Below, one piece after another: positions 1 through 64,000 of a stretch of DNA of 64,000 nt. The notes beneath the pieces were generated by a model. That model saw only the letters and a program-made list of their open reading frames with translations, did no database searches and was not told where the DNA came from. The stretch covers positions 186,001 through 250,000 of the forward strand of contig JANBVI010000009.1 in NCBI GenBank assembly GCA_024239075.1, written 5' to 3'. Position 1 is the first letter of the stretch, and each line of letters opens with the position of its first letter. This stretch comes from Fischerella sp. CENA71. GTDB lineage: Bacteria; Cyanobacteriota; Cyanobacteriia; Cyanobacteriales; Nostocaceae. The translations under genes and the position numbers were made by a program.

Positions 1-1
1 T

Positions 2-322
2 TGTTCGCATTTTCACCAGGTGACAGACGATTTAGCAGCAGGGAAGCGATCGCCTATTGTGCGTTTGGGAACTCAAAGAGGCGCACAAGTTTTGAGTTGG
101 TTTACTGCTAGTATTTATCTCCTGACTTTATTATTTGTTTTGGGGGGAATTTTCCCTGTGTGGACATTACTGAGTTGGGTGAGTTTACCCTTCGCGATTA
201 AATTATGTCGCCATGTTCAGCAAAATCACAGTCAGCCAGAACAAGTCAGTAACTGTAAATTCCTCGCTGTCGCTGTTCATTTTTGGTGTTGCTTGCTGTT
301 TGGTGCAGGATTTATGTTTTGA
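2..322 (+). CDS. menA: 1,4-dihydroxy-2-naphthoate phytyltransferase, C-terminal part
   Basis: This is the 3' end of a membrane prenyltransferase that attaches the phytyl chain to 1,4-dihydroxy-2-naphthoate in phylloquinone synthesis. The frame is open from the window edge and reads CSHFHQVTDDLAAGKRSP, which matches the second Asp-rich region of MenA proteins (HFHQVxDDxAAGKRSPxVRLGT). The GTG at 20 is therefore internal and the true start lies before the window. At least two hydrophobic helices follow (LSWFTASIYLLTLLFVLGGIF and FLAVAVHFWCCLLFGAGF). menC and menE follow on the same strand, which supports the assignment. Confidence 0.88.
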   Translation, partial: CSHFHQVTDDLAAGKRSPIVRLGTQRGAQVLSWFTASIYLLTLLFVLGGIFPVWTLLSWVSLPFAIKLCRHVQQNHSQPEQVSNCKFLAVAVHFWCCLLFGAGFMF

Positions 323-491
323 CGACGTGATTTGAGTTTTAAGCCAGTACAGCATTAATTCTTTGCGATTTAAAACGCAGAGGAACGCAAAGGTAAACGC
401 AGAGGAGCGCGGAGTCTTGGTGTTAAAATTTCGCGATCCCAATTCCAAAATTGTTTGACGCTCGTGATAAATTGATTTGATCTAGAAGGTA

Positions 492-1445
492 GTGAATTAT
501 AAATTTGAATTTCGTCCTTACCAGCGAAAATTTGTGCGCGGGATTGTTACGAGTTATGGGGTTTGGGAGATTCGTGAAGGTATTATTCTTCGCCTTACAG
601 ATGAAACTAACAAAGTAGGTTGGGGAGAAATAGCGCCGATTAGCTGGTTTGGTTCGGAAACCTTAGCACAAGCCTGGGATTTTTGTCGTCAGTTACCAAT
701 GGAAATTACTGAGGAAACTATTTTGTCTATCCCTGATCAGTTACCTGCTTGTCAGTTTGGATTTGAGTCAGCACTTTTTTCTCCACCCACTCCCAGTACT
801 CCCCTCACCCATAGCGCCTTACTACCTGCTGGGGAAGCAGCACTACAAGCGTGGGAGAATTTGTGGCAACAAGGATACTCTACTTTCAAATGGAAAATCG
901 GTGTTTATCCGACGCCTGTTGAACTAAAAATTTTAGATTTACTCACGCAAAGCTTACCAACGTCTGCAAAACTGCGGTTAGATGCTAATGGTGGATTGAA
1001 GCAAGAGAAAGCAAAGTTGTGGTTAGAGAGTTGCGATCGCCTAAATAGCAAGATTGAATTTCTTGAACAACCTTTATCTGTAGATCAATTTCCGCAAATG
1101 CTGGAGTTGAGTAAATGCTACAAAACAGCGATCGCTTTAGATGAATCTGTCGCTACACTCCCACAGCTAAAATACTGCTTTCAACAAGGTTGGCGAGGAA
1201 TTTTTGTAATTAAACCATCAATAGTCGGTTCTCCATCCCAGTTGCGTCAATTTTGTCAGCACCATGAGATTGATGCAGTGTTTTCATCTGTCTTTGAAAC
1301 TTCTATTGGCAGAAAAGCAGCCATGCAAATAGCAGTGGAATTATCCAGACACAATCGGGCGATGGGTTTTGGTATTAATCATTACTTTGCTGAAGATGAG
1401 GGAATTGGGGATTGGGGAGCAGGGAGAGTAACCAACGCCCAATGA
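492..1445 (+). CDS. menC: o-succinylbenzoate synthase (enolase superfamily)
   Basis: Dehydrates SHCHC to o-succinylbenzoate in the cytosolic menaquinone/phylloquinone pathway. The 317-aa product shows enolase-superfamily barrel signatures: the KxK motif in FKWKIG, metal ligands in LRLDANGG, FLEQPL and ALDES, and the second catalytic Lys in FVIKPS. The start is GTG at 492, preceded by AGAAGG at 484-489. The last residues (GDWGAGRVTNAQ) are encoded by repeat DNA: a GGGGATTGGGGAGCAGGGAG stretch and then the first CCAATGA heptamer, whose TGA is the stop. The conserved part of the protein thus ends about 15 residues earlier. menE follows within 11-35 bp, so the two are probably co-transcribed. Confidence 0.9.
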   Translation: MNYKFEFRPYQRKFVRGIVTSYGVWEIREGIILRLTDETNKVGWGEIAPISWFGSETLAQAWDFCRQLPMEITEETILSIPDQLPACQFGFESALFSPPTPSTPLTHSALLPAGEAALQAWENLWQQGYSTFKWKIGVYPTPVELKILDLLTQSLPTSAKLRLDANGGLKQEKAKLWLESCDRLNSKIEFLEQPLSVDQFPQMLELSKCYKTAIALDESVATLPQLKYCFQQGWRGIFVIKPSIVGSPSQLRQFCQHHEIDAVFSSVFETSIGRKAAMQIAVELSRHNRAMGFGINHYFAEDEGIGDWGAGRVTNAQ

Positions 1446-1466
1446 CCAATGACCAATGACCAATGA
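1439..1466 (+). repeat. CCAATGA heptamer tandem repeat (4 copies) at the menC/menE junction
   Basis: Four perfect head-to-tail copies of CCAATGA. The first supplies the menC stop codon, and later copies supply ATG codons upstream of menE (1449, 1456, 1463). It belongs to the short tandemly repeated repetitive (STRR) type common in heterocystous cyanobacteria. Confidence 0.9.
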
Positions 1467-2889
1467 CAACCAACAAAAAATGGAGATATTAGGAAATTTT
1501 AGTTTGGTGTGCGATCGCAGTGATGAACTGGCACAATTAATTGAAGAATTTTATTTAGAATTAATAAACTTCTCTAACAGCCAAACAACACCAAAATTAA
1601 TTTTGGCTGAACGCGAACCCGTACGATTTTTGGCAGGATTTATTGCTGCTTACACCGCTAAGTGTCCTGTCTTTCTTTGTAATCCTAACTGGGGAAAACA
1701 GGAATGGCAACAAGTAATTGATTTAGTACAGCCAGATATTATTTGGGGAATAGAGGAAAGACGCGGAGATATGGTGAAGTGGGGACACGGAGATATGATT
1801 CATAATTTCTCCGCGTCTCCCACGCACCGCGTCCCCGTGTCTCACTCCCCAACTATCATGATTCCCACCGGCGGTTCATCTGGTAATATCAAATTTGCTG
1901 TTCACAGTTGGGAAACTCTCACAGCTTCAGTACGTGGATTTACAGAATATTTTCAACTACAAACAGTCAATTCATTTTGTATATTGCCTTTATATCATGT
2001 CAGTGGGCTGATGCAATTTATGCGCTGTTTTACCACTGGTGGGAAATTAGTAATTTCACCTTTTAAAGAATTAGAATCTCGTCTATTACGTAAATTTGAA
2101 CCAGCATATTTTTTTATATCTTTAGTACCAACTCAGTTACAAACTATCTTACAAAACTCAAATTTAACAGCATGGCTATCCGAATTCCAAACAGTTCTTT
2201 TAGGAGGTGCGCCAGCTTGGGATGAAATTTTAGAGAAGGCAAGATATTATCAAATTAAACTAGCTCCGACATATGGCATGACAGAAACTGCTTCTCAAAT
2301 TGCCACACTCAAATCCGATGATTTTCTCAAAGGGAAAGTTAATAGTGGTCAACTTCTTCCTCATGCCAAAGTTAGAATTAGCAACGAAAAAGGCGAATAT
2401 TTAAATAATAATCAAACAGGAAATATTATCATTCAAGCAGAATCTTTAGCACTTGGTTATTATCCCCTCGTTTCTAACCTCCAAACCATAGCTCCTAATT
2501 TCTTAACAGATGATCTAGGCTTTATAGATAACGAAGGTTATTTAAATATAGTCGGGCGTAAAAGTGACAAAATCATCACTGGTGGAGAAAACGTCTACCC
2601 CATAGAAATAGAATCAGCAATCAAAGCAACTGGAATAGTAACTGATGTTTGCGTCGTAGGTATACCAGATAAACATTGGGGACAAGCAGTCACAGCTATT
2701 TATGTTCCGAAAAATTCAAATCATTCTGTGGTTGAAATTCAAAACTTACTTAGAGATAAACTCAGCAAATTTAAACTTCCCAAACACTGGATTCCTGTGG
2801 AAAAATTACCCCGCAATTCTCAAGGGAAAATCAATCGACAGCAATTACAGGAAATCGCTTTAGAAACCCTAAAAAACTCTAAAAAATAA
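1456..2889 (+). CDS. menE: 2-succinylbenzoate--CoA ligase (ANL superfamily)
   Basis: Activates o-succinylbenzoate to its CoA thioester for naphthoate ring closure. ANL-family motifs are present in order: the phosphate loop IPTGGSSGN (~135), APTYGMTETASQ (~275), the LTDDLGF...GYLNIVGRKSDKIITGGENVYPIEIE hinge (~355-390), and PRNSQGKINRQQL with the catalytic Lys near the C-terminus. The start is ambiguous because of the heptamer repeat: ATG 1456 lies within it, while ATG 1480 (MEILGNF) is in frame and may be the native start. Residues ~100-131 (between IIWGIE and SPTIMIPTGG) are encoded by a palindromic repeat and look like an in-frame insertion just before the P-loop. Confidence 0.88.
   Translation: MTNDNQQKMEILGNFSLVCDRSDELAQLIEEFYLELINFSNSQTTPKLILAEREPVRFLAGFIAAYTAKCPVFLCNPNWGKQEWQQVIDLVQPDIIWGIEERRGDMVKWGHGDMIHNFSASPTHRVPVSHSPTIMIPTGGSSGNIKFAVHSWETLTASVRGFTEYFQLQTVNSFCILPLYHVSGLMQFMRCFTTGGKLVISPFKELESRLLRKFEPAYFFISLVPTQLQTILQNSNLTAWLSEFQTVLLGGAPAWDEILEKARYYQIKLAPTYGMTETASQIATLKSDDFLKGKVNSGQLLPHAKVRISNEKGEYLNNNQTGNIIIQAESLALGYYPLVSNLQTIAPNFLTDDLGFIDNEGYLNIVGRKSDKIITGGENVYPIEIESAIKATGIVTDVCVVGIPDKHWGQAVTAIYVPKNSNHSVVEIQNLLRDKLSKFKLPKHWIPVEKLPRNSQGKINRQQLQEIALETLKNSKK
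1757..1845 (+). repeat. Palindromic repeat element inserted in frame in menE
   Basis: G-rich/C-rich inverted arms (GACGCGGAGA..., GGGGACACGGAGA and TCTCCGCGTCTCC, CGCGTCCCCGTGTCTC) surround the core TTCATAATT. The core and right arm (ATAATTTCTCCGCGTC) recur in the intergenic element at 8266-8368. It adds about 30 residues (RRGDMVKWGHGDM...THRVPVSHS) without breaking the frame. Confidence 0.75.
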
Positions 2890-2917
2890 CCTTTATAAAT
2901 TAACTTTTAACTTTGTA

Positions 2918-2974
2918 CAGACGCGTAGACGCTCGTAAGAGCGGCTTCTCGTAAGAGTAGAATCGCGTCTCTGC
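2918..2974. repeat. Palindromic repeat between convergent menE and thioesterase genes
   Basis: The outer arms CAGACGCG and CGCGTCTCTG enclose smaller stems (GCTCGTAAGAGC). It lies between convergent stops and could act as a bidirectional terminator, although there is no clean T tract. Confidence 0.55.
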
Positions 2975-2988
2975 TGACTTTTAACTTT

Positions 2989-3435
2989 TCAAATCGCCTC
3001 TCTCGATTTTCTTCTCTCTGCTTTTTCTGCGTCTGGTGCGTTCACTTCCAACCATTCAATCATCTGCTGAGGTAAATCTATTTTTTGTCTACTAGTAGTA
3101 TCAATACAAACATGTCTGGTAAATGCCTTAGCCACCATCACATCTGCTACTAAAATTTCGTAATTGATTTCAAATTTTTCATAACTCAGCTTTTGTGGTA
3201 TTAAAGTAACAACTAATTTATCACCACAAAATGTAGGACGAAAAAAATCTACATTAGCATGAACAATAGGATAAGCTACCGATGGGTTACTAAAAAATTC
3301 CTTAATATTAATACCAGATACTTCTAAAGATTCTTCATAAGCTTCATGGCAAATACTTAAAACATTGGCAAAGTACACTACCCCAGCAGCATCTGTATCT
3401 CGAAAGCGAACGGTACGATGATAGTTAAAAGACAT
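2989..3435 (-). CDS. Acyl-CoA thioesterase, likely DHNA-CoA thioesterase (hotdog fold)
   Basis: Small 4-hydroxybenzoyl-CoA-thioesterase-type hotdog enzyme. The N-terminal signature [33 protein letters not shown] carries the catalytic Asp of the [13 protein letters not shown]-type motif. In cyanobacteria this family (Slr0204 type) hydrolyses DHNA-CoA in phylloquinone synthesis, and its place next to menA, menC and menE supports that role. The start is taken as ATG 3435 (MSFNYHR); an in-frame TTG at 3444 is less likely, and no clear ribosome-binding site is seen. The C-terminus is basic ([13 protein letters not shown]). It lies 72 bp downstream of the HopA1-family gene on the same strand. Confidence 0.82.
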
Positions 3436-3507
3436 TTGTAGCAACCAAAATTATATTCTCCGGGTAATAGCTTAACTCCACTCAACTGAATTAAAACCTG
3501 CACTTAA

Positions 3508-4596
3508 TTAAACTAAAGGATGATATACATCTTCAGAACTAGGATTAAGATAGGGGCGTCGTAAATCTATTCCGAAACGTGCAAAATGTTGGTAAATAGT
3601 TTGTATTCTTTGTTGAGTAGAATTTTGCCCTTTTTGCCAAGCTTCTAACAAAGCATTAGCGACAATTTGACAACGGTTCATGCCAAAACTTTCTTGAACA
3701 ACAAATTTTTGGGCTGGTTCTTCAGCTACACTTAGCCCAGGTGCTAAATACTTTGTAAATAAGGGAATTTCTGAATGAAAATGAGATTTGTGTTGTTTAT
3801 ACACAGTTTGCAGAACTTCTCGCACGACCCAATAGTTGTGGCGTTCAAAGTAAAGAACCCCTGAGTCAAAACGTTTATAAGCAGAGGGATTATATGGAAC
3901 TTGAAAGCTAAAGGCAATACCAGCAGCATTGAGTTGCAATGTCAAGCTTTCCATGAGAGCGATCGCTCCCACTGGAGTTAAATTAAAATAAATCCGTCCT
4001 TCTCCTAAATCAGTATCAGGGTTTTCACTTAATTTTTGAGCAACATTACTAACTGCAATGTAGCAACCATTTTGCAATCGATTTTTTGGCATCCAAATAC
4101 TGATGAAATCGCCAGCCCTGACAGATTGCATCATTTGTTCTACATGCTGTTCACTTTCAACATGTAATGTCAAACCACCTTTAATTACGGCTAAACTGCC
4201 ATCTGGTTCACATCGTAACACCTGCCAACCAGAGTCATAATACCCAGTACCGTAATTGCTAGAGTGTAATTGATCATACAATTGCCAATCAATTCCCAAA
4301 ACGGAATTATTTTCTAAATTTTTATGGGGTAAAAAATTATTAGGTTCAGCATTCACTGCTAAAACACTTTGTAATGAACCATTGTAATAAATACCGTAGA
4401 TAAAATTTCTGACTAATAAAATGAGATATTTTTGCTGTATTGCTTGGGAATTTTTTTGAAATCTTTGTGCTAACTGACTCGGCAAAGCAAAAGATTGATA
4501 ATTAGGATGGTAAATGCAAAAGTTAGACTTGATTTGAATATTACCGGCAATATCGAGTAGAGAATTTAGCAAATGCTGGTCAGAACAATCTATCAT
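3508..4596 (-). CDS. HopA1-family protein (LxmY/TvaD-like candidate lyase)
   Basis: 362 aa. The C-terminal half has the pattern I associate with the HopA1 family: GRIYFNLTPVGAIALMESLTLQLNAAGIAFSFQV, VLYFERHNYWVVREVL, FTKYLAPGLSVAEEP and SFGMNRCQIVANALLEAW. The name comes from a Pseudomonas type III effector, but in bacteria lacking type III secretion the family includes TvaD (thioviridamide) and LxmY (class V lanthipeptide), which work with a kinase-like partner to dehydrate Ser/Thr or eliminate phosphate. Here it starts 33 bp after an aminoglycoside-phosphotransferase-like gene on the same strand, the same pairing. The role in this organism is inferred. No signal peptide or membrane segment is seen. 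Confidence 0.75.
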   Translation of the reverse strand: MIDCSDQHLLNSLLDIAGNIQIKSNFCIYHPNYQSFALPSQLAQRFQKNSQAIQQKYLILLVRNFIYGIYYNGSLQSVLAVNAEPNNFLPHKNLENNSVLGIDWQLYDQLHSSNYGTGYYDSGWQVLRCEPDGSLAVIKGGLTLHVESEQHVEQMMQSVRAGDFISIWMPKNRLQNGCYIAVSNVAQKLSENPDTDLGEGRIYFNLTPVGAIALMESLTLQLNAAGIAFSFQVPYNPSAYKRFDSGVLYFERHNYWVVREVLQTVYKQHKSHFHSEIPLFTKYLAPGLSVAEEPAQKFVVQESFGMNRCQIVANALLEAWQKGQNSTQQRIQTIYQHFARFGIDLRRPYLNPSSEDVYHPLV

Positions 4597-4629
4597 GACT
4601 TTGAATCTCCCCGTTTATCTCTTTTGTGA

Positions 4630-5874
4630 TCAACACCCACGCAAACGGGTTTTGCTGTAGTAAATTCGGACTAAATTCTGTTCTTTTTCCGTCTGAGGGT
4701 GTTTGGTAGATTTCACAAAAGATTTGGTAATTTCTGATTCGGAGATTCCAAAAACTGTCATGATAGATTCTTGTGGTCTTGTAAGTAGACTTTTGGCAAC
4801 TTGTAGCATTGCAATGCCACTGTTATCAAAAAATTTACGTTCTTGAATTGTTGCTTGTAACTGATGAATTAGTACCAAACCCGCAAACTGTACTACTCGT
4901 TGAATGAAGTCACAATGGTAGTCCAAAATGCTGGGGAAAGCATTGAGATAAGCTTGAATCAAAGCAACTATAGAAGGGTGAAGAACTTCTAGTGGTGTTG
5001 CGGCTAATTCTAGAGATTCTTCTAATTTGATGGAGGGATCTACCACCAAGCTTTCTAACCAAATTTTCAAATAGCTTGCTACTAAGGTTCCTAAATCAAA
5101 GGCGGGATCTCCCCAACTACAAGTTTTCCAGTCAATGATACGAATCAAGCAGTTATCTAGTTGTTGCCATCGAGAATGTACTAAGATGTTTTCTAGTTTG
5201 AGGTCGTTGTGAGTTAAACAGCAAGGCTGCCATAAAGATGCTAACTCTGCGATCGCGGATTCTAAACTTTCATAACGTTGATAAAGAGTATAAAACTTGA
5301 GTGCATCAGTCGGAACACTACCAAAAATCTCCGAACTAAATGACTCTATTCCTTGGGCGGGATTGTAAAACTGATAGCGAAATTGCCCTTGGGGAGCAGT
5401 TGCCATAAAATCACGATACTCACGCTGATTAAATGTGGCACGATGCAGCACACCCAAGCTAGCACCGATGGCGTTGGCTATTTCCAAGGGATAAATATCA
5501 TTGTGTTGATAAAAATTACCTAATTCAAAGTATTCCGTTAGATAGTTGCGAACAAGTATAGATTCCTCTTCATCAAAATGCAGTAATAGCGATCCGATCT
5601 CCGCAATATTTCCTAAAACTGGAAACTGCTGCAATAACTGATGAAATAACCATTCATTAAATAATTCTTGGGGAATACCATCATGTTCGATGTTACGTTC
5701 CTGCTTCACTAATAATTTGCGATCGCTTCCCAAATTTATCAACAATTTTATATTTTTATTGCTATTTTCTACTAACTGAGAATCCGCAACAACCCCATCC
5801 TCAGAACTACACAGTCCTACGTTTTGCAAATGCTCGATGAGGTGGTGATTTGGAGAATACAGTGAAAATACCAT
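4630..5874 (-). CDS. Aminoglycoside-phosphotransferase-like kinase (LxmK/TvaC-like)
   Basis: 414 aa with an APH/choline-kinase fold. The catalytic loop HNDLKLENILV (~residues 221-231) keeps the D and N of HxDxxxxN, and IIDWKTCSWGDPAFDLGTL (~245-263) supplies the metal-binding Asp. It lies directly upstream of the HopA1-family gene, so the two probably form one transcript. In thioviridamide and class V lanthipeptide clusters such kinase-like proteins phosphorylate precursor Ser/Thr before elimination by the HopA1 partner. Here no precursor, flavin decarboxylase, YcaO or protease gene is visible nearby, so the substrate is unknown. A ~45-residue hydrophilic tail ends in YSKTRLRGC. The upstream ~1 kb carries no gene. 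Confidence 0.78.
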   Translation of the reverse strand: MVFSLYSPNHHLIEHLQNVGLCSSEDGVVADSQLVENSNKNIKLLINLGSDRKLLVKQERNIEHDGIPQELFNEWLFHQLLQQFPVLGNIAEIGSLLLHFDEEESILVRNYLTEYFELGNFYQHNDIYPLEIANAIGASLGVLHRATFNQREYRDFMATAPQGQFRYQFYNPAQGIESFSSEIFGSVPTDALKFYTLYQRYESLESAIAELASLWQPCCLTHNDLKLENILVHSRWQQLDNCLIRIIDWKTCSWGDPAFDLGTLVASYLKIWLESLVVDPSIKLEESLELAATPLEVLHPSIVALIQAYLNAFPSILDYHCDFIQRVVQFAGLVLIHQLQATIQERKFFDNSGIAMLQVAKSLLTRPQESIMTVFGISESEITKSFVKSTKHPQTEKEQNLVRIYYSKTRLRGC

Positions 5875-6863
5875 ATATTATTTCCTAACTCGTAAAAGTG
5901 CTTAGAGAATTAGCTAACTTGTTATTAGCCTAGTGTAAGTAGTATTAGCTAAGTAGTAAAAACTGGTGAGTAAGAATATTGATTGTTACAATCTACTAAT
6001 ATCCTATATTGTCAACAAAAACTTGCCAAAATGGCAATTCAGCCTTTACTTACCTTTAAATTTTGCTTCGTAAAAAATTTAAATATTTAATAGTTTTGAT
6101 GATGTTTAATTGATATTAACTGCTTCTTGATAATTTTTCATTTATCAATCAAGACTATACATGTCTGTTTAGAAGTGATTTTTTTATTTCACTAACTAAA
6201 TGTCCACTCCAATAAACTTATGTGAACAGGTTAATAACCTTACCTAATTTCAAAAGTGATTATATACACGAGGAATATCGTGTTTGAAAAAATCAAAAAA
6301 TTTTTTCTATTTTTTTTATGAGCTTTTGATATATTTCAAGATGTCAGTTTATTAATGTCATCCTGTACTAGGTTCATGGTTATATTTTGAAGTCTTGATA
6401 GATAGATATAAACTGAAACTTCTTTAAACTAACATTAGCAAGTGGCAAAATCCTGCGTATTTACCAGATAATATTCAAATTTTTTCTAAAAATGGTAGTT
6501 AAAACTATCTAAGTGTTGAATAGTTACTTACCTTCACCTTACATTATTTTTACATACAAAAACATTGATTTTGACTACTTTTCATGTTTAAAAACATTTT
6601 TTAATAACCTGAATAAACAGCGCAAATAAACAATGAAATAACTGAATAATATAAATTGCTTGATATCAAACAGCTTTTACAGAAGAATATTAGTTCACTA
6701 TATAACCTTTCAGCAGTGTAGTAATTACTGAATCTGTACAAGTTCCTACGGGGAACAGGGAAAGGGACATTGGGCATTGATTGGGAAGAGACCTGTTAAA
6801 TAATTCCCCCGTGTCTCCCTTTTCCTGCTCCCTGCGTCAACACCTACCTACTAACAAAAACTT
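5875..6863. other. AT-rich intergenic region upstream of the kinase/HopA1 pair
   Basis: About 990 bp with no convincing gene. Peptide frames are short: for example 6031-6090 (+) gives MAIQPLLTFKFCFVKNLNI and a minus-strand frame near 6140 gives an 11-mer. Neither has a good ribosome-binding site. An inverted repeat TTGCCAAAATGGCAA lies at 6023-6037. Its size suggests a regulatory leader or an unseen small RNA or peptide for the divergent kinase gene. Confidence 0.5.
6751..6835. repeat. Palindromic G/C-rich repeat
   Basis: GGGGAACAGGGAAAGGG is matched by TTTTCCTGCTCCC around the core GGGAAGAGACCTGTTAAATAA. The same core (GGGAAGAGACTTGTTAAATAA) occurs at 18053-18073. It is one of several related elements in this window and lies just downstream of the DUF948-like gene. 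Confidence 0.7.
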
Positions 6864-7415
6864 TTATTCTTCTTTTTCCCAATCTAGGGTGTCATCACTT
6901 TCCCAGTCAGCAGGATCTTGGTAGCTTTCTTGAGTTCGATACTGTTCTGATTTTTGGGTGCGATTGTAGTGTCTGAGCAATTCTCTTTCTCTTGATGTCA
7001 ACGTTACTTTTTGATTCACTAACAAGCGATCGCTTGTTCTCTTTCCACCTTTTGAGCGCGTAAAACTTTTCCATGCGGCTTTGAAGCCAACAAATACGCT
7101 ACGTGTATTAATTTGAATATTTTGAGCCTGCTGTTTCGCACTGTTCAAGCTTTGATCAACTTGTTTAACAACTCCAGAAGCACTTTTGACACCTTCACTC
7201 AGATCATCAGTCAGATCGGTGATTTCCAAGCCCGTCATACGGATCGAATCCAGAGTTGGTGGTAATTCCCGCGAGAGGGTATCAAAAAACTTTTCCGCAC
7301 TACGAGCAGCACGTGCTAACTCCTGCAATGCTGGTATAGCTACCACCAAAACAGCAGTCAGACTGATAGCCACCAAGAATATAGATAGTCCCAGCCAAAA
7401 CAGCGGTTCACTCAC
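6864..7415 (-). CDS. DUF948-like membrane-anchored protein
   Basis: 183 aa. One N-terminal transmembrane segment (LFWLGLSIFLVAISLTAVLVVAIPAL) is followed by a helical region (ELARAARSAEKFFDTLSRELPPTLDSIRMTGLEITDLTDDLSEGVKSASGVVKQVD) resembling DUF948 proteins. The tail is charged and acidic (DPADWESDDTLDWEKEE). The start is GTG 7415, 15 nt after the stop of the YtxH gene, so the two are co-transcribed. The function is unknown; DUF948 and YtxH genes are commonly neighbours in bacteria and linked to envelope or stress physiology. Confidence 0.7.
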   Translation of the reverse strand: MSEPLFWLGLSIFLVAISLTAVLVVAIPALQELARAARSAEKFFDTLSRELPPTLDSIRMTGLEITDLTDDLSEGVKSASGVVKQVDQSLNSAKQQAQNIQINTRSVFVGFKAAWKSFTRSKGGKRTSDRLLVNQKVTLTSRERELLRHYNRTQKSEQYRTQESYQDPADWESDDTLDWEKEE

Positions 7416-7430
7416 AGTTATGTCGTTAAT

Positions 7431-7808
7431 TTAGTTGTCTACATGCTCAGGAAGAGAATCTGAGTCAGCCACTGTCTGAGTAGCCGTTGTTTGGGTGTCT
7501 GGTGAATTTTTCCGTTTCATTGCTTGATGTTCCCGTTGACTAGCATCGATACCGGCGGCGATCGCTTCCCGTAGCCGATCTAAAGTCTCATCCCAGTTTT
7601 TGAGTGCATTTGCAGACAGACGATCTGCCTGAATTTGCATACTAGTTGATAAATCTTCTGCTAAATCTGGCAACGCCTCAGCAGATTTTTTCAACAGTTT
7701 ACGCGTTTCGCGTCCTGTACGCGGAGCCATAAGCAAACTAGTCAAAGCACCAATAGTTGCTCCTAGCATGACACCGCCAATAAATACTCCAGAACGGTTG
7801 TTAGACAT
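7431..7808 (-). CDS. YtxH domain-containing protein
   Basis: 125 aa. The N-terminus SGVFIGGVMLGATIGALTSLLMAPRTGRETRKLLKKSAEAL is the glycine-rich hydrophobic YtxH signature (GxxxGAxxGxLxAPxxGxExR). The rest is amphipathic helix. ATG 7808 follows AAGGAGAG with good spacing. It forms a unit with the downstream DUF948-like gene. The family is membrane-associated and poorly characterised. Confidence 0.8.
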   Translation of the reverse strand: MSNNRSGVFIGGVMLGATIGALTSLLMAPRTGRETRKLLKKSAEALPDLAEDLSTSMQIQADRLSANALKNWDETLDRLREAIAAGIDASQREHQAMKRKNSPDTQTTATQTVADSDSLPEHVDN

Positions 7809-7866
7809 TGTACTTTTCTCTCCTTAAACACATTTTATGGGGTTTTCATACATTACAAGCCCTGAA

Positions 7867-8175
7867 TTATTTAACTTTTCTCCGAGAAAACCGACGCCAA
7901 AATCTTTGTCCAATAAATAATATGCTAAAAATTTGCTGCAATTGTTGAATTTGTTGCTCTAGGGCTTGGTTTGTTTGCTGTAGATTATGAATATTCTGTC
8001 GGCTGATACCAAGAGCTTGGGGTGCTTGAGAAAATAACACATGGCTGCAACGTTCAGCGAGAATAAATAAATTAGTGAGCCTAGCTAGTAACAGCCGCAG
8101 TCGCCAGACTCGCCAAGCGGTATATAGTAATATTAATGAGAAGAGTGTGTTGATTAGAACAACCACTTGAACCAT
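7867..8175 (-). CDS. Small membrane/coiled-coil protein, conserved type, unknown function
   Basis: 102 aa. A hydrophobic N-terminus (VVVLINTLFSLILLYTAWRVWRLRLLLARLTNLFIL) is followed by a Gln-rich coiled coil (NIHNLQQTNQALEQQIQQLQQIFSIL) and a basic end (FWRRFSRRKVK). It lies 58 bp upstream of the YtxH gene on the same strand, so it probably belongs to the same envelope-associated operon. I do not recognise a named family. Confidence 0.65.
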   Translation of the reverse strand: MVQVVVLINTLFSLILLYTAWRVWRLRLLLARLTNLFILAERCSHVLFSQAPQALGISRQNIHNLQQTNQALEQQIQQLQQIFSILFIGQRFWRRFSRRKVK

Positions 8176-8265
8176 TGCTTACCTTTTTCAGCGCTAGCAT
8201 TGAGAAACTTTAATTGAGCTTCACTAATTTCTGATCTCATCATAGCGACAGAGCGGGATTGGGGG

Positions 8266-8368
8266 TCGGGAAGAGGGACAGAAGGACACGGAGACACGGA
8301 GAATATTTTTGATAATTTCTCCGCGTCACCGCATCTCCCCGTCTCCGTTTCCTCTTTCTCCGTTCCCT
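8266..8368. repeat. Palindromic G/C-rich repeat downstream of ribH
   Basis: GGACACGGAGACACGGAGAA pairs in part with TTTCTCCGCGTC/CCCCGTCTCCG around TATTTTTGATAA. The core GATAATTTCTCCGCGTC matches the element inside menE (1757-1845). It starts at the end of ribH and reads as an open frame by chance. Confidence 0.7.
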
Positions 8369-8373
8369 GTTCG

Positions 8374-8952
8374 TTAACCCACTTCTTCCTCCGATGCCGA
8401 AAATTCACCTATACTGGCACTTTTGAGCGAAGCAGGTAAGGATTGGGAATTACCAGCGTATGGTTGAGCGAGGTTAGAACGCAACTGACGCATCAGGCTA
8501 CCCATTTCCAGTGCTGACATAGCATAATCCCAGCCATGATTACTTTTGATACCAGCTCGTTCTAAGGCTTGCTGCATGGTATCGGTTGTCAAAATCCCAA
8601 AAACCACTGGTACACCAGTTTGGAAGGAAGCAGCAGCAATACCTTTCGCCACTTCAGAAGAAACATAATCAAAATGAGGTGTTTGTCCCCGAATCACAGC
8701 ACCCAAACAAATGATAGCGTCGTACCGTCCCGAAAGAGCAAGTTGACGAGCTACAACTGGGACTTCAAAACTCCCTGGAACCCAAACATAATCTACTTGA
8801 GAACCATGAGGATTAACATCGACGCCGTGGCGTTTCAAGCAATCTTGACACCCCTCTAGTAGTTTGGTGGTAACCAGATCATTGAATCGTCCAATTACCA
8901 ATGCAAACCGCAAAGGTTCTGTCTGCGTAAAAGTTCCCTCGAAAACTGCCAT
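8374..8952 (-). CDS. ribH: 6,7-dimethyl-8-ribityllumazine synthase
   Basis: Condenses ribitylaminouracil with dihydroxybutanone phosphate, the penultimate step of riboflavin synthesis. The signatures are clear: [55 protein letters not shown] (catalytic His region) and [19 protein letters not shown]. At 192 aa it is longer than the ~155-aa minimum because of a low-complexity C-terminal tail ([28 protein letters not shown]). The stop lies just before a repeat element. psbZ lies upstream on the same strand, an arrangement common in cyanobacteria. Confidence 0.95.
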
Positions 8953-9009
8953 GACCGCCTCTAAATCAACTATACTCTTGCCAATATATACATTTCTTCT
9001 ATAAAGACA

Positions 9010-9125
9010 ACAGGAGCAACAGAGACAAATAGACGCGGTGAATTAGAGACTTAGTGACGCGGAGAGTTCAAATTTTCCCGCGTCTCAGTGTCTACGTATT
9101 CCCGTGTCTTTTGATTGCCTTTGTT
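9010..9125. repeat. Palindromic repeat between ribH and psbZ
   Basis: AACAGGAGCAACAGAGACAAATAGACGCGG and its partner CCGTGTC...TTGTTGCCCCTGTTGTT form imperfect inverted arms. The inner arms GACGCGGAGAGTT/CCCGCGTCTCAG are of the same family as the elements at 1757 and 8266. It could terminate psbZ transcription. Confidence 0.65.
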
Positions 9126-9173
9126 GCCCCTGTTGTTTCTATGCTATTTACTTAGTGTGTGGGCGGTAGTTAC

Positions 9174-9362
9174 CTAAACGACGAAAAAGCTTAGGAGTGC
9201 AACTAAAACTACTAAGCCGATCCAAGTTCCAGAGCCAAGCCACAGCAATTTTTTGGAATCATTCCAGTTTTGCGGAGTGGCGTAGGCAACAGGAACGCCA
9301 ATCACCATTGCAAAAGACACAAGTACCAGAGCTAATAAAGCAATTTGGAATATAATACTCAT
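9174..9362 (-). CDS. psbZ: Photosystem II protein PsbZ (Ycf9)
   Basis: 62 aa when started at ATG 9362 ([25 protein letters not shown]), which has AGAAGGGAAA just upstream. Two transmembrane helices flank a short lumenal loop with the family pattern [10 protein letters not shown] and [15 protein letters not shown], and the length equals that of known PsbZ. It is a thylakoid membrane subunit of the PSII core, at the interface with the peripheral antenna in plants. Longer in-frame starts would add GEGK-type residues from the ribosome-binding site and are rejected. Confidence 0.93.
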
Positions 9363-9467
9363 TTTCCCTTCTCCCAAGACAGCGAAGATTCTTAAAGATA
9401 GAATATCTACAGGGTTAAACCAACATTCTTCCTTATTGTTAAGCTATCAGAAATTGCAACATTTTAG

Positions 9468-9619
9468 TCATTTGTCATCTGTCCTTTGTCCTTTGTCATT
9501 TGTTCTTTGTCATTGGTCATTGCAAATAACCATGGTACAGAGCAACTTCCAAAATCAAAAATCTGAAATCAGATGACCAATGACTAGTGACCAGTGACAA
9601 ATGACAAAGGACAGATGAC
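9468..9619. repeat. Inverted pair of heptamer STRR arrays upstream of the DHH-CBS fusion
   Basis: A left array of TCATTTG/TCCTTTG/TCATTGG-type units (9468-9522) is matched by a right array of inverted units (CCAATGA, CAGTGACAAATGACAAAGGA; 9575-9619). Together they can form a long imperfect hairpin whose right arm runs into the start codon region of the downstream gene. Confidence 0.85.
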
Positions 9620-9620
9620 T

Positions 9621-12341
9621 ATGGATTTAATTCTTTGTCACACAACAGCTGATTTTGATGCTTTAGGGGCGGCGGTAGGACTGACACGTTTGCTTCCTGG
9701 TAGCAAAATTGTGTTAACTGGCGGCGCTCACCCACCAGTGCGGGATTTTTTGGCGTTGCACCGAGATGAGTATCAGTTAATTGAACGGCGTTCTGTGAAT
9801 CCGAAAAAAATTCGTTCTCTGACTGTAGTAGATACTCAATATCGCGATCGCCTTGGCAAAGCAGCAGAATGGTTAGATTTACCCCATCTTAAAGAAATCA
9901 TAGTTTATGACCATCACCTTGCACAACATGGTGATATCCCTGCTACAAAATTACACATTGCGCCTGTAGGAGCCACCACAACTCTGATTGTGGAGGAATT
10001 ACAAAAACAGCAAATTTCCCTCTCAACTGCCCAAGCAACTGCGATGGCGTTGGGTATCCATGTTGATACAGGTTCGCTGCTCTATGACCACACCAAACCA
10101 CGGGATGCCCTTGCCTTGGCTTGGTTGATGCAGCAAGGAGCAAGTTTATCGGTAGTTGCTGAGTATGTAGAACCTGGCTTGTCTCCACAATTGCAGCAGT
10201 TATTATCAGAAGCGCTTGACGATTTGCAATATTTATGCATACGGGGATATACCCTAGCTTGGGTAACATTAGTAACTGATGGTTATGTACCAGGTTTATC
10301 GAGTCTAGCCTCCGAACTGATGGAGTTGACAGAAATAGATGCTTTATTGTTGGCAAATAAATATGGTGTGGGAGAAGGTGATTCACGCTTCACAGTCATT
10401 GGGCGATCGCGAATTTCTGAAGTCAACCTCAACCAAATCTTTCAACCTTTGGGTGGTGGTGGACATTCGCAAGCCACATCGCTGAATTTGCGGGGTGTAA
10501 ATTGCCGAGAAATACTCAATCAATTATTGGAAAGCTTAAAAGCGCAAATTCCCTATCCACCAACAGCACGGGATTTGATGTCATCGCCAGTTCGGACGAT
10601 TCGCCCAGATACCACTATTGAGGAAGCACAGCGAATTTTGTTACGCTACGGACATTCTGGTTTATCTGTTGTTGATACCCAAGGTAAGTTATTGGGTATT
10701 ATTTCCCGTCGCGATCTTGATATTGCTTTGCATCACGGCTTTAGTCATGCACCTGTTAAAGGTTACATGACGATTAATGTCAAAACGATTACTCCTAATA
10801 CCACTCTGCCAGAAATTGAGTCATTAATGGTGACTTATGATATTGGACGCTTACCTGTATTAGAAAATGGGGAATTGGTAGGTATAGTCACCCGCACTGA
10901 CGTTTTGCGAGAGTTACATCAGCAGAATGATAGTGAAAGGGGAAGAAGCGGGGAAAGGGGAACAGAAGGGGAAGATGATGTTGAGATTCCGACATTGGGA
11001 GAATTGCGCGATCGCCTCAATCCCAAACTCTGGGAATTACTCACCAAAGCATCCGCCCAAGCCAAACAACGGGGTTGGCATTTATATTTAGTAGGAGGAG
11101 CAGTACGCGACTTGCTACTAGCAAAAGAAGCATCTGGTAGTTTGTTAATCAAAGATATTGACTTAGTCGTTGATGGCTTTCATAAAGCTGCTGATGTTGG
11201 CGCAGGTGTAGAGTTAGCAAAAGCACTCCAGGAAATTTACCCAGCAGCACGATTAGACATTCATGGTGCTTTTCAAACTGCGGCTTTGCTTTGGCACAAA
11301 GATCCAGAATTAAATTCTTTGTGGGTAGATATTGCCACTGCGAGAACAGAATTTTATCCTTACCCAGCTGCAAATCCTGAAGTCGAAGCTAGTTCGATTC
11401 GCCAAGATTTGTATCGGCGTGATTTTACCATCAATGCTTTAGCGCTAAGACTTACTCCTCCCCGTGCAGGGAAACTCCTAGATTTTTTTGGTGGTTTGCT
11501 AGATTTACAAGCAAAGCAAATTCGTGTTTTGCACGCCAACAGTTTTATTGAAGATCCGACTCGTATTTATCGCGGTGTACGCTTTGCTGTGCGCTTTGGA
11601 TTTAAAATTGAATCGCAAACAGAAGAATATATTCGTTATGCCATTAACAGTGGTGTTTACGATCGCACTACAAAAGAAAATCATAAAACACCTGCACTCC
11701 AAACCCGCCTCAAAACAGAATTAAAGCACATCTTAGAAGCACCTTATTGGCAAGCCGCTTTGCAATTACTTGGAGATTTAGGGGCGTTACAGTGTATTCA
11801 TCCGAGTTTCAAAAAATTAGATGCAGAATTATTGCGGCAATTACGATTACTAGAACGCTGTCTACGCAAATTTGATTCCGAAGAAACTCTGCTGACTCAC
11901 TGGCAAATGCGCTTAGAAGTGATTATCGCTCACCTTGCCCCACCATATCGACCCAAAGTAGCTAAAAATCTGCAACTACAAGAAGATAGCATTGAACGCT
12001 TGGAGAAATTAGCCCAAGTACAAGCTAAGGTGAGAGATGCTTTACCCACTTGTCAGCTTCCGAGTCAGGTGGTGAAATTGCTGCGAGCCTATGATTTACC
12101 CACGTTGATTTTAGTTGCTTTACACAGCTCTCGCCCAATTAGGAAGCAAATATGGCATTATTTGACAGTTTGGGCGGATGTTCAGCCGATATTAAATGGA
12201 AATGACTTGAAAAAACTTGGTTACAAACCAGGGCCACAATATCGGCAAATGTTAGATGATTTACTAGCTGCGACATTAGATGGCAAGATTTGCGATCGCA
12301 CTTCCGCAGAAGAGTTTTTAAATATAAATTACAAAATCTGA
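9621..12341 (+). CDS. DHH phosphoesterase - CBS pair - CCA/poly(A) polymerase fusion
   Basis: About 906 aa. Order of parts: DHH domain with [17 protein letters not shown] at the start and the DHH triplet in [15 protein letters not shown]1-type domain with [10 protein letters not shown] (~280); two CBS motifs ([11 protein letters not shown] and [11 protein letters not shown], ~320-435); a Gly/Glu-rich linker [14 protein letters not shown] from repeat-like DNA; then the class II nucleotidyltransferase head [12 protein letters not shown]...IKDIDLVVD (~490-520) and the RNA-binding [24 protein letters not shown] motifs. It is expected to add or repair tRNA 3' CCA or to polyadenylate. The start is taken as ATG 9621, nine nt after AAAGGA; GTG 9594 and ATG 9615 lie in the repeat. 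Confidence 0.88.
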
Positions 12342-12374
12342 ATCAATCTTATAAAAATTTTATTTTCATCGCTG

Positions 12375-12650
12375 TTAAGATTTTTGTTTCTTCTGATTAA
12401 ATAAACCAGACATACTCAAACCTGTAACTACCAACCCAATAATTCCTAAGCCATTCAAGATTGGATAGATTGCTTGCAGATGAAAGATTTCGCCTGTATG
12501 GATGCTTAAAATAAATCCAGAAGTCAGCCCTGTGTCAATTGGCCATTCTCTAACAATAGTTGCTAACATTCCTGTCAGCGCAGTTAAAAGTAATGGCAAA
12601 GCAAGAATAATTGCGATAGTGCGATGGTACTTACGAAATAAACGTTTCAT
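12375..12650 (-). CDS. Small PepSY-type membrane protein
   Basis: 91 aa with two hydrophobic segments (TIAIILALPLLLTALTGMLATI and ILNGLGIIGLVVTGLSMSGLF) joined by a loop containing SIHTGEIFHL. The RKYHRTIAIILALPLLLTALTGM start resembles the first helix of PepSY-associated membrane proteins. The C-terminus is basic (NQKKQKS). It is convergent with the preceding fusion gene, and no partner gene is adjacent. The function is unknown. Confidence 0.6.
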   Translation of the reverse strand: MKRLFRKYHRTIAIILALPLLLTALTGMLATIVREWPIDTGLTSGFILSIHTGEIFHLQAIYPILNGLGIIGLVVTGLSMSGLFNQKKQKS

Positions 12651-13095
12651 AATCGTTATTCAGAAAAAAATAACTAATAAAATTTAATATCATTGCAAAA
12701 ATAAACCTTATTAAATATTAACTTAAAATTTGTGTTTAAAAATTGAGATTTGTTCACAAAAGCTCAAAATATAGCAATCCGTGTAGGAGTGATGAATCTT
12801 GCAGAGGCTAAGATCCCCAACTTTGCAGAAGTTGTTGGGGATTTTGTTGTTCATGAATGATTTAGGAATGCTAGATAAAAAACTCAATGTCAAGAACTGG
12901 GAAACAAAGTAGAAATCTTAGTAAAAATTTTATTTCTTTGGCACTTTTTTAGCCTTATAGTCTTAATACTTCAATTAGGTACTGTCTGGTGATGATGTTT
13001 TCCCAAGGTAAGGTGATATTTTTATCTATTACCTGATAACTAATACCAAGTACCGAATTACCAATACCTATAATACTTCTGCGAAGGAGTTTTTG
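12651..13095. other. Intergenic region with a stem-loop at 12813-12842
   Basis: No gene seen. A stem-loop with perfect 9-bp arms ATCCCCAAC/GTTGGGGAT (12813-12821 and 12834-12842) is followed by TTTGTTGTT. Similar GATCCCCAAC palindromes are common dispersed elements in Nostocales. The 3' part is the presumed promoter region of the lipoprotein gene. Confidence 0.5.
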
Positions 13096-13536
13096 ATGAA
13101 GCGTTTTAATCAAGTTTTATTTATTACTGCAATTAGTATGTTGACCTTAGTCGGGTGCAATAAAGGTGAACAATCTACCACGCAGACATCACCCACAGCA
13201 ACTGCCACACCCGCAAGTGCTACATCTAAGAAAACAGCTACTACTACTGTTAAAGACGACAACTTTAAAGGTTTATTAACAGTTGTTTCCAATACTCAAA
13301 CAGCCGTTAAGGCTGGGGATTTTACTAAAGCTAAACAAGAGTTTGGCAAATTTGAGGATTATTGGTCAAAGGTTGAGGATGGAGTGAAAAAGAAATCTTC
13401 CAAAACCTACAATAGCATTGAAGACGAGGCAGATAAAATTAAAGGAGATTTGAAAGCCTCTGCACCAAATAAAGATAAGGTACTAGCAGCATTACAATCT
13501 CTCAATACGAATATTAATAGTGTTGCTAAACCTTAA
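13096..13536 (+). CDS. Secreted lipoprotein, DUF4363-like size, unknown function
   Basis: 146 aa. A lipobox signal peptide (FNQVLFITAISMLTLVGCNKGEQ) is followed by a Thr/Ala-rich linker (TTQTSPTATATPASATSKKTATTT) and a helical ~90-residue domain (FKGLLTVVSNTQTAVKAGDFTKAKQEFGKFEDYWSKVEDGVK...). ATG 13096 follows GAAGGAG with good spacing. The helical domain resembles small periplasmic helical-bundle proteins, but I cannot name a family. It probably sits on the outer face of the plasma membrane or in the outer membrane. Confidence 0.72.
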   Translation: MKRFNQVLFITAISMLTLVGCNKGEQSTTQTSPTATATPASATSKKTATTTVKDDNFKGLLTVVSNTQTAVKAGDFTKAKQEFGKFEDYWSKVEDGVKKKSSKTYNSIEDEADKIKGDLKASAPNKDKVLAALQSLNTNINSVAKP

Positions 13537-13611
13537 GAGTTAACAAATACTCTGCGTTCCTCCGCGTTAAAAACGCTAAGATTTTACGCTCGACAACCAA
13601 AAAACTGAAAA

Positions 13612-13640
13612 GGCAGGTTTCTAGCCTGCCCTTAAATCTT
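13612..13640. terminator. Bidirectional terminator between lipoprotein and MBL-fold genes
   Basis: GGCAGG (13612-13617) pairs with CCTGCC (13625-13630) over a short loop and is followed by TTAAATCTTTTT on +. The preceding AAAA gives a T run on -. It lies between convergent stops. Confidence 0.75.
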
Positions 13641-13641
13641 T

Positions 13642-14412
13642 TTAAAACTTGTAACTTAAAACTTGTATCGCCCCATTCTCCGGTAAATTACTGGAAGTAA
13701 CAGTAATTTTGTCGCTATCGCTACGACGTACACTCATCCCATTCATCGCTGTTAAAAAATTATCTAAGGGAGAAATATCGCAAGTAGCTTCATCAGCTGC
13801 TTGAGTACGGTAATGGGTAGGAATAATCAATTTAGGATTGATCGTCTGAATTGCCTGCTTTGCTTCTTCAGCATTATAAGCTTTAGCACCACCGCCTACA
13901 GGTACTAGTGCCACATCAGGACGACCAATGAGAATTTTTTGTTCAATGGAAATAGGTGCAGCAGCCCCCCCTAAGTGGAGGATATTAATTCCTGCTTGCT
14001 GCCATTGCCAAGCGGCATTTGTACCGAATTGCTTCCCACCTTTGCGATCATGGGGAATCGCAATTCCTTGAAATTTAATGCCTTTGAACTCGTAAACACC
14101 AGGTTCGTAGATTAACTTCGGATTTCCCGGTAAATCTTCAACTGCACCTTCATCCAACAGTTGACTGCTAATCAGTACTAAATCTGCTGCTACTTTCGGT
14201 GGACGATACTTAGCGGTACAACCGACTGTGCGAAATGGGTTGACAAGAACTTTCGTACCGCCACCTGTAAACAGAAAGCAAGTATGACCCAACCATTGAA
14301 TTGATAATGAACCGCTAGATTGGGCGTTAGCTTGAAAGTGAGAACCCAAACTAGTAACCAAAGTTGTTACCAACCCTGCCCCAGCATAGCCCATTAGTTG
14401 CCGTCGTTTCAT
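13642..14412 (-). CDS. Tat-exported MBL-fold (UlaG-like) protein with altered metal site
   Basis: 256 aa. The N-terminus MKRRQLMGYAGAGLVTTLVTSLGSHFQANAQ is a twin-arginine-type signal peptide with an AQA-like cleavage region. The body follows the UlaG-like metallo-beta-lactamase fold: SIQWLGHTCFLFTGGGTKVLVNPF, AVPHD-like IAIPHDRKGG, ILHLGG and LIIPTHYRTQ. The usual metal-binding SHxHxDH is replaced by SSQLLDEG and HLGD by HLGG, so several zinc ligands are missing. It starts 3 nt after trpG stops. The catalytic role is doubtful; a lumenal or periplasmic non-enzymatic function is possible. Confidence 0.8.
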   Translation of the reverse strand: MKRRQLMGYAGAGLVTTLVTSLGSHFQANAQSSGSLSIQWLGHTCFLFTGGGTKVLVNPFRTVGCTAKYRPPKVAADLVLISSQLLDEGAVEDLPGNPKLIYEPGVYEFKGIKFQGIAIPHDRKGGKQFGTNAAWQWQQAGINILHLGGAAAPISIEQKILIGRPDVALVPVGGGAKAYNAEEAKQAIQTINPKLIIPTHYRTQAADEATCDISPLDNFLTAMNGMSVRRSDSDKITVTSSNLPENGAIQVLSYKF

Positions 14413-14415
14413 TAA

Positions 14416-15021
14416 TTACTCTCTTGTTTTCGTCTGTAATTTACAAAGAAAGTTTCGCAGTAACTGCTTGCCTGAAGATGTCAGAACACTCTCTGGATGA
14501 AATTGGACGCCTTCTATATGAGGATAGTTCCGGTGTCTGACCCCCATAATTGTGCCATCTTCCACCCAAGCGGTGATTTCTAACACATCTGGACAGGTGT
14601 CGCGATCGATTACCAGGCTATGATACCGGGTAGCGACAATTGGGTTTTCTAATCCTTGGAAAACCCCAACCCCCGTATGAGACACTTGGGAGGTTTTGCC
14701 GTGCATTAACTCTGGTGCCGAAACAATATTACCACCGAACACTTGACCAATACTTTGATGACCCAAACAAACCCCTAAGATTGGTAAGTCAGTTCCTAGT
14801 TTTTTGATTAAATCTAGGGAAATACCCGCATCATCTGGGCGACCAGGACCGGGAGAAATTACCACTCCATCTGGTTTTAAGGCATTAATCTCATCAAGGG
14901 TAATCTTATCATTACGAAATACTTTGATATCTGCCGCTACAGGGAATTCTGCTGCCAGTTCTCCCAAATATTGCACCAGATTGTAGGTAAAGCTGTCGTA
15001 ATTGTCAATAACGAGAAGCAC
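14416..15021 (-). CDS. trpG: Anthranilate synthase glutamine amidotransferase subunit
   Basis: 201-aa class I glutamine amidotransferase that supplies ammonia to TrpE (and possibly PabB). Signatures: [32 protein letters not shown], nucleophile Cys in [12 protein letters not shown], and His/Glu in [11 protein letters not shown]. The start is GTG 15021 with GGAG ten nt upstream. The downstream MBL-fold gene begins 3 nt after the stop, so they are translationally close. No trpE is in the window. Confidence 0.93.
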
Positions 15022-15140
15022 TGCGATTTAACTCCAGTTGTCAACCACTGCATACCATTTTGGTTGATTGTTACAGATTTTGTGTCGCTGTGATGCAGTT
15101 AATTGTTGGTTCTAAAAATATTAGATAACAAATTAAATTT

Positions 15141-15596
15141 CTAAACAGCCGACAAAATCAAAGCTAATAAAGGAGGAAATAAAAGTGCGATCGCTACCAA
15201 AACTGCCACACAAGCCGAAATCAACACAGCACCAGCAGCACAATCCTTGGCGATTTTTGCTAGTTCATGGTAGGTTTGCTTAACTGTTAAATCAACTACC
15301 GACTCAATTGCTGTATTTAGTAACTCCAAGGCTAAAACCAAGCCACTTGTTATACTAATAACCGCGATTTCCACTGCTTTTAATCGTAGAAATATACTCA
15401 ACCCCAGCGCTACTACACAAATCACAACGTGAATACGGAAATTGCGTTGAGTTTGAAAAGCATAACTTATCCCACACCAAGCATACTTAAAACTCACGAA
15501 TAGATTAGCAGCAACTTGCCAAGAGAATTCTCGCTTTTTGGTAACAACTGTTTCTAAGTGGTTTGAAGTTGGTGGTGGTGAAACTGGTTGGGACAT
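15141..15596 (-). CDS. dgkA: Diacylglycerol/undecaprenol kinase (DgkA family)
   Basis: 151 aa. The DgkA pattern is clear: SFKYAWCGISYAFQTQRNFRIHVVICVVALGLSIFL, then the signature ALELLNTAIESVVDL, then a helix near the C-terminus (AAGAVLISACVAVLVAIALLFPPLLAL). Three membrane helices. It phosphorylates diacylglycerol or undecaprenol at the plasma membrane. It has a ~45-residue N-terminal cytosolic extension. It is placed downstream of ybeY, a very common bacterial pairing. Confidence 0.92.
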   Translation of the reverse strand: MSQPVSPPPTSNHLETVVTKKREFSWQVAANLFVSFKYAWCGISYAFQTQRNFRIHVVICVVALGLSIFLRLKAVEIAVISITSGLVLALELLNTAIESVVDLTVKQTYHELAKIAKDCAAGAVLISACVAVLVAIALLFPPLLALILSAV

Positions 15597-15736
15597 AGTT
15601 GAAAAAAGACAGCAGCAGGGTGGATGAACTGGGAATCTTTGCCGATTTTAATAGTCAGATCGATAATATGCCAATTTTTTACTGATTATTATATAAATAA
15701 AAACTAGAAAGTCGTATTCTCAGAAACATGTAACTA

Positions 15737-16270
15737 CTACTCTTCTATGTCAATATAAATACCTATTAAATTCAGTAATATTACTTGCTGTTTTAGCATT
15801 CTTTCTAAACTTTCTTCATCGGGATGATCCCAGCCCAGCAGATGTAACAACCCGTGGCTTGCTAACCAAGCTAATTCGGTTAACAAAGTGTGTCCTTGCT
15901 TTTGAGCTTGCTGCTGTGCTGTATCAACAGAAATAACAATATCACCAAGATATAAAGGCATAGAAGCCAGCATTTCACTTGGTACAGGAGAATCTACCTC
16001 TAAAGCGGCAAAAGATAGAACGTCTGTAGGCTTGTCTTGATGACGGTACTGGGCGTTTAATTCCTGAATTTCTGAGTCATTGGTCAAACGCAACCCGATT
16101 TCGTAATTTGCCGCAGGTGGAATATCTGGTTGTAATTTTTCAAACCAGCAATTAAACCAATTTTTCCATGTTTGAGCAGTAATTGGGGTATAGGTATCTC
16201 CAATATTTATACTTTCTACTTGCGAAGATTCACATAGATAATTTTCTACATATACTTCAACTTGCACCAA
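15737..16270 (-). CDS. ybeY: Endoribonuclease YbeY (rRNA maturation factor)
   Basis: 177 aa. The zinc-binding signature HGLLHLLGWDH (consensus HGxLHLxGxDH) is intact and the preceding TDVLSFAALE and LGDIVIS motifs fit the UPF0054/YbeY family. It acts in 16S rRNA 3'-end processing and ribosome quality control. The downstream dgkA and upstream DUF3285 gene are on the same strand. The C-terminus (LLNLIGIYIDIEE) is typical in length. Confidence 0.93.
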   Translation of the reverse strand: MVQVEVYVENYLCESSQVESINIGDTYTPITAQTWKNWFNCWFEKLQPDIPPAANYEIGLRLTNDSEIQELNAQYRHQDKPTDVLSFAALEVDSPVPSEMLASMPLYLGDIVISVDTAQQQAQKQGHTLLTELAWLASHGLLHLLGWDHPDEESLERMLKQQVILLNLIGIYIDIEE

Positions 16271-16307
16271 CCGAAAAATCTCCTGTAGTGAAATTGATAG
16301 TTTATGA

Positions 16308-16463
16308 TCAGCGAGTCAGATAAGCAAGACCAATAAACAAAGCTAACAGCCCGACAGTGGTTAACAGAAAATGCTTGAGGGAAGTCACTCGCTTTTGCAC
16401 CATGTTTCGCATCGCGAGTTTTACATAGCTGGGTTGACGTTCATCAGAAGGGGAATTGCTCAT
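16308..16463 (-). CDS. DUF3285 small membrane protein
   Basis: A 51-aa reading frame starts at ATG 16463: MSNSPSDERQPSYVKLAMRN is followed by MVQKRVTSLKHFLLTTVGLLALFIGLAYLTR. It matches my memory of the cyanobacteria-specific DUF3285 family (PSFVKLAMRNMVRK...FxLTTxGLLxxLxGLAYLTR). It has one C-terminal transmembrane helix and no signal peptide. It sits between prfB and ybeY on the same strand, 37 bp upstream of ybeY, which is its usual neighbourhood. The function is unknown. It is easily missed because of its size. Confidence 0.85.
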   Translation of the reverse strand: MSNSPSDERQPSYVKLAMRNMVQKRVTSLKHFLLTTVGLLALFIGLAYLTR

Positions 16464-16571
16464 AATAATTTCATGACAATTATCTTCTTTAAATGTAACA
16501 GTTTGTTTAACCGGAAAGCGAAGCCAAACTCAAGAGTCAATGATCTAAAGTCTATTAACCATTGATAATTG

Positions 16572-16775
16572 ACTTTTGACCAAGAAGACGCAAAGACGCA
16601 CCAGAGGGGGAGACAAAGGAGCGCGACACCCTTAAAGATCAAAGCACCCGGTCTCAAGAAAACGAATGCGCGTCGTGGAGACAAAAAATATACGTCCTTG
16701 TTTGAATCCCCCGGATTTATCTGTGGGGACTCCCCGTGTCCCCGCATCTTTCCTTCACCGTGTCATCTTCAATAA
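16572..16775. repeat. ~200-bp dispersed repeat, copy 1
   Basis: Begins near TTGACTTTTGACCAAGAAGA and ends near CCCCGTGTCCCCGCATC, and contains TTGAATCCCCCGGATTTATC. A second copy in the opposite orientation lies at about 51740-51962, sharing these blocks and the AAGAC/TGAAGCACC...CAAGAAA spacing. It fills the gap between prfB and the DUF3285 gene. The open frames through it look like by-products. Confidence 0.8.
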
Positions 16776-16776
16776 A

Positions 16777-17896
16777 TTACACAGTCGCTTCTACTAGTTG
16801 ATTTTCTTGCCGTAAATAAGCTTGGATGAAGGTATCGAGTTCACCATTCATCACATCGGCGATCGCAGTCGTTTCAACGTTAGTACGTAAATCTTTTACC
16901 ATTTGGTAAGGATGGAATACGTAGTTACGAATTTGGTTTCCCCAAGAGGCTTCGACCATATCACCGCGAATTTCGGCAATTTCTTTAGCGTGTTGTTCTT
17001 GGGCAATGACTAGCAACTTTGCTTTCAAACGGGCGAGGGCTTTTTCTTTGTTTTGCAATTGGCTGCGTTCTTCTGTACAACGTACTGCGATACCTGTGGG
17101 AAGATGAGTAACACGTACAGCTGTTTCTACCTTGTTGACATTCTGCCCGCCTTTACCACCAGATCGAGACGTAGTAATTTCTAAGTCTTTTTCCGGAATC
17201 TCCAATTGCACGGAGTTATCTAATTGAGGCATGACTTCTACCCCAGCGAAACTGGTTTGGCGCTTACCATTGGCATTAAAAGGTGAAATCCGTACTAAGC
17301 GATGAGTCCCTGTTTCAGATCGCAAGTACCCATAGGCATAGCGTCCTGTAATCTCTATGGTGGCTGATTTTATACCTGCTTCGTCACCTTCAGACTCATC
17401 TGTTAAATTTACCTTGTAACCCTGAATTTCTGCCCAACGGGTATACATCCGCAGTAGCATTTCTGCCCAATCTTGAGCATCAGTACCACCAGCACCAGCG
17501 TTAATCGTTAGGACTGCCCCTTTGTCATCATAGGGGCCAGAGAGTAACTGCTGTAACTCCCACTGGTCAAGTTCTTTGTTGAGTTTGGTGACAGTAGTTT
17601 CTGCTTCTTGCAGCAGGGCTTCATCGCTTTCCAACTCCAACAGTTCTAATACTGCTTTCGTGTCTTCAATGCTACTTTGCCACTGTTCGTATTGTTGCAA
17701 ATGTGCTTTTAAATCATTGAGTTCTTGCAGCGTACCTTGGGCTTTGACTTGATCATCCCAGAATTCTGGCTGGGCTGCGATTTGTTCTAAGTCTTGAATT
17801 TTGGCTGTGAGTGCAGGAATGTCAAAGATAGTCCTGGGTTTTACCCAGGCGATCGCACAACGTTTCAATTTCGCGTTTTAGTTCTAATGCATCCAT
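16777..17896 (-). CDS. prfB: Peptide chain release factor 2, expressed by +1 programmed frameshift
   Basis: Releases peptides at UGA/UAA codons. The ORF begins at ATG 17896 ([20 protein letters not shown], then QDYL), meets an in-frame TGA at 17822-17824 in CTT TGA C, and continues in the +1 frame as [24 protein letters not shown] to 16777. The joined product is about 372 aa. The RF2 tripeptide SPF is seen in [18 protein letters not shown] and the catalytic GGQ in [19 protein letters not shown] start inside the second frame would give an artefactual [16 protein letters not shown]-terminus. It lies upstream of DUF3285, ybeY and dgkA. Confidence 0.95.
17819..17834 (-). promoter_or_regulatory. 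prfB programmed +1 frameshift site
   Basis: On the minus strand the sequence reads CAGGACTATCTTTGAC, with CTT-TGA-C as the slippery/stop element and an AGGA Shine-Dalgarno-like stretch a few nt upstream. This matches the bacterial RF2 autoregulatory site TAT CTT TGA C. Confidence 0.92.
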
Positions 17897-18026
17897 AGTT
17901 CTTGCTAATGAGAGCGCGCCTTATATTTTAATGGTAGATTTACACTCTCGTGTCAATAGACATTGCTATTTATTTTATTGGTATCTCGAAATCTTATCTA
18001 TAATAATATGCTCGTACAAGAAAATC

Positions 18027-18141
18027 AGGGATCGGAGATCAGGGATTGGGGATTGGGAATCGGGAAGAGACTTGTTAAATAACTCTTCCTTGTCTCCCTT
18101 GTCCTCAATCCCCGATCCCCGATCCCCGATCCCCGATCCCT
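18027..18141. repeat. Palindromic element with GATCCCC tandem units before the GatD-like gene
   Basis: Left arm GGGATCGGAGATCAGGG... and right arm of five CGATCCC units flank the core GGGAAGAGACTTGTTAAATAA, shared with 6751-6835. It ends 7 nt before the start codon at 18148, so it may affect translation initiation. Confidence 0.75.
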
Positions 18142-18147
18142 AAAATT

Positions 18148-18960
18148 ATGATTAATCAACAATATGAACTGACTATTGGTTGGCTATATCCTACACTGAT
18201 GAGTACCTATGGCGATCGCGGTAATGTTATCGTCTTAGAACGCCGTTGTCAGTGGCGGGGATATAATGTCAAGGTTTTGCCTTTAGATCAAAATGCGACA
18301 GCAGATGAGATCAAATCTGTAGATGTAATCGTGGGTGGTGGCGCACAGGATCGTCAGCAAGAAATTGTCATGCGTGATTTGCAGGGTGCGAAAGCAGAAG
18401 CAATGCGCGAAAAAATTGAAAATGGTACTCCTGGTGTCTTTACCTGTGGTTCACCCCAACTGTTGGGACACTACTATGAACCAGGATTTGGACAACGTAT
18501 TCAAGGTTTAGGCATATTGGATATAGTCTCAGTGCATCCCGGCGAAAATGTCCGGCGCTGTATTGGTAATTTACTAGTGGAAGTCACAGCGACTCGTTTA
18601 GCGCGGGATCTCCAAGAAATGACAGGTAGCAAACCATACCTAATTGGATTTGAAAATCACGGCGGACGTACTAAATTAGGCAAAGTCGAAGCACTCGGAC
18701 GTGTGGTGCATGGCTTGGGCAATAATGGTGAGGATGGTACAGAAGGTGTATTTTATCAGAATGCGATCGCGACTTATTCCCACGGGCCTCTGTTACCGAA
18801 AAATCCTTTTGTCGCAGATTGGTTAATTCAAACCGCATTGAGGTTGAAGTATCAACAGCCTATTACTCTATCACCTATAGATGACATATTGGCAATGCAA
18901 GGACGACAAGCGATGTTTAAGCGATTGCAAGTAGATTTGCCAACACCTACCAAAGTTTAA
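18148..18960 (+). CDS. GatD-like type 1 glutamine amidotransferase (CobB/CobQ-like)
   Basis: 270 aa. ELTIGWLYPTLMSTYGDRGNVIVLERRCQWRG is the typical start of GatD, the glutaminase subunit of the MurT-GatD lipid II isoglutaminyl synthase. The nucleophile is in FTCGSPQLLGHYYE, where CGSPQLLG replaces the usual CGGYQLLG, and the His is in IGFENHGGRTKLG. It would amidate the D-Glu of peptidoglycan stem peptides if a MurT partner exists. No murT gene is adjacent here: prfB lies upstream and a cobalamin riboswitch downstream. The start codon follows directly on a repeat element. Confidence 0.8.
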   Translation: MINQQYELTIGWLYPTLMSTYGDRGNVIVLERRCQWRGYNVKVLPLDQNATADEIKSVDVIVGGGAQDRQQEIVMRDLQGAKAEAMREKIENGTPGVFTCGSPQLLGHYYEPGFGQRIQGLGILDIVSVHPGENVRRCIGNLLVEVTATRLARDLQEMTGSKPYLIGFENHGGRTKLGKVEALGRVVHGLGNNGEDGTEGVFYQNAIATYSHGPLLPKNPFVADWLIQTALRLKYQQPITLSPIDDILAMQGRQAMFKRLQVDLPTPTKV

Positions 18961-19001
18961 CGGCGTGTTGTTTCAATACATTTCGGTTAAGATCAAAAAC
19001 A

Positions 19002-19113
19002 TTCGGTTCTAGTGGGGAGCAGTCACTAGAGGTAACGGGGAAAGTCCGGTGGAAATCCGGCGCTGTCCCGCAACTGTGAACTTAACAAAGTAAGTCAGGA
19101 TGCCCGCCGAAGT
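19002..19113 (+). promoter_or_regulatory. Cobalamin (AdoCbl-type) riboswitch
   Basis: The conserved B12 box CGCTGTCCCGCAACTGTGA is at 19061-19079. It is preceded by ACGGGGAAAGTCCGGTGGAAATCCGG and followed by AGTCAGGATGCCCGCC. The outer stem can form between ATTCGGTT (19001-19008) and CGCCGAAG (19105-19112). The next gene starts 33 nt downstream, consistent with control of its expression by B12. Confidence 0.92.
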
Positions 19114-19146
19114 TGATTTTACTTCTAAAATATCTGCGAGGTACAG

Positions 19147-19572
19147 ATGACCACAGCTACAAATACTTCTGCAATTTCTACACATAACAACACTTCACAT
19201 CCCTCTCACACTCTATTTGTGTGCAAGACTTGTGCTAGCGTCTGGCAAGATGGCAAACGAGTTGGTGAGAGTGGTGGACAAAAATTATTAAAGCAACTTC
19301 AGAAATTAGCTCAAGATTGGTATCTCAAAGAAGATTTTCCGATTCAAGAAGTAGAATGCATGAGTGCTTGCAGTCATTCTTGTGTTGTCGCTTTTGCTGG
19401 TTCTGGAAAACTAACTTATATGTTTGGAGATTTACCAGTGGATGATAGTGCGGCTGCCATTCTCGAATGTGCCAGTAAATATTATGATAAACCAGATGGT
19501 TTGTTACCTTGGTCAGAACGTCCTGAACCTCTCAAAAAAGGGATTTTAGCAAGAATCCCCTCATTATCTTGA
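19147..19572 (+). CDS. DUF1636 Cys-rich metal-binding protein under B12 riboswitch control
   Basis: 141 aa. After a Ser/Thr-rich N-terminus, the thioredoxin-like ferredoxin pattern is TLFVCKTCASVW (CxxC) ... VECMSACSHSCVVAFAG (Cys-rich loop) ... YMFGDLPVDDSAAAILECASKYY. It matches the DUF1636 (COG5469) family of predicted metal- or Fe-S-binding proteins, often near cobalamin genes. Its control by a B12 riboswitch suggests a role in cobalt handling or corrin synthesis, or in a B12-independent alternative. The start ATG 19147 follows GCGAGGTACAG. The protein is soluble with no signal peptide. Confidence 0.82.
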   Translation: MTTATNTSAISTHNNTSHPSHTLFVCKTCASVWQDGKRVGESGGQKLLKQLQKLAQDWYLKEDFPIQEVECMSACSHSCVVAFAGSGKLTYMFGDLPVDDSAAAILECASKYYDKPDGLLPWSERPEPLKKGILARIPSLS

Positions 19573-19589
19573 AGTGAATCAAATTTTGC

Positions 19590-19770
19590 GAGTTGTAAAT
19601 TAGGTTTTGCGACTCGTAAATCAAGTTTCTGAGTTTTAAATTAAGTTTTTGAGTTTTAAATTAGGTTTCTGAGTTTTAAATTAAGTTTTTGAGTCGTAAA
19701 TTAAGTTTTTGAGTCGTAAATTAGGTTTCTGAGTTGTAAATTAGCTTCAAAAGTCATAAAACAGATTTTT
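19590..19770. repeat. Tandem array of about nine 20-bp units
   Basis: Units such as GAGTTTTAAATTAAGTTTTT, GAGTCGTAAATTAGGTTTCT and GAGTTGTAAATTAGCTTCAA repeat with an almost exact 20-bp period. Only positions 4-6 and the 3' end vary, and one unit carries a single extra base. It lies downstream of the DUF1636 gene. Confidence 0.9.
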
Positions 19771-19837
19771 TACCCAAAAATCTAGTTTTCATGTTGTAAT
19801 TCTCTTACTTTCATCAAATTTCACTAGGATGTGTTCT

Positions 19838-19955
19838 CATACTGCTTCTTTGAAGATAAATCTATTTACATGACATTTAAAACCTAAGAGACGTTGCATT
19901 GCAACGTCTCTACATGAAAAAATTATGCTGACAAATCCTTAACCGAAGCGTATTG
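19838..19955. mobile_element. MITE-like element, copy 1 (~118 bp)
   Basis: Terminal inverted repeats CATACTGCTTCTTTGAAG and CTTAACCGAAGCGTATTG enclose a perfect stem AGAGACGTTGCA/TGCAACGTCTCT (19889-19913). Copy 2 is at 43464-43579, with the same order of blocks (GACATTTAAA, palindrome, TCTCTACATG, AAAATTATG). No transposase is present. Confidence 0.78.
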
Positions 19956-19973
19956 CTAGTAGATATTCGATTC

Positions 19974-22541
19974 CTATTCCTCCGCAATCAATGTTTTAAA
20001 CCGCTCATCTGTGAGAAATTTTTGAAAGCAGGAGTTCGTTTTTACTGTCTTACGACATTCAGGATTGAGACTAATGGCTCGTTGTAAGCTTTCAAGCGAC
20101 AATTCAAGGTTTTCTTGCAAAGCGTAACAGCAAGCCTTGTTGTAGTGAGCTTCAAAGGAATTAGGAACTAGTGCAATTGCTTTGTTAAGGCTAGTTAGCG
20201 CTTCTTGATAAGAACCTAATTTATTGAGCGCATTACCTCGACTGTACCAGGCTTGGTAATTGTGAGGTTGGATAGCCAGTGCTTTGTCGTAACAAACTAC
20301 TGCTTCTTTGTAGTCTCCTAAATTTCCCAGAACCACACCCCGGTTATACCAGGCTTCGTAATAATCAGGCTTGATAGCTATTGCTTTGTCGTAGGAAGCT
20401 AATGCATCTTGATATTTGCCTAAAGAGTATAGTCCATTTCCTCTGTTGTACCAGGCTTTGTAATGATTAGGTGCGATCGCCACTGCTTTGTCACAGGATG
20501 TCACCACTTCCTCGTGTAAGCCTAGAGAATATAGAGCGACACTGCGGTTGTACCAGGCTTGATCATAGTTTGGCTGAATCAGCAGCACTTTGTCGTAAGC
20601 AGCGATCGCATCTTCGTAGTGTCCCAAAAAATACAATGCATTGCCCTTGTTATACCAGGCTTGATAATGTTCGGGTTTAATTATTACTACTTTTTCACAG
20701 GATTCAACTACTTCCTCGTATAATCCTAATATGTATAGGACAACACTGCCGTTGTACCAGGCTTGGTAATAGTCGGGTTTAAGCGCCAGGGCTTGATCGT
20801 AGGAAGCAACTGCCTCATCATAGTGTTTTAATAGATACAATGCATTGCCCCTGTGATACCAGGCTTGGTAATGATCGCTTTTGAGTGCCAGCACTTTATC
20901 GTAGCAAGCAACTGCTTCTTGGTAGCGTCCTAAGTTTTCTAATGCTTGACATCGACTGTAATCAGCTTGGTAATAATCTGGTTTAATTGCTAATGCTTTG
21001 TCATAGGAGGCTACTGCTTCTTGATCACGTCCCAAAAAATACAGGGCGATGCCTCGGTTATACCAGGCTTGATCTAGATCAGATTTAATGGCAAGTGCTT
21101 GATCATAAGAATCGACTGCTTCCTCATAGCATCCCGATAGGTGCAATGCTAGGCTCCGATTATACCAACCTTGATAAGAGTCACTCTGAAGAGCCAAGGC
21201 TTTGTCATAGGATGAAACTGCTTCTTCATAACTTCCTAGACAGTATAGAGCAACACCTCTATAAAACCAAATGGCAGAGATTTCACGGTTAAAGTTGAGG
21301 AGTTGATCAAAGCAAGTTAAGGCTTCTTGGGGGTGATTTAAGTTTAATAGTTGGCAGGCAAAATTAAAGAGTTTACCCAGCATTTGCTGTGGGTATTTAT
21401 TTGTGAGCCGCAAAACCAACTCGGATAAGGAGCTAACATACTCATCGACTTCTATTTGCTTACCTTTGGCTGCTATTTGGCGATCGCGCGGATTCAGGAT
21501 AAATTCGCTTTCAATCAAATCATTGAGAACGCGGCGAACCAGCCAACGATGCTGTAACTGTTGCTGGGAGTGATCCCCCATCATTAATAAAACAGTTGGC
21601 TCTAGGATAAATCGCTCAACTGACAGATGCAATTGTTGTAGCAAATCTATGGCATCGTAAACATATTTGCTAGCTGGGTGTTTTTTAATTGCATCGGTGT
21701 AGCATCTTTCCCAAGTGTCTTGGCAATCAGCAATGTAATTGCTAGAAGTTAAAGATAGACCTTGGTTGCTCAAGCGACGGAGATTGACGATCGCATTCAT
21801 GAAAGTAGAGTCATTTTTTTGGGCGATCGCCTCATATTCTTCTTCGTCACTTTTAATGTTAGTTTGCGGGACAGTATTACTTAGTAGCTGAACAATTGCT
21901 GCATTTTCCGGTTTTGCTAGTTCATAAACCTGAAAACGCTCCCATTGCTGTTTTTCCCATTCAGTCGCGGAATTTACTAACTCTGTTTCATCGCGAGCAG
22001 TAGCAATTACCCGTATTTTATCCTGACCGTAGAACCGTTCATAAACTTCTAGAACTCGCCACAACTGTTGTTGCAACGGTATAGTCAAAGGAGCTAATTC
22101 AGATTCTTCTAATCCGGGGGGTAGTTTGGGGAGAGTGTAATGTATTCTTTGATTCAGATCGTCAAGTAAAAACAACAACTTGCGATTAGCACCGATTTTT
22201 TGTAATTGTTCTTGATTTGGCTCATTAATCCATCCGTCAGATTTAAGCCAGAGAACTGTCCAACCTTCTCGGTTATAAAGTTGTGCTAATTCAACTGCTT
22301 CTCTTGTTTTCCCAATACCTGCTTGTCCGACAATCAAAAGCCGACGAAATTCTTCTAGTTTATTTTCTAATTCTCGTCGCACATTTCGATCAGCTCGCCT
22401 GATTTGATAGGGAATGGAGAAATCTGCTAAGGGATCATTGGTATCTGCACTGAAAACCACAGATAATACATTTCCATTGGGTTTGATAACCTCAAATGGG
22501 AAAATGAATGGAGATATTTGCCTAATCCGCCTCTGTTGCAT
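19974..22541 (-). CDS. P-loop (STAND-like) ATPase with ~12 TPRs
   Basis: 855 aa from ATG 22541 (MQQRRIRQISPF); GTG 22553 is an alternative. The N-terminal third has Walker A VGQAGIGKT (~71-79) and Walker B LLFLLDDL (~122), like NB-ARC/NACHT signalling ATPases. The C-terminal part is 12 near-regular 34-residue TPRs with the consensus QAWYNRGxALYxLGxYxEAVASYDKALAIKPDYY, ending in a divergent unit (EAHYNKACCYALQENLELSLESLQRAISLNPE). The TPR DNA repeats are about 102 bp and very similar, a likely target of unequal recombination. It is probably a cytosolic signalling or scaffold protein; the partner is unknown. Confidence 0.82.
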   Translation of the reverse strand: MQQRRIRQISPFIFPFEVIKPNGNVLSVVFSADTNDPLADFSIPYQIRRADRNVRRELENKLEEFRRLLIVGQAGIGKTREAVELAQLYNREGWTVLWLKSDGWINEPNQEQLQKIGANRKLLFLLDDLNQRIHYTLPKLPPGLEESELAPLTIPLQQQLWRVLEVYERFYGQDKIRVIATARDETELVNSATEWEKQQWERFQVYELAKPENAAIVQLLSNTVPQTNIKSDEEEYEAIAQKNDSTFMNAIVNLRRLSNQGLSLTSSNYIADCQDTWERCYTDAIKKHPASKYVYDAIDLLQQLHLSVERFILEPTVLLMMGDHSQQQLQHRWLVRRVLNDLIESEFILNPRDRQIAAKGKQIEVDEYVSSLSELVLRLTNKYPQQMLGKLFNFACQLLNLNHPQEALTCFDQLLNFNREISAIWFYRGVALYCLGSYEEAVSSYDKALALQSDSYQGWYNRSLALHLSGCYEEAVDSYDQALAIKSDLDQAWYNRGIALYFLGRDQEAVASYDKALAIKPDYYQADYSRCQALENLGRYQEAVACYDKVLALKSDHYQAWYHRGNALYLLKHYDEAVASYDQALALKPDYYQAWYNGSVVLYILGLYEEVVESCEKVVIIKPEHYQAWYNKGNALYFLGHYEDAIAAYDKVLLIQPNYDQAWYNRSVALYSLGLHEEVVTSCDKAVAIAPNHYKAWYNRGNGLYSLGKYQDALASYDKAIAIKPDYYEAWYNRGVVLGNLGDYKEAVVCYDKALAIQPHNYQAWYSRGNALNKLGSYQEALTSLNKAIALVPNSFEAHYNKACCYALQENLELSLESLQRAISLNPECRKTVKTNSCFQKFLTDERFKTLIAEE

Positions 22542-23155
22542 GTAACACCACACAAGTCTAACAACGGCAGTAATTTAGGGTATGAGCATCGTCGAGAGGA
22601 AGAATACTAAATAGTCCACCAAAAATTTTGTTGCACTTGGGTAAAAGTTAAGGGATGATTTTAATTCTTTTCCCTTTGCTCGCACCCTAAAACTCCACTT
22701 TTTTAAGGAGTGGAGGGTAGATTTCCTCGGTTAATATCTATCAATTTTGGCTTGGTGAAATAATAGTTAATCTTTCATCGTCTTGATATAGTTCTAATTT
22801 GCTCACCCAAACACTTGAAAATTTCAGCCCAAAAATATTTAATTAGCGTATTTAAATTCTCTGTTTGCAACCTGAACAATAGGGATTATCCCAAACTTGC
22901 AACTTGGCAATTTTAATCGAGTTACACAAACTCAATCCACTGGCACGAGTTTATGTAACCATACCAAGTGGATTTTGACTGCATAATTGTGATTTGCGAT
23001 CGCCAGAGGTCTTCTGCACATATTGAGATGCTTCCTGAGCAAGTTACTCAAATATTATCCCATAAATAAATAAATCAGAATATTTATAAGTATGTCGGCG
23101 ACAAATGTAGAGACGCTTCAAACAGCGTGTCTCTAAAAGTTGGTATCATCATTCG
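22542..23155. other. Intergenic region between TPR-ATPase and GT39 genes
   Basis: About 610 bp without a clear gene. It holds a stem-loop CTCCAC/GTGGAG near 22691-22715, a palindrome GTAGAGACGCTTC...AGCGTGTCTCTA at 23106-23134, and the start of a heptamer repeat (23148-23175) that runs into the GT39 gene. A minus-strand frame around 22860-22960 reads VWDNPYCSGCKQRI, then stop, without a start codon; it may be a gene remnant. Confidence 0.5.
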
Positions 23156-24829
23156 TCATTTGTCATCGGTCATTGGTAAGATTTGAATTAATTGATGTTT
23201 CTGCACAGTACCCAAAATACGATGAGGTGTAGATAAATCAGTTGCTTGTTGTGGAGAGATCCAAGCATAGCTATAAACTGGTAGTTCCAAAATTGTGTCT
23301 GCGTCGTCACCGTGATGAGGAGTGTAGAAATCAAGTAGCACTCCGGTTTTGCCTCCAACTTTCACAAACTGAATAGAATGACTCTGCAAAACTTGAGTGA
23401 TCGCAGGTTGTGCTAAAAAAATTCTCATATCTGGATTGTAGTCACTCAAAAAGCCATGACTACCAACAACAGCCAAAGCTAACCAAGCTGGAATCAACCA
23501 ACCAGCTAACCAGTAGTTAGAATTCAGAAACTTTTTACCAAAACGATAACGATAAATCCACACTAAAGGTAAAATCAAGCAACCACAGCCTAAAGCCAAA
23601 CCAACAGTTGCATATTTGCGAATCTCACCACTACCCCAAATAAAAACAAAGCTACCCGTTATCAACAATAAAATAGCTAGCACACCAAATCCATAACTGA
23701 GATTGGGAGGAACTTTGTTGATATAAGAAGCTAATGTTGTCTGTTTATTCTCCATTTTGCCATCAAAACCCACACTACCCAGCCAATCGAGTCCTAAAGC
23801 CGCCAGCAATGCAATAAAAGGATATAGGGAAAGACTATAGTGAGGTAAACGAGTAGAGAAAAGAGTAATTTCAAAAAATAAAACTAATGGTAAACCAACC
23901 AAGATTAACTGATAGCGATAAAGAGGGCGACGCCAAGTCAAAAATACACCAAGAAGAGCAAAGAAAAACCAAGGAAGTGATTTAATAGGGACATTCCATA
24001 GATAAAATAAAATCCCATTATTACCGCGTTCTTTAGAACCTAGACGAAATACAAATTCTAATAATTCTTCTATAGTAGAGATACCATAGTTGGAAAAGTT
24101 TAACCACAGCCAAATTAATGTCGGAAGTAAACCCAGCAAGAAACCGAAATATAGCATTGGGTTTGTCAGATGACAATGACGGCGATGTTCCCCAATCAGA
24201 TAAGGAAGCAAAGCTATCATTGGTAAAAAAATCATAAAGCTTCTGACTAAGAAACCTAAACCAAAACAAACACCACCTATTAAGCTATAAACAGAGTGAT
24301 ATTGAGAATTTAATTCTGCTTTTAATAAAGCCAAAATAGCCAAAAGTACCAAAAAAATCATTGGTACATCAGGTGTACCTAAACGACAGTATTGTAACCA
24401 CAAAAATTCCACACTCAAAATAGCAGCAGCTAACCAAGCAATTTTTTGATTTAGTAAAATTTTGCCAATTTCATAGAGTATGAATATACTACTTACACCC
24501 AAAATTATACTTGGCAGACGTACACTAGTCTCACTAATACCAAATAGGGTATAAGAACTGGCAATTAGCCAGTAAGAGCCTGGGGTTTTATGATGGGGTT
24601 GTGACCAAGGATTTATCCAATTACCAGAATCAAACATTTGACGCGATCGCCAAGCATAAAGCCCTTCGTCATGGGCCATCAAGCTACTATGCCCAGAGTT
24701 AAATAATAATAACGGCAGTATCCAAAATAACAAAGTTACGTAAGGAAAGCCTACCCAAGAACGAAAACGCTGCCAAGCAAATTGATACTTTGGTATCTTA
24801 AATAACATTGATATTGATTTTTTTGCCAC
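23156..24829 (-). CDS. GT39-type integral membrane glycosyltransferase
   Basis: 557 aa. It has about ten or more hydrophobic helices and the family's first-loop motif (AHDEGLYAWRSRQM) with the catalytic Asp-Glu, followed by HHKTPGSYWLIASSYTLFGISETSVRLPSIILG, as in PMT/ArnT-like (PF13231-type) enzymes. These use polyprenyl-phosphate sugars to glycosylate lipids or proteins on the outer face of the membrane. The start is GTG 24829; MLFKIPK (24808) is an alternative. The last codons (PMTDDK, stop) are built from heptamer repeat DNA, so the native terminus may have been replaced. Confidence 0.82.
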   Translation of the reverse strand: MAKKSISMLFKIPKYQFAWQRFRSWVGFPYVTLLFWILPLLLFNSGHSSLMAHDEGLYAWRSRQMFDSGNWINPWSQPHHKTPGSYWLIASSYTLFGISETSVRLPSIILGVSSIFILYEIGKILLNQKIAWLAAAILSVEFLWLQYCRLGTPDVPMIFLVLLAILALLKAELNSQYHSVYSLIGGVCFGLGFLVRSFMIFLPMIALLPYLIGEHRRHCHLTNPMLYFGFLLGLLPTLIWLWLNFSNYGISTIEELLEFVFRLGSKERGNNGILFYLWNVPIKSLPWFFFALLGVFLTWRRPLYRYQLILVGLPLVLFFEITLFSTRLPHYSLSLYPFIALLAALGLDWLGSVGFDGKMENKQTTLASYINKVPPNLSYGFGVLAILLLITGSFVFIWGSGEIRKYATVGLALGCGCLILPLVWIYRYRFGKKFLNSNYWLAGWLIPAWLALAVVGSHGFLSDYNPDMRIFLAQPAITQVLQSHSIQFVKVGGKTGVLLDFYTPHHGDDADTILELPVYSYAWISPQQATDLSTPHRILGTVQKHQLIQILPMTDDK

Positions 24830-24927
24830 TGGTATATTTTTGATAGACTCGCCTATTTTTCAGACTGTTTTTAATATACGTATGGTGATGTACAAATTTA
24901 GCCGACACTTCTCCTAATCCAAGTCCT

Positions 24928-25572
24928 ATGCTGCTTAGACCAGAACAACGTACTAAAATTGATGCAGGCGACGACAAGCAATTTTATTCCTTTCCCCGCT
25001 TTGTCACTCATGTAGACGAAGGCTTTATTCAACAACTAACGGATTTATATCGCGATCGCCTCCAACCCAACACACGTATTTTAGATATCATGAGTAGTTG
25101 GGTTTCTCATCTACCAGAGGAAATGCAGTTTGAGCATGTGGAAGGACACGGACTCAACGCTGAAGAATTAGCGCGTAATCCCCGCCTAGATCATTATTTT
25201 GTCCAAGATATCAACGAAAATCCTCGTTTACCACTTCCAGACCAAGAATTTGATGCTGTTCTCAACTGTGTATCTGTGCAATATTTGCAATACCCTGAAG
25301 CAGTATTTTCCGAAATTTATCGCGTCCTCAAACCAGGCGGGATTGCAATTATCAGCTTTTCTAACCGCATGTTTTTTCAAAAAGCTATCCAAGCTTGGCG
25401 AGATGCATCGGAAGGAACCAGAGTTGAATTAGTGAAAGGCTATTTTAACTCAGTAGATGGATTTACTACCCCAGAAGTAATTGCTCGGCAATCAAATACA
25501 CCAATTTTTCTTCAGTGGTTAGGTGCTGCGGGAGGAGATCCGTTTTACGCAGTGATCGCTAGACGCCAATAG
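24928..25572 (+). CDS. Class I SAM-dependent methyltransferase
   Basis: 214 aa. The Rossmann core shows a degenerate motif I (TRILDIMSSWVSHLPE, with MSSW in place of GxGxG) and clear later motifs FDAVLNCVSVQYLQYPEAVFSEIYRVLKPGGIAIISFSNRMFFQKAIQAW. It resembles Methyltransf_11 proteins. The substrate is unknown. It is divergently placed from the GT39 gene (98 bp between starts). No operon partner follows closely. Confidence 0.78.
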   Translation: MLLRPEQRTKIDAGDDKQFYSFPRFVTHVDEGFIQQLTDLYRDRLQPNTRILDIMSSWVSHLPEEMQFEHVEGHGLNAEELARNPRLDHYFVQDINENPRLPLPDQEFDAVLNCVSVQYLQYPEAVFSEIYRVLKPGGIAIISFSNRMFFQKAIQAWRDASEGTRVELVKGYFNSVDGFTTPEVIARQSNTPIFLQWLGAAGGDPFYAVIARRQ

Positions 25573-25599
25573 TTAATAGCTAAACAATAAATTTTCTTC

Positions 25600-25645
25600 G
25601 TGTCTTGGTGGTGAAAAAATAAATTTTGTTTAACCACCAAGACAC
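25600..25645. terminator. Repeat-type hairpin downstream of the methyltransferase gene
   Basis: Perfect 13-bp arms GTGTCTTGGTGGT (25600-25612) and ACCACCAAGACAC (25633-25645) with an AT-rich loop. The arm sequence recurs at 46305-46445. It may terminate the methyltransferase transcript but has no T tract. Confidence 0.6.
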
Positions 25646-25751
25646 TAAGACACCAAGTCGAAGCAAGTCTGATCAAAAAGTAAATTTTTTGCTACAAGCA
25701 CTCAGAAGCCGTAATAATTGCCTTGAACGTATATCATAACGGGAGTCAAAT

Positions 25752-26264
25752 ATGAATTTCCCTCGTGTCCGTAGGATTTTAGCTGTTGTCTTGCTGTCAG
25801 TATTATTACTGACTACAGCCTGTACTCCAAAACAACCTGGACGTTTTGATCAGGTACAACAAGAAAGCAGTCGTCAAAAAACTGGTCAAGCTGTTGCTAA
25901 AAATGCAACCCAAGGTAGTGAATTTAACAAGTTTTTCCCTCCTGCTGGAGATGGATACGAGCGTGTATATACTCAAGAGAAAAAGGGTTTTGCTGAAGCT
26001 AAGTTAAAAAAAGACGGTAAAGAATTAGCAATGTTGGCTATTTCCGATACTAAGAGTACACCCACAGCAGCAGCAAAATTTGCTAGCAGCACTAAGCAAA
26101 TTGCTGGTTATCCAGCGGTAGAAGTTGGTAATACTCAGACTGCCATATTAGTCAACGATCGCTACCAAGTAAAAGTACTTTCTCGTTCACCGTCATTTCA
26201 AGCAAGCGATCGCGAAACCTGGATCAAAAAATTTAACCTGGCTGGTCTAGCAAAACTGAAATAA
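25752..26264 (+). CDS. Lipoprotein, unknown function
   Basis: 170 aa. Its signal peptide has a lipobox (ILAVVLLSVLLLTTACTPKQ) and is followed by a polar domain (GSEFNKFFPPAGDGYERVYTQEKKGFAEAKLKKDGKELAMLAISDT...YPAVEVGNTQTAILVNDRYQVKVLSRS). The pattern resembles cyanobacterial lipoproteins of unknown function placed near photosynthesis or envelope genes. ATG 25752 follows GGGAG. The protein would be attached to a membrane facing the periplasm or lumen. A heptamer repeat separates it from the next gene on the same strand. Confidence 0.75.
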   Translation: MNFPRVRRILAVVLLSVLLLTTACTPKQPGRFDQVQQESSRQKTGQAVAKNATQGSEFNKFFPPAGDGYERVYTQEKKGFAEAKLKKDGKELAMLAISDTKSTPTAAAKFASSTKQIAGYPAVEVGNTQTAILVNDRYQVKVLSRSPSFQASDRETWIKKFNLAGLAKLK

Positions 26265-26279
26265 AGAATTGTTCTTTGT

Positions 26280-26340
26280 CATTTGCTAATGACCATTGAC
26301 CAATGACCAATGACCAATGACCAATGACCAATAACTAATA
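26280..26340 (+). repeat. Heptamer STRR, about 5-7 units
   Basis: Consecutive ACCAATG units (26291-26329) continue into degenerate AATAACT units between the lipoprotein and the next gene. They lie just before the AAGGAG of the gene starting at 26361. Confidence 0.88.
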
Positions 26341-26360
26341 ACTAAAACAAGGAGATTTTT

Positions 26361-27248
26361 GTGAGTAAACCGATTTTTGAGTTGGTAGACGAACTACCGA
26401 CTAGTAACTTGACTGTTTCGATGTTGAACTCCCTAGATTTTGTTGCTCCTGGGGAATGGCAAAATGTAGTTGGTTTTGTCAACACAATTAAAACTGTGAC
26501 GGGCGAAACCGACGAAAGTCTTATTCAAGCTATTGGCGAACGAGCCATTTATCTTTACAATGATCGTTCCCAAGGCTACCAACGGGCTATGTGGTTGTAT
26601 CAAACAGTTGATAGCACAGATAAAGCACTAGGTGCAGCTGCTTTGGCTAATAAGGTAGGAGAGAAAATTCCTCTGTTGGGGTTTCTCAACTCTGTAACTC
26701 CCAAAGCTGACAAAGCTCAAACTATTGATCTATGTCTGAAATTAGTTACAGAGCTAGTGGCTTTTTGTAGCATCAACGGTATTCCGGGTGATAGCATTGG
26801 GGATTTTGTCGCATCTTTGGGTGAGTATAGTGGTGAATCACTCATTCGGATGGTGGCTTTGGTTTGTGTTGATGGTTTGATACCTCTTGGTCCAGACTTC
26901 ATCAGCAAAGCCTTATCTACAATTAGTCAAACCAATCCCCAAGAGTTAGAACAAAATACAACTTTTCAAAATATTCAAGAGGCGATTCCAGGCCAAAGTT
27001 CTAGCAGCAAACTGAATTTTATTGGCGAAAGCTTTAACTCAGTTCAAGGTTGGATGAGTAATCTGGTTAACGCCAATAATTTGACGCCTCAAAAAGTTGT
27101 TCATAACTTGCAAAGTTTTGTCGAAATCGCTGATGACAAATTAGATTATTTAGGAGCGTTCCTTGATGTCGCGACAAATTACTACGAACATACAGGTACA
27201 CAAACCCTTGCACGTCGTTTAATTGAGCGAGCTGTGGCAGAAATTTAG
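26361..27248 (+). CDS. Conserved cyanobacterial protein of unknown function
   Basis: 295 aa, start GTG 26361 with AAGGAG eight nt upstream. It is soluble and largely helical, with sections such as MLNSLDFVAPGEWQNVVGFVNTIKTVTGETDESLIQAIGERAIYLYND and LVRMVALVCVDGLIPLGPDFISKALSTI. No signal peptide, metal site or nucleotide motif is seen. I do not recognise a named domain. A perfect stem-loop follows the stop, so it is probably transcribed alone or with the upstream lipoprotein. Confidence 0.7.
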   Translation: MSKPIFELVDELPTSNLTVSMLNSLDFVAPGEWQNVVGFVNTIKTVTGETDESLIQAIGERAIYLYNDRSQGYQRAMWLYQTVDSTDKALGAAALANKVGEKIPLLGFLNSVTPKADKAQTIDLCLKLVTELVAFCSINGIPGDSIGDFVASLGEYSGESLIRMVALVCVDGLIPLGPDFISKALSTISQTNPQELEQNTTFQNIQEAIPGQSSSSKLNFIGESFNSVQGWMSNLVNANNLTPQKVVHNLQSFVEIADDKLDYLGAFLDVATNYYEHTGTQTLARRLIERAVAEI

Positions 27249-27260
27249 TTTTATATCTTC

Positions 27261-27299
27261 AAGGATAATTAGTAATAAATTCTATTACTAATTATCCTT
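27261..27299 (+). terminator. Long perfect stem-loop after the 26361 gene
   Basis: Perfect 16-bp arms AAGGATAATTAGTAAT (27261-27276) and ATTACTAATTATCCTT (27284-27299) with a 7-nt loop. No T tract follows on +, so it may protect an mRNA 3' end rather than terminate. Confidence 0.65.
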
Positions 27300-27482
27300 G
27301 ATTAAAGAATAATTCCTAAGAAAAAATATTATCAAAAAGTAATTAATTAAACTGGAAATTAAAGGGTTGTATTCGATAATTGACACGACGAACTAGGAGT
27401 GTTGTTTGTGGTTTGGTGTTTCAACAACTAACTACTAACCATCATCAACCAACTAGTTAAAAGAGTTAACCACACAACCCCA

Positions 27483-28601
27483 ATGAATCAGCATCACATT
27501 GAAGTCACAGTTTCTGCTAGAAAATTTAAAGACAATATTCGTTATGTCCGAGATTTTGTTGCACCTGCAAAGTTGTGCGTAGTGATGAAAGCAAATGCTT
27601 ACGGACATGGTTTAAAGCAGTTAGCAACAACGGCTGTTGTGGCAGGAACAGATTATATTGGTATTTGCACAAATCCAGAAGCAACAACTATCCGTGATTT
27701 GGGTTTGGATGTCAAACTCCTGCGTTTACGCATGGCGCTACCACAAGAATTAGAAGAATCGATGCACCGCCTGGATATAGAAGAGCAGGTGGGAACAATG
27801 GAAGCAGCAGAGTATTTATCTGATGCAGGGGTCAGACGCAACACAAAAATTCCCGTGCATATCAATATTGATACAGGGATGGGTAGAAGTGGTTTCTTTT
27901 CATCCCAGATTGAAGAATTAAAGAAAGTTTGTACATTGCCGGGTTTGTCTATTGTAGGAATAATGACTCATTTTGCCAGTGCTGACGGTAAAGAACTGGC
28001 GTTTACAGAAAAGCAGATGGCAGATTTTTATGATGTTCGTACTGCTTTGAATGACTACCTACCAGAAGATGTATTAACTCATACTCACAATAGTGCTGCA
28101 ACAGTGCGCCTAACTCCGAAATGTAATAGTTTAGTTAGGGTTGGTGCTGCTTGTTACGGAGTACGCACTTCACGGGACTTTGAAAACCCACTAGAACTCA
28201 AACCCGTGATGACAGTAAAAACCAAGGTAGCCCAGGTAAGAAAAATACCAGCAGGCAAAACTATTGGTTATGGCAGTTTATATACTACTCAACGCGATAG
28301 TTTGATTGCATCTTTACCTGTGGGTTTTGGTGAAGGTTATCCGCGATCGCTCTTCAACAAAGGCATTGTTTTAATTCAAGGTCAGCGTTGTCCAGTGGTG
28401 GGACGAGTTTCGCTCAATATCACAACAGTAGATGTTACCGACCTCCCAAAAGAAGTAAAATGGGGAGATGAAGTGGTATTGGTTGGTAATCAAGGTAACG
28501 AGGAGATTACCTTTGAAGAATTAGCAGATAAGTTTCAGAGTGTACATACAGAAATCAACCTGATGGCTGGTTTTATGAACCAGGTAAGTTACTTATATTG
28601 A
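27483..28601 (+). CDS. alr: Alanine racemase
   Basis: 372-aa fold-type III PLP enzyme that makes D-alanine for peptidoglycan. The PLP Lys is in CVVMKANAYGHGLKQLA (~37), the catalytic Tyr in KTIGYGSLYTTQRD, and a second signature in HINIDTGMGRSGF. ATG 27483 lacks a strong Shine-Dalgarno sequence. The length is normal for the family. The gene stands alone, followed by a strong terminator. Confidence 0.95.
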   Translation: MNQHHIEVTVSARKFKDNIRYVRDFVAPAKLCVVMKANAYGHGLKQLATTAVVAGTDYIGICTNPEATTIRDLGLDVKLLRLRMALPQELEESMHRLDIEEQVGTMEAAEYLSDAGVRRNTKIPVHINIDTGMGRSGFFSSQIEELKKVCTLPGLSIVGIMTHFASADGKELAFTEKQMADFYDVRTALNDYLPEDVLTHTHNSAATVRLTPKCNSLVRVGAACYGVRTSRDFENPLELKPVMTVKTKVAQVRKIPAGKTIGYGSLYTTQRDSLIASLPVGFGEGYPRSLFNKGIVLIQGQRCPVVGRVSLNITTVDVTDLPKEVKWGDEVVLVGNQGNEEITFEELADKFQSVHTEINLMAGFMNQVSYLY

Positions 28602-28629
28602 TTCAGGTGATGTGCTTTTTCCCATCTTG

Positions 28630-28662
28630 GCACGGCCAATTAGCCGTGCTTTTATTATTTTT
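28630..28662 (+). terminator. Rho-independent terminator of alr
   Basis: GCACGGC (28630-28636) pairs with GCCGTGC (28643-28649) over a 6-nt loop and is followed by TTTTATTATTTTT. Confidence 0.9.
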
Positions 28663-28763
28663 AGAGAACGGGGAACCTGATACCATTTTGGATTATAGAT
28701 TTTGGATTTTATATTACTCTGTCGAGTAGCCACTCCGTGTCTACTTGCACGCCTGTCACTAAC

Positions 28764-28784
28764 GCGGCTACCTTTGGTAGCCGC
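28764..28784. repeat. Perfect palindrome in the alr downstream region
   Basis: GCGGCTACC/GGTAGCCGC with a TTT loop, inside a repeat-like stretch 28680-28880 that also holds a GATGCGAGGAATATCGCGTC palindrome. Confidence 0.7.
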
Positions 28785-28903
28785 ACCGAAGTGCATCTAT
28801 GGATTTTGGATTGGGAAACTCTTTGTGCATATTAGAGATGCGAGGAATATCGCGTCTCTACAAGAGAATTTGTTGTGCCATGAAGGAGCATCCCTAACAA
28901 ATT

Positions 28904-29344
28904 CTAATTTTTCGTTGCTGCCATTTGCTCAAAAGAGCGTAGTAATAATCTTCGTCCTAACTCTATATCATTTGGCGCACACTGCCAATCAGGATGTGCT
29001 GTCATGAGTAAACTATCCAAAGTTTCTTGATCAAATAAATGCCAGACAGCAACACCATTAAGTTTTGCTTCTATGGCATAGCAATTGGAACTCACACAGT
29101 GAATCTTACAAGCATCAGCAACTCTGAACAAAGTCATTTGTTCTCCTGGCTGTAGGGAACGAAATTGCTGTATTGCTTGCTTCAATTCGCTTTTGGCAGA
29201 CACAGTCAACCCAGGAAGCGCTACTGTTAAATTTTTGTCTCCGTTTACCATAATCCAGTAGTTACGACTGGGGTCAATTCCTTCTAACCAGGGTGATTCA
29301 TCATCAAGACGATAGCGTGGTGACAAACAAAACAAGGCTTCCAT
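28904..29344 (-). CDS. Conserved cyanobacterial protein, unknown function
   Basis: 146 aa from ATG 29344 (MEALFCLSPRYRLDDESPWLEGIDPSRNYWIMVNG). An upstream in-frame ATG at 29392 would add a poorly conserved-looking MIIITQILHNKVTVST. The protein is soluble and acidic, with two Cys in CKIHCVSSNCYAIEA that could bind metal or form a disulfide. I do not recognise a named domain. It is convergent with alr. Confidence 0.65.
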   Translation of the reverse strand: MEALFCLSPRYRLDDESPWLEGIDPSRNYWIMVNGDKNLTVALPGLTVSAKSELKQAIQQFRSLQPGEQMTLFRVADACKIHCVSSNCYAIEAKLNGVAVWHLFDQETLDSLLMTAHPDWQCAPNDIELGRRLLLRSFEQMAATKN

Positions 29345-29766
29345 AGTTGAAACAGTGACTTTGTTGTGCAATATCTGAGTGATAATTATCATCGGATACG
29401 TGCAAAGTCGATTTTTGGACTTGCGATCGCACCCGTTTTATCCATAACTGATGTCCTACCGAATCACACAAATTCTACAGATAAGCCTGATAAAGTTGCG
29501 CTTGTTGAAATTACAGACGGTTCGGTCATCTTACATATTTTTATTTTTCGATAAATATCACCTATAAATCAAATAATTTTTGCAAAAGTTATTAAATTAC
29601 TTAATTCTTCTTAATATATAGATTCGTGATTCGATTTTGGATTGATTCCACCGATAAATCCGGTTTGTTGTACCCTACTCGAAATTCTCGCTCAAAAATG
29701 CACTGAGCCTAAGACCCAATTACCAATTACCCATTACCCATTAACAATGCTCAAACAGAATGAATA
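29345..29766. other. Intergenic region, no gene supported
   Basis: Holds a HIP1 site, a CCGATAAATCCGG palindrome near 29650-29662, and CCAATTA/CCCATTA heptamers at 29716-29747 next to the stop of the RsbW-like gene. The open frame 29366-29554 has no family-like sequence. Confidence 0.5.
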
Positions 29767-30189
29767 TTAAGCAGTTTCGGGTACATTCACTTGTAGCTTG
29801 AGACAGTTATAACCATCAATCTGTAACTTGTACTCAACTTTATCCATGAGACGATTCATAATCAGCCAACCATAGCCACCTTCTTTTTTGTCGTTGGGGC
29901 TAGGAGGTAAATAGTTGGATAAGTCGAAACCTTCACCACGATCCCAAATTTCTAGGGCTATATCTCGGTCTTTTAATTCTAAACGGATTAAAACTGGTAA
30001 ATAGGGCTGGTCTTTATGGGCATGACGCACGACATTGGAATACGCTTCAACCAAAGCCAGTCGTAGACGGCTTGATTGTCGTGACCAATCAATCGATTCT
30101 TTGAACTGGACTTCTAAGCATCCCAACAACCAGTTTTCGACGATACCTAAAAACTTCAGGTCGCTTGGTACATGAAGTTCACTTTTCAT
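29767..30189 (-). CDS. RsbW-type anti-sigma/serine kinase
   Basis: 140-aa HATPase_c_2 protein. The ATP-binding N box is ALVEAYSNVVRHAHKDQ (~46-62) and the G1/G2 boxes are EIWDRGEGFDLSNY and KKEGGYGWLIMNRLMD. It is expected to phosphorylate an STAS anti-anti-sigma antagonist or to hold a sigma factor. It starts 3 nt after the phosphatase gene stops, so the two work as a kinase/phosphatase pair in partner switching. No STAS protein or sigma factor gene is nearby. Confidence 0.88.
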   Translation of the reverse strand: MKSELHVPSDLKFLGIVENWLLGCLEVQFKESIDWSRQSSRLRLALVEAYSNVVRHAHKDQPYLPVLIRLELKDRDIALEIWDRGEGFDLSNYLPPSPNDKKEGGYGWLIMNRLMDKVEYKLQIDGYNCLKLQVNVPETA

Positions 30190-30192
30190 TGC

Positions 30193-31863
30193 TTAAAAAA
30201 CCTCCAGTGAAAGTATAGTCTGGTCATCTTCTTGAATATCGTTGTCAGCCTGAATACGAGCTAACAATTTATCGAGAGATAGTGGTTGAGTTTCTTGTTG
30301 CAAGAGTTGCCAAAGACCATCTAGATGTAGCATAGAACGATGATTTGGCTTGACACCATTGAGTGAGTTTGCAGTTGCATGACTCATTGTTGTCACCGTA
30401 GCTTCAGTAATTCCATCACTAGTAAACAGTAGGATATCTTGAGGAGCAAGAAACAATTGACCAACATCTGCTTGCCATGTTGGTAAAATACCTAAAGGGA
30501 TACTACGTATTTTTAGGTAATTGGGATTTTGTGTATCAGTGTTACGAGACCACAACAAAGGATAGATATGACCTGCATTCGCATAAACAAATTCTCTGGT
30601 GGTGGGGGTATATCGAGCTAAAATAAGAGTGATAAAGCAATTGCTACTAATGAGGTCATCACCTAAAGCTTTATTTAGATTTTGAATTACTATGTTTGGC
30701 ATAGCTGGTGTTTCTTGAGATAATTCACGGCGTAACACCGAGATTGCACTAGCCATAAACAAAGCAGCCGGAACTCCTTTTCCCGAAACATCACCTACTG
30801 CTAACCATAAATCTCCTTTAGGGTGAACAAACACTTCAAAAAAATCTCCCCCGACTTCACGGGCGGGGTAACAACAAGCTTGTACTTTTGCATCTTTGAT
30901 ATCAGGTAAGCTTTGGCGTAGCAGATTATTTTGAATTTGACGAGCAACCTCTAACTCAGCTCGGATCTGCTCTTGCTTTTCCTGAAGACTTTGGTAGAGT
31001 TTTGCCTGAGAAAGGGCTAGGGCTGCTTGTTCAGCTACACCTGTAATTAGCTGAATGTCTTCATCTGGCCAAGGGCGATCGCGTCCTGATTGATAGAGAG
31101 CTAGAACAGCAAGGATATGTTGTTGGCAAGTAAGTGGCACGGCTAATTGGTAACAAGGATTACCATGATACGTGTCTTGACTATGCTGGTAATGCTGAGT
31201 TTCGAGAACTTTTTCAATCAAAAGACTGGTATTGAAAGCTTCACAGGAACAAGCAGTTTTAGAATCTAAGTAGGAAAACTCATTTGATGTCAAGCAATTG
31301 CTTTCTACTGGTTTAAGCAAGCAATAACTAGTTTTAAAAGACTGACCAATCGTGGCAACAATTTTCTCCAACATGCTGGAGTAGTCTAGAGACTCGCGTA
31401 TCGCAGTGGTGACAGCATTAAATAATGATTCTCGTCGTAGAGCGCGGCGTAACTCTTGAGTACGCTTTTTGACTAACCGATAGGTGTCTGCTGCTTGCTC
31501 AACTATTACTTTGAGTCGATCAGGTTTCCAAGGTTTAGTAATATATTTGAAGACTTGACCAGAGTTAATGGCATCAACTAAATCTTCAACATCAGTAAAA
31601 CCCGTCAGCAAAATGCGTATTGTATCAGGAAAACGCTCTACCGTCAAGCTCAAAAATTCGGTACCATTCATCTCTGGCATTCTTTGGTCAGAGATAATCA
31701 CAGCCATTTCGCCTTCTTTTTCCAAAATTTCCAGTGCTTTCAAGGCGTGATTTGCTCTGTATACTTGAAAGTCTCGCCTAAAAGTCCGGTAGAGTAGTTG
31801 TAAATTATCTGGCTCATCATCTACCACCATCAATTTAAGTTTTTCGACATCTGTCCCAGTCAT
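30193..31863 (-). CDS. Response regulator - GAF - SpoIIE-type PP2C phosphatase
   Basis: 556 aa. Order: REC domain (LMVVDDEPDNLQLLYRTF, phospho-Asp in VIISDQRMPEMNGTEFL, Lys in KYITKPWKPDRL), a GAF domain (~145-290, with a Cys-rich CLLKPVESNCL...ACSCEAFN stretch), a coiled linker, then the RsbU/SpoIIE phosphatase (REVGGDFFEVF, LAVGDVSGKGVPAALFMA, FTSDGITEATVT). It probably dephosphorylates an anti-anti-sigma factor on a two-component signal. It is co-transcribed with the RsbW-like kinase. No histidine kinase lies adjacent. Confidence 0.9.
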   Translation of the reverse strand: MTGTDVEKLKLMVVDDEPDNLQLLYRTFRRDFQVYRANHALKALEILEKEGEMAVIISDQRMPEMNGTEFLSLTVERFPDTIRILLTGFTDVEDLVDAINSGQVFKYITKPWKPDRLKVIVEQAADTYRLVKKRTQELRRALRRESLFNAVTTAIRESLDYSSMLEKIVATIGQSFKTSYCLLKPVESNCLTSNEFSYLDSKTACSCEAFNTSLLIEKVLETQHYQHSQDTYHGNPCYQLAVPLTCQQHILAVLALYQSGRDRPWPDEDIQLITGVAEQAALALSQAKLYQSLQEKQEQIRAELEVARQIQNNLLRQSLPDIKDAKVQACCYPAREVGGDFFEVFVHPKGDLWLAVGDVSGKGVPAALFMASAISVLRRELSQETPAMPNIVIQNLNKALGDDLISSNCFITLILARYTPTTREFVYANAGHIYPLLWSRNTDTQNPNYLKIRSIPLGILPTWQADVGQLFLAPQDILLFTSDGITEATVTTMSHATANSLNGVKPNHRSMLHLDGLWQLLQQETQPLSLDKLLARIQADNDIQEDDQTILSLEVF

Positions 31864-32144
31864 AATTTGACTTCACTATTCCAGATATTTAAATGGCGAG
31901 ATGGCGTAATGGCATCTATTACACCTAATCGTCAAACGATTTTATATTTTAAAATTTGGATTCACTCCCAGGACTTATCCGAGGGCTTGTAACATCAAGG
32001 AATTATTGGTCATTTGAACGCTAAGAAAGAGTTTATTCAAGATAATTCACTCATTTTTAACACATATTAATGAGAAAAAATTAGTAAATTTACTTATAGC
32101 GAGTAGGGAATTCAAACTATTGCACACCTGTTTGTTTTTATAGC

Positions 32145-32861
32145 TTATCCAACTAATCCAGAACGCAAAGCCCTTACCGCCGCTTGGGTACGGTCGTCTG
32201 CACATAGTTTGTTTAAAATATTACGAACATGAGTTTTGACAGTTCCAACCGTGATATAGAGCCTCTCTGCAATTACAGCATTACTACAACCTTCTACAAT
32301 CAGTTGTAATACCTCTAATTCTCTTTCTGTCAAGGTATAGGGGTCAATTAAATCTTCATCTGTCCTACTTGTGTCTGAATTTTGCGCCTGGGTTTTAGTC
32401 TCTGCTGCCATTTCCATTTTCAGTGGATTTTGTTGTGCTTGTTGTAATACAATGCGTGCGATCGCTGGATCAATCCAAGCATTACCATTGTAAGTAACAC
32501 GTACAGCTTCTGGTAAATTATCAAACTTAATATCTTTCATGCAATAGGAGTCTGCCCCAGCAGCAAAGGCAGCAAGCACTGCTTCTTTGTTATCACGTAG
32601 CGTCAAAATTAATACCTTTACTCCTTCTTCTCCATTGGCAAGTGCTTTTACATCCCGTGTCAGTTCAATACCATCTTTATCTGGTAAGCCAATGTCTACA
32701 ATTGCAATATCTGGGTGTAATGTTTTTAACAATCTGATGCCATCAATGGCGTTAGCAGCTTCTCCCACCACTTCTATATCTTCCCTTTGCTGTAGCGCTA
32801 TTTTGATGCCTACACGGGTGAGATCATGATCTTCTATCAATGCCACGCGAATTTTATTCAT
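32145..32861 (-). CDS. NarL/FixJ-family response regulator
   Basis: 238 aa. REC domain (RVALIEDHDLTRVGIKIAL; phospho-Asp in DIAIVDIGLPDKDG; LTLRDN; Lys in CMKDI), a ~35-residue polar linker, and a LuxR-type HTH (LTERELEVLQLIVEGCSNAVIAERLYITVGTVKTHVRNILNKL). It binds DNA as a transcription factor. It lies 281 bp upstream of the phosphatase gene on the same strand and may be functionally linked, but probably has its own promoter in the 579-bp upstream gap. Confidence 0.92.
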   Translation of the reverse strand: MNKIRVALIEDHDLTRVGIKIALQQREDIEVVGEAANAIDGIRLLKTLHPDIAIVDIGLPDKDGIELTRDVKALANGEEGVKVLILTLRDNKEAVLAAFAAGADSYCMKDIKFDNLPEAVRVTYNGNAWIDPAIARIVLQQAQQNPLKMEMAAETKTQAQNSDTSRTDEDLIDPYTLTERELEVLQLIVEGCSNAVIAERLYITVGTVKTHVRNILNKLCADDRTQAAVRALRSGLVG

Positions 32862-33440
32862 AGTCGATTCTGCCCATTACACTCTTAACTGTGTAAGATT
32901 GAGTTTACTAAAAAGTTTTAGCTGATGGAGTGCAAACTACTTGCGAATTCTGAATTTATAATTTGAATTGCTGAATTAGTTTGAGTTTAGCTATTTTGAA
33001 ACTGGGTGTGGGGGTGTAAAGATGTAGGAGTGTAGGAAGAATCATATTTTTATGCTTGGTTATAAGATTTTCTCAGGAATGCGTACTAATACCAAATGTT
33101 TCAAATTACAGAGTCTACCGAATCATTGCATGTGAGGGAATAAAAATAAAACCCTGTCTATATTTTCCTTTGATACTTAATGGTTTTAACTCTCATCTTG
33201 TGCTTTGAAATTTTATGGCACTGTCTTTTAAACTACTTTGTATTTGGTAACACAATCTAAACTTCAACCATGAAATAACTTAATTTGACTTGAAATCTAT
33301 TCGTAGACAGAATGTATCTAAAGTTTATTGAGTCAAAAGTTGTATTTTAAAATACGCATTTTTCGGGAAATCTCTATTTACAAAAATTTGTTAAACTATC
33401 GTTCGATGGACGTTGGTGTGAGGCTACTCAAAACTAGGCT
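32862..33440. other. Divergent intergenic region between NarL regulator and WecG-type gene
   Basis: About 580 bp, AT-rich, without repeats of note or a gene. It must hold both promoters. Confidence 0.6.
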
Positions 33441-34199
33441 ATGTTTAAACCGCCTAAAGTGTTTTCGGTGTTGGGGCTACCAGTTCATATCATGACAGAT
33501 TATCCAAGCTGGTTGCTAGAAAGCTTGCAACAAGGTATGGGAGCGCATGTAATTACGCTTAATGCCGAAATGACCATGCAGGCTGAACAAAACAAATCTC
33601 TGGCTGAGGTGATTAAAACCGCTGAACTAGTCATTCCAGATGGAGCAGGAGTGGTTCTATTTTTGCGGTGGCTACGTGGACAAAAAGTACAACGGATTCC
33701 TGGAATCGAGCTAGCAGAGACACTGTTACGAGAAATTGGAGAAAAACAAAGGGACGCAAAGCTATTTTTCTATGGCGGTGCGCCTGGAGTCGCTGCTAAA
33801 GCCGCAGATTTTTGGCAGGGGAAAATTCCGAGTTTGACAATAGCAGGGACACACTCTGGGTTTCATTCTCCAGCAGAAGAAGAACTGTTACGACAAACTC
33901 TTGCTCAAGTCCAACCAAAAGTTATTTTGGTTGGTTTGGGTGTTCCACGTCAAGAGTTATGGATTGCTCAAAACCGCCATTTGTGTCCCCAAGCAATTTG
34001 GATAGGTGTCGGTGGAAGTTTTGATATTTGGTCAGGGACAAAAACGCGCGCTCCTGCTTGGCTGGGAAACAATCATTTAGAGTGGCTGTACCGACTATAT
34101 AAAGAACCTTGGCGTTGGCGACGGATGTTGGCTTTACCAAAATTTGCCCTGAAATCTTTAATTTATGGTTTGACTGTAAGAGAAGCAATCAGTCAGTGA
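33441..34199 (+). CDS. WecG/TagA/CpsF-family glycosyltransferase (GT26)
   Basis: 252 aa. Family motifs are LNAEMTMQAEQN (Asn-Ala-aspartate region), VIPDGAGVVLFLRWL, RIPGIELAETLL, FYGGAPGVAAKAA, VGLGVPRQELWIAQN and GVGGSFDIWSGTKTRAPAWL with the LEWLYRLYKEPWRWRRM end. It transfers N-acetylmannosamine-type or related sugars to lipid carriers in polysaccharide assembly. It is soluble or peripheral. UDP-xylose genes lie 2-5 kb downstream, suggesting an exopolysaccharide context. Confidence 0.92.
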   Translation: MFKPPKVFSVLGLPVHIMTDYPSWLLESLQQGMGAHVITLNAEMTMQAEQNKSLAEVIKTAELVIPDGAGVVLFLRWLRGQKVQRIPGIELAETLLREIGEKQRDAKLFFYGGAPGVAAKAADFWQGKIPSLTIAGTHSGFHSPAEEELLRQTLAQVQPKVILVGLGVPRQELWIAQNRHLCPQAIWIGVGGSFDIWSGTKTRAPAWLGNNHLEWLYRLYKEPWRWRRMLALPKFALKSLIYGLTVREAISQ

Positions 34200-34482
34200 A
34201 TTTTTTAGGGATGGGGATCAAGGATAAGGGATACGGGAAGGGAGACAAGCATCTACTAACTACAAGCTAAAAAAATATAACTACAGATTATGAGATTCCT
34301 GGGTATTACTTGGGAATCATTATTTTATGCATTTTTAGTTGTGGGTGTGAAGAAATAGCAATACCAGCAGTAGCATCACAAAAAGCGACGTTTGACGACA
34401 GCTAATCACGGGAACATCCCTTTCATTAGCACGAAAATACCACTCCTCCACACTCATTTTCTAGCTAGCCCCTCATGGGAAA
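34200..34482. other. Intergenic region upstream of ftsE
   Basis: Starts with a fragment of the GGGATGGGGATCAAGG-type repeat (34207-34250). The rest is presumed ftsE leader and promoter, ending in TCATGGGAAAATG. No gene is supported. Confidence 0.5.
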
Positions 34483-35232
34483 ATGCGACAACCAACCATG
34501 AAAATCTTTACCCCGATTCCTGATCCTTATTTTCAAGACAGCGATACTCAACAGCCTAAAACTGGGCTAATGGTGCAATTGCGCTCAACTGCAAAAACAT
34601 ATTTCAATGGTCAGAAAGCTCTGTTAGATATGAATTTGGAAGTAAAACAGGGTGAATTTTTATTCATTACAGGTCCTAGTGGTTCTGGTAAGTCAACACT
34701 GTTGAAACTGCTGTATGGTGAAGAATTACCAACACAAGGAAAAGTAATAGTCGATGGGTGTGATGTAGCTTCTTTGCGGGGCGATCGCTTATCGTTATTT
34801 CGACGCCGTATTGGCATTGTGTTTCAAGACTACAAACTTATCCTTCAAAGAACTGTAGCAGAAAATATTGCTGTTGTCTTGCAAGCACAAGGATATACCC
34901 GTAAAGAAATTCAACGGCGTCTAGAACCGACGTTAAAGTTAGTAGGTTTGTTGAATAAAGCTGACTGTTTTCCGGAACAATTGTCTGGAGGAGAACAACA
35001 AAGGGTGAGTATTGCCAGAGCAATCATAGCAACCCCACCTATACTTTTAGCTGATGAACCAACTGGTAATCTTGATCCTGATAACTCCTGGCAAATAATA
35101 CAGATTCTTCAAAAGTTAAATTCCTTTGGAGCAACAGTAATTGTTACTACTCATGATGAGCAACTAGTCCGCAGATGCGGTCATCGTGTCGTACAAGTCC
35201 GTAACGGTAAATTGTATCAAATTAGTCAATAG
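34483..35232 (+). CDS. ftsE: Cell division ATP-binding protein FtsE
   Basis: 249-aa ABC ATPase. Walker A GPSGSGKSTLLKLLYGEE, Q-loop VFQDYKLILQRTVAENIA, signature LSGGEQQRVSIARAI, Walker B PILLADEPTGNLD and switch His TTHDEQ. VEL/LYG elements around Walker A and the QDYKL motif are typical of FtsE. It has a ~30-residue N-terminal extension (MRQPTMKIFTPIPDPYFQDSD...) with a second possible start at 34498. FtsE pairs with the permease FtsX to control septal wall hydrolysis. No ftsX gene follows; the next gene is an unrelated convergent membrane protein. Confidence 0.9.
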   Translation: MRQPTMKIFTPIPDPYFQDSDTQQPKTGLMVQLRSTAKTYFNGQKALLDMNLEVKQGEFLFITGPSGSGKSTLLKLLYGEELPTQGKVIVDGCDVASLRGDRLSLFRRRIGIVFQDYKLILQRTVAENIAVVLQAQGYTRKEIQRRLEPTLKLVGLLNKADCFPEQLSGGEQQRVSIARAIIATPPILLADEPTGNLDPDNSWQIIQILQKLNSFGATVIVTTHDEQLVRRCGHRVVQVRNGKLYQISQ

Positions 35233-35240
35233 TCAATCCA

Positions 35241-35297
35241 AAATCGTTCGACTGACTTGTACTGAGCCTTGTCGAAGTAGCGCTCACGACGAAGTCT
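35241..35297. repeat. Short dispersed repeat (copy A)
   Basis: AAATCGTTCGACTGA and GCGCTCACGACGAAGTCT are separated here by 24 nt. The same two blocks occur directly joined, in reverse orientation, at 55659-55694. Both copies are flanked by AAATCTAAAAT-type stretches. Confidence 0.82.
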
Positions 35298-35317
35298 CAA
35301 ATCTAAAATCGGTTGAC

Positions 35318-36085
35318 CTAACAACTAATCCGACTTTTAACTTTTGCTTTGGTAGGTATTTTAATTGCTACAGCAGTTGATGAAAGCATTTGTATTCGCT
35401 CCAAGACTTGCAAACTGCTAAAAGCAGCTTCTCGAATTGCTGCTTCTTCCTCATGACAAAGCAGGAGTCTTAAACATTGATCAATACTTTGTAACTCGGA
35501 AGTATCAATTCGATTTTGATTAATTAATTTTGTTAGCAAACGTATAGTGATTAAACGTTTGAGAGGATCTTTTTCGGTGAGATTATTCAATAAATTATCT
35601 AATTGATTTTCATCTCGATTTCCATAAAGGCTGACTATTTGCCATGTCAATAAAAATAATGTTAATAGTGTTGCTGAACCTTGCAAAATAACGCTTGCGG
35701 CCAGCCAATGGCTATTGGATTCTAACCAAATCACAGTTGCCATGTAAGTACTGAAGCAAGCTATTCCACCACTAATCACGGCTAAAGCTAGCCGACGGTT
35801 CGGACTATTTAAAAATTTTTTAATCTCAGACCAGTTTAACTGCCAACGCCATGCTTGCATGGAATAAACAAACATCATTGTTCCCACACCTGCACTACTA
35901 GCTAACAGCAGTTTCCAATTCCACAATAGCATTGCCACAACTATAGTCAGGAACCCAAGAACGCCTCCTGGACCACGGAAACGTTCGAGAGCTAACTTTT
36001 TTGTGGCTCCTGACTTGAACTCTGGAAGCATCCAATCGAGGATCTGGTCAATTAATTGCTGCCAAGAAGACGAAGCCTGTGCCAC
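35318..36085 (-). CDS. Armadillo-type-fold membrane protein
   Basis: 255 aa, start GTG 36085. Four or so hydrophobic segments in the first two thirds (GGVLGFLTIVVAMLLWNW, LLLASSAGVGTMMFVYSM, ALAVISGGIACFSTYMATVIWL, ASVILQGSATLLTLFLLTW) are followed by a helical repeat domain (NLLNNLTEKDPLKRLITIRLLTKLINQ...EEEAAIREAAFSSLQVLERIQ). This matches cyanobacterial proteins annotated as armadillo-type fold-containing. It is convergent with ftsE; the function is unknown. Confidence 0.72.
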   Translation of the reverse strand: MAQASSSWQQLIDQILDWMLPEFKSGATKKLALERFRGPGGVLGFLTIVVAMLLWNWKLLLASSAGVGTMMFVYSMQAWRWQLNWSEIKKFLNSPNRRLALAVISGGIACFSTYMATVIWLESNSHWLAASVILQGSATLLTLFLLTWQIVSLYGNRDENQLDNLLNNLTEKDPLKRLITIRLLTKLINQNRIDTSELQSIDQCLRLLLCHEEEAAIREAAFSSLQVLERIQMLSSTAVAIKIPTKAKVKSRISC

Positions 36086-36219
36086 GGTATCTACCTACTT
36101 GATTGTAAATGGTTAATAAATAAGTAATAACCTCTACCAGAATACCTGAAGTAGAGGTGTTGGCACAGATTTTATCACTCCTGATACTGCACTATTGGGT
36201 TAGTCTACGGCTAATTACG

Positions 36220-36256
36220 AGAAAAAATCAAAAATCCCACAGCTTGATGCTGTGGG
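36220..36256 (-). terminator. Rho-independent terminator of the UDP-glucose dehydrogenase gene
   Basis: On the minus strand CCCACAGC/GCTGTGGG with a 5-nt loop (36236-36256) is followed by ATTTTTGATTTTTT. Confidence 0.9.
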
Positions 36257-36300
36257 CTTATTTCAAAAAAAGACACACAACAGCGAGTCTTGAAATTTTT

Positions 36301-37692
36301 TTATCGTCCAACACCAATATATTGGAAACCAGCTCTAAGCATAATTTCAGGATCGAGGAAGTTACGACCATCAATCATGACGGGGTGGTTCATCAATTTT
36401 GCCATCTGAGCATAGTCAAGAGTTTTGAACTGCTGCCATTCAGTGACAATTACTAAAGCATCGCAACCATCGGCTAGTCTTTGTGGGTCGGTTTCCACCA
36501 ATACACCAGAAAGACCATCACGTAAACCAGATTGGGAAACAATGGGGTCATATGCTTTGACTTTGGCTCCCAATCGATTTAACTGCTCAATCAAGTTGAG
36601 CGCTGGGGCGTCACGCATGTCGTCGGTATCAGGTTTAAAGGTCAGACCGAGTAGTCCGACTGTTTTGCCTTTGAGAATTTTTAGGGCTTGCTGGAGTTTT
36701 TCAACAGCAATCAAGCGCTGGCGTTCGTTGACGCTGACTGCGGCTTTGAGTAGTTGGGCTTCGTAGCCGTAGTCATCGGCAGTGTGAATCAGAGCTGAGA
36801 CATCTTTGGGGAAGCAAGAACCACCCCAGCCAATACCAGCATTTAAGAATTTATTGCCGATCCGAGAGTCTAAGCCGATTCCTTTGGCTACTTGGGTGAC
36901 ATCAGCACCAACGCGATCGCAAATGTTTGCGACTTCGTTAATAAAACTAATCTTGGTTGCTAAGAAAGCATTAGCAGCATATTTAATCATTTCTGCTGAA
37001 CTCAAGTCTGTGACCAACACTGGTACTGGAGGTAAAGACTGATCTTCAGCGTATTTACGCTCTACAATCGGAGCATACAATTCTTCCATCATCGCGATCG
37101 CTTTAGAGCTATTACCACCTAAAACAATGCGATCGGGGTTAAAGGTATCATAAACTGCTGAACCTTCTCGCAAAAACTCTGGATTACTGACTACATCAAA
37201 CTGGGCTGTAATTTCTGGTAATTGTTCATCATCACGCCCTCCACCCGCAGGTACAAGTGTTTTTTGGCGTTCAGCAATACCATCTAGAACTATCATCCGT
37301 ACCCAGTCACCAGAGCCAATCGGGACGGTAGATTTATTGACAATTACTTTATAGCCACCATCAAGGTGAGTACCAATACCACGAGCAACAGCCTCTACAT
37401 AACGAGTATCGCTTTCACCAGTTGGTAGAGGTGGTGTTCCAACAGCGATAAACAAAATTTCTCCGTGGCTGACTCCCGCACCAAGATCACTGGTAAACTG
37501 GATTTTGCCATTTACAATGGCATTTTGCATAATTTCTGAAAGTCCAGGCTCAAAAATAGGCGATTGCCCAGACTTCATTAACTTAACTTTCTCTTCGTTG
37601 TTATCTACACAAATCACATCATGGCCAATGTGAGCCAAGCAAGCCCCTGTTACTAAACCAACGTAACCAGTACCAATAACGCAAACACGCAT
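36301..37692 (-). CDS. ugd: UDP-glucose 6-dehydrogenase
   Basis: 463 aa. Oxidises UDP-glucose to UDP-glucuronate with two NAD+. N-terminal Rossmann GTGYVGLVTGACLAHIGHDVICVD, VGTPPLPTG, NPEFLREGSAVYD, the catalytic Cys in AGIGWGGSCFPKDVSAL, and the C-terminal GLTFKPDTDDMRDAPAL. ATG 37692, normal length. It lies downstream of the UDP-glucuronate decarboxylase gene, with a repeat-containing 202-bp gap, so the two enzymes would convert UDP-glucose to UDP-xylose. Confidence 0.95.
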   Translation of the reverse strand: MRVCVIGTGYVGLVTGACLAHIGHDVICVDNNEEKVKLMKSGQSPIFEPGLSEIMQNAIVNGKIQFTSDLGAGVSHGEILFIAVGTPPLPTGESDTRYVEAVARGIGTHLDGGYKVIVNKSTVPIGSGDWVRMIVLDGIAERQKTLVPAGGGRDDEQLPEITAQFDVVSNPEFLREGSAVYDTFNPDRIVLGGNSSKAIAMMEELYAPIVERKYAEDQSLPPVPVLVTDLSSAEMIKYAANAFLATKISFINEVANICDRVGADVTQVAKGIGLDSRIGNKFLNAGIGWGGSCFPKDVSALIHTADDYGYEAQLLKAAVSVNERQRLIAVEKLQQALKILKGKTVGLLGLTFKPDTDDMRDAPALNLIEQLNRLGAKVKAYDPIVSQSGLRDGLSGVLVETDPQRLADGCDALVIVTEWQQFKTLDYAQMAKLMNHPVMIDGRNFLDPEIMLRAGFQYIGVGR

Positions 37693-37752
37693 TTTGCTTA
37701 ATTCCTCACTTTGTTTGGGGTTAAATTCTTAAAAAAAGTTTTCTGCAAATTC

Positions 37753-37905
37753 GTCATTTGTCATTCGTCATTTGTCATCTGTTCAAAGCTAATAGACTTA
37801 TCCCAAAAAGAACATAAAGCCTTATATAGTAGGGGTCGATACTCCATTTCTGGAGATATCTAATGACCAATGACTAATGACTAATAACCAATGACTATTG
37901 ACCAT
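37753..37905. repeat. Inverted heptamer STRR arrays between decarboxylase and ugd genes
   Basis: TCATTTG/TCATTCG units (37753-37778) are opposed by CCAATGA/CTAATGA units (37862-37905). The right array overlaps the stop of the decarboxylase gene (AATGGTCAATAG on -). Confidence 0.85.
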
Positions 37906-38830
37906 TTTTTATACGTTCGCGAAAATCTTCTATAGTCAGTTTTAACCCTTCTTGCAGTGGAACGGTAGGTTCCCAATTTAACCAAGTCTTCGCTCGAGTA
38001 ATATCGGGGCGACGGCGGCGTGGGTCATCAGCAGGTAGTGGCTCAAACTTAATTTCTGCATTGGGATTGACGAGATTTTGTACAGTTTGAGCCAGTTCTA
38101 GGATTGTGTATTCGTCAGGATTTCCTAAATTAACTGGTCCAATATAGTCATTATTCATGAGTCGCATCAGCCCTTCTACTAGGTCTGATACGTAACAAAA
38201 ACTACGTGTTTGCGAACCTTCACCGTATACAGTTAATGGAATATCCCGTAATGCTTGAACTACAAAATTACTAACTACCCGACCATCGTTTTCTAACATG
38301 CGAGGGCCATATGTGTTAAAGATTCGAGCAACTCTAATATCGACTTTGTTTTGTCTGTAATAGTCAAATGCTAGGGTTTCAGCAATACGCTTGCCTTCGT
38401 CATAGCATGAACGGAGTCCAATCGGATTCACACTACCCCTGTATTCTTCGTTTTGGGGATGAACTTCTGGATCGCCATAAACTTCACTTGTGGAAGCTAA
38501 CAAGAAGCGCGCTTTTACACGCTTTGCTAACCCCAACATGTTCAACGTACCCATGACGTTGGTTTTTACAGTTTTGACTGGGTTGTACTGATAATGTACT
38601 GGGGAAGCTGGACAAGCTAAATGGTAAATTTGATCTACTTCTAAGCGGATTGGTTCGGTGATGTCATGACGGATAAATTCAAAATAAGGATGATCCATCC
38701 ATTTAAGGAAGTTGCGTTTATGACCTGTGTAGAGGTTATCTAAGCAAATTACTTCGTGTCCATCAGCTATTAGTCGGTCGATTAAATGTGAGCCAATAAA
38801 CCCAGCACCGCCCGTCACCAAAATTCTCAT
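37895..38830 (-). CDS. UDP-glucuronate decarboxylase (UDP-xylose synthase), SDR family
   Basis: 311 aa from ATG 38830 ([20 protein letters not shown]), with GGAAGACT just upstream; a longer in-frame start at 38890 adds a non-conserved [20 protein letters not shown]. Family features: [65 protein letters not shown], the YxxxK in [18 protein letters not shown] and [10 protein letters not shown]. It converts UDP-glucuronate to UDP-xylose with tightly bound NAD+. ugd follows on the same strand. Confidence 0.93.
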
Positions 38831-39271
38831 AGTCTTCCAGGTGTTTACGATATTTTTTGTCGCGATCGCGCTTGTGCTTAGAATACCCATAATGGTAATT
38901 CAAATACAGCACAAGCTTGTTTACTCACAAAAAGGTTTTTTGAGCAAATTTTTTGGATGTGAGTATTTATCTTAATTTAATTACTAAACAATTCTTTAAG
39001 CAAAGTTATCAAACAAATTTTGTAAATACCGAACAATCAGTGAGATTTCATGAAATCTTCAAGTAGATAAAGATTTGAAATTAATTTAGTGTATAGGGAT
39101 GTAGCATTTGTACGGGTATCTTTAAATTGAAAATTAAATATATTCCTACAAAAGCTTCACCCCTAAAGTAGTTGTTAGTGAACGCGTTAGAGTTATTATA
39201 ATTGAGGACTAAAATTTTTACTGAGAGTTTCTAGCACTTATAAACTAATTCAGATAAGTTCGGAGCAGCAA

Positions 39272-39361
39272 ATGATTCCATTACCGTTTAGTCACACATT
39301 AATGCTGATTTTAGCATGTAAATTCTATGGTTATTTAAGTTATCAATTAGTTGAATATTAA
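39272..39361 (+). CDS. Candidate 29-aa hydrophobic small protein
   Basis: ATG 39272 follows CGGAGCAGCAA, a good ribosome-binding site. The peptide begins MIPLPFSHTLMLILACKFYG and continues YLSYQLVEY, then TAA. It could form one membrane helix, like many small cyanobacterial proteins. It stands alone in an AT-rich gap and I know no family, so it may be chance. Confidence 0.25.
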   Translation: MIPLPFSHTLMLILACKFYGYLSYQLVEY

Positions 39362-39654
39362 TAATTATTTTTTATAAAGTATCAAAAGACACATTAGAAT
39401 TTATACAATAATTCTTCAAGCTAATGGACAAACGGGGATAAATTATTTTTAAAAAATAGACTTACTGTTTTATGCATCACATAACAGTCTAATAGCCCGC
39501 AGCGCTATCCAGGATGCTACATGTAATAAGTAGAAGAATACATGTGCGATCGCTCTTAGTCACCTTGCCCCTAGTTAATTTCACAAAAGAAAATCAAGAA
39601 ATCAGTAAAGTTTGTAAAATTTTGGAACAGATACGGACACACGGTAATATGAGC

Positions 39655-39745
39655 AGGGAAGAAGACGCGATGAAGCGGAGAATTTTTCTGTCCCCCTTGT
39701 CTCCCTTGTCCTCGTGTCCCTGCATCTCCGTGTCCTCTTCGAGGC
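39655..39745. repeat. Palindromic G/C-rich repeat
   Basis: GGGAAGAAGACGCGATGAAGCGGAGAATT on the left and GTCTCCCTTGTCCTCGTGTCCC/CATCTCCGTGTCCTC on the right, of the same family as 1757, 8266 and 9010. Confidence 0.7.
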
Positions 39746-39747
39746 TG

Positions 39748-40395
39748 CTAATATATCCCTTCATCCACAGTAGTCTTAGATTTCGCCCTGACTTTATTAG
39801 CACTGCGTTTGAGGGCTGAGAGTCGTCCTTCGTATTTAGAACGTTGACGCTTGCTAGGAGTCATATCAATTAGAGTTTTTAAAGCGCTACCTAAACTTTT
39901 ATAAGCGTTGGGAAGACTGTATCCAAAACGAGTCGCTAAAGCGATCGCTTTTTCATCAGCTTCAATAAACTCTCTAAGTTGCTTTTCCCCATTGTTTTTT
40001 TGATAAAGTCGCCAGCCAGAAACACCGCATAGTGCTAAGGCTAATATCAGCAATAAAGCATCCTGTACCCATAATTCGCCAACAGCACCACCCAAACCAA
40101 TCGCCAAAGCTGCCATTTCCCACCCATCTTTGGGAATGGTATCATTTTGAATGCGCGCAACTTCGTGCCAAAATAGTAGATTACGCTGATCCATTGCCAG
40201 CGTATCCCATTTCACCAAGTCAATTTGAATTTCTACTTGGTCTTTACCAATTTCTTCGCAGCGAATTAGGGGTGGATTTACCTCTGTTGTACCTTCAACA
40301 GTTACCCAACTTTGCAATTCTGGTGGTAGCAAACCCTTCAGACGCCGGAGTTCACTCATTTCTGCCTTAGCAGAAGAGGTTGCATAAGATGTCAT
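39748..40395 (-). CDS. DUF3318 domain-containing protein
   Basis: 215 aa from ATG 40395 (MTSYATSSAKAEMSELRRLKGLLPPELQSWVTVEG); TTG 40404 is an alternative. Conserved-looking segments: QRNLLFWHEVARIQNDTIPKDGWEMAALAIGLGGAVGELWVQDALLLILALALCGVSGWRLYQ, with one or two hydrophobic helices, then a helical, basic C-terminus. It matches what I recall of the cyanobacterial DUF3318 family. The HEVARIQ motif is zinc-site-like but the function is unknown. Confidence 0.75.
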   Translation of the reverse strand: MTSYATSSAKAEMSELRRLKGLLPPELQSWVTVEGTTEVNPPLIRCEEIGKDQVEIQIDLVKWDTLAMDQRNLLFWHEVARIQNDTIPKDGWEMAALAIGLGGAVGELWVQDALLLILALALCGVSGWRLYQKNNGEKQLREFIEADEKAIALATRFGYSLPNAYKSLGSALKTLIDMTPSKRQRSKYEGRLSALKRSANKVRAKSKTTVDEGIY

Positions 40396-40462
40396 AATAT
40401 CCAACCCTAGAAAACTTTCAGTATATTGAGCGTATCACTTTGGAGTATAGCTATTTCATTAC

Positions 40463-41029
40463 TCATTCGGTTGATTCGTTCGGAAAACTCCCCCGCTTTT
40501 TACGGGCTTCCATGGCTTTCTCCAACAGGTCTAGCAATCCTGGTGCTTCTTGTTGAATACTTAATAAAATTCTTTCTCCTAATTCTACATTACCTGGATC
40601 ATGACCGGTTTCCATCACCCCTTGCAAACGAGGTATGGCGACATTATCAACAAGCTGAATTAAGCCACTCAAACAACGGTTAAATTGTTTTTCTGTGAGA
40701 ATCGAATCTTCTAAGGGGAACTCTATAATGGCACGAATTTCACCATCGGAAGGATCATACTCCCATTGCAGCATTTTGGTTTCCCAGGATATTGCTAACA
40801 TTGTTTGGAGAATGGCTGCTTTATGGGGATGATCTTGCACTCCTGCCAAAACCTGTGGCGCAAATAGCCGAAAAAACTTTCCATCCTCATCTAGCTGAAC
40901 AACAATTAAAAAGTCCTCGACATTATCACTTTCTACTCCTGTGATAATACGCTCTTCTTCTTCATCTACACGATAATCCCAACCAAGGTTATCTAAGTAG
41001 TTGGCAATCTCTACCAGATCAACAGCCAT
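40463..41029 (-). CDS. YbjN-domain protein
   Basis: 188 aa. The start LVEIANYLDNLGWDYRVDEEEERIITGVESDNVEDFLIVVQLDEDGKFFRLFAPQVL has the shape of YbjN/type III chaperone-like proteins, and the later TMLAISWETKMLQWEYDPSDGEIRAIIEFPLEDSILTEKQFNRCLSGLIQLVD fits the fold. Soluble, acidic. Proteins of this fold act as multicopy suppressors or chaperones; the specific role is unknown. It lies 68 bp upstream of the DUF3318 gene on the same strand. Confidence 0.8.
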   Translation of the reverse strand: MAVDLVEIANYLDNLGWDYRVDEEEERIITGVESDNVEDFLIVVQLDEDGKFFRLFAPQVLAGVQDHPHKAAILQTMLAISWETKMLQWEYDPSDGEIRAIIEFPLEDSILTEKQFNRCLSGLIQLVDNVAIPRLQGVMETGHDPGNVELGERILLSIQQEAPGLLDLLEKAMEARKKRGSFPNESTE

Positions 41030-41268
41030 AAAAGCCTCATTGTAAACGGTAAAACCGCTGTTATCAGACCTAGTGTAACCTGCTAGCAGGATGGGTATAG
41101 CATGAAAACGCTACCTTTTATATTATGTTTAACTGTTAATTAAATTACAGTTAATCTCTATAAAGAAAATATATCATTTTGAATTTACATCTGATATCCG
41201 GCAAATTAAATTGTGTTTAAATCAGACAAAACGCTGGATTTATTCTAAACGATATTGACAAAGTTAGT

Positions 41269-42450
41269 TTACCCAGATATATCTATTACCTGTTCCCTAT
41301 TCATTCCATTCTCCACCTGATTAATTGCTGACATAATTCCATTTTCGGGATTATCCAGCAAAGATAATTTTACTTGTTGTAAATAATCACTAATTGCATC
41401 TCGCAAGATAGGTTTTTCAACTGCTACTGTATGATTAAAATCCCATACATCCCAGATAATAATACCAACCCCTACAATTGGATCGAGTAATTCTGCTCCT
41501 AATTTTGCAGCAACTGCACCACCAGTTTTGGCAGCCATTTTTGCACCAGCTTTCCCAGCAAAAGATGTCACTACTTTACTACCGACTTTGGTGACCGTGG
41601 GAATCATGGCTTTTGTCAGTAAATAAGCACTACCTCCAGTTAAAATCTTTAAAGATAAATTAGATATATTGCCTTCTGTATCATTAATAGTAATGGCAAT
41701 ATCACCCAGATAACGTTCCCAATCTCCTTGAGGAATCTTGTAACTACTTTGGATATTAGCTATATTTTGACTCAACTGAGTAACATAAAAATCTATAGTC
41801 TCTTTAGTAATATTTTCTAATTCCAATTGAGCAACTTTTGGTCTGAGAACACGTTTGGCAAATTCTGTTTGAAAATTCTCTGTCAATTTTTCAGCTATTG
41901 CTTGTGTAGGCGAGGGATTATTAGCATTTGTCCAATGGGCGACGGCTGAACTTAACCACACAAATGGAGTGCTAAATTCTAGCTTTTTTTGATTGAAATA
42001 ATTAAAATACCAATCTAGAAAGCTATGATCAACGCGAGTCATTAATTCATCAATCCACTGATCTAATTTTGCAGCAGCGAAGCTCTGAGATTGAGAATGA
42101 GCATTTTTAATTGCAGTGGCGATCGCATCTTCCATTCCTGATGGTGGAGCTTTTTTATCAACAATCACTATATTGTTTTTTGTTGGTTTATCAATAACAT
42201 AATCTTGTGGTGATGAACCCGCGATTAAAAATTTACCTAGCAACGGAATCAGCACAATAATAATTACAGTTGCCCAAATATATGGGGTTATGGACTTAAT
42301 AAATTCACTCCAAGCTCGAATGCGATCAGTTTTATGGATATAAGAAACTTTCTCATTCGTTTCCTGGGGATTTTGTTCCATTTTATGTCCAGTTATTGAT
42401 GAATCTGAAACAGATTTGGACTCTAAAATGTCCTGTTGCTCTTGGTTCAT
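41269..42450 (-). CDS. Membrane-anchored protein with glycine-zipper C-terminal part, unknown
   Basis: 393 aa. A ~45-residue acidic N-terminus is followed by one transmembrane helix (YIWATVIIIVLIPLLGKFLIA), a long extracytoplasmic helical region (~75-270: IDELMTRVDHSFLDWYFNYFNQKKLEFSTPFVWLSSAVAHW...) and a Gly/Ala-rich hydrophobic stretch (ILTGGSAYLLTKAMIPTVTKVGSKVVTSFAGKAGAKMAAKTGGAVAAKLGAELLDPIVGVGIIIWDVWDF). The last part resembles pore-forming or glycine-zipper segments. I recognise no named family. It stands alone, divergent from the esterase gene. Confidence 0.62.
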   Translation of the reverse strand: MNQEQQDILESKSVSDSSITGHKMEQNPQETNEKVSYIHKTDRIRAWSEFIKSITPYIWATVIIIVLIPLLGKFLIAGSSPQDYVIDKPTKNNIVIVDKKAPPSGMEDAIATAIKNAHSQSQSFAAAKLDQWIDELMTRVDHSFLDWYFNYFNQKKLEFSTPFVWLSSAVAHWTNANNPSPTQAIAEKLTENFQTEFAKRVLRPKVAQLELENITKETIDFYVTQLSQNIANIQSSYKIPQGDWERYLGDIAITINDTEGNISNLSLKILTGGSAYLLTKAMIPTVTKVGSKVVTSFAGKAGAKMAAKTGGAVAAKLGAELLDPIVGVGIIIWDVWDFNHTVAVEKPILRDAISDYLQQVKLSLLDNPENGIMSAINQVENGMNREQVIDISG

Positions 42451-42518
42451 AGTATGTTTTTAACTAAATCTAAACAGCTTCCTCCACTCGTAAGTTTAGC
42501 TAATTTAGCCAATAAACC

Positions 42519-43361
42519 ATGCCTGCCCAGCTTATTTCAGAATCAAAATGCTTTGATGGCAAACTCGGCTTTTATCGCCATCACTCCTTTAACTGCAATA
42601 GTGAAATGCGTTTTGCCGTTTACCAACCACCACAGGGAATTTATGAACCAGTACCTGTTCTTTATTTCCTCTCTGGTTTGACTTGCACAGAAGAAAATTT
42701 TATGGCCAAGGCGGGGGCGCAACGCTTTGCAGCAAAGTACGGGTTAATGTTAGTAGTACCAGATACTAGCCCCCGCAACACTGGAATTCCTGGTGAGGAT
42801 GACGACTGGGATTTTGGCACAGGTGCAGGCTTCTACGTTGATGCTACAGTTGAGCCTTGGGCTTCCCATTACCGCATGTATAGTTATATTGTTGATGAAT
42901 TACCTGTTGTCATTGCCGAAAACTTTCTTGTTCTCACAGAAAGAAAAAGCATTTTTGGTCATTCTATGGGCGGACATGGGGCGTTGATTTGTGCAATGCG
43001 AAATCCTCAACAATATAGGTCTGTGTCCGCTTTTGCACCAATCGCTGCACCAATGCGTTGTCCTTGGGGACAAAAAGCTTTCAGTCGCTATTTAGGTGAA
43101 GATCAAAAAACTTGGTATGAATATGATGCTAGCGAGTTAGTCAAGCAAGTAGGGTATCACAGTCAGATTCTGATTGATCAAGGTACTGCTGATAAATTTT
43201 TACCTGAACAATTACTGGTGGATACATTTGACAAAGCTTGTGCGGAAGTAGATCAACCTTTGAATTTGCGTTATCAAGAAGGCTACGATCACGGCTATTA
43301 CTTTATTGCCTCTTTTATTGAAGATCACATCCGTCATCATGCGATCGCTCTTTTACAATAG
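42519..43361 (+). CDS. fghA: S-formylglutathione hydrolase
   Basis: 280-aa esterase D-type alpha/beta hydrolase that releases formate and glutathione in formaldehyde detoxification. Motifs: FLSGLTCTEENFMAKAGAQRFAAKYG, PDTSPRN, nucleophile in SIFGHSMGGHGALICAM, the acid in DQGTADKFLPEQL and the His in EGYDHGYYFIASFIEDH. ATG 42519 (MPAQLISES). The formaldehyde dehydrogenase partner is not in the window. Confidence 0.93.
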   Translation: MPAQLISESKCFDGKLGFYRHHSFNCNSEMRFAVYQPPQGIYEPVPVLYFLSGLTCTEENFMAKAGAQRFAAKYGLMLVVPDTSPRNTGIPGEDDDWDFGTGAGFYVDATVEPWASHYRMYSYIVDELPVVIAENFLVLTERKSIFGHSMGGHGALICAMRNPQQYRSVSAFAPIAAPMRCPWGQKAFSRYLGEDQKTWYEYDASELVKQVGYHSQILIDQGTADKFLPEQLLVDTFDKACAEVDQPLNLRYQEGYDHGYYFIASFIEDHIRHHAIALLQ

Positions 43362-44087
43362 AGCAGCAGGTAAAAGGCTAATCCGATGTTGGATTTTGCA
43401 TCGATTTCATAAATGAATCTGCTTGTTCTGTAGCATAAAGGAATTATAGGTCAAAAAATCCAATTCAATACTGCTTGGTCAGACAAATCGCTTGACATTT
43501 AAACTCACCAGAGACATGCCATGGCACGTCTCTACATGCCCAAAATTATGACGGAAATTCTTGACCGAGCAGTATTGAAAACCTATTTTTGTGATGTGAA
43601 TATTTAAGAATATTTAAAAATTTTGCTTAGTCAACTGTAATTTTAGCTATTTTAGCAATGTAACTGTAAATTGTACTTAACATTAATGACTGTGAGAATA
43701 CTAACTTAATTTATCTTTGTTTTTTTTAATTTAATATTATCTTTTAGGATTATTCTAGAGATTTTGTAACTTAAATGTTTTGGAATCTTGACTTTATATG
43801 CTTTCAAAGCAGAAGATAATTAAATAAAACTTAAAAATATCAAAAATAAGTTAAAACAATGTCAATAAAATTGAAGTATAAACCTATGCAAATCGGCACA
43901 AAAAGCAGGATGATTTAATTGAAGATAAAAACGAAAAAGCAGAGAATTTAATCAGGATTTTTTCGATAATCCACTGTATGGCAAAAAATAGGTTAAAGGT
44001 TAAAATGCTCTCCGATGACTGATTAAAATAGCCGCTTTATTTGTCGTGATTGACTAGTAAACTTACAAAACTAAACAAACAATAATT
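43362..44087. other. Intergenic region between fghA and glgP
   Basis: About 725 bp. The MITE-like copy 2 occupies 43464-43579; the rest (43580-44087) is AT-rich with no gene and presumably includes the glgP promoter. Confidence 0.55.
43464..43579. mobile_element. MITE-like element, copy 2 (~116 bp)
   Basis: Terminal inverted repeats TTCAATACTGCTTGGTCA and TTGACCGAGCAGTATTGAA enclose a stem AGAGACATGCC/GGCACGTCTCT (43510-43533). The block order matches copy 1 at 19838-19955. No transposase gene. Confidence 0.82.
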
Positions 44088-46301
44088 ATGACTAAAAGCA
44101 TTGCAATGACCGCAGCGCTTCGCTTGAGTGAAAAATTGCCTTTGCCACTGCGACGCTTGGCAGATTTGGCTTATAACTATTGGTGGTCTTGGACTAGCGA
44201 TCGCCTTGCTTTATTTCAAACTATTGATCCCCAAGAATGGGAACGTTGCGGACATAACCCAGTAGCAATATTAGAATCAGCAACCTACGAACGCCTCACC
44301 CAGCTTGCAGAAGACCCGTTTTACCTCAAGCAAATTTCTGCCCTCGCCAAAGAATTCGACGAATACATGACGCAAAAGGACACTTGGGTGAACCGAGTCG
44401 CACCGCAAGTTTCCACCGAACATCCCATTGCTTACTTCTGTGCCGAATTTGGCATTCACGAATCCTTACCCGTCTACTCTGGCGGTTTGGGTATTCTTGC
44501 AGGCGATCACCTCAAATCTTCATCCGATTTGGGCGTACCAATGGTTGCTATTGGCTTGCTGTATCGTCAAGGTTACTTCCGACAACGGTTGAATCGTGGT
44601 GGCTGGCAGGAAGATTATTATGTGGATAATCTCTTCCACCGTATGCCCATAGAACTAATTAAAAACGAGCAAGGGCAACCACTCACCATCGAACTAGAAA
44701 TTCGCCAGCGCCGGGTAAAAGTACAAATTTGGCAAGTGCGAGTTGGGCGAGTCACCCTCTATCTTTTAGATAGCGATCGCGACGACAATGATCCCATTGA
44801 TCGTTGGTTAACTGGACACCTTTATGGCGGTAATCAAGAAACTCGCATCGCCCAAGAAGTCGTTTTAGGAATTGGTGGTGTCCGTGCGTTAACAGCTTTG
44901 GGAATCCAGCCATCCGTCTATCACCTCAACGAAGGACACGCCGCCTTCTGTACCTTGGAAGTTGTCCGCCAAGAAATTGAACGTACTAACAAATCCTTCT
45001 ACGATGTAGAAACAGATGTACGTAAACGCTGTGTCTTCACCACCCATACACCCGTTCCCGCCGGTCATGATGTCTTCTCGCCAGATTTAATGGACTCCTT
45101 CTTCGCCCACTACTGGCCCCAACTACGCCTTTCCCGCGAACAATTCTTAGCATTAGGCGCACGCCGACTTGGCGATCCTTGGGAACCCTTTGGTATGACC
45201 GTTTTAGCATTGCGGATGTGTCGCACCTCCAACGGTGTCAGCGAATTACACGGACGAGTCTCCCGCCAAATGTGGACAGTCATGTATCCCAACCGCACTG
45301 AAGATAATGTCCCCATCGGCTACATTACCAACGGAGTCCATGCACCAACTTGGACTGCTCCCCTAATAGCGGAATTGTACAATCAGTATTTGGGAACAGA
45401 TTGGAAAACCCATGCAGTTGATCCCAAAATGTGGGAAAAAGTAGACGATATTCCCAATGAAGAACTCTGGTGGCGACATCAAATTCTCAAAGAAAGACTT
45501 GTTGCTCACACCCGCTATAAAGTTAAGAAAGCTAGAGAAGGACGAGGCGAAGAATACCAAAATATTCAAGCCACCAACACCTTACTAGATCCCAAAGCAC
45601 TCACCATCGGATTTGCTAGACGTTTCTCACCATACAAACGCGGTCATTTGCTGCTGCGTGACATGGAACGCGCCCTCAGAATTTTTGGTAACACTGATCG
45701 ACCCGTACAAATTATCTTCGCCGGCAAAGCACACCCCGCCGATGAAGAAGGTAAGCGAATTATTCAACGCTTAATGGAGTGGTGCAAACACCCAGCCCTC
45801 ACCAACCGCGTTGCTTTCATCGAAGACTACGACATCTACACCGCCCAAAAACTCGTTCAAGGGGTTGATGTCTGGTTAAACAACCCCCGTCGTCCTCTAG
45901 AAGCATCCGGTACAAGCGGACAAAAAGTTTGTTTCAACGGTGGTATAAATTGCAGCGTCCTCGATGGCTGGTGGTGCGAAGGCTATCAAGCCGATGCCAA
46001 CGGTAAAGGTATTAACGGCTGGGCAATTGGCGAAGATGCCCACACCAGCGATCAGGAACTACAAGACCGTATTGATTCGGAATCACTGTATAAATTATTA
46101 GAGGAGGAAATCACTCCTCTTTACTACAACCAGGATGCTAACGCCATTCCCCACGGTTGGATACAGATGATGAAGGCTTCCATAAAAACCAACGCACCAC
46201 TATTTAACACCGATCGCATGATTGCTGACTACGTTTCCCAGGTATACGTCCCAGAAATTGCTGTCACAGTACCGCCAATTTTAGCCAAAGTATTGGTCTA
46301 A
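44088..46301 (+). CDS. glgP: Alpha-glucan (glycogen) phosphorylase
   Basis: 737-aa GT35 enzyme releasing glucose-1-phosphate from glycogen. It opens with LPLPLRRLADLAYNYWWSW, the DUF3417-type start, then AYFCAEFGIHESLPVYSGGLGILAGDHLKSSSDLGVP, HLNEGHAAFCTLEVVRQ, TTHTPVPAGHDVF, IGFARRFSPYKRGHLLL, VWLNNPRRPLEASGTSGQKVCFNGGINCSVLDGWW. The PLP region around SGTSGQKVCFNG is intact. Cyanobacterial relatives that I recall are often ~850 aa, so the C-terminus (PEIAVTVPPILAKVLV) may be shorter than usual. The stop is 4 nt from a repeat array. Confidence 0.9.
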   Translation: MTKSIAMTAALRLSEKLPLPLRRLADLAYNYWWSWTSDRLALFQTIDPQEWERCGHNPVAILESATYERLTQLAEDPFYLKQISALAKEFDEYMTQKDTWVNRVAPQVSTEHPIAYFCAEFGIHESLPVYSGGLGILAGDHLKSSSDLGVPMVAIGLLYRQGYFRQRLNRGGWQEDYYVDNLFHRMPIELIKNEQGQPLTIELEIRQRRVKVQIWQVRVGRVTLYLLDSDRDDNDPIDRWLTGHLYGGNQETRIAQEVVLGIGGVRALTALGIQPSVYHLNEGHAAFCTLEVVRQEIERTNKSFYDVETDVRKRCVFTTHTPVPAGHDVFSPDLMDSFFAHYWPQLRLSREQFLALGARRLGDPWEPFGMTVLALRMCRTSNGVSELHGRVSRQMWTVMYPNRTEDNVPIGYITNGVHAPTWTAPLIAELYNQYLGTDWKTHAVDPKMWEKVDDIPNEELWWRHQILKERLVAHTRYKVKKAREGRGEEYQNIQATNTLLDPKALTIGFARRFSPYKRGHLLLRDMERALRIFGNTDRPVQIIFAGKAHPADEEGKRIIQRLMEWCKHPALTNRVAFIEDYDIYTAQKLVQGVDVWLNNPRRPLEASGTSGQKVCFNGGINCSVLDGWWCEGYQADANGKGINGWAIGEDAHTSDQELQDRIDSESLYKLLEEEITPLYYNQDANAIPHGWIQMMKASIKTNAPLFNTDRMIADYVSQVYVPEIAVTVPPILAKVLV

Positions 46302-46304
46302 GAA

Positions 46305-46445
46305 TTGATGAACCACCAAGACTCCAAAGCACTAAGAAACCTTTGTGTCTTTGTGGTTCACTTCTTTAATATAAATAAATTAACCACCAAGGCTCTAAGT
46401 CACCAAGAAATCCTTCGTGTCTTTGTGTCTTCGTGGTTCATTTTT
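46305..46445. repeat. Duplicated AACCACCAAG...GTGGTTCA repeat
   Basis: Two tandem copies, each with AACCACCAAG at one end and TTTGTGTCTT(TG/CG)TGGTTCA at the other, so each copy can fold as a hairpin. Related to the hairpin at 25600-25645. It separates glgP from the tab2-like gene. Confidence 0.8.
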
Positions 46446-46462
46446 TATATAGGTAAAACGAA

Positions 46463-47257
46463 ATGCTTATCTGGCAAGCTGATTTTTATCATCATCGCCA
46501 ACAGCAGACAGCAGGACAAGTTTTATGGGAGTTGTTGATTTGCGATCGCGATCGTAGTTTTCAGTATGAAGCGATTTGTCCTCAATCTCAGGTGAATTCT
46601 AATTGGGTTACTGCTCAGTTGCAATTGGCTGCGGATGGGAAATTACCAGATATAATTCAGGTGTTTCGCCCGCAATGTTTGGGTTTGATTCAGGAAGCTG
46701 GACGCAGTTTGGGTATCAATGTTGAACCGACTCGCCGCACTTTTGCTGTTAAGCAGTGGTTGCAAGAAAAAAATTATCCCACAGTAGTAGACAAACCGCC
46801 TCCCACACCATTACCGGAAAATCTTTGGGGAGAAGAATGGCGATTTGCGACTTTGTCAGCAGGTAAGGTGGTGGAAGCGTTTGCAGAACAGCCTATCCCG
46901 ATTTTGGTAATACCAGAGTTTCTGCAACCGATGAATTTGGGTTTGGCGTCAACGGTGTCAGTTCCTGGTGTGATAATTTATGGGGGACGGCAATCAATGC
47001 GTCTAGCACGGTGGTTACAGCAAGCGCGTCCTGTGGAGTTAAGTTATATTGCGGGTGCGCCGGATGGGTTGGTATTGGAAGCTAGTTTGGTAGATAGATG
47101 GATTTTAGCGACGTTTAGTGATCCAGAGGTAGCAGCCGCAGCTAAGGTTTACGAACAGCGTAAGCAGGAAAGTCATGGGTTACATTTTTTACTGGTGCAA
47201 CCTGATGACTCGGGGATGACTTTCAGTGGTTTTTGGTTATTGCGTGCGGAAGATTAA
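46463..47257 (+). CDS. Tab2/Atab2-family RNA-binding protein
   Basis: 264 aa. MLIWQADFYHHRQQQTAGQVLWELLICDRDRSFQYEAICPQSQVNSNWVTAQL, IQVFRPQCLGLIQEAGRSLGI, PPTPLPENLWGEEWRFATLSAG and SYIAGAPDGLVLEASLVDRWILATFSDPEVAAAAKVYEQRKQESHGLHFLLVQPDDSGMTFSGFWLLR match the Tab2 family. In plants and algae Tab2/Atab2 is required for translation of psaB and other photosystem mRNAs; cyanobacterial members are presumed homologues. Soluble. The gene stands between repeat DNA and a convergent gene. Confidence 0.88.
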   Translation: MLIWQADFYHHRQQQTAGQVLWELLICDRDRSFQYEAICPQSQVNSNWVTAQLQLAADGKLPDIIQVFRPQCLGLIQEAGRSLGINVEPTRRTFAVKQWLQEKNYPTVVDKPPPTPLPENLWGEEWRFATLSAGKVVEAFAEQPIPILVIPEFLQPMNLGLASTVSVPGVIIYGGRQSMRLARWLQQARPVELSYIAGAPDGLVLEASLVDRWILATFSDPEVAAAAKVYEQRKQESHGLHFLLVQPDDSGMTFSGFWLLRAED

Positions 47258-47350
47258 TTAACAACTAATTACCTAAACAAAATTAATCCCACATTCTCTA
47301 TGTTTCTTCCCCGTTCCCTGTTCCCCGTTCTCTGTTCCCTGTTCCCTTAA

Positions 47351-49867
47351 TCATTGCATTTGTCGCCGTGCGGCTTCTAAAATGAGGCGTTGTTCAGCAC
47401 GTGCGATCGCTTGATATGTCCTTGCTATTGCTTCCGGTTCTACGGAAATAGAGGTTATACCCCATTCGATCAAATGCTCTATAATTTCTGGATACAATGC
47501 AGGTGCTTGACCACAAATAGAGCAAGGAATTTTTGATTCTCTGGCTGTGCGGATTAATTGAGCCACAGCATTCATGACTGCTGGGTGACGTTCATCAAAT
47601 GCTTGTGCGAACTGCCCTTGTTCTCTATCTACCCCTAATAGTAGTTGAGTTAGGTCATTGGTACCAATTGAAATTCCTTGGACACCAGCTTTGACATATT
47701 CTGGTAGTAAAAATAACACACTTGGGACTTCTGCCATCATCCATAGTTGAAAATGATGTATCCGAGTTAACCTTGCTTCTTCTACTTTTTGACGACAAAA
47801 GTTGAATTCTTCGACTGTACGTACAAACGGCAAAATTAAGTGAATATTGGTATAACCAGATTGCTGTACATTTGCTAAGGCAGCTAATTCTAACTCAAAG
47901 ACAGCAGGATTGACCAAATAGCTGAATGTACCACGTTCTCCCAACATAGATTGCGGTGAAGATTGTAAATTCTCGCTACTTGATTGTAATTCACGCGATC
48001 GCCAGTCCAATGAACGATAAAAAACAGGTCGTGGGGCAAAAGCCTGGGCAAACTGTAAAATTTGTTCGTACCATCGCTCTAATAGTACATCTTGACGCCC
48101 ATTGGTTAACCAATTGAGAGGGTGCTGTCCTTCTAGAATATTGAGTACCATCAATTCTGAACGCAATAATCCTACTCCATCAATGGGCAAAGAAAGCACT
48201 TGCTCGATCAAGCTAGGCTGACTTAAGTTAACTAGCAGCCGGGTAGCAATCATGGATTCCTTTGTTGAGGAGTTAGTGATAGATGAAATAGAATTGTGGT
48301 TTCTTGTTGAAGTATGGCGCAAACCAGGATTCAAAGCTGCGGAGGATTCGCCGCCATTTTGTAAAAGTGGGGAAACTCCTGCACGTAAGTAATTTCTATT
48401 TTGTAAACGTTTCGCTGCTTCCCGTAGGGATGGAGACTGTTTTGAAGAGATCGTGTGATGGGGAAAGGAGAGAAAAGGCAAAAATTGATCTGATAGTCTT
48501 TTATCAGTTTCTTCTTCTTGTGTCTCCGTACCGAGGCGATAAATTTCTCCTTTATCACCATCCATTAGCAATTGCTCGCCATGATGAATCACAGTCGTAG
48601 CACTGGCTGCATTAACTACTGCTGGTATTCCTAATTCTCTGGCGAGAATCGCTGCGTGGCATGTGAGACCTCCATGTTCAGTGATAATACCTACAACTTG
48701 TTGCAATATTGGCAACCAATTTGGTGTGATGGCTGGTGCAACTAAAATTACTCCTTTGGGTAGTTGTTCTGGTTTTTGTTGAGAATGAATGACATGAGCA
48801 GGTGCTGTGATCCGTCCTGTTGCTGCTCCTAGCCCCTTGATAAAGTGAACATCGGAAACTCCTGATTGGGGTAGGTTAATTTGCGTTATGTAAAGTGTTC
48901 CCAATGAAGTTTGTTGAGAAATTGTCCACTCTAAAGTGAGGTGTTTACCCAGTTCTTGAACAAGCTGATTTGTCAGTCTGATGAGTTGTTGCAAATATTC
49001 TTCTGGTAAAGCATATGCTTGTTGTTGCGCTTCAGTCAGCAGATATACTTGCAAACCAGAATCATCTTGTTTTGGTACTGATATTGATGTGGATTGCAAA
49101 TCAACGCTAGAATTTTCATTATTAATACCATAGGCGAGTAGCTTGTATCCCAACTGTTGCTCTTGAACAAGCCTAGTTTCTGGTTGAATATAGTAGACAT
49201 CCGGCAAAACTTCACCGTGGGCGATCGCAATTCCCAACCCACAAGAAGCTTGAATTTCCCAATGGGAAGAGTTGGTATTCACTAAGCCACTGGCAAGTGC
49301 ATTGTGGATTGGTTGCACCAAAACTGCTAAATTAATCTGTTGGAGATCAATTCCTGCTTGTTGCCAGCACAAAAGACTTCTAGCACGAAACAACTGACTC
49401 CAAGTCCGCTTGAGTGCTGAGGCGATCGCTTCGAGTTCGCAGTCACAAATTTGTGAGTCCAGCAAACCAGATATATTCGCAACTCCGTGCTTACCTGTAG
49501 GAAGTGTTAAACTTGGGCGAAAAATCAGACACTGAGTTGCCCATCTTTGAGTTGCTTGATAGATAGCAGTTAATAACTCAGGTGATACAGTTGCGCTAAT
49601 AATTTCTTGACGTAACCGTTCAGCTACCTGCTGAAGCTGACGCCAATTACCAACATCCAAGTGCAATGAAGAATTTGGTAAGTCAGCAATCAATGCTTCT
49701 GAACTGTTGAGATTTTCTAGAAATTCTCGCAAAACTGATGCTGGGATGACAAAACCAGACAGCACCGGATAACCACGCTGCATGATTCTGCTTAAATAAA
49801 AAGCTTTATCACCAACTTCGGCGCGATCTAGCAGTTTAATTTGCTCAAGCCAGTAGAGTTTGTCCAC
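47351..49867 (-). CDS. PEP synthase / pyruvate-phosphate dikinase-like protein with inserted segment
   Basis: 838 aa, start GTG 49867. N-terminal ATP-grasp (GDKAFYLSRIMQRGYPVLSGFVIP... ; PIHNALASGLVNTNSS; QLGKHLTLEWTISQ), phosphohistidine domain with the catalytic His ~404 (EHGGLTCHAAILARELGIPAVVNA), and PEP-binding barrel (VGLLRSELMVL, YRSLDWRSREL, LILPFVRTVEEF, GISIGTNDLTQLLLGVDR, CSICGQAP). It probably makes PEP from pyruvate and ATP. The N-terminal domain is shorter than in standard PpsA. Residues ~448-538 are a low-complexity insertion between the swivel domain and the barrel. Confidence 0.83.
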   Translation of the reverse strand: MDKLYWLEQIKLLDRAEVGDKAFYLSRIMQRGYPVLSGFVIPASVLREFLENLNSSEALIADLPNSSLHLDVGNWRQLQQVAERLRQEIISATVSPELLTAIYQATQRWATQCLIFRPSLTLPTGKHGVANISGLLDSQICDCELEAIASALKRTWSQLFRARSLLCWQQAGIDLQQINLAVLVQPIHNALASGLVNTNSSHWEIQASCGLGIAIAHGEVLPDVYYIQPETRLVQEQQLGYKLLAYGINNENSSVDLQSTSISVPKQDDSGLQVYLLTEAQQQAYALPEEYLQQLIRLTNQLVQELGKHLTLEWTISQQTSLGTLYITQINLPQSGVSDVHFIKGLGAATGRITAPAHVIHSQQKPEQLPKGVILVAPAITPNWLPILQQVVGIITEHGGLTCHAAILARELGIPAVVNAASATTVIHHGEQLLMDGDKGEIYRLGTETQEEETDKRLSDQFLPFLSFPHHTISSKQSPSLREAAKRLQNRNYLRAGVSPLLQNGGESSAALNPGLRHTSTRNHNSISSITNSSTKESMIATRLLVNLSQPSLIEQVLSLPIDGVGLLRSELMVLNILEGQHPLNWLTNGRQDVLLERWYEQILQFAQAFAPRPVFYRSLDWRSRELQSSSENLQSSPQSMLGERGTFSYLVNPAVFELELAALANVQQSGYTNIHLILPFVRTVEEFNFCRQKVEEARLTRIHHFQLWMMAEVPSVLFLLPEYVKAGVQGISIGTNDLTQLLLGVDREQGQFAQAFDERHPAVMNAVAQLIRTARESKIPCSICGQAPALYPEIIEHLIEWGITSISVEPEAIARTYQAIARAEQRLILEAARRQMQ
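48256..48526 (-). repeat. Repeat-derived in-frame insertion in the PEP-synthase-like gene
   Basis: Encodes TDKRLSDQFLPFLSFPHHT..., LREAAKRLQNRNYLRAGVSP and the LLQNGGESSAALNPGLRH stretch, which has no place in the enzyme family. The DNA at 48340-48450 has alternating direct and inverted short motifs typical of palindromic repeats in Nostocales (GCGGAGGATTCGCCGCC). Confidence 0.65.
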
Positions 49868-50510
49868 TCAATTAGTCAGTTGTTGGTTGTCGGTTGATGG
49901 TTGGTGATTGGTGATTCCATAGACGCACTAACAGTTTTTCTTGGAACTACCAAATAATCAACAAAGAACAAAATCCTATTAAAATTAAATTTCAGCGTCT
50001 ACCTGTCACTAGGACTAGCGCTAAACTTTCTAGAAATCTATCCAAGCTGAACAAATAGACAACTTGTTAACAGGTTTTCTAGCTTTCAGTGTTGCGGTTG
50101 AGTTTATAATGAAAAATACTAAAGATTAAATTTGTATAACTTGCGTTATTATCTCCCAGAATCGCCCCAGCTTTTCCATTATTGTTAGTTTACACAATTT
50201 GTAACTAAACAATCTCTAAGCATATTCACTTAATCTTAAGTTTGAATTTTTACTGCTGTAGCTTGCTGGGCATTTTATAAACAAAAATCTACATTAAAAA
50301 TCTTACCACAACACTATTATTGGCAAAGCTTTTAACACAACCATTACCCAAAAGGAATATACCTTGCAAAAGAAAAACAACTGCCGAAAAATTTAGAAAA
50401 CATTAACCGAACAATACGAAAAATTTGAGTATCAGCTGTTAAATTTGGTAATTTAGTTACAATAGCTACGCTCACATACTGCAAATGATTGCTGACATCA
50501 GTATAGGTGC
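49868..50510. other. Divergent intergenic region, no gene supported
   Basis: About 640 bp between the PEP-synthase-like gene and the MgtC gene. A GGTTGTCGGTTGATGGTTGGTGATTGG-type degenerate repeat is at 49878-49910 next to the start of the former gene. The rest is AT-rich and presumably holds both promoters. Confidence 0.55.
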
Positions 50511-50990
50511 ATGATATCACATTTTTTAGTATCATTAAATACATTTTTTCTTGCACCTAATGATTGGGCTAACATTGCTTTTAGACTATGCCTAGCAGTA
50601 TTTTTTGGCGGGGTAATTGGCTTAGAACGTGAGCGTAGACGCAAACCAGCTGGCTTAAGAACTCATATGTTGGTAAGTGTAGCTTCAGCAATGTTTGTCC
50701 TTGTCATCTTACAAATAGACGAACCACGAGATTACAATGGACTCAGCCGCGTTATTCAAGGTATAGCTGCGGGTGTAGGATTTCTGGGTGCTGGTGAAAT
50801 TTTGCGAGAAACTTCAGACGAAGAATCCTCAAGAATAGAAGTTCGGGGACTCACTTCCGCAGCAGCTATTTGGGCTTCGGCTGGCTTGGGGATTATAGCT
50901 GGATGTGGTTTGTGGCAATTAGGAATACTTAGTATTTCTGTGTCTTTTTTTATTCTTTATATTATGAAAAAATATGAAAGGCATATATGA
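50511..50990 (+). CDS. MgtC/SapB-family membrane protein
   Basis: 159 aa, ATG 50511. The signature FRLCLAVFFGGVIGLERERRRKPAGLRTHMLVSVASAMFVLVI is followed by SRVIQGIAAGVGFLGAGEILRE, GLTSAAAIWASAGLGIIAGCGLW and a last helix, giving four transmembrane segments. The C-terminal ACT-like domain of long MgtC proteins is absent. MgtC proteins modulate magnesium starvation and ATP homeostasis. A MITE follows the stop. Confidence 0.9.
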   Translation: MISHFLVSLNTFFLAPNDWANIAFRLCLAVFFGGVIGLERERRRKPAGLRTHMLVSVASAMFVLVILQIDEPRDYNGLSRVIQGIAAGVGFLGAGEILRETSDEESSRIEVRGLTSAAAIWASAGLGIIAGCGLWQLGILSISVSFFILYIMKKYERHI

Positions 50991-51011
50991 AAGTATATAG
51001 TGAGCCTCTTA

Positions 51012-51220
51012 GAGGATGTTTGAAAAGTCCCTAACGATGTATCAATTAGTTTTAGCTCCCCCTAAATCCACGCCACGTGCTACAAGTCGGCGAAGCCGCC
51101 CAATGCAGTGGCTCCCCTTGAAAAGGGGGACTTTAAGAAGCTTTTCCCCCTTTTTTAAGGGGGGCTAGGGGGGATCAACAAGTGCCTAAAATTACAGCTA
51201 ACTACTTTTCAAACAACCTC
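51012..51220. mobile_element. MITE (~209 bp) with 17-bp terminal inverted repeats and TTA flanks
   Basis: Left end GAGGATGTTTGAAAAGT (51012-51028) and right end ACTTTTCAAACAACCTC (51204-51220) are inverted repeats with one mismatch. Each end is flanked by TTA (51009-51011 and 51221-51223), read as a target duplication; CTTAG on both sides is an alternative reading. The interior has CCCCCT/AGGGGG palindromes and no ORF. Confidence 0.88.
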
Positions 51221-51309
51221 TTAGACCTGAATCTTTACCGACAAACAACGATTTTAGTTTTTAAAATAGAGACATCATTAACTTAAAATTCTGTGGGGGG
51301 TAAATCTGC

Positions 51310-51708
51310 ATGAAAATCTCATTTCTGCCACTCAAACTACTTGTTGTTAGCACTTTAGCAGGAATAGGTTTTATTTCTTTGCTGATGCCAAAACCTAGTC
51401 TTGCTGAACCAAGCCAAGTACCGAACTTACAAAATTACGATCCTCAGAACAACACAGACGACCCATACAACAGCAACAATAATCCTTTTTCTAACTCCAA
51501 CGCAACTGATGGTTTTGGTGCGTTCAATTTAATTCATCGCGCCAATTTAAGTGTTCCGGATTTAGATATAAATGCACAAAACCAACAACTTGATGAAGCA
51601 ACAGAAGCTTTTAAAACTAGACAACGAGCATTAACACAACAAAACAAACAACAAACACCAAGATTGCAGATTATTACTCCAAGAGTTAATAATACTCCTA
51701 GTCCATAA
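51310..51708 (+). CDS. Secreted Asn/Gln-rich protein, unknown
   Basis: 132 aa. A signal peptide (KLLVVSTLAGIGFISLLMPKPSLAEPS) is followed by a low-complexity Asn/Ser region (NNTDDPYNSNNNPFSNSNATDGFGAFN) and a charged end (FKTRQRALTQQNKQQTPRLQIITPRVNN). ATG 51310 follows GGGGGG. Probably periplasmic or secreted. I recognise no family; the FGAFNLIHRANLS segment looks the most protein-like. Confidence 0.65.
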   Translation: MKISFLPLKLLVVSTLAGIGFISLLMPKPSLAEPSQVPNLQNYDPQNNTDDPYNSNNNPFSNSNATDGFGAFNLIHRANLSVPDLDINAQNQQLDEATEAFKTRQRALTQQNKQQTPRLQIITPRVNNTPSP

Positions 51709-51739
51709 AAATTAGAACTGTAAACTTTATTTGGTACGT

Positions 51740-51962
51740 TTCAAGCAATTGAAGAGGAGGCGGGGAAAAAGAGACGCACTGACGCGGGGAAACCCCACGG
51801 ATAAATCCGGGGGATTCAATTCCCGGAAAAATTTCTTTTCTCTCCACGGATAAATCCGCTTTCTTGTGACTAGGTGCTTCAATCTTGAGAATGGTTGCGC
51901 TCCGCGTCTCCCATTCTCCCCATCTCCGCATCTTCTTGGTCAAGAGTCAATAGTTTGAACTC
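51740..51962. repeat. ~200-bp dispersed repeat, copy 2 (inverted)
   Basis: Reverse-oriented copy of the element at 16572-16775: shared blocks are TTGACTCTTGACCAAGAAGA, GGAGCGCAAC, TGAAGCACCTAGTCACAAGAAA and TTGAATCCCCCGGATTTATC (read on -). It lies between the convergent secreted-protein and peroxiredoxin genes. Confidence 0.8.
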
Positions 51963-52049
51963 TTGACTTTTGAACATCAGTGTTAGAGATTAGGGAACCC
52001 ACTAGGGCCAAAGGCTCACCAGTTCCCTTTAACTCTACGTAAAGACAAT

Positions 52050-52487
52050 TTATAATCCCAAGGCAGCTAGAACATCACTTGCATGGGTAGAAGTATTGAC
52101 ACTAGAGTCAACATGAACAATTTTGCCGTTACCATCAATGACGTATGTAACGCGCTTGGCATAACCGCCACCATCAACATCGTAGGCTTTGATTAAGCTG
52201 CCGTTGGTGTCAGCTAGTAATGGAAAGTTGAGATTATACTTTTGGGTAAATGCTTGGTGTGAAGATTCATCATCTGCACTTACCCCTAGTACCACAATAT
52301 CTTTGCTTGTGTACTGCTCGTTAGCATCACGGAAACTACAAGCTTGCTTGGTGCAGCCTGGAGTGTCGTCTTTGGGGTAAAAATACAGAACTACTGTTTT
52401 ACCTTTGAAATCAGATAAAGATACTGTGTTGCCGTTAGTGTCTTTAACGGTAAACGCAGGTGCATCTGTCCCAACTGCTAGAGGCAT
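52050..52487 (-). CDS. Peroxiredoxin Q / bacterioferritin comigratory protein
   Basis: 145-aa thiol peroxidase of the BCP/PrxQ class. The peroxidatic Cys is in YPKDDTPGCTKQACSFRD (TPGCT) with the resolving Cys five residues later (CTKQAC), the alpha-2 type. APAFTVKDTNGNTVSLSDFKGKTVVLYF is the thioredoxin-like start. ATG 52487 follows GGAAAGG. It reduces H2O2 and alkyl peroxides using thioredoxin. Cytosolic, no signal. Confidence 0.94.
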   Translation of the reverse strand: MPLAVGTDAPAFTVKDTNGNTVSLSDFKGKTVVLYFYPKDDTPGCTKQACSFRDANEQYTSKDIVVLGVSADDESSHQAFTQKYNLNFPLLADTNGSLIKAYDVDGGGYAKRVTYVIDGNGKIVHVDSSVNTSTHASDVLAALGL

Positions 52488-52638
52488 AGTTTACCTTTCC
52501 TAAATTTGAAATTACTGATGCATTTGAAATTTTACAATAATTTACAATCATTACAGGACAATAAAAAAAGAAATCAGTTACTAGTGATCAATTGGTAACT
52601 GTTAACTGATAACTGATAATTAATAACTGGAAACCACA

Positions 52639-53043
52639 ATGTCTGCTGTTGATGCTCAGAATCAGAAAACCCTGACATATCCACCTAAGACTATAGAAAG
52701 AGCCAAGCGATCGCTACTTTGTTGTCCTTTTAATATTGGTTTATTTGTAGCCATGCTTTCACAGAGGGTAGCGATGAGTGAAATTATTGGCAATTCTGGC
52801 GTTAACAAAGGCTACACCAAAGCTTCTTTGTCTGAATTAAGAGCAGACAACGCCTTAGCATGGTTAATTCAAGTAGGTGTATTGCGACGTGAAGTTGATG
52901 GCCAAGGAATTACAGATAGTTTTCGCCTCACACCCCTTGGTCGTCAGATAGTAGAAGAATGGGAGCATCAAGCATTGCCGACTTTAACATGGGGCGATCG
53001 CATTTTAAATTTTGTGGCTCGTTGGTTCAGACTGCCATTTTAG
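52639..53043 (+). CDS. Npun_F0494-family protein
   Basis: 134 aa. TYPPKTIERAKRSLLCCPFNIGLFVAMLSQRVAMSEIIGNSGVNKGYTKASLSELRADNALAWLIQVGVLRREVDGQGITDSFRLTPLGRQIVEEW has the layout of the small cyanobacterial family named for Npun_F0494. The region LSELRADNALAWLIQVGVLRREV...FRLTPLGRQIV looks like a winged-helix DNA-binding fold, which is my inference. No membrane segment. Confidence 0.78.
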   Translation: MSAVDAQNQKTLTYPPKTIERAKRSLLCCPFNIGLFVAMLSQRVAMSEIIGNSGVNKGYTKASLSELRADNALAWLIQVGVLRREVDGQGITDSFRLTPLGRQIVEEWEHQALPTLTWGDRILNFVARWFRLPF

Positions 53044-53179
53044 CTGTATCCACCAACCAATTTTGAGGTGAAAAGTTAGGAGTCGCACTGAGACGGGAAC
53101 AATATGTACGGAAGTCTCAACTGCATTTATGAAGTCTTTACTATGTCTTTGTAAATTGATGTGAGATATTGCGTAAGAT

Positions 53180-53250
53180 TGTCGTTTGTCCAACGTCATT
53201 TGTCATTTGTATAACGCTAATGACAAATAACTAATGACCAATGACCATTT
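53180..53250. repeat. Inverted heptamer STRR arrays upstream of cobQ
   Basis: Units TCATTTG and GTCGTTTG (53180-53209) are opposed by AATGACA/CTAATGA/CCAATGA units (53217-53248). They can form a hairpin in the cobQ leader. Confidence 0.85.
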
Positions 53251-53334
53251 AACGAGCAATTTCATCACTCAACCAGCATAGCCATATAGGCTTCATGCTT
53301 TTAATATCACACCGGATTGGAAAAACAGTTGAAT

Positions 53335-54813
53335 ATGAAAGCAATTATGGTGGTGGGAACAACATCCCACGCAGGGAAATCACTGTTAACGGCTGCTATT
53401 TGTCGTATTTTGTCGCGGCGTGGCTGGCGAGTGGCTCCCTTTAAAGGTCAGAATATGGCTTTAAATGCTTATGTCACAGCTAATGGTGGAGAAATGGGTT
53501 ACGCCCAAGCAGTACAAGCCTGGGCGGCTGGGGTTGTACCTTGGGTAGAAATGAACCCGATTTTACTCAAACCCCAGGGTGATATGACTTCCCAGGTGAT
53601 TATTAGGGGTAAAGCTGTGGGAAAAGTCAGTGCTGCGGATTATTACGAGCAATATTTTGAACTAGGATGGCGCTCAATCGAAGAGTCTTTACAGCATTTG
53701 TCAACAGAATTTGACTTGCTGGTTTGTGAAGGTGCTGGGAGTCCGGCGGAAATAAATCTCAAGCACCGTGATTTAACTAATATGCGAGTGGCAAAATATT
53801 TAAATGCCCCGACTTTGCTAGTAGTTGATATTGATCGGGGTGGTGCTTTTGCTCATGTAGTTGGAACCTTGGAATTGCTGGAACCAGAAGAACGCGCTTT
53901 GATTCGTGGTGTCGTGATTAACAAGTTTAGGGGACAGCGATCGCTACTCGAATCTGGTATCAAATGGTTAGAAGAACGCACACAGATTCCGGTAGTTGGT
54001 GTAATTCCATACCTAGAAACTGTATTCCCCGCTGAAGATTCCTTAGATTTATTGGAACGTAAATCATCTAAATCCAGTACGGATCTAAATATTAGTGTAA
54101 TTCGTTTACCCAGAATATCTAATTTCACCGATTTTGATCCCTTAGAATCAGAATCAACAGTCATGGTAAAATACTTAAGCCCCAAGCAAGAATTAGGACA
54201 TCCAGATGCTGTAATTCTACCAGGTACGAAAACATCAATTGCTGACTTGCTGTTATTACAAAGAACTGGTATGGCAGAGGCAATTCAAAACTATGCGGCA
54301 GCAGGTGGTACAGTTTTAGGTATCTGCGGTGGTTTTCAAATCCTTGGTCAAATGATTGCTGATCCAGAAGGTATAGAAGGGCAAGCAGGTAGATTTCAAG
54401 GTTTAGGACTATTACCCATTAAAACAGTCATCACAGGCCAAAAAATCGCTCGCCAGCGTCAAGTCACCTCAAATCATCCCCAAATGGGCTTACCCGTAAC
54501 TGGATTTGAAATTCATCAAGGGCGATCGCGTATTGAAACCCAAGGTATAGATTCCCAATCCTACTATCCTCTATTTGATGACCCAAATTTAGGATTAGTG
54601 GATAATTGCCAATCAGTTTGGGGTACTTATCTCCACGGTATATTTGACAATGGCCCCTGGCGTCGTGCTTGGTTAAATCGCCTGCGTCAACAACGAGGTT
54701 TAAAATCTCTGCCTACAGGTGTTGCCAACTATCGAGATCAGCGCGAAAATCTACTAGATTCCCTGGCTACAGAAATTGAACAGCACCTAGATTTGACTCC
54801 TTTGTTGTCGTAG
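53335..54813 (+). CDS. cobQ: Cobyric acid synthase
   Basis: 492 aa from ATG 53335 (MKAIMVVGTTSHAGKS); TTG 53317 is rejected. It amidates side chains b, d, e and g of adenosylcobyrinate with glutamine and ATP. The N-terminal P-loop is GTTSHAGKSLLTAAICRIL, followed by GQNMALNAYVTANGGEMGYAQAVQA and the C-terminal glutaminase with Cys in VLGICGGFQILGQ and His in GFEIHQGRS / YLHGIFDN. A [2Fe-2S] ferredoxin gene follows after 13 nt. Confidence 0.95.
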   Translation: MKAIMVVGTTSHAGKSLLTAAICRILSRRGWRVAPFKGQNMALNAYVTANGGEMGYAQAVQAWAAGVVPWVEMNPILLKPQGDMTSQVIIRGKAVGKVSAADYYEQYFELGWRSIEESLQHLSTEFDLLVCEGAGSPAEINLKHRDLTNMRVAKYLNAPTLLVVDIDRGGAFAHVVGTLELLEPEERALIRGVVINKFRGQRSLLESGIKWLEERTQIPVVGVIPYLETVFPAEDSLDLLERKSSKSSTDLNISVIRLPRISNFTDFDPLESESTVMVKYLSPKQELGHPDAVILPGTKTSIADLLLLQRTGMAEAIQNYAAAGGTVLGICGGFQILGQMIADPEGIEGQAGRFQGLGLLPIKTVITGQKIARQRQVTSNHPQMGLPVTGFEIHQGRSRIETQGIDSQSYYPLFDDPNLGLVDNCQSVWGTYLHGIFDNGPWRRAWLNRLRQQRGLKSLPTGVANYRDQRENLLDSLATEIEQHLDLTPLLS

Positions 54814-54826
54814 TAAGCTAAAAATT

Positions 54827-55066
54827 ATGACTGTGCGCGTTAATTTTTTACCAGATGATATTACGGTTGACGCTCAAGTAGGAGAACCCTTGCTCGATGT
54901 TGCTGATCGAGCAGGGGTGATGATTCCTACTGGTTGTCTGATGGGTACTTGTCACGCTTGTACAGTGGAGCTAGACAATGGAGAAATCATTCGTGCTTGC
55001 ATTAGTGCAGTTCCAGATGGATGCGAAGAATTAGAGATCAATTTGTTTAGTGATCCAACCTGGTAA
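54827..55066 (+). CDS. [2Fe-2S] ferredoxin linked to cobQ
   Basis: 79 aa. Four Cys in the plant-type pattern: GCLMGTCHACTVE (CX4CX2C) and IRAC downstream, within VGEPLLDVADRAGVMIPTGC. Its start is 13 nt after the cobQ stop, so the two are one transcript. It probably feeds electrons to a corrin-pathway step such as cobalt reduction or corrin ring reduction, which is inferred from position only. Shorter than photosynthetic PetF (~98 aa). Confidence 0.9.
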   Translation: MTVRVNFLPDDITVDAQVGEPLLDVADRAGVMIPTGCLMGTCHACTVELDNGEIIRACISAVPDGCEELEINLFSDPTW

Positions 55067-55188
55067 ATAAGCATGAAGGATGCAGACGCCTTGAAGGCGG
55101 CTTTCTGTAGGTCATGATGAGATTTGAAGTATTTGTTATCTTGAATTTTTGATTCTTCATCTCATGTTTAACCTTCAGCCTTTAACCT

Positions 55189-55635
55189 TCATCCTTCAGC
55201 CTTTGTTTTTAAAGCATATTGCTTAAATCGCTCTAAATCAGCCTTTAGAGTTGATTCTACTATTCGTCCCAAAAATAAATTATCCATGATTTTGCCAAGG
55301 ATACCAGGGATAGCATAGGCAGCAGTAAGTTTAACGATGCTACTGGTATGGCGATCGTAAAAACGAATAGCTCCCCGATTCGGTAAACCATCGATAGATT
55401 CCCATTGGATGATTTGATGGGGAATTACCTTGAGAATGCGGGATTTCCAGGTAAATTCAAAACCACCAGATTTCAATGTCCACAATGATATATCCGGGTT
55501 ATCTTCAGGAACTTTCACTGAATCAATCCACTTCATCCAGCGGGGCATTTGCTCCAAATCAGACCAGAGACTCCATACTAAATCTATGGGAGCCTCTACT
55601 TCCACCTGCACCGTATGTTCTAACCAATCAGACAT
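55189..55635 (-). CDS. SRPBCC (polyketide cyclase/START-like) protein
   Basis: 148 aa. The helix-grip fold start DWLEHTVQVEVEAPIDLVWSLWSDLEQMPRWMKWIDSVKV and the later FTWKSRILKVIPHQIIQWESIDGLPNRGAIRFYDRHTSSIVKLTAAYAIPGILGKIMDNLFLGRIVESTLKADLERFKQYA fit the Polyketide_cyc2/SRPBCC family. It lies 74 bp downstream of zds on the same strand, a pairing common in cyanobacteria, which hints at a lipid or carotenoid-handling role. Confidence 0.85.
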   Translation of the reverse strand: MSDWLEHTVQVEVEAPIDLVWSLWSDLEQMPRWMKWIDSVKVPEDNPDISLWTLKSGGFEFTWKSRILKVIPHQIIQWESIDGLPNRGAIRFYDRHTSSIVKLTAAYAIPGILGKIMDNLFLGRIVESTLKADLERFKQYALKTKAEG

Positions 55636-55658
55636 TAGATTTTAGATTTTAGATTTTA

Positions 55659-55694
55659 GACTTCGTCGTGAGCGCTCAGTCGAACGATTTTAGA
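55659..55694. repeat. Short dispersed repeat (copy B)
   Basis: GACTTCGTCGTGAGCGC followed by TCAGTCGAACGATTTTAG is the reverse complement of the two outer blocks at 35241-35297, without the 24-nt spacer. Preceded by tandem ATTTTAG units (55636-55658). Confidence 0.82.
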
Positions 55695-55709
55695 TTTTGG
55701 ATTAGCAAA

Positions 55710-57149
55710 CTATTGTTTCACAGTTTCCAAAATAGCCTTTGCTGCAAGCATTCCCGAAATCGTTGCTCCTTCCATGCTATCGATATAATCCTGCTGTGTA
55801 TAACTCCCTGCTAAGAAGAAATTAGCCACAGGAGTTTTTTGCCGTGGACGATAAATATCCATCCCTGGCGCTTCTCTGTACAAAGACTGAGCCAGCTTAA
55901 CCACACTGTACCAAGTCATATTTAATTCCCTTGATGATGGGAACAACTCATGTACTTGTGCCAAAACATGTTGAGCAATTTCTTCATTGCTTTTTTTAAT
56001 GAACGGATCTCCGGGTGTCAGCACTAACTGCAACAAAGACCCTTCCCCTTGCCGATAATAATCAGCAGGGCTAGTCAAAGCTAAATCAGCAAAACAAGAA
56101 AAATCTGCATCGGCAGTATATAACAAATTATCAATTCCTGCTGCATGATTTAGCTGTTTGCGTGCCTCTACATCTTGCAGTTCTGTTACCCAACCATCAA
56201 ACCGTAGCTGCACCGTTGCAACAGGAACCGCATCCAACTTGTAAATATTGTCAAATTCTGACCACTGACGCCATTGTTGAGGTAACAGACGCTGAATTCC
56301 AGGCAGATCACAAGCTGCCACATAGGCATCTGCGGTAATTTTTTCTTCTGTGTCACCGTCAGCAATTACTAAACCAGTGACACAGGTTTGTTCTTTTTCC
56401 TCAACAAATTGAACTTCTCGTACTCTGCGGCGAGTATGAATTGTTGTTCCTCTCGCTTCTAGATATTCCAAAATCGGTTTATGCAAATATTCATAGGGCG
56501 ATCCTTTCAGCATTCGCAGTTTTGAGGCTTCGGTTCTCACTGCGAATAACTGAAAAATCGTCAACATACAACGAGCAGATATGTTCTCGCAATCTATAAA
56601 ACCCAAAGCATAAGCAATGGGGTTCCACATCCGCTTAATACTGCCGTTGCTACCACCATGACTACGGAACCACTCAGCAAAGCTAACTTTGTCTAAGTTG
56701 CGGATATCTTGCATTGCACCTTCAAAGTCAACTAAACCCCTGACAACTGGACTAGTCGAAAGTGCTACAGCATTCTGTAATTTATCTAGTAATGAGAGTT
56801 GAGAAGTAGTAAAAAATGCCTTTAAACCATTGAAAGGCGCACCCATAAAGAAACGAAAATCAAGCGCACCTGTCTTTCCTCCTTGATTGATGAAGTTATG
56901 AATGTGTTCTTTAGGAAGCAGGTTTTCAAAGGCTCCCATCTTCTTCATCAATTTCAACAACTGATTGTAGTTGCCAAAGAAGACATGCAATCCCATTTCG
57001 ATATGGTTGCCATCTCCATCTACCCAGCTGCTAACTTTACCACCAACAAACGGACGGGACTCAAAAATCTGGACTTCACAGCCAGCATCAGCTAGTTCTA
57101 CAGCGGTTGCTAGCCCAGCCAGTCCCGCACCTATGATTGCAACGCGCAT
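55710..57149 (-). CDS. crtQ: 9,9'-di-cis-zeta-carotene desaturase
   Basis: 479 aa from ATG 57149 ([30 protein letters not shown]), which has AAGGAAGG just upstream; an upstream in-frame TTG (57167) is rejected. FAD-binding amine-oxidase fold of the ZDS/CrtQ type: [50 protein letters not shown], and the C-terminal [31 protein letters not shown]. It desaturates zeta-carotene to neurosporene and lycopene at the thylakoid/plasma membrane with plastoquinone. SRPBCC gene downstream. Confidence 0.93.
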
Positions 57150-57368
57150 TCCGTCCTTCCTTTTCAATTTCTTTACAAATTGTAACTGGGTTGGTGTCGG
57201 AATTTGCTACTCGTATTCTATTTAGAGTCCTAGAGTCAAAAGATTCAAAAAGCACCCTGCCAAGTTTGTAAAAGAGTCAAACAAAGTAAAAAGTAGAAGA
57301 CAAAAACAAATTTTCCCTTCTTTATTATTCTTTTTTCCTTGTACTCTTAATCTATAAATTCTGCCTCC

Positions 57369-57539
57369 CTATCTATCGCCATCTTTTGTATCTTCAGCTA
57401 CAGATAATCCTCGGATCAACTCCCGAATCACATCAGTTGCTGGTCTACCAGTTTGCTCACAATAGTTTTCCAGTTTTTCGGCCTCCTGTGCTGCTAAGTT
57501 CACAGTGATACGTTTGACAGCCCATTTTTTATTAGTCAT
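57369..57539 (-). CDS. Small ribbon-helix-helix (CopG-like) protein
   Basis: A 56-aa reading frame: MTNKKWAVKRITVNLAAQEA, then EKLENYCEQTGRPATDVIREL, then IRGLSVAEDTKDGDR. The strand WAVKRITVNL, the helix AQEAEKLENYCEQTG and RPATDVIRELIRGLS give a typical RHH DNA-binding unit. It could be a transcriptional repressor or a solitary antitoxin; no toxin-like partner (PIN, RelE) is adjacent. Located 220 bp upstream of zds on the same strand. ATG 57539 lacks a clear Shine-Dalgarno sequence. Confidence 0.8.
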   Translation of the reverse strand: MTNKKWAVKRITVNLAAQEAEKLENYCEQTGRPATDVIRELIRGLSVAEDTKDGDR

Positions 57540-57882
57540 TTTATTCTGTTATTTGCTGTTTATCAACATTGTGTACAAAATGTTAGTGAGGATGAAAGAG
57601 TTAAGAATATCAGAGTTTTTGTCAGGAAACAAGCAATCCTTTGTGTAAAAAATTTGCTTTGCTTGAAGTATTCTTCATTTTTTAATAAAATCAAAAAAGC
57701 AAATGAACAAAGTGTTGTTGTGTCAAAAGCAATAGCGTATATTATCTATTACACAACAGCAACTATCTCAAGGAAGAATCAAGCTTGACCACAAATTCTA
57801 TAACCTAGCAAAGGAAATTGCTGCTAGCTAAATAACTATTTATTAGACAATAGCAATCTCAAAGGAACTTAACCTATCTCTA
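57540..57882. other. Intergenic region between the RHH gene and a large unknown
   Basis: About 340 bp, AT-rich, no gene seen. Contains tracts such as CAACAGCAACTATC and no recognised repeat. Confidence 0.55.
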
Positions 57883-58986
57883 TCACCTAATTTGACCAAA
57901 TACGTTTGGGGAAAACATGTGCCATAACACCTGTAGATACGGTATTAATGTGTTCGCTTGTTTTTGATTTAGATGCTGAGATATTTCTTGCTCTAGCAAG
58001 TGCAGCATATAGCGAATAATTTCCCAGTGAACTTTTAATCTTGGGTAGAGCATTGCACACACTGGAAACAATTCTTGTTGAATAGCATTCACGCTTCCTT
58101 CCAAACTACAAACCCAAAGATAAACTTGGAACATTTCTATATCCCTGAGACTGGAAAGTCTAACTAAGGGTTCACTTAATAAACCAGATCGGGAATAATA
58201 TCTAGGGTAAAGATCAATTATCTTTTGGCAAATTTTATTGGCTATTTGTGTACTCACAGGCAAAAGCTGTTGAACTGCTTTTAAAGAATGAGAATCAAAA
58301 TCATGTTCCGCTGCTGCATTATAAGCACGTTGTAGTGGCATATACAGATGGTCATCTATGACTTTTAAGTAACTGGCAAGTACAATTTGTTCCAAAGGCG
58401 AAAGAGTTTGTAGTAAGCCAAGGTTAGTATAGTGAAACTGCAAACTCACAAAGGCAATCACTCTAGGATCCTTTTGTGTATATTTCTGTCGCAGTAAACC
58501 CACATTTGTGCTGATGATTGTTGCCGTTTGAGTAGATGCACAATGTTGTGCTTCCATCTGCTGAATGTTTTCAAACGATGGGATTTGTATGGCTACCTTT
58601 TTGCTTGATATTTGCTGCGTGTATAGATGCAATGCTTGCTCGTATATCCCAAAAGAATCTGCTGTTATTTCCCAAGGATTTATTAATTTGGGGTCAATAC
58701 GATGCCTTTTGATTTCTTCTGATAACAATGCTTCTGTTTTGTTCCAAGCTTGGAAACTCACAGTACGCAAAGAATTCATCAGCTTTTGTGATGTTATTTT
58801 TCTACCTTCATAAGATAATACCTTTTTGAAGCTCACAGCATCTTGCTTATTTTCATACAAGTAGTTCAGTTCCAAATTATGCAAATACTTTTTAGCCCAT
58901 TTTTGAGCTAAATATGAAACAGCAGATTCTTTTTCTATTTGTAGTGAACGATTGGAATTATTATCTGAATTATCATTCATCTCCAT
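57883..58986 (-). CDS. Protein of unknown function, 367 aa
   Basis: Soluble, mostly helical, no signal peptide or membrane segment. After an Asn/Ser-rich start (MEMNDNSDNNSNRSLQ) come KESAVSYLAQKWAKKYLHNLELNYLYENKQDAVSFKK, RVIAFVSLQFHYTNLGLLQTLSPLEQIVLASYLKVIDDHLYMPLQRAYNAAAEHD and KVHWEIIRYMLHLLEQEISQHLNQKQANTLIPYLQVLWHMFSPNVFGQ. I cannot assign a family. It stands alone with a long AT-rich upstream region, suggesting regulated expression. Confidence 0.6.
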   Translation of the reverse strand: MEMNDNSDNNSNRSLQIEKESAVSYLAQKWAKKYLHNLELNYLYENKQDAVSFKKVLSYEGRKITSQKLMNSLRTVSFQAWNKTEALLSEEIKRHRIDPKLINPWEITADSFGIYEQALHLYTQQISSKKVAIQIPSFENIQQMEAQHCASTQTATIISTNVGLLRQKYTQKDPRVIAFVSLQFHYTNLGLLQTLSPLEQIVLASYLKVIDDHLYMPLQRAYNAAAEHDFDSHSLKAVQQLLPVSTQIANKICQKIIDLYPRYYSRSGLLSEPLVRLSSLRDIEMFQVYLWVCSLEGSVNAIQQELFPVCAMLYPRLKVHWEIIRYMLHLLEQEISQHLNQKQANTLIPYLQVLWHMFSPNVFGQIR

Positions 58987-59814
58987 ATATTAATAATGTC
59001 GATATTAGCGTATAAACACCCTATTTATTAATGTACTTATTGTATATGTTTTACCGATTGTTTCTATGGCTTTATTGAAACTTTAACCAAAATCTACTGG
59101 AAGTTAGATTTTGATTTTTATAAAATTTTTAATAAGAAATAGTAAAAAAATTACATTTGATTATGTGTACAGTAAAAACATCCATAAAATTGAAAAAATC
59201 ATAATCATAAAAAAATGTAATTTTATAAATTATATTAAGTGTATATTTATATGATTTTGATAACGCTTAAAGTCTAAATTTATACTTTTATTTTTATCAA
59301 AAAAATAGATTAAACAGTTAATACAAATAAGATAAAAAGCAAATAAGTAAATATTGTTACTTGTTTTTGATGTATCTTCTGGAAAAATGGTTAATTTTAT
59401 ATGCAGAGAGTTTAAAAAAAGCAAAATACGCCTTCATATTAAGTAAAATAATGAAAAATTTAAACTTATTCCAGTAAATAGTAAATTTTATTTAAGTTGC
59501 GATTCTTAATAATTAATTTTTAAAATTTTAAATAATAAACTTTCAGACAAACAAGCAAAATAGAATACGCAAACATGTAGAGCAGATTGAACGATCAAGA
59601 CACATTACAATTTAGAAAAATTATTGTAAGGTCAAGATTTCCCGTTCATCTAGGTTGGAGATGTTGGAGATATTAATTTTGAATCAGTTTGGCTATGTCA
59701 AGATTAGGACTGCTACATAAGTGCTAAATCAGCCCATTAATTGCTCACAGCTATTAATATGATTGAGCAAGACAAAACTTGTGTTTTGAAGCACAAGGCT
59801 ACATGTTCAGTTTG
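58987..59814. other. Long AT-rich intergenic region
   Basis: About 830 bp, notably AT-rich (59000-59560), without a supported gene. A minus-strand ~64-codon frame (59230-59424) is low-complexity and unlike a protein. No repeat family seen elsewhere in the window is present. Confidence 0.55.
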
Positions 59815-61461
59815 CTATTCAAATTGCAGTTGCGGCATCAGCTGGAGAGTACCAATGCCTAAGTCTTTAGGTGAAAGCGATCGCGCCTCAAATAAAGCCA
59901 TCATATCTCGCAACTGGGGGTTACCACGAGCTGCACCAGTTAGTCCTTTGGCAATAATTAAACCGCAATAGCCTTTGGTATTTTTACAACGCTGATTCCA
60001 TTTTTTTCTGGCTTCAACGTGAGTCGGGTCATCATCTAAAAACTCACCAAATAAAAATAATTCCCCATTTTGAGTTTGTAGTAAACCCAAATCATAGCGA
60101 TCACCACCAAAAGGATCTGCGCCAGGATTAAAACAAATAGCTTTAAGACCTCCAGCTTTTTCTATATTTTCAATTACGGTCTTAGCCTTGGGACGAGAAG
60201 TTTGAATTAAAATTACTGGCAAACCATCACCTACTGGCTCAATTTCTCCTCCTTGATGGTAACTAACTCCTTGACGTAAGTACTCCAACATTTCCCAAGA
60301 CACCACACCTAAACTCAGGAAAGAGTCTTCTGGAATTAAGTCATCTCGCAATGATCTAAACATCGGCGTAGAATCCGATTCGATGTCCTCCTCGTCTTCT
60401 TCATCCTCGTAGCCTGCCATTTCCTCTAACTCTGCTGCCAACTCTGGCATACTAGAAACAGTAATAGATACTGATTTATTTTGTTCATCACAAGAATCTG
60501 GTAGGGAAATGCGATAGCGACGACTCAAAGCAGGAAAAGAATCCCTATCCAATTGACGACGGTGATCGCGAATAAAACGGCTAAGGCTTTCTAGGGCAAC
60601 ATATACAATCAGTGCTTCTTCATCGTATAAAACTGAGCGTAGACCCTCCAGAGGATGAATATTGCCAAAGGTGGGTTCAATTTCAGACAATGGTAGTTCT
60701 GCTAAATCTTCAAATTCTTCCTCTTCGTCTGTTTCGTTAGCATGTTCAAAAGTCAAAAATAGACAATCTTGTTTCAGAAAAGCTTCTTCTAAATGTCCTT
60801 GTGATTCGTCTTCTCTTAAAATTGTGGCGCGAAAATGCTTGAGTGAATCTTCGGAACGGTACAAAAGTATGCCATACTCCATCCCCAGCATCCCCATCAT
60901 TGAGGCGTAGAGTGTACCAACATCCCACTTGTTGATCTCTATTGACAGAATTTGCTGTTCTTCTAACAATTCCCAAGGAGCAGCTTGCCAAATTGCTAAT
61001 GCTTTTTCTCGCAAAGCTTTTGCATACTGCGGAGGTAATTCAGGAACTTGAGAGTCGAGAATTTCGGCAAACCCACGAAACAGTTCATCAATCAGAGGTA
61101 AATCAGGTGAGTAATCAATAGCAATATCTAAATCTTGCAATACTCCACGTAAGTAGAATTGTATTTCTCGGTCTCTGACCACAATTCTTTGGGGACGAGC
61201 AGGTTTAGCAGGACTATGGGGGTTTTCCATTGCTCGCATCAAAGTCCGAACAATAGCTTCTGGCCCACTTTCTGGAGGTACTACGTCCATTCCCCGTACG
61301 ATACCTTGTGTACCATCCACCCAAAGAATACATTCGCCTTTAGTCTCGGAATCTGATAGCTGGGTTGGTGATGACAATGGACGACGATCGCCCTCCCATA
61401 AAGAAGGAATTTGAGTTAATTTCCGTAAACGACGGCTGGTAGAGCGATTAAAACTTGTCAT
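59815..61461 (-). CDS. Large acidic protein, DUF6930-like N-terminal part
   Basis: 548 aa. The N-terminal segment CILWVDGTQGIVRGMDVVPPESGPEAIVRTLMRAMENP...PARPQRIVVRDREIQFYLRGVLQDLDIAIDY resembles the DUF6930-type cyanobacterial domain. The middle has acidic runs (DEEEEFEDLAELP, DEEDEEDIESD), and the C-terminus has GLPVILIQTSRPKAKTVIENIEKAGGLKAICFNPGADPFGGDRYDLGLLQ and KGYCGLIIAKGLTGAARGNPQLRDMMALFEAR. No membrane segment or catalytic motif recognised. Possibly two repeated half-domains. Function unknown. Confidence 0.68.
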   Translation of the reverse strand: MTSFNRSTSRRLRKLTQIPSLWEGDRRPLSSPTQLSDSETKGECILWVDGTQGIVRGMDVVPPESGPEAIVRTLMRAMENPHSPAKPARPQRIVVRDREIQFYLRGVLQDLDIAIDYSPDLPLIDELFRGFAEILDSQVPELPPQYAKALREKALAIWQAAPWELLEEQQILSIEINKWDVGTLYASMMGMLGMEYGILLYRSEDSLKHFRATILREDESQGHLEEAFLKQDCLFLTFEHANETDEEEEFEDLAELPLSEIEPTFGNIHPLEGLRSVLYDEEALIVYVALESLSRFIRDHRRQLDRDSFPALSRRYRISLPDSCDEQNKSVSITVSSMPELAAELEEMAGYEDEEDEEDIESDSTPMFRSLRDDLIPEDSFLSLGVVSWEMLEYLRQGVSYHQGGEIEPVGDGLPVILIQTSRPKAKTVIENIEKAGGLKAICFNPGADPFGGDRYDLGLLQTQNGELFLFGEFLDDDPTHVEARKKWNQRCKNTKGYCGLIIAKGLTGAARGNPQLRDMMALFEARSLSPKDLGIGTLQLMPQLQFE

Positions 61462-61849
61462 AGAGTAAGTGGATCAAAACAAGCGATTTGTAATTAGACT
61501 TTTAAGTTAGGGCTAGCCTCCGATGAAACTCTTTTAGCTTTTTAATTAAGAGTAATCGTGATTGTGGGCTGCCAAAGGTCGAAACTCCAAAAATAGCGAA
61601 TCTCTAAACACATTGAATCTCTCAATTCTAGAATAAAAATCTTTGCTTGCTTTTGACGGAGTCTTTACAATTTGGCAACCTGGAACATCAATATCGCTAA
61701 AATGGATAAACAAAGTTATTTACAGACGTGTGGTTGGAAGGCGTTTGTGAAAATTTTCGGGGCTACCCAACTACGAAACTTTTGGGTTAAAGGTTCCCGC
61801 TTTGCTTGTATAGGGTAATCTATAACCGCACAAGGAGTTAAAAAAGCAG
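61462..61849. other. Divergent intergenic region upstream of the IscA/HesB gene
   Basis: About 390 bp without gene or clear repeat. It holds the promoters of two divergent genes. CACAAGGAG at 61830-61838 is the ribosome-binding site of the iscA-like gene. Confidence 0.55.
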
Positions 61850-62209
61850 ATGACACAGGCAACTCAGTCTTCACAACGGGGAATTCAGTTAAGCGAAACT
61901 GCATTGCGGCAAGTGAAATTGTTGCAGGAAAAACAAGGCGGCAAAGACTTGTGCTTGCGAGTGGGAGTACGTCAAGGGGGTTGCTCCGGAATGTCTTACT
62001 TGATGGACTTTGAAGACCCTAGTAAGATTACCCCAAATGATGATGTTTTTGATTATGACGGCTTCAAAATAGTTTGCGATCGCAAAAGCTTATTATATCT
62101 TTATGGGTTAATGCTTGATTATAGCGACGCCATGATCGGCGGTGGCTTTCAATTCACTAACCCCAACGCCAGCCAAACCTGTGGTTGTGGGAAGTCATTT
62201 GGGGTGTAA
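61850..62209 (+). CDS. Iron-sulfur cluster assembly accessory protein (IscA/SufA/HesB type)
   Basis: 119 aa. Three conserved Cys: [18 protein letters not shown] and QTCGCGKSF (CGCG). [29 protein letters not shown] is the typical start. Acts as an A-type carrier or scaffold for Fe-S clusters. It lacks the N-terminal extension of HesB proteins beyond a few residues. ATG 61850 follows AAGGAG. A TPR gene and a small membrane gene follow on the same strand. Confidence 0.94.
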
Positions 62210-62211
62210 GA

Positions 62212-62296
62212 TGTCATTTGTCCTTTGTCATTTGTCATTTGACGAAGGACTGATAACCAATGACCAATGACTAATGACACTTAACCAATGACTAAC
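62212..62296. repeat. Inverted heptamer STRR arrays between iscA-like and TPR genes
   Basis: TCATTTG/TCCTTTG units (62214-62242) oppose CCAATGA/CTAATGA units (62262-62294). The last unit overlaps the ATG of the TPR gene at 62288. Confidence 0.85.
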
Positions 62297-62710
62297 ACAG
62301 TTGAATCCCTGTTTGATACAGGTTTAGAACGTTATAAAGCTGGGGAATCAGCAGAGACTTTGATTCCTGTTTTTAAAGAGGTTTGCGATCGCGCTCCCAA
62401 AAGTAGTGCTGCTTGGACTTGTCTAGCGTGGTTGTATTTGTTGGATAACAAACCCAACTCCGCTTTCAAGGCTGCACAAAAAGCAGTAAAGTTAAATCCA
62501 CAAGATGCACAGGCAAGGGTAAATCTTGCCCTCGCGATGTTGGAAACTAATCAAAAAGGCTTACGCCAACACATTGATGTTGCTAGTAAACTATTAACTC
62601 TTAGCCCCGAATGGCAAGAGGAAATCAAAGACAGCATTGCAGATGGTTTTAAGAGAAAACCAGATTGGCAGAGTTTGGAAAAAGTCAAAAATTGGCTATT
62701 TGGAAATTAG
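62288..62710 (+). CDS. TPR protein, 140 aa
   Basis: Soluble helical protein with two or three TPRs (GLERYKAGESAETLIPVFKEVCDRAPKSSAAWTCLAWLYLLDNKPNSAFKAAQKAVKLNPQDAQARVNLALAML). No catalytic domain. The start ATG 62288 lies in the last heptamer repeat unit. The pairing with an IscA-like gene upstream is seen but its meaning is unknown. Confidence 0.8.
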   Translation: MTNTVESLFDTGLERYKAGESAETLIPVFKEVCDRAPKSSAAWTCLAWLYLLDNKPNSAFKAAQKAVKLNPQDAQARVNLALAMLETNQKGLRQHIDVASKLLTLSPEWQEEIKDSIADGFKRKPDWQSLEKVKNWLFGN

Positions 62711-62796
62711 GAGTATTTTTGTTAGTTGGTTGTTGCTGGTTATGAATTCCAAATAACAACCAACTAACAACCATAAATAATTATTCACATTCAGCT

Positions 62797-63039
62797 ATGA
62801 AAGAAAAATTTTTAAGTTGGCTTAACCTAATTTTGGTAGTGGATGTCTTTCTTGTTCTATTTGGTTTTGGGTGGTTAGCGATCGCTGCGATCGGTAAAGC
62901 ATCAGGAGTACCCTTGGGTTTAGATTTATGGTATAAACTCTGGCAACCTGTTTTCAACCCAGCAATTGGCATCCTCATGGGTGGTGCGATTCTTAGTGGT
63001 ATCATCAATTGGATTTCACGCAAATTCCAATCTAGTTAG
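62797..63039 (+). CDS. Small membrane protein, conserved type
   Basis: 80 aa with two hydrophobic helices (LNLILVVDVFLVLFGFGWLAIAAIG and PVFNPAIGILMGGAILSGIINWI), the second Gly-rich, and a basic tail (SRKFQSS). The segment ASGVPLGLDLWYKLWQPVFNPAIGILMGGAILSGIINW looks conserved. Family not named by me. Located 86 bp after the TPR gene on the same strand. Confidence 0.72.
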   Translation: MKEKFLSWLNLILVVDVFLVLFGFGWLAIAAIGKASGVPLGLDLWYKLWQPVFNPAIGILMGGAILSGIINWISRKFQSS

Positions 63040-63097
63040 TAAAAACAGGAGCATTCCAAATTTTTCAAAACTCGAAAATTTATCCAGTAAAAAAAAT

Positions 63098-63128
63098 TGT
63101 AGAGACGTTGCATTCCAACATCTCTACA
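63098..63128. repeat. Palindrome related to the MITE core
   Basis: TGTAGAGACGTTG pairs with CAACATCTCTACA with one mismatch. Same core as the MITE copies (AGAGACGTTGCA) but without recognisable terminal repeats. Lies between convergent genes; could act as a terminator. Confidence 0.7.
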
Positions 63129-63171
63129 CATCAGGAAACCAGATCAATAACTTGAATTGAACCGTATTACC

Positions 63172-64000
63172 CTATAACTGCTTCACCTCAGAAACCAACT
63201 TCGCCACCATATCTTTGGCACTACCAAAAAGCATTGTGGTTTTATTTTTGTAGAACAACTCATTATCTACGCCAGCAAAACCTGCACTCATCCCGCGCTT
63301 AATCACAATTGTTTGCTTCGCCCGATCTACTTCCAAAATCGGCATTCCGTAAATTGGGCTGTTGGTATCACTGCGTGCGGCTGGATTTACCACGTCATTT
63401 GCCCCAATTACCAGCGCTACATCTGTTTGCTCAAACTGGGGATTGATATCTTCCATATCGTGCAGTTGCTCATAGGGAACGTTCGCTTCTGCTAGCAAGA
63501 CGTTCATGTGTCCGGGCATTCTGCCAGCTACAGGGTGAATGGCATACTTAACATCAACACCCATACGTTCGAGTTGATCTGCCAATTCGCGTACACTATG
63601 CTGTGCTTGCGCTACCGCCATTCCATAACCGGGAACAATGACTACAGAACGGGCATAACCCAACATCATCGCGCCTTCTTCTGGATCAATACTGCGGACG
63701 GTTTGATCTGTTGTACTACCACCAGCAGCACCGACGCTAGCACCTCCACTGCTGCCAAAAGCATCAAACAAAACGCTGATCAAAGAGCGATTCATCGCTT
63801 TACACATAATTTCGGTGAGGATGATCCCAGATGCTCCCACCAATGCACCAGCGATGATCAGCATGTTGTTCATCACCACAAAACCAGCAGCAGCCGCAGC
63901 TAAACCAGAAAAAGAGTTTAACAGCGAAATTACCACTGGCATATCACCGCCACCGATGGGGATGACGAACATCACGCCCAAAACTAGAGAAACTACAACA
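63172..64000 (-). CDS. pntB: NAD(P) transhydrogenase subunit beta, C-terminal part (partial)
   Basis: The frame is open to the window end (VVVSLVLGVMFVIPIGGGDMPVVISLLNSFSGLAAAAAGFV on -), so the start is beyond the window and internal Met codons are not starts. It holds the last two or three membrane helices and the domain III NADP(H)-binding part: VVIVPGYGMAVAQAQHSVRELADQLERMGVDVKYAIHPVAGRMPGHMNVLLAEANVPYEQLHDMEDINPQFEQTDVALVIGANDVVNPAARSDTNSPIYGMPILEVDRAKQTIVIKRGMSAGFAGVDNELF. It couples the proton gradient to NADPH formation. Confidence 0.95.
   Translation of the reverse strand, partial: VVVSLVLGVMFVIPIGGGDMPVVISLLNSFSGLAAAAAGFVVMNNMLIIAGALVGASGIILTEIMCKAMNRSLISVLFDAFGSSGGASVGAAGGSTTDQTVRSIDPEEGAMMLGYARSVVIVPGYGMAVAQAQHSVRELADQLERMGVDVKYAIHPVAGRMPGHMNVLLAEANVPYEQLHDMEDINPQFEQTDVALVIGANDVVNPAARSDTNSPIYGMPILEVDRAKQTIVIKRGMSAGFAGVDNELFYKNKTTMLFGSAKDMVAKLVSEVKQL

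Follow-up and report, generated by a model that had tools for sequence, protein, structure and literature searches.

A kinase-HopA1 gene pair of the Nostocaceae, related to class V lanthipeptide dehydratases, has lost the lyase lysine and carries a conserved kinase tail

In a window of 64,000 nucleotides from Fischerella sp. CENA71 (the whole stretch of DNA that was analyzed), we found a pair of genes homologous to the dehydratases of class V lanthipeptides, in which the HopA1-family protein has a glutamine instead of the catalytic lysine, and the kinase ends in an extra conserved tail. We tentatively propose, with slightly less than even confidence, that this pair is a neofunctionalized paralogue of such a dehydratase, namely a complex that phosphorylates, but whose HopA1 partner no longer eliminates, and that would act in the nitrogen-deprivation or heterocyst program. 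As the pair has neither an adjacent precursor nor a key catalytic residue, its composition suggests that a peptide-modifying machine was repurposed, perhaps as a developmental kinase. Cyanobacterial kinase plus HopA1 pairs are already published (Eyles et al. 2021, Family 1A, 183 BGCs; PMC8153245), while in the accessible portions of the literature searched we found no description of the present clade (here named clade O) as distinct, of its lost lysine or of its tail. The features of the locus are the following:

492..1445, plus strand: menC, in the same men-thioesterase block (profile search)
1456..2889, plus strand: menE, convergent with the pair (NF005662, 653 bits, cut-off 640)
2989..3444, minus strand: hotdog thioesterase, next same-strand gene (profile search, over no NCBIfam cut-off)
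3508..4596, minus strand: HopA1-family (LanY-like) protein, 362 aa, ATG start (PF17914)
3871..3873, minus strand: codon of HopA1 Arg242 (spacing from 232 to 242 as from K219 to R229 in CaoY)
3901..3903, minus strand: codon of HopA1 Gln232, aligned with the catalytic lysine (9dk1_B profile alignment, column counts)
4630..5874, minus strand: LanK-like kinase with an APH fold, clade O, 414 aa, ATG start (PF01636, NF038156, clade tree)
4633..4686, minus strand: codons of the kinase C-terminal tail, KEQNLVRIYYSKTRLRGC (34/34 clade O kinases, 0/50 others)
5991..6004, minus strand: conserved GGATATTAGTAGAT, possible core promoter (34 upstream regions aligned)
6024..6036, minus strand: inverted repeat TGCCATTTTGGCA, putative operator for the two genes (32/34 clade O upstream regions)

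The original prediction described a kinase gene followed after 33 bp by a HopA1 gene, beside phylloquinone genes, and the locus is indeed organized in this way: both open reading frames lie on the minus strand with the kinase first and a gap of 33 bp by ORF coordinates, and menC, menE and the thioesterase were identified next to them. The kinase matches the APH family PF01636 (E=2.5e-11) and, over residues 95-373, the LxmK model NF038156 (E=1.5e-20), scoring 73.6 bits against an equivalog cut-off of 315. The RiPP-linked kinase of contig C83 in the same genome, which belongs to a second HopA1/kinase pair of ordinary class V type with three tandem precursors, likewise stays below this cut-off (83.3 bits). 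The HxDxxxxN motif is intact as predicted (H222, D224, N229), and K57, E74 and D248 are present as well; among clade O kinases K57, E74, H222 and N229 are found in 34/34, and D224 and D248 in 33/34 each. The HopA1 assignment also holds, with a match to PF17914 of E=3.6e-58 and 196.6 bits (cut-off 22.7) between residues 169-350 and profile positions 1-170. These family profile matches uphold the predicted homology to TvaC/TvaD, LxmK/LxmY and CaoK/CaoY, and the outcome named as refuting the prediction, a kinase that groups with small-molecule kinases and has a partner of another kind, was not observed. AlphaFold models of the window kinase alone and of a read-through fused chain were poor (mean pLDDT 49.5 and 44.2, respectively).

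For comparison, we used 34 clade O loci and 50 RiPP-type pairs, leaving the fragmentary HopA1 matches G010:C297 and G054:C76 out of the locus set; in a quick tree, all 34 clade O kinases fell on one side of a branch with SH-aLRT 99. By profile alignment, HopA1 Gln232 lies opposite lysine 221 of LxmY (9dk1_B), equivalent to K219 of CaoY. This lysine is essential in CaoY, the K219A variant having yielded phosphorylated peptide only, according to the available text of PMC9486802. None of the 34 clade O proteins has lysine at position 232 (Q in 30, E in 2, H in 2), versus K in 45 and E in 2 of the 47 RiPP-type proteins that remained after L052, L086 and L100, with wrongly set starts, had been dropped. 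A further set of named loci, the best 80 of 175 relatives, gave 78 usable HopA1 proteins, there being none on the contigs of L203 and L234, with Q in 76, E in 1 and K in 1 (locus L220); the sets of 34 and 78 overlap in genomes and are not summed. Since the lysine is replaced and CaoY K219A only phosphorylates, a loss of elimination can be inferred in the clade O lyases, and the HopA1 protein of the window is predicted from its sequence to be unable to catalyze beta-elimination. The suggestion that the pair works like TvaC/TvaD and LxmK/LxmY, by phosphorylation and then elimination, finds no support in that form, because the lysine essential in CaoY has been replaced.

Of the other lyase positions examined, some are conserved and some vary. 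Arg242 stands 10 residues past position 232, matching the spacing from K219 to R229 in CaoY, and H30 is kept in 34/34 clade O proteins and R242 in 32/34; R201 (kept in 29/34) and Y249 (23/34) are variable, a point against the preferred reading. Both genes of the pair are under purifying selection, with dN/dS of 0.09-0.21 against five relatives. The lysine of L220 also counts against the preferred reading, and some residual or Gln-based elimination is conceivable. The retention of H30, R242 and R201 and the strong purifying selection acting on the lyase would fit a class V-type dehydratase that still works, with its precursor encoded elsewhere and Gln232 or another residue serving as the base, its product being a conserved dehydrated peptide and perhaps a heterocyst signal. 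We regard this reading as unlikely, as the essential lysine is gone in 34/34 clade O proteins and in 77/78 of those from the best 80 of 175 relatives, and the search for a precursor, which follows, bears on it as well.

As originally predicted, the pair has no visible precursor beside it. The Family 1A leader was found near 43/50 RiPP-type pairs and near 0/34 clade O loci, and among 146 clusters of small ORFs (20-150 aa, in at least 8 of 34 loci, within 6.5 kb) none was precursor-like, in a search that a variable peptide invisible to BLAST would escape. Only 5 of the 146 lay mostly outside larger ORFs, corresponding to the thioesterase, a TMEM14-like gene, two frames at about the same distance as the TMEM14-like gene, and a short frame that spans the promoter repeat described below on the opposite strand; a precursor beside the pair was therefore rejected. 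The predicted absence of an adjoining YcaO, decarboxylase or transporter was confirmed too: profile scans of 30 of the 34 listed ORFs of at least 150 aa between 12 and 64 kb gave no YcaO, LanC, flavoprotein decarboxylase or peptidase-containing exporter, and the ORF list of 1-12 kb, read by eye with eight proteins profile-scanned, held no YcaO/TfuA or flavoprotein decarboxylase. An ABC ATP-binding protein at 34483-35232 sits among sugar genes.

A precursor acting in trans was sought in 12 genomes in which the clade O copy is the sole HopA1. The Family 1A leader profile was silent at E<=1 in four of them (G004, G020, G024 and G033) and reached E<=0.001 in two alone (G014 and G015), while 3/8 HopA1-free control genomes also gave matches at E<=1. 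With matches so weak or missing, an in-trans precursor of this leader type was rejected, and the same figures count against the dehydratase reading. GG-leader peptides do occur elsewhere in some genomes bearing the clade O pair, which speaks for that reading; the one shared within the genus (C57:188588 in the genome of the window) was not detected in every O-only genome and was not put forward as the substrate. Overall, the alternative raised with the original prediction, that the pair has another substrate, is supported.

The kinase tail is the second distinguishing character, being present in 34/34 clade O kinases versus 0/50 others. It mostly ends in RLRG(C/F), and its DNA differs synonymously among clade O kinases. 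The tail has Thr-x4-Cys at its C-terminus, a spacing that agrees with that of AviMeCys in thioviridamide, and we considered whether it could be a lanthipeptide core in cis. This was rejected: the Thr at position -5 is replaced by Ala or Pro in 3/34 clade O kinases and the last Cys by Phe in 5/80 named loci (the best 80 of 175 relatives). As both residues vary, the tail is no strict substrate.

A profile search found the tail kinase in 188/193 genomes of its own family, Nostocaceae, covering 56/56 genera, and the tail profile gave no convincing match outside this family among 291 genomes of the order and 292 of the phylum. The restriction to this family, which we take, from general knowledge and genome names, to be the one holding the heterocyst formers, is thus borne out. 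Such retention, together with the dN/dS values and the conservation of a new tail, has already largely refuted the reading of the pair as a RiPP-cluster relic in decay, which the lost lyase base and the lack of a precursor or other cluster genes nearby might have favored and to which we now give almost no credence. A strict tie to nitrogen fixation was also rejected, given that G035 has the tail kinase although its nifH search stayed below the cut-off, and that G016 lacks the pair yet carries nifH. G035 may possess nifH after all, because the fragmented nifH of the window genome itself scores below the cut-off.

The neighborhood offers another possible explanation, a small-molecule kinase system for phylloquinone metabolism in an operon with a DHNA-CoA thioesterase. 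The thioesterase at 2989..3444, by its sequence probably a DHNA-CoA hydrolase, lies downstream on the same strand in 31/34 clade O loci, within 300 bp in 28/31 of these, and menE is near the pair in 28/34. This explanation is quite improbable in our estimation: the convergent menE-thioesterase block occurs in 9/20 genomes of other families, none with a clade O pair, the pair is homologous to peptide kinases, and phylloquinone is also made by cyanobacteria without it. As the block exists without the pair, the men genes need not imply the function of the pair, and a phylloquinone role was rejected on this ground.

The upstream region of the kinase points to a different association. An inverted repeat, TGCCA-N3-TGGCA, precedes 32/34 clade O kinases by 108-174 bp from the start codon (about 150 bp in the window) and is absent from 50/50 upstream regions of RiPP-type kinases, each with at least 4 mismatches. 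When six close relatives were aligned, conservation upstream of the kinase was highest in the last ~200 bp, the site of the repeat. The repeat recurs 131-723 bp 3' of hetP in 8/20 family genomes searched, in copies without the clade O core promoter, which weighs against the preferred reading; family genomes hold 75 copies, and the survey of their neighbors covered all but G000:C78, G029:2944870 and G032:6771586. In Anabaena PCC 7120, alr2463, annotated as "aminoglycoside phosphotransferase", belongs to the heterocyst-specific set and is induced upon nitrogen step-down 9.8-fold at 12 h and 3.6-fold at 21 h (Simm et al. 2015, PMC4365693, Table 5, as given in its available part). Matched by name and distribution, alr2463 is probably the orthologue of the window kinase. 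The pair might also be a kinase and pseudo-lyase common to the clade whose role has nothing to do with heterocysts, for example in general stress or the envelope, its distribution reflecting shared ancestry only; this would agree with a pair that tracks the family and not strictly nifH. The repeat in common with the hetP region and the reported step-down induction of alr2463 tell against such a role, which we judge improbable.

Under the preferred reading of a neofunctionalized pair, an ancestor of the heterocyst lineage would have acquired or retained a single LanK/LanY-type pair next to menE and the thioesterase, where it is still found in most loci. The LanY-type lyase lost its lysine, and elimination of phosphate should have ceased, judging from CaoY K219A; the kinase retained its catalytic residues and gained a linear C-terminal tail. 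This tail probably serves for docking or substrate recruitment, standing in for the precursor leader, and the complex would phosphorylate Ser/Thr residues in a peptide or protein whose gene lies elsewhere; the HopA1 subunit would be a putative structural or phosphopeptide-binding partner. Heterocyst differentiation handles signal peptides, with PatS, HetN and HetC export, in ways still being worked out. A more specific version, in which a LanY pseudo-lyase holds the phosphopeptide and LanK, its tail recruiting in cis, phosphorylates a peptide or protein of HetC/HetP-linked peptide signaling with no elimination and under a shared operator, so that a RiPP machine became a developmental kinase complex, is conceivable and rather doubtful. 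A role in nitrogen deprivation or the heterocyst is suggested by the promoter repeat and by the step-down induction of alr2463, as reported in the available part of PMC4365693.

Compared with CaoK/CaoY and LxmK/LxmY, the window pair shares the neighboring APH-fold kinase and HopA1 partner, the kinase catalytic residues and the R229-equivalent arginine; unlike them, it is without the LanY lysine, its kinase has the extra tail and scores below the LxmK equivalog cut-off, and no precursor, decarboxylase or reductase was found near it. The thioamitide pairs TvaC/TvaD and TsaC/TsaD consist of the same two families, adjacent, whereas the scanned ORFs of the window include no YcaO, TfuA or flavoprotein decarboxylase. 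The likeness to alr2463 lies in annotation and in distribution, alr2463 being shared by every one of the six heterocyst formers compared by Simm et al.; in the available text of PMC4365693 it is a table row only, and the HopA1 partner, the lyase change and the tail go unmentioned there.

If our reading is true, an enzyme pair of natural-product biosynthesis has been recruited for a conserved role in the cell; its clear sequence signature is a lost base and a new tail, and its host range is defined. It also names a testable pair, probably alr2463 and its neighbor, in Anabaena PCC 7120, a model of bacterial cell differentiation. The nearest paralogues are the Family 1A HopA1/phosphotransferase clusters (PMC8153245; type-B LanA in PMC9486802), of which the C83 pair with its three precursors is an example. 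Pairs of this type have a nearby leader in 43/50 cases and keep the lysine in 45/47, and neither was seen in the 34 clade O loci. Class V mining by co-occurrence of HopA1 and phosphotransferase will also count a clade that has no precursor close by and that most genomes of this family carry.

The kinase and HopA1-family genes that the original prediction had paired at a spacing of 33 bp were both recovered, followed by a thioesterase gene:

4630-5874, minus strand, APH-fold kinase, 414 aa
3508-4596, minus strand, HopA1-family protein, 362 aa, 33 bp after the kinase gene
2989-3444, minus strand, hotdog thioesterase, 63 bp after the HopA1 gene

The resemblance to class V lanthipeptide dehydratases claimed for the pair held firmly for the HopA1 protein, which matches PF17914 at 3.6e-58; for the kinase, the LxmK model gave 1.5e-20, yet with a score well under the equivalog cut-off. 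The reported lack of adjoining precursor or other RiPP genes was borne out among the window ORFs read by eye (1-12 kb) or scanned (30 of the 34 larger ORFs of 12-64 kb), and so was the phylloquinone neighbourhood, as menC and menE converge on the thioesterase gene from the opposite side.

In 60 related genomes, HopA1 genes were found in 36/36 members of the window's family versus 5/24 others, one of these five being a fragment. The window, contig C83 of the same genome and 80 fetched regions yielded 84 pairs, and a quick kinase tree (no bootstrap) separated a clade of 34 kinases including the window's, here called O, from the remaining 50 RiPP-type pairs, called C, with an SH-aLRT of 99 on the branch parting O. 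Within the fetched regions, the leader of Family 1A, a cyanobacterial HopA1/kinase RiPP class, accompanied 43 of the 50 C pairs and none of the 34 O loci, and men genes accompanied no C pair. The thioesterase gene is present in 31/34 O loci, always downstream and on the same strand, and menE in 28/34. A convergent menE-thioesterase block, within 1.5 kb, also occurs in 9 of 20 genomes of other families, all nine lacking an O-type HopA1 gene, so that the linkage of the pair to men genes need not mean function.

Replacement of the catalytic lysine K219 of CaoY by Ala leaves the peptide only phosphorylated, according to PMC9486802. A profile of O proteins aligned position 232 with a lysine of LxmY (9dk1_B, 1.2e-5), and the arginine at +10 and tyrosine at +17 reproduce the spacing of CaoY K219/R229/Y236. 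This position is K in 45 and E in 2 of the 47 C rows; the 34 O rows have Q (30), E (2) or H (2), and 78 named loci have Q (76), K (1) or E (1). Since R242 (32/34), R201 (29/34; probably CaoY R187) and H30 (34/34; perhaps CaoY H57) are largely kept, with Y249 in just 23/34, the O proteins have lost the base while most phosphate-side residues stay. The sole Lys-232 among the 78 named O-type proteins, in a Nostoc desertorum MAG (L220), is a reversal or a sequence error. A third, deep kinase branch (loci L112 and L118, with two tandem pairs each, and L115) has the catalytic Asp changed to Asn in 3/3 and the partner lyase lysine to Glu in 2/3. This is another altered pair, one that sits inside RiPP-type loci and adjoins a normal pair in L112 and L118.

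The O kinases keep K57, E74, H222 and N229 in 34/34 and D224 and D248 in 33/34 each. All 34 end in an added C-terminal tail (consensus LxxLYYxKTRLRGC) found in 0/50 C kinases, preceded by a variable linker and encoded by synonymously varying codons; the ends of 80 named loci read KTRLRGC (69), KTRLRGF (5), KTQLRGC (4), KSRLRGC (1) and NTRLRGC (1). Both genes are under purifying selection, with dN/dS between the window and five relatives of 0.11-0.21 for the kinase and 0.09-0.17 for HopA1.

A profile of the tail (E<=0.01) matched 188/193 genomes of the family and 56/56 genera, once per genome but twice in G024 and G382, and inside frames of about 410-440 aa among the matches listed. The five genomes without a match are G016, which is 99% complete, and the fragmented or incomplete G356, G359, G377 and G401. 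Searches of 291 order genomes gave 28 convincing matches, all within the family, and one weak match outside it (E 0.009, 40-aa frame); 292 phylum genomes gave 31, again all within the family. In a scan of named genomes, the top 80 of 175 relatives were all cyanobacteria, the named ones of Nostocales type (Fischerella, Westiellopsis, Nostoc, Anabaena, Scytonema, Brasilonema, Calothrix, Cylindrospermum, Chlorogloeopsis and others) and two labelled merely 'uncultured cyanobacterium'; the kinases closest to the window's in this set came from Westiellopsis prolifica, Pelatocladus and Fischerella (88-95% identity). The heterocyst-forming cyanobacteria make up this family, and these names fit that. 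The link to heterocysts or nifH is not strict, because G035 has the tail kinase and no nifH above the cut-off, and G016 has nifH and no O pair. The window genome's own nifH, being in pieces, also misses the cut-off, which leaves the absence of nifH from G035 uncertain. Those two overlapping pieces lie on contig C74 (90586-91281, plus strand; 123784-123984, minus strand), about 33 kb apart, as if split by a large element, perhaps one that is developmentally excised.

An expression lead came from alr2463 of Anabaena PCC 7120, annotated 'Aminoglycoside phosphotransferase'. According to Simm et al. 2015 (PMC4365693), it is present in all six heterocyst formers studied, has one similar sequence in other bacteria, and responds to nitrogen step-down with a rise of 9.8-fold after 12 h and 3.6-fold after 21 h. 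As the C pair is missing from 12/36 family genomes and O alone of both clades is near-universal there, alr2463 is probably the O kinase. The other open papers searched yielded no mention of alr2463, alr2464 or alr2465.

A repeat, TGCCA-N3-TGGCA, lies 108-174 bp before the start codon of 32/34 O kinases, in 25 cases exactly as TGCCATTTTGGCA; none of the 50 C kinases has a site with fewer than 4 mismatches in the 260 bp before it. Counts across 20 family genomes were 75 for the pattern TGCCATWTTGGCA and 8 for its reversed control (35/5 in 8 genomes, 40/3 in 12), 14 of the 75 being O promoters by position; three genomes of other families hold one copy. In 8/20 genomes (G000, the window's own, G003, G029, G032, G009, G319, G337 and G374) a hetP-family gene is followed on its 3' side, at 131-723 bp, by a copy; the hetP-family gene of G000 scores above the HetP cut-off (NF037966). 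In G023 a copy sits about 1.4 kb on the hetP 5' side. Near the hetP-side repeat, G000, G003, G029 and G032 also carry a large exporter gene of HetC-like type. Visual inspection gave another recurrent site, flanked by a ddl-linked gene and a hydrolase gene; some copies fall inside genes. Comparison showed that the hetP-side sites lack the O core promoter, so the occurrence near both O kinases and hetP is a lead, not proof. The repeat (window 6024-6036 and hetP 3' regions) may mark out a small regulon in this family. Three genomes of the genus also have a copy located after ackA.

We propose that the O complex would phosphorylate without eliminating, with the HopA1 subunit acting as a scaffold or phosphopeptide holder and the kinase tail recruiting a substrate or partner, in a setting that might be nitrogen deprivation. 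When the two are expressed separately, LxmK needs a fusion to be soluble and LxmY aggregates (PMC12141560), and such poor behaviour apart would explain the retention of a catalytically silent partner. The literature already describes HopA1/kinase pairs of cyanobacteria as RiPP enzymes. We found no report of the lost lysine, tail or promoter of clade O in the open papers searched, among them PMC8153245, PMC9486802, PMC12141560, PMC7794033 and PMC4365693; the 1,340 HopA1 proteins of Eyles et al. (PMC8153245) may well include O members.

The further kinase/HopA1 pair of the window's genome is preceded by three 65-aa precursors in tandem, which have a GG leader and cores bearing serines and no cysteine:

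C83 (locus L005) 10466-14931, class V-type cluster with three tandem precursors and an aldo-keto-reductase-like gene

Downstream, by eye, lie the aldo-keto-reductase-like gene, which has no NCBIfam match, PpiC-like genes, HlyD and an ABC transporter. By the description of Eyles et al. 2021 (PMC8153245), the cluster is of Family 1A type, and the window pair thus shares its cell with an ordinary relative of RiPP type; Family 1A is probably the same as the type-B LanA of PMC9486802. With Ser but no Cys in its cores and a reductase-like gene, the cluster could possibly make a reduced (D-amino acid) product instead of lanthionine. Such a gene lies near 13/50 C pairs. On visual inspection, the same contig also holds a LanM-like synthetase of class II together with a precursor whose leader is of Nif11 type (1885-5706). 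A 69-aa GG-leader peptide at 188588 of contig C57, with relatives in L140, L143 and L129, belongs to a family present in three of the genus's genomes; its leader is shortened and related to that of Family 1A.
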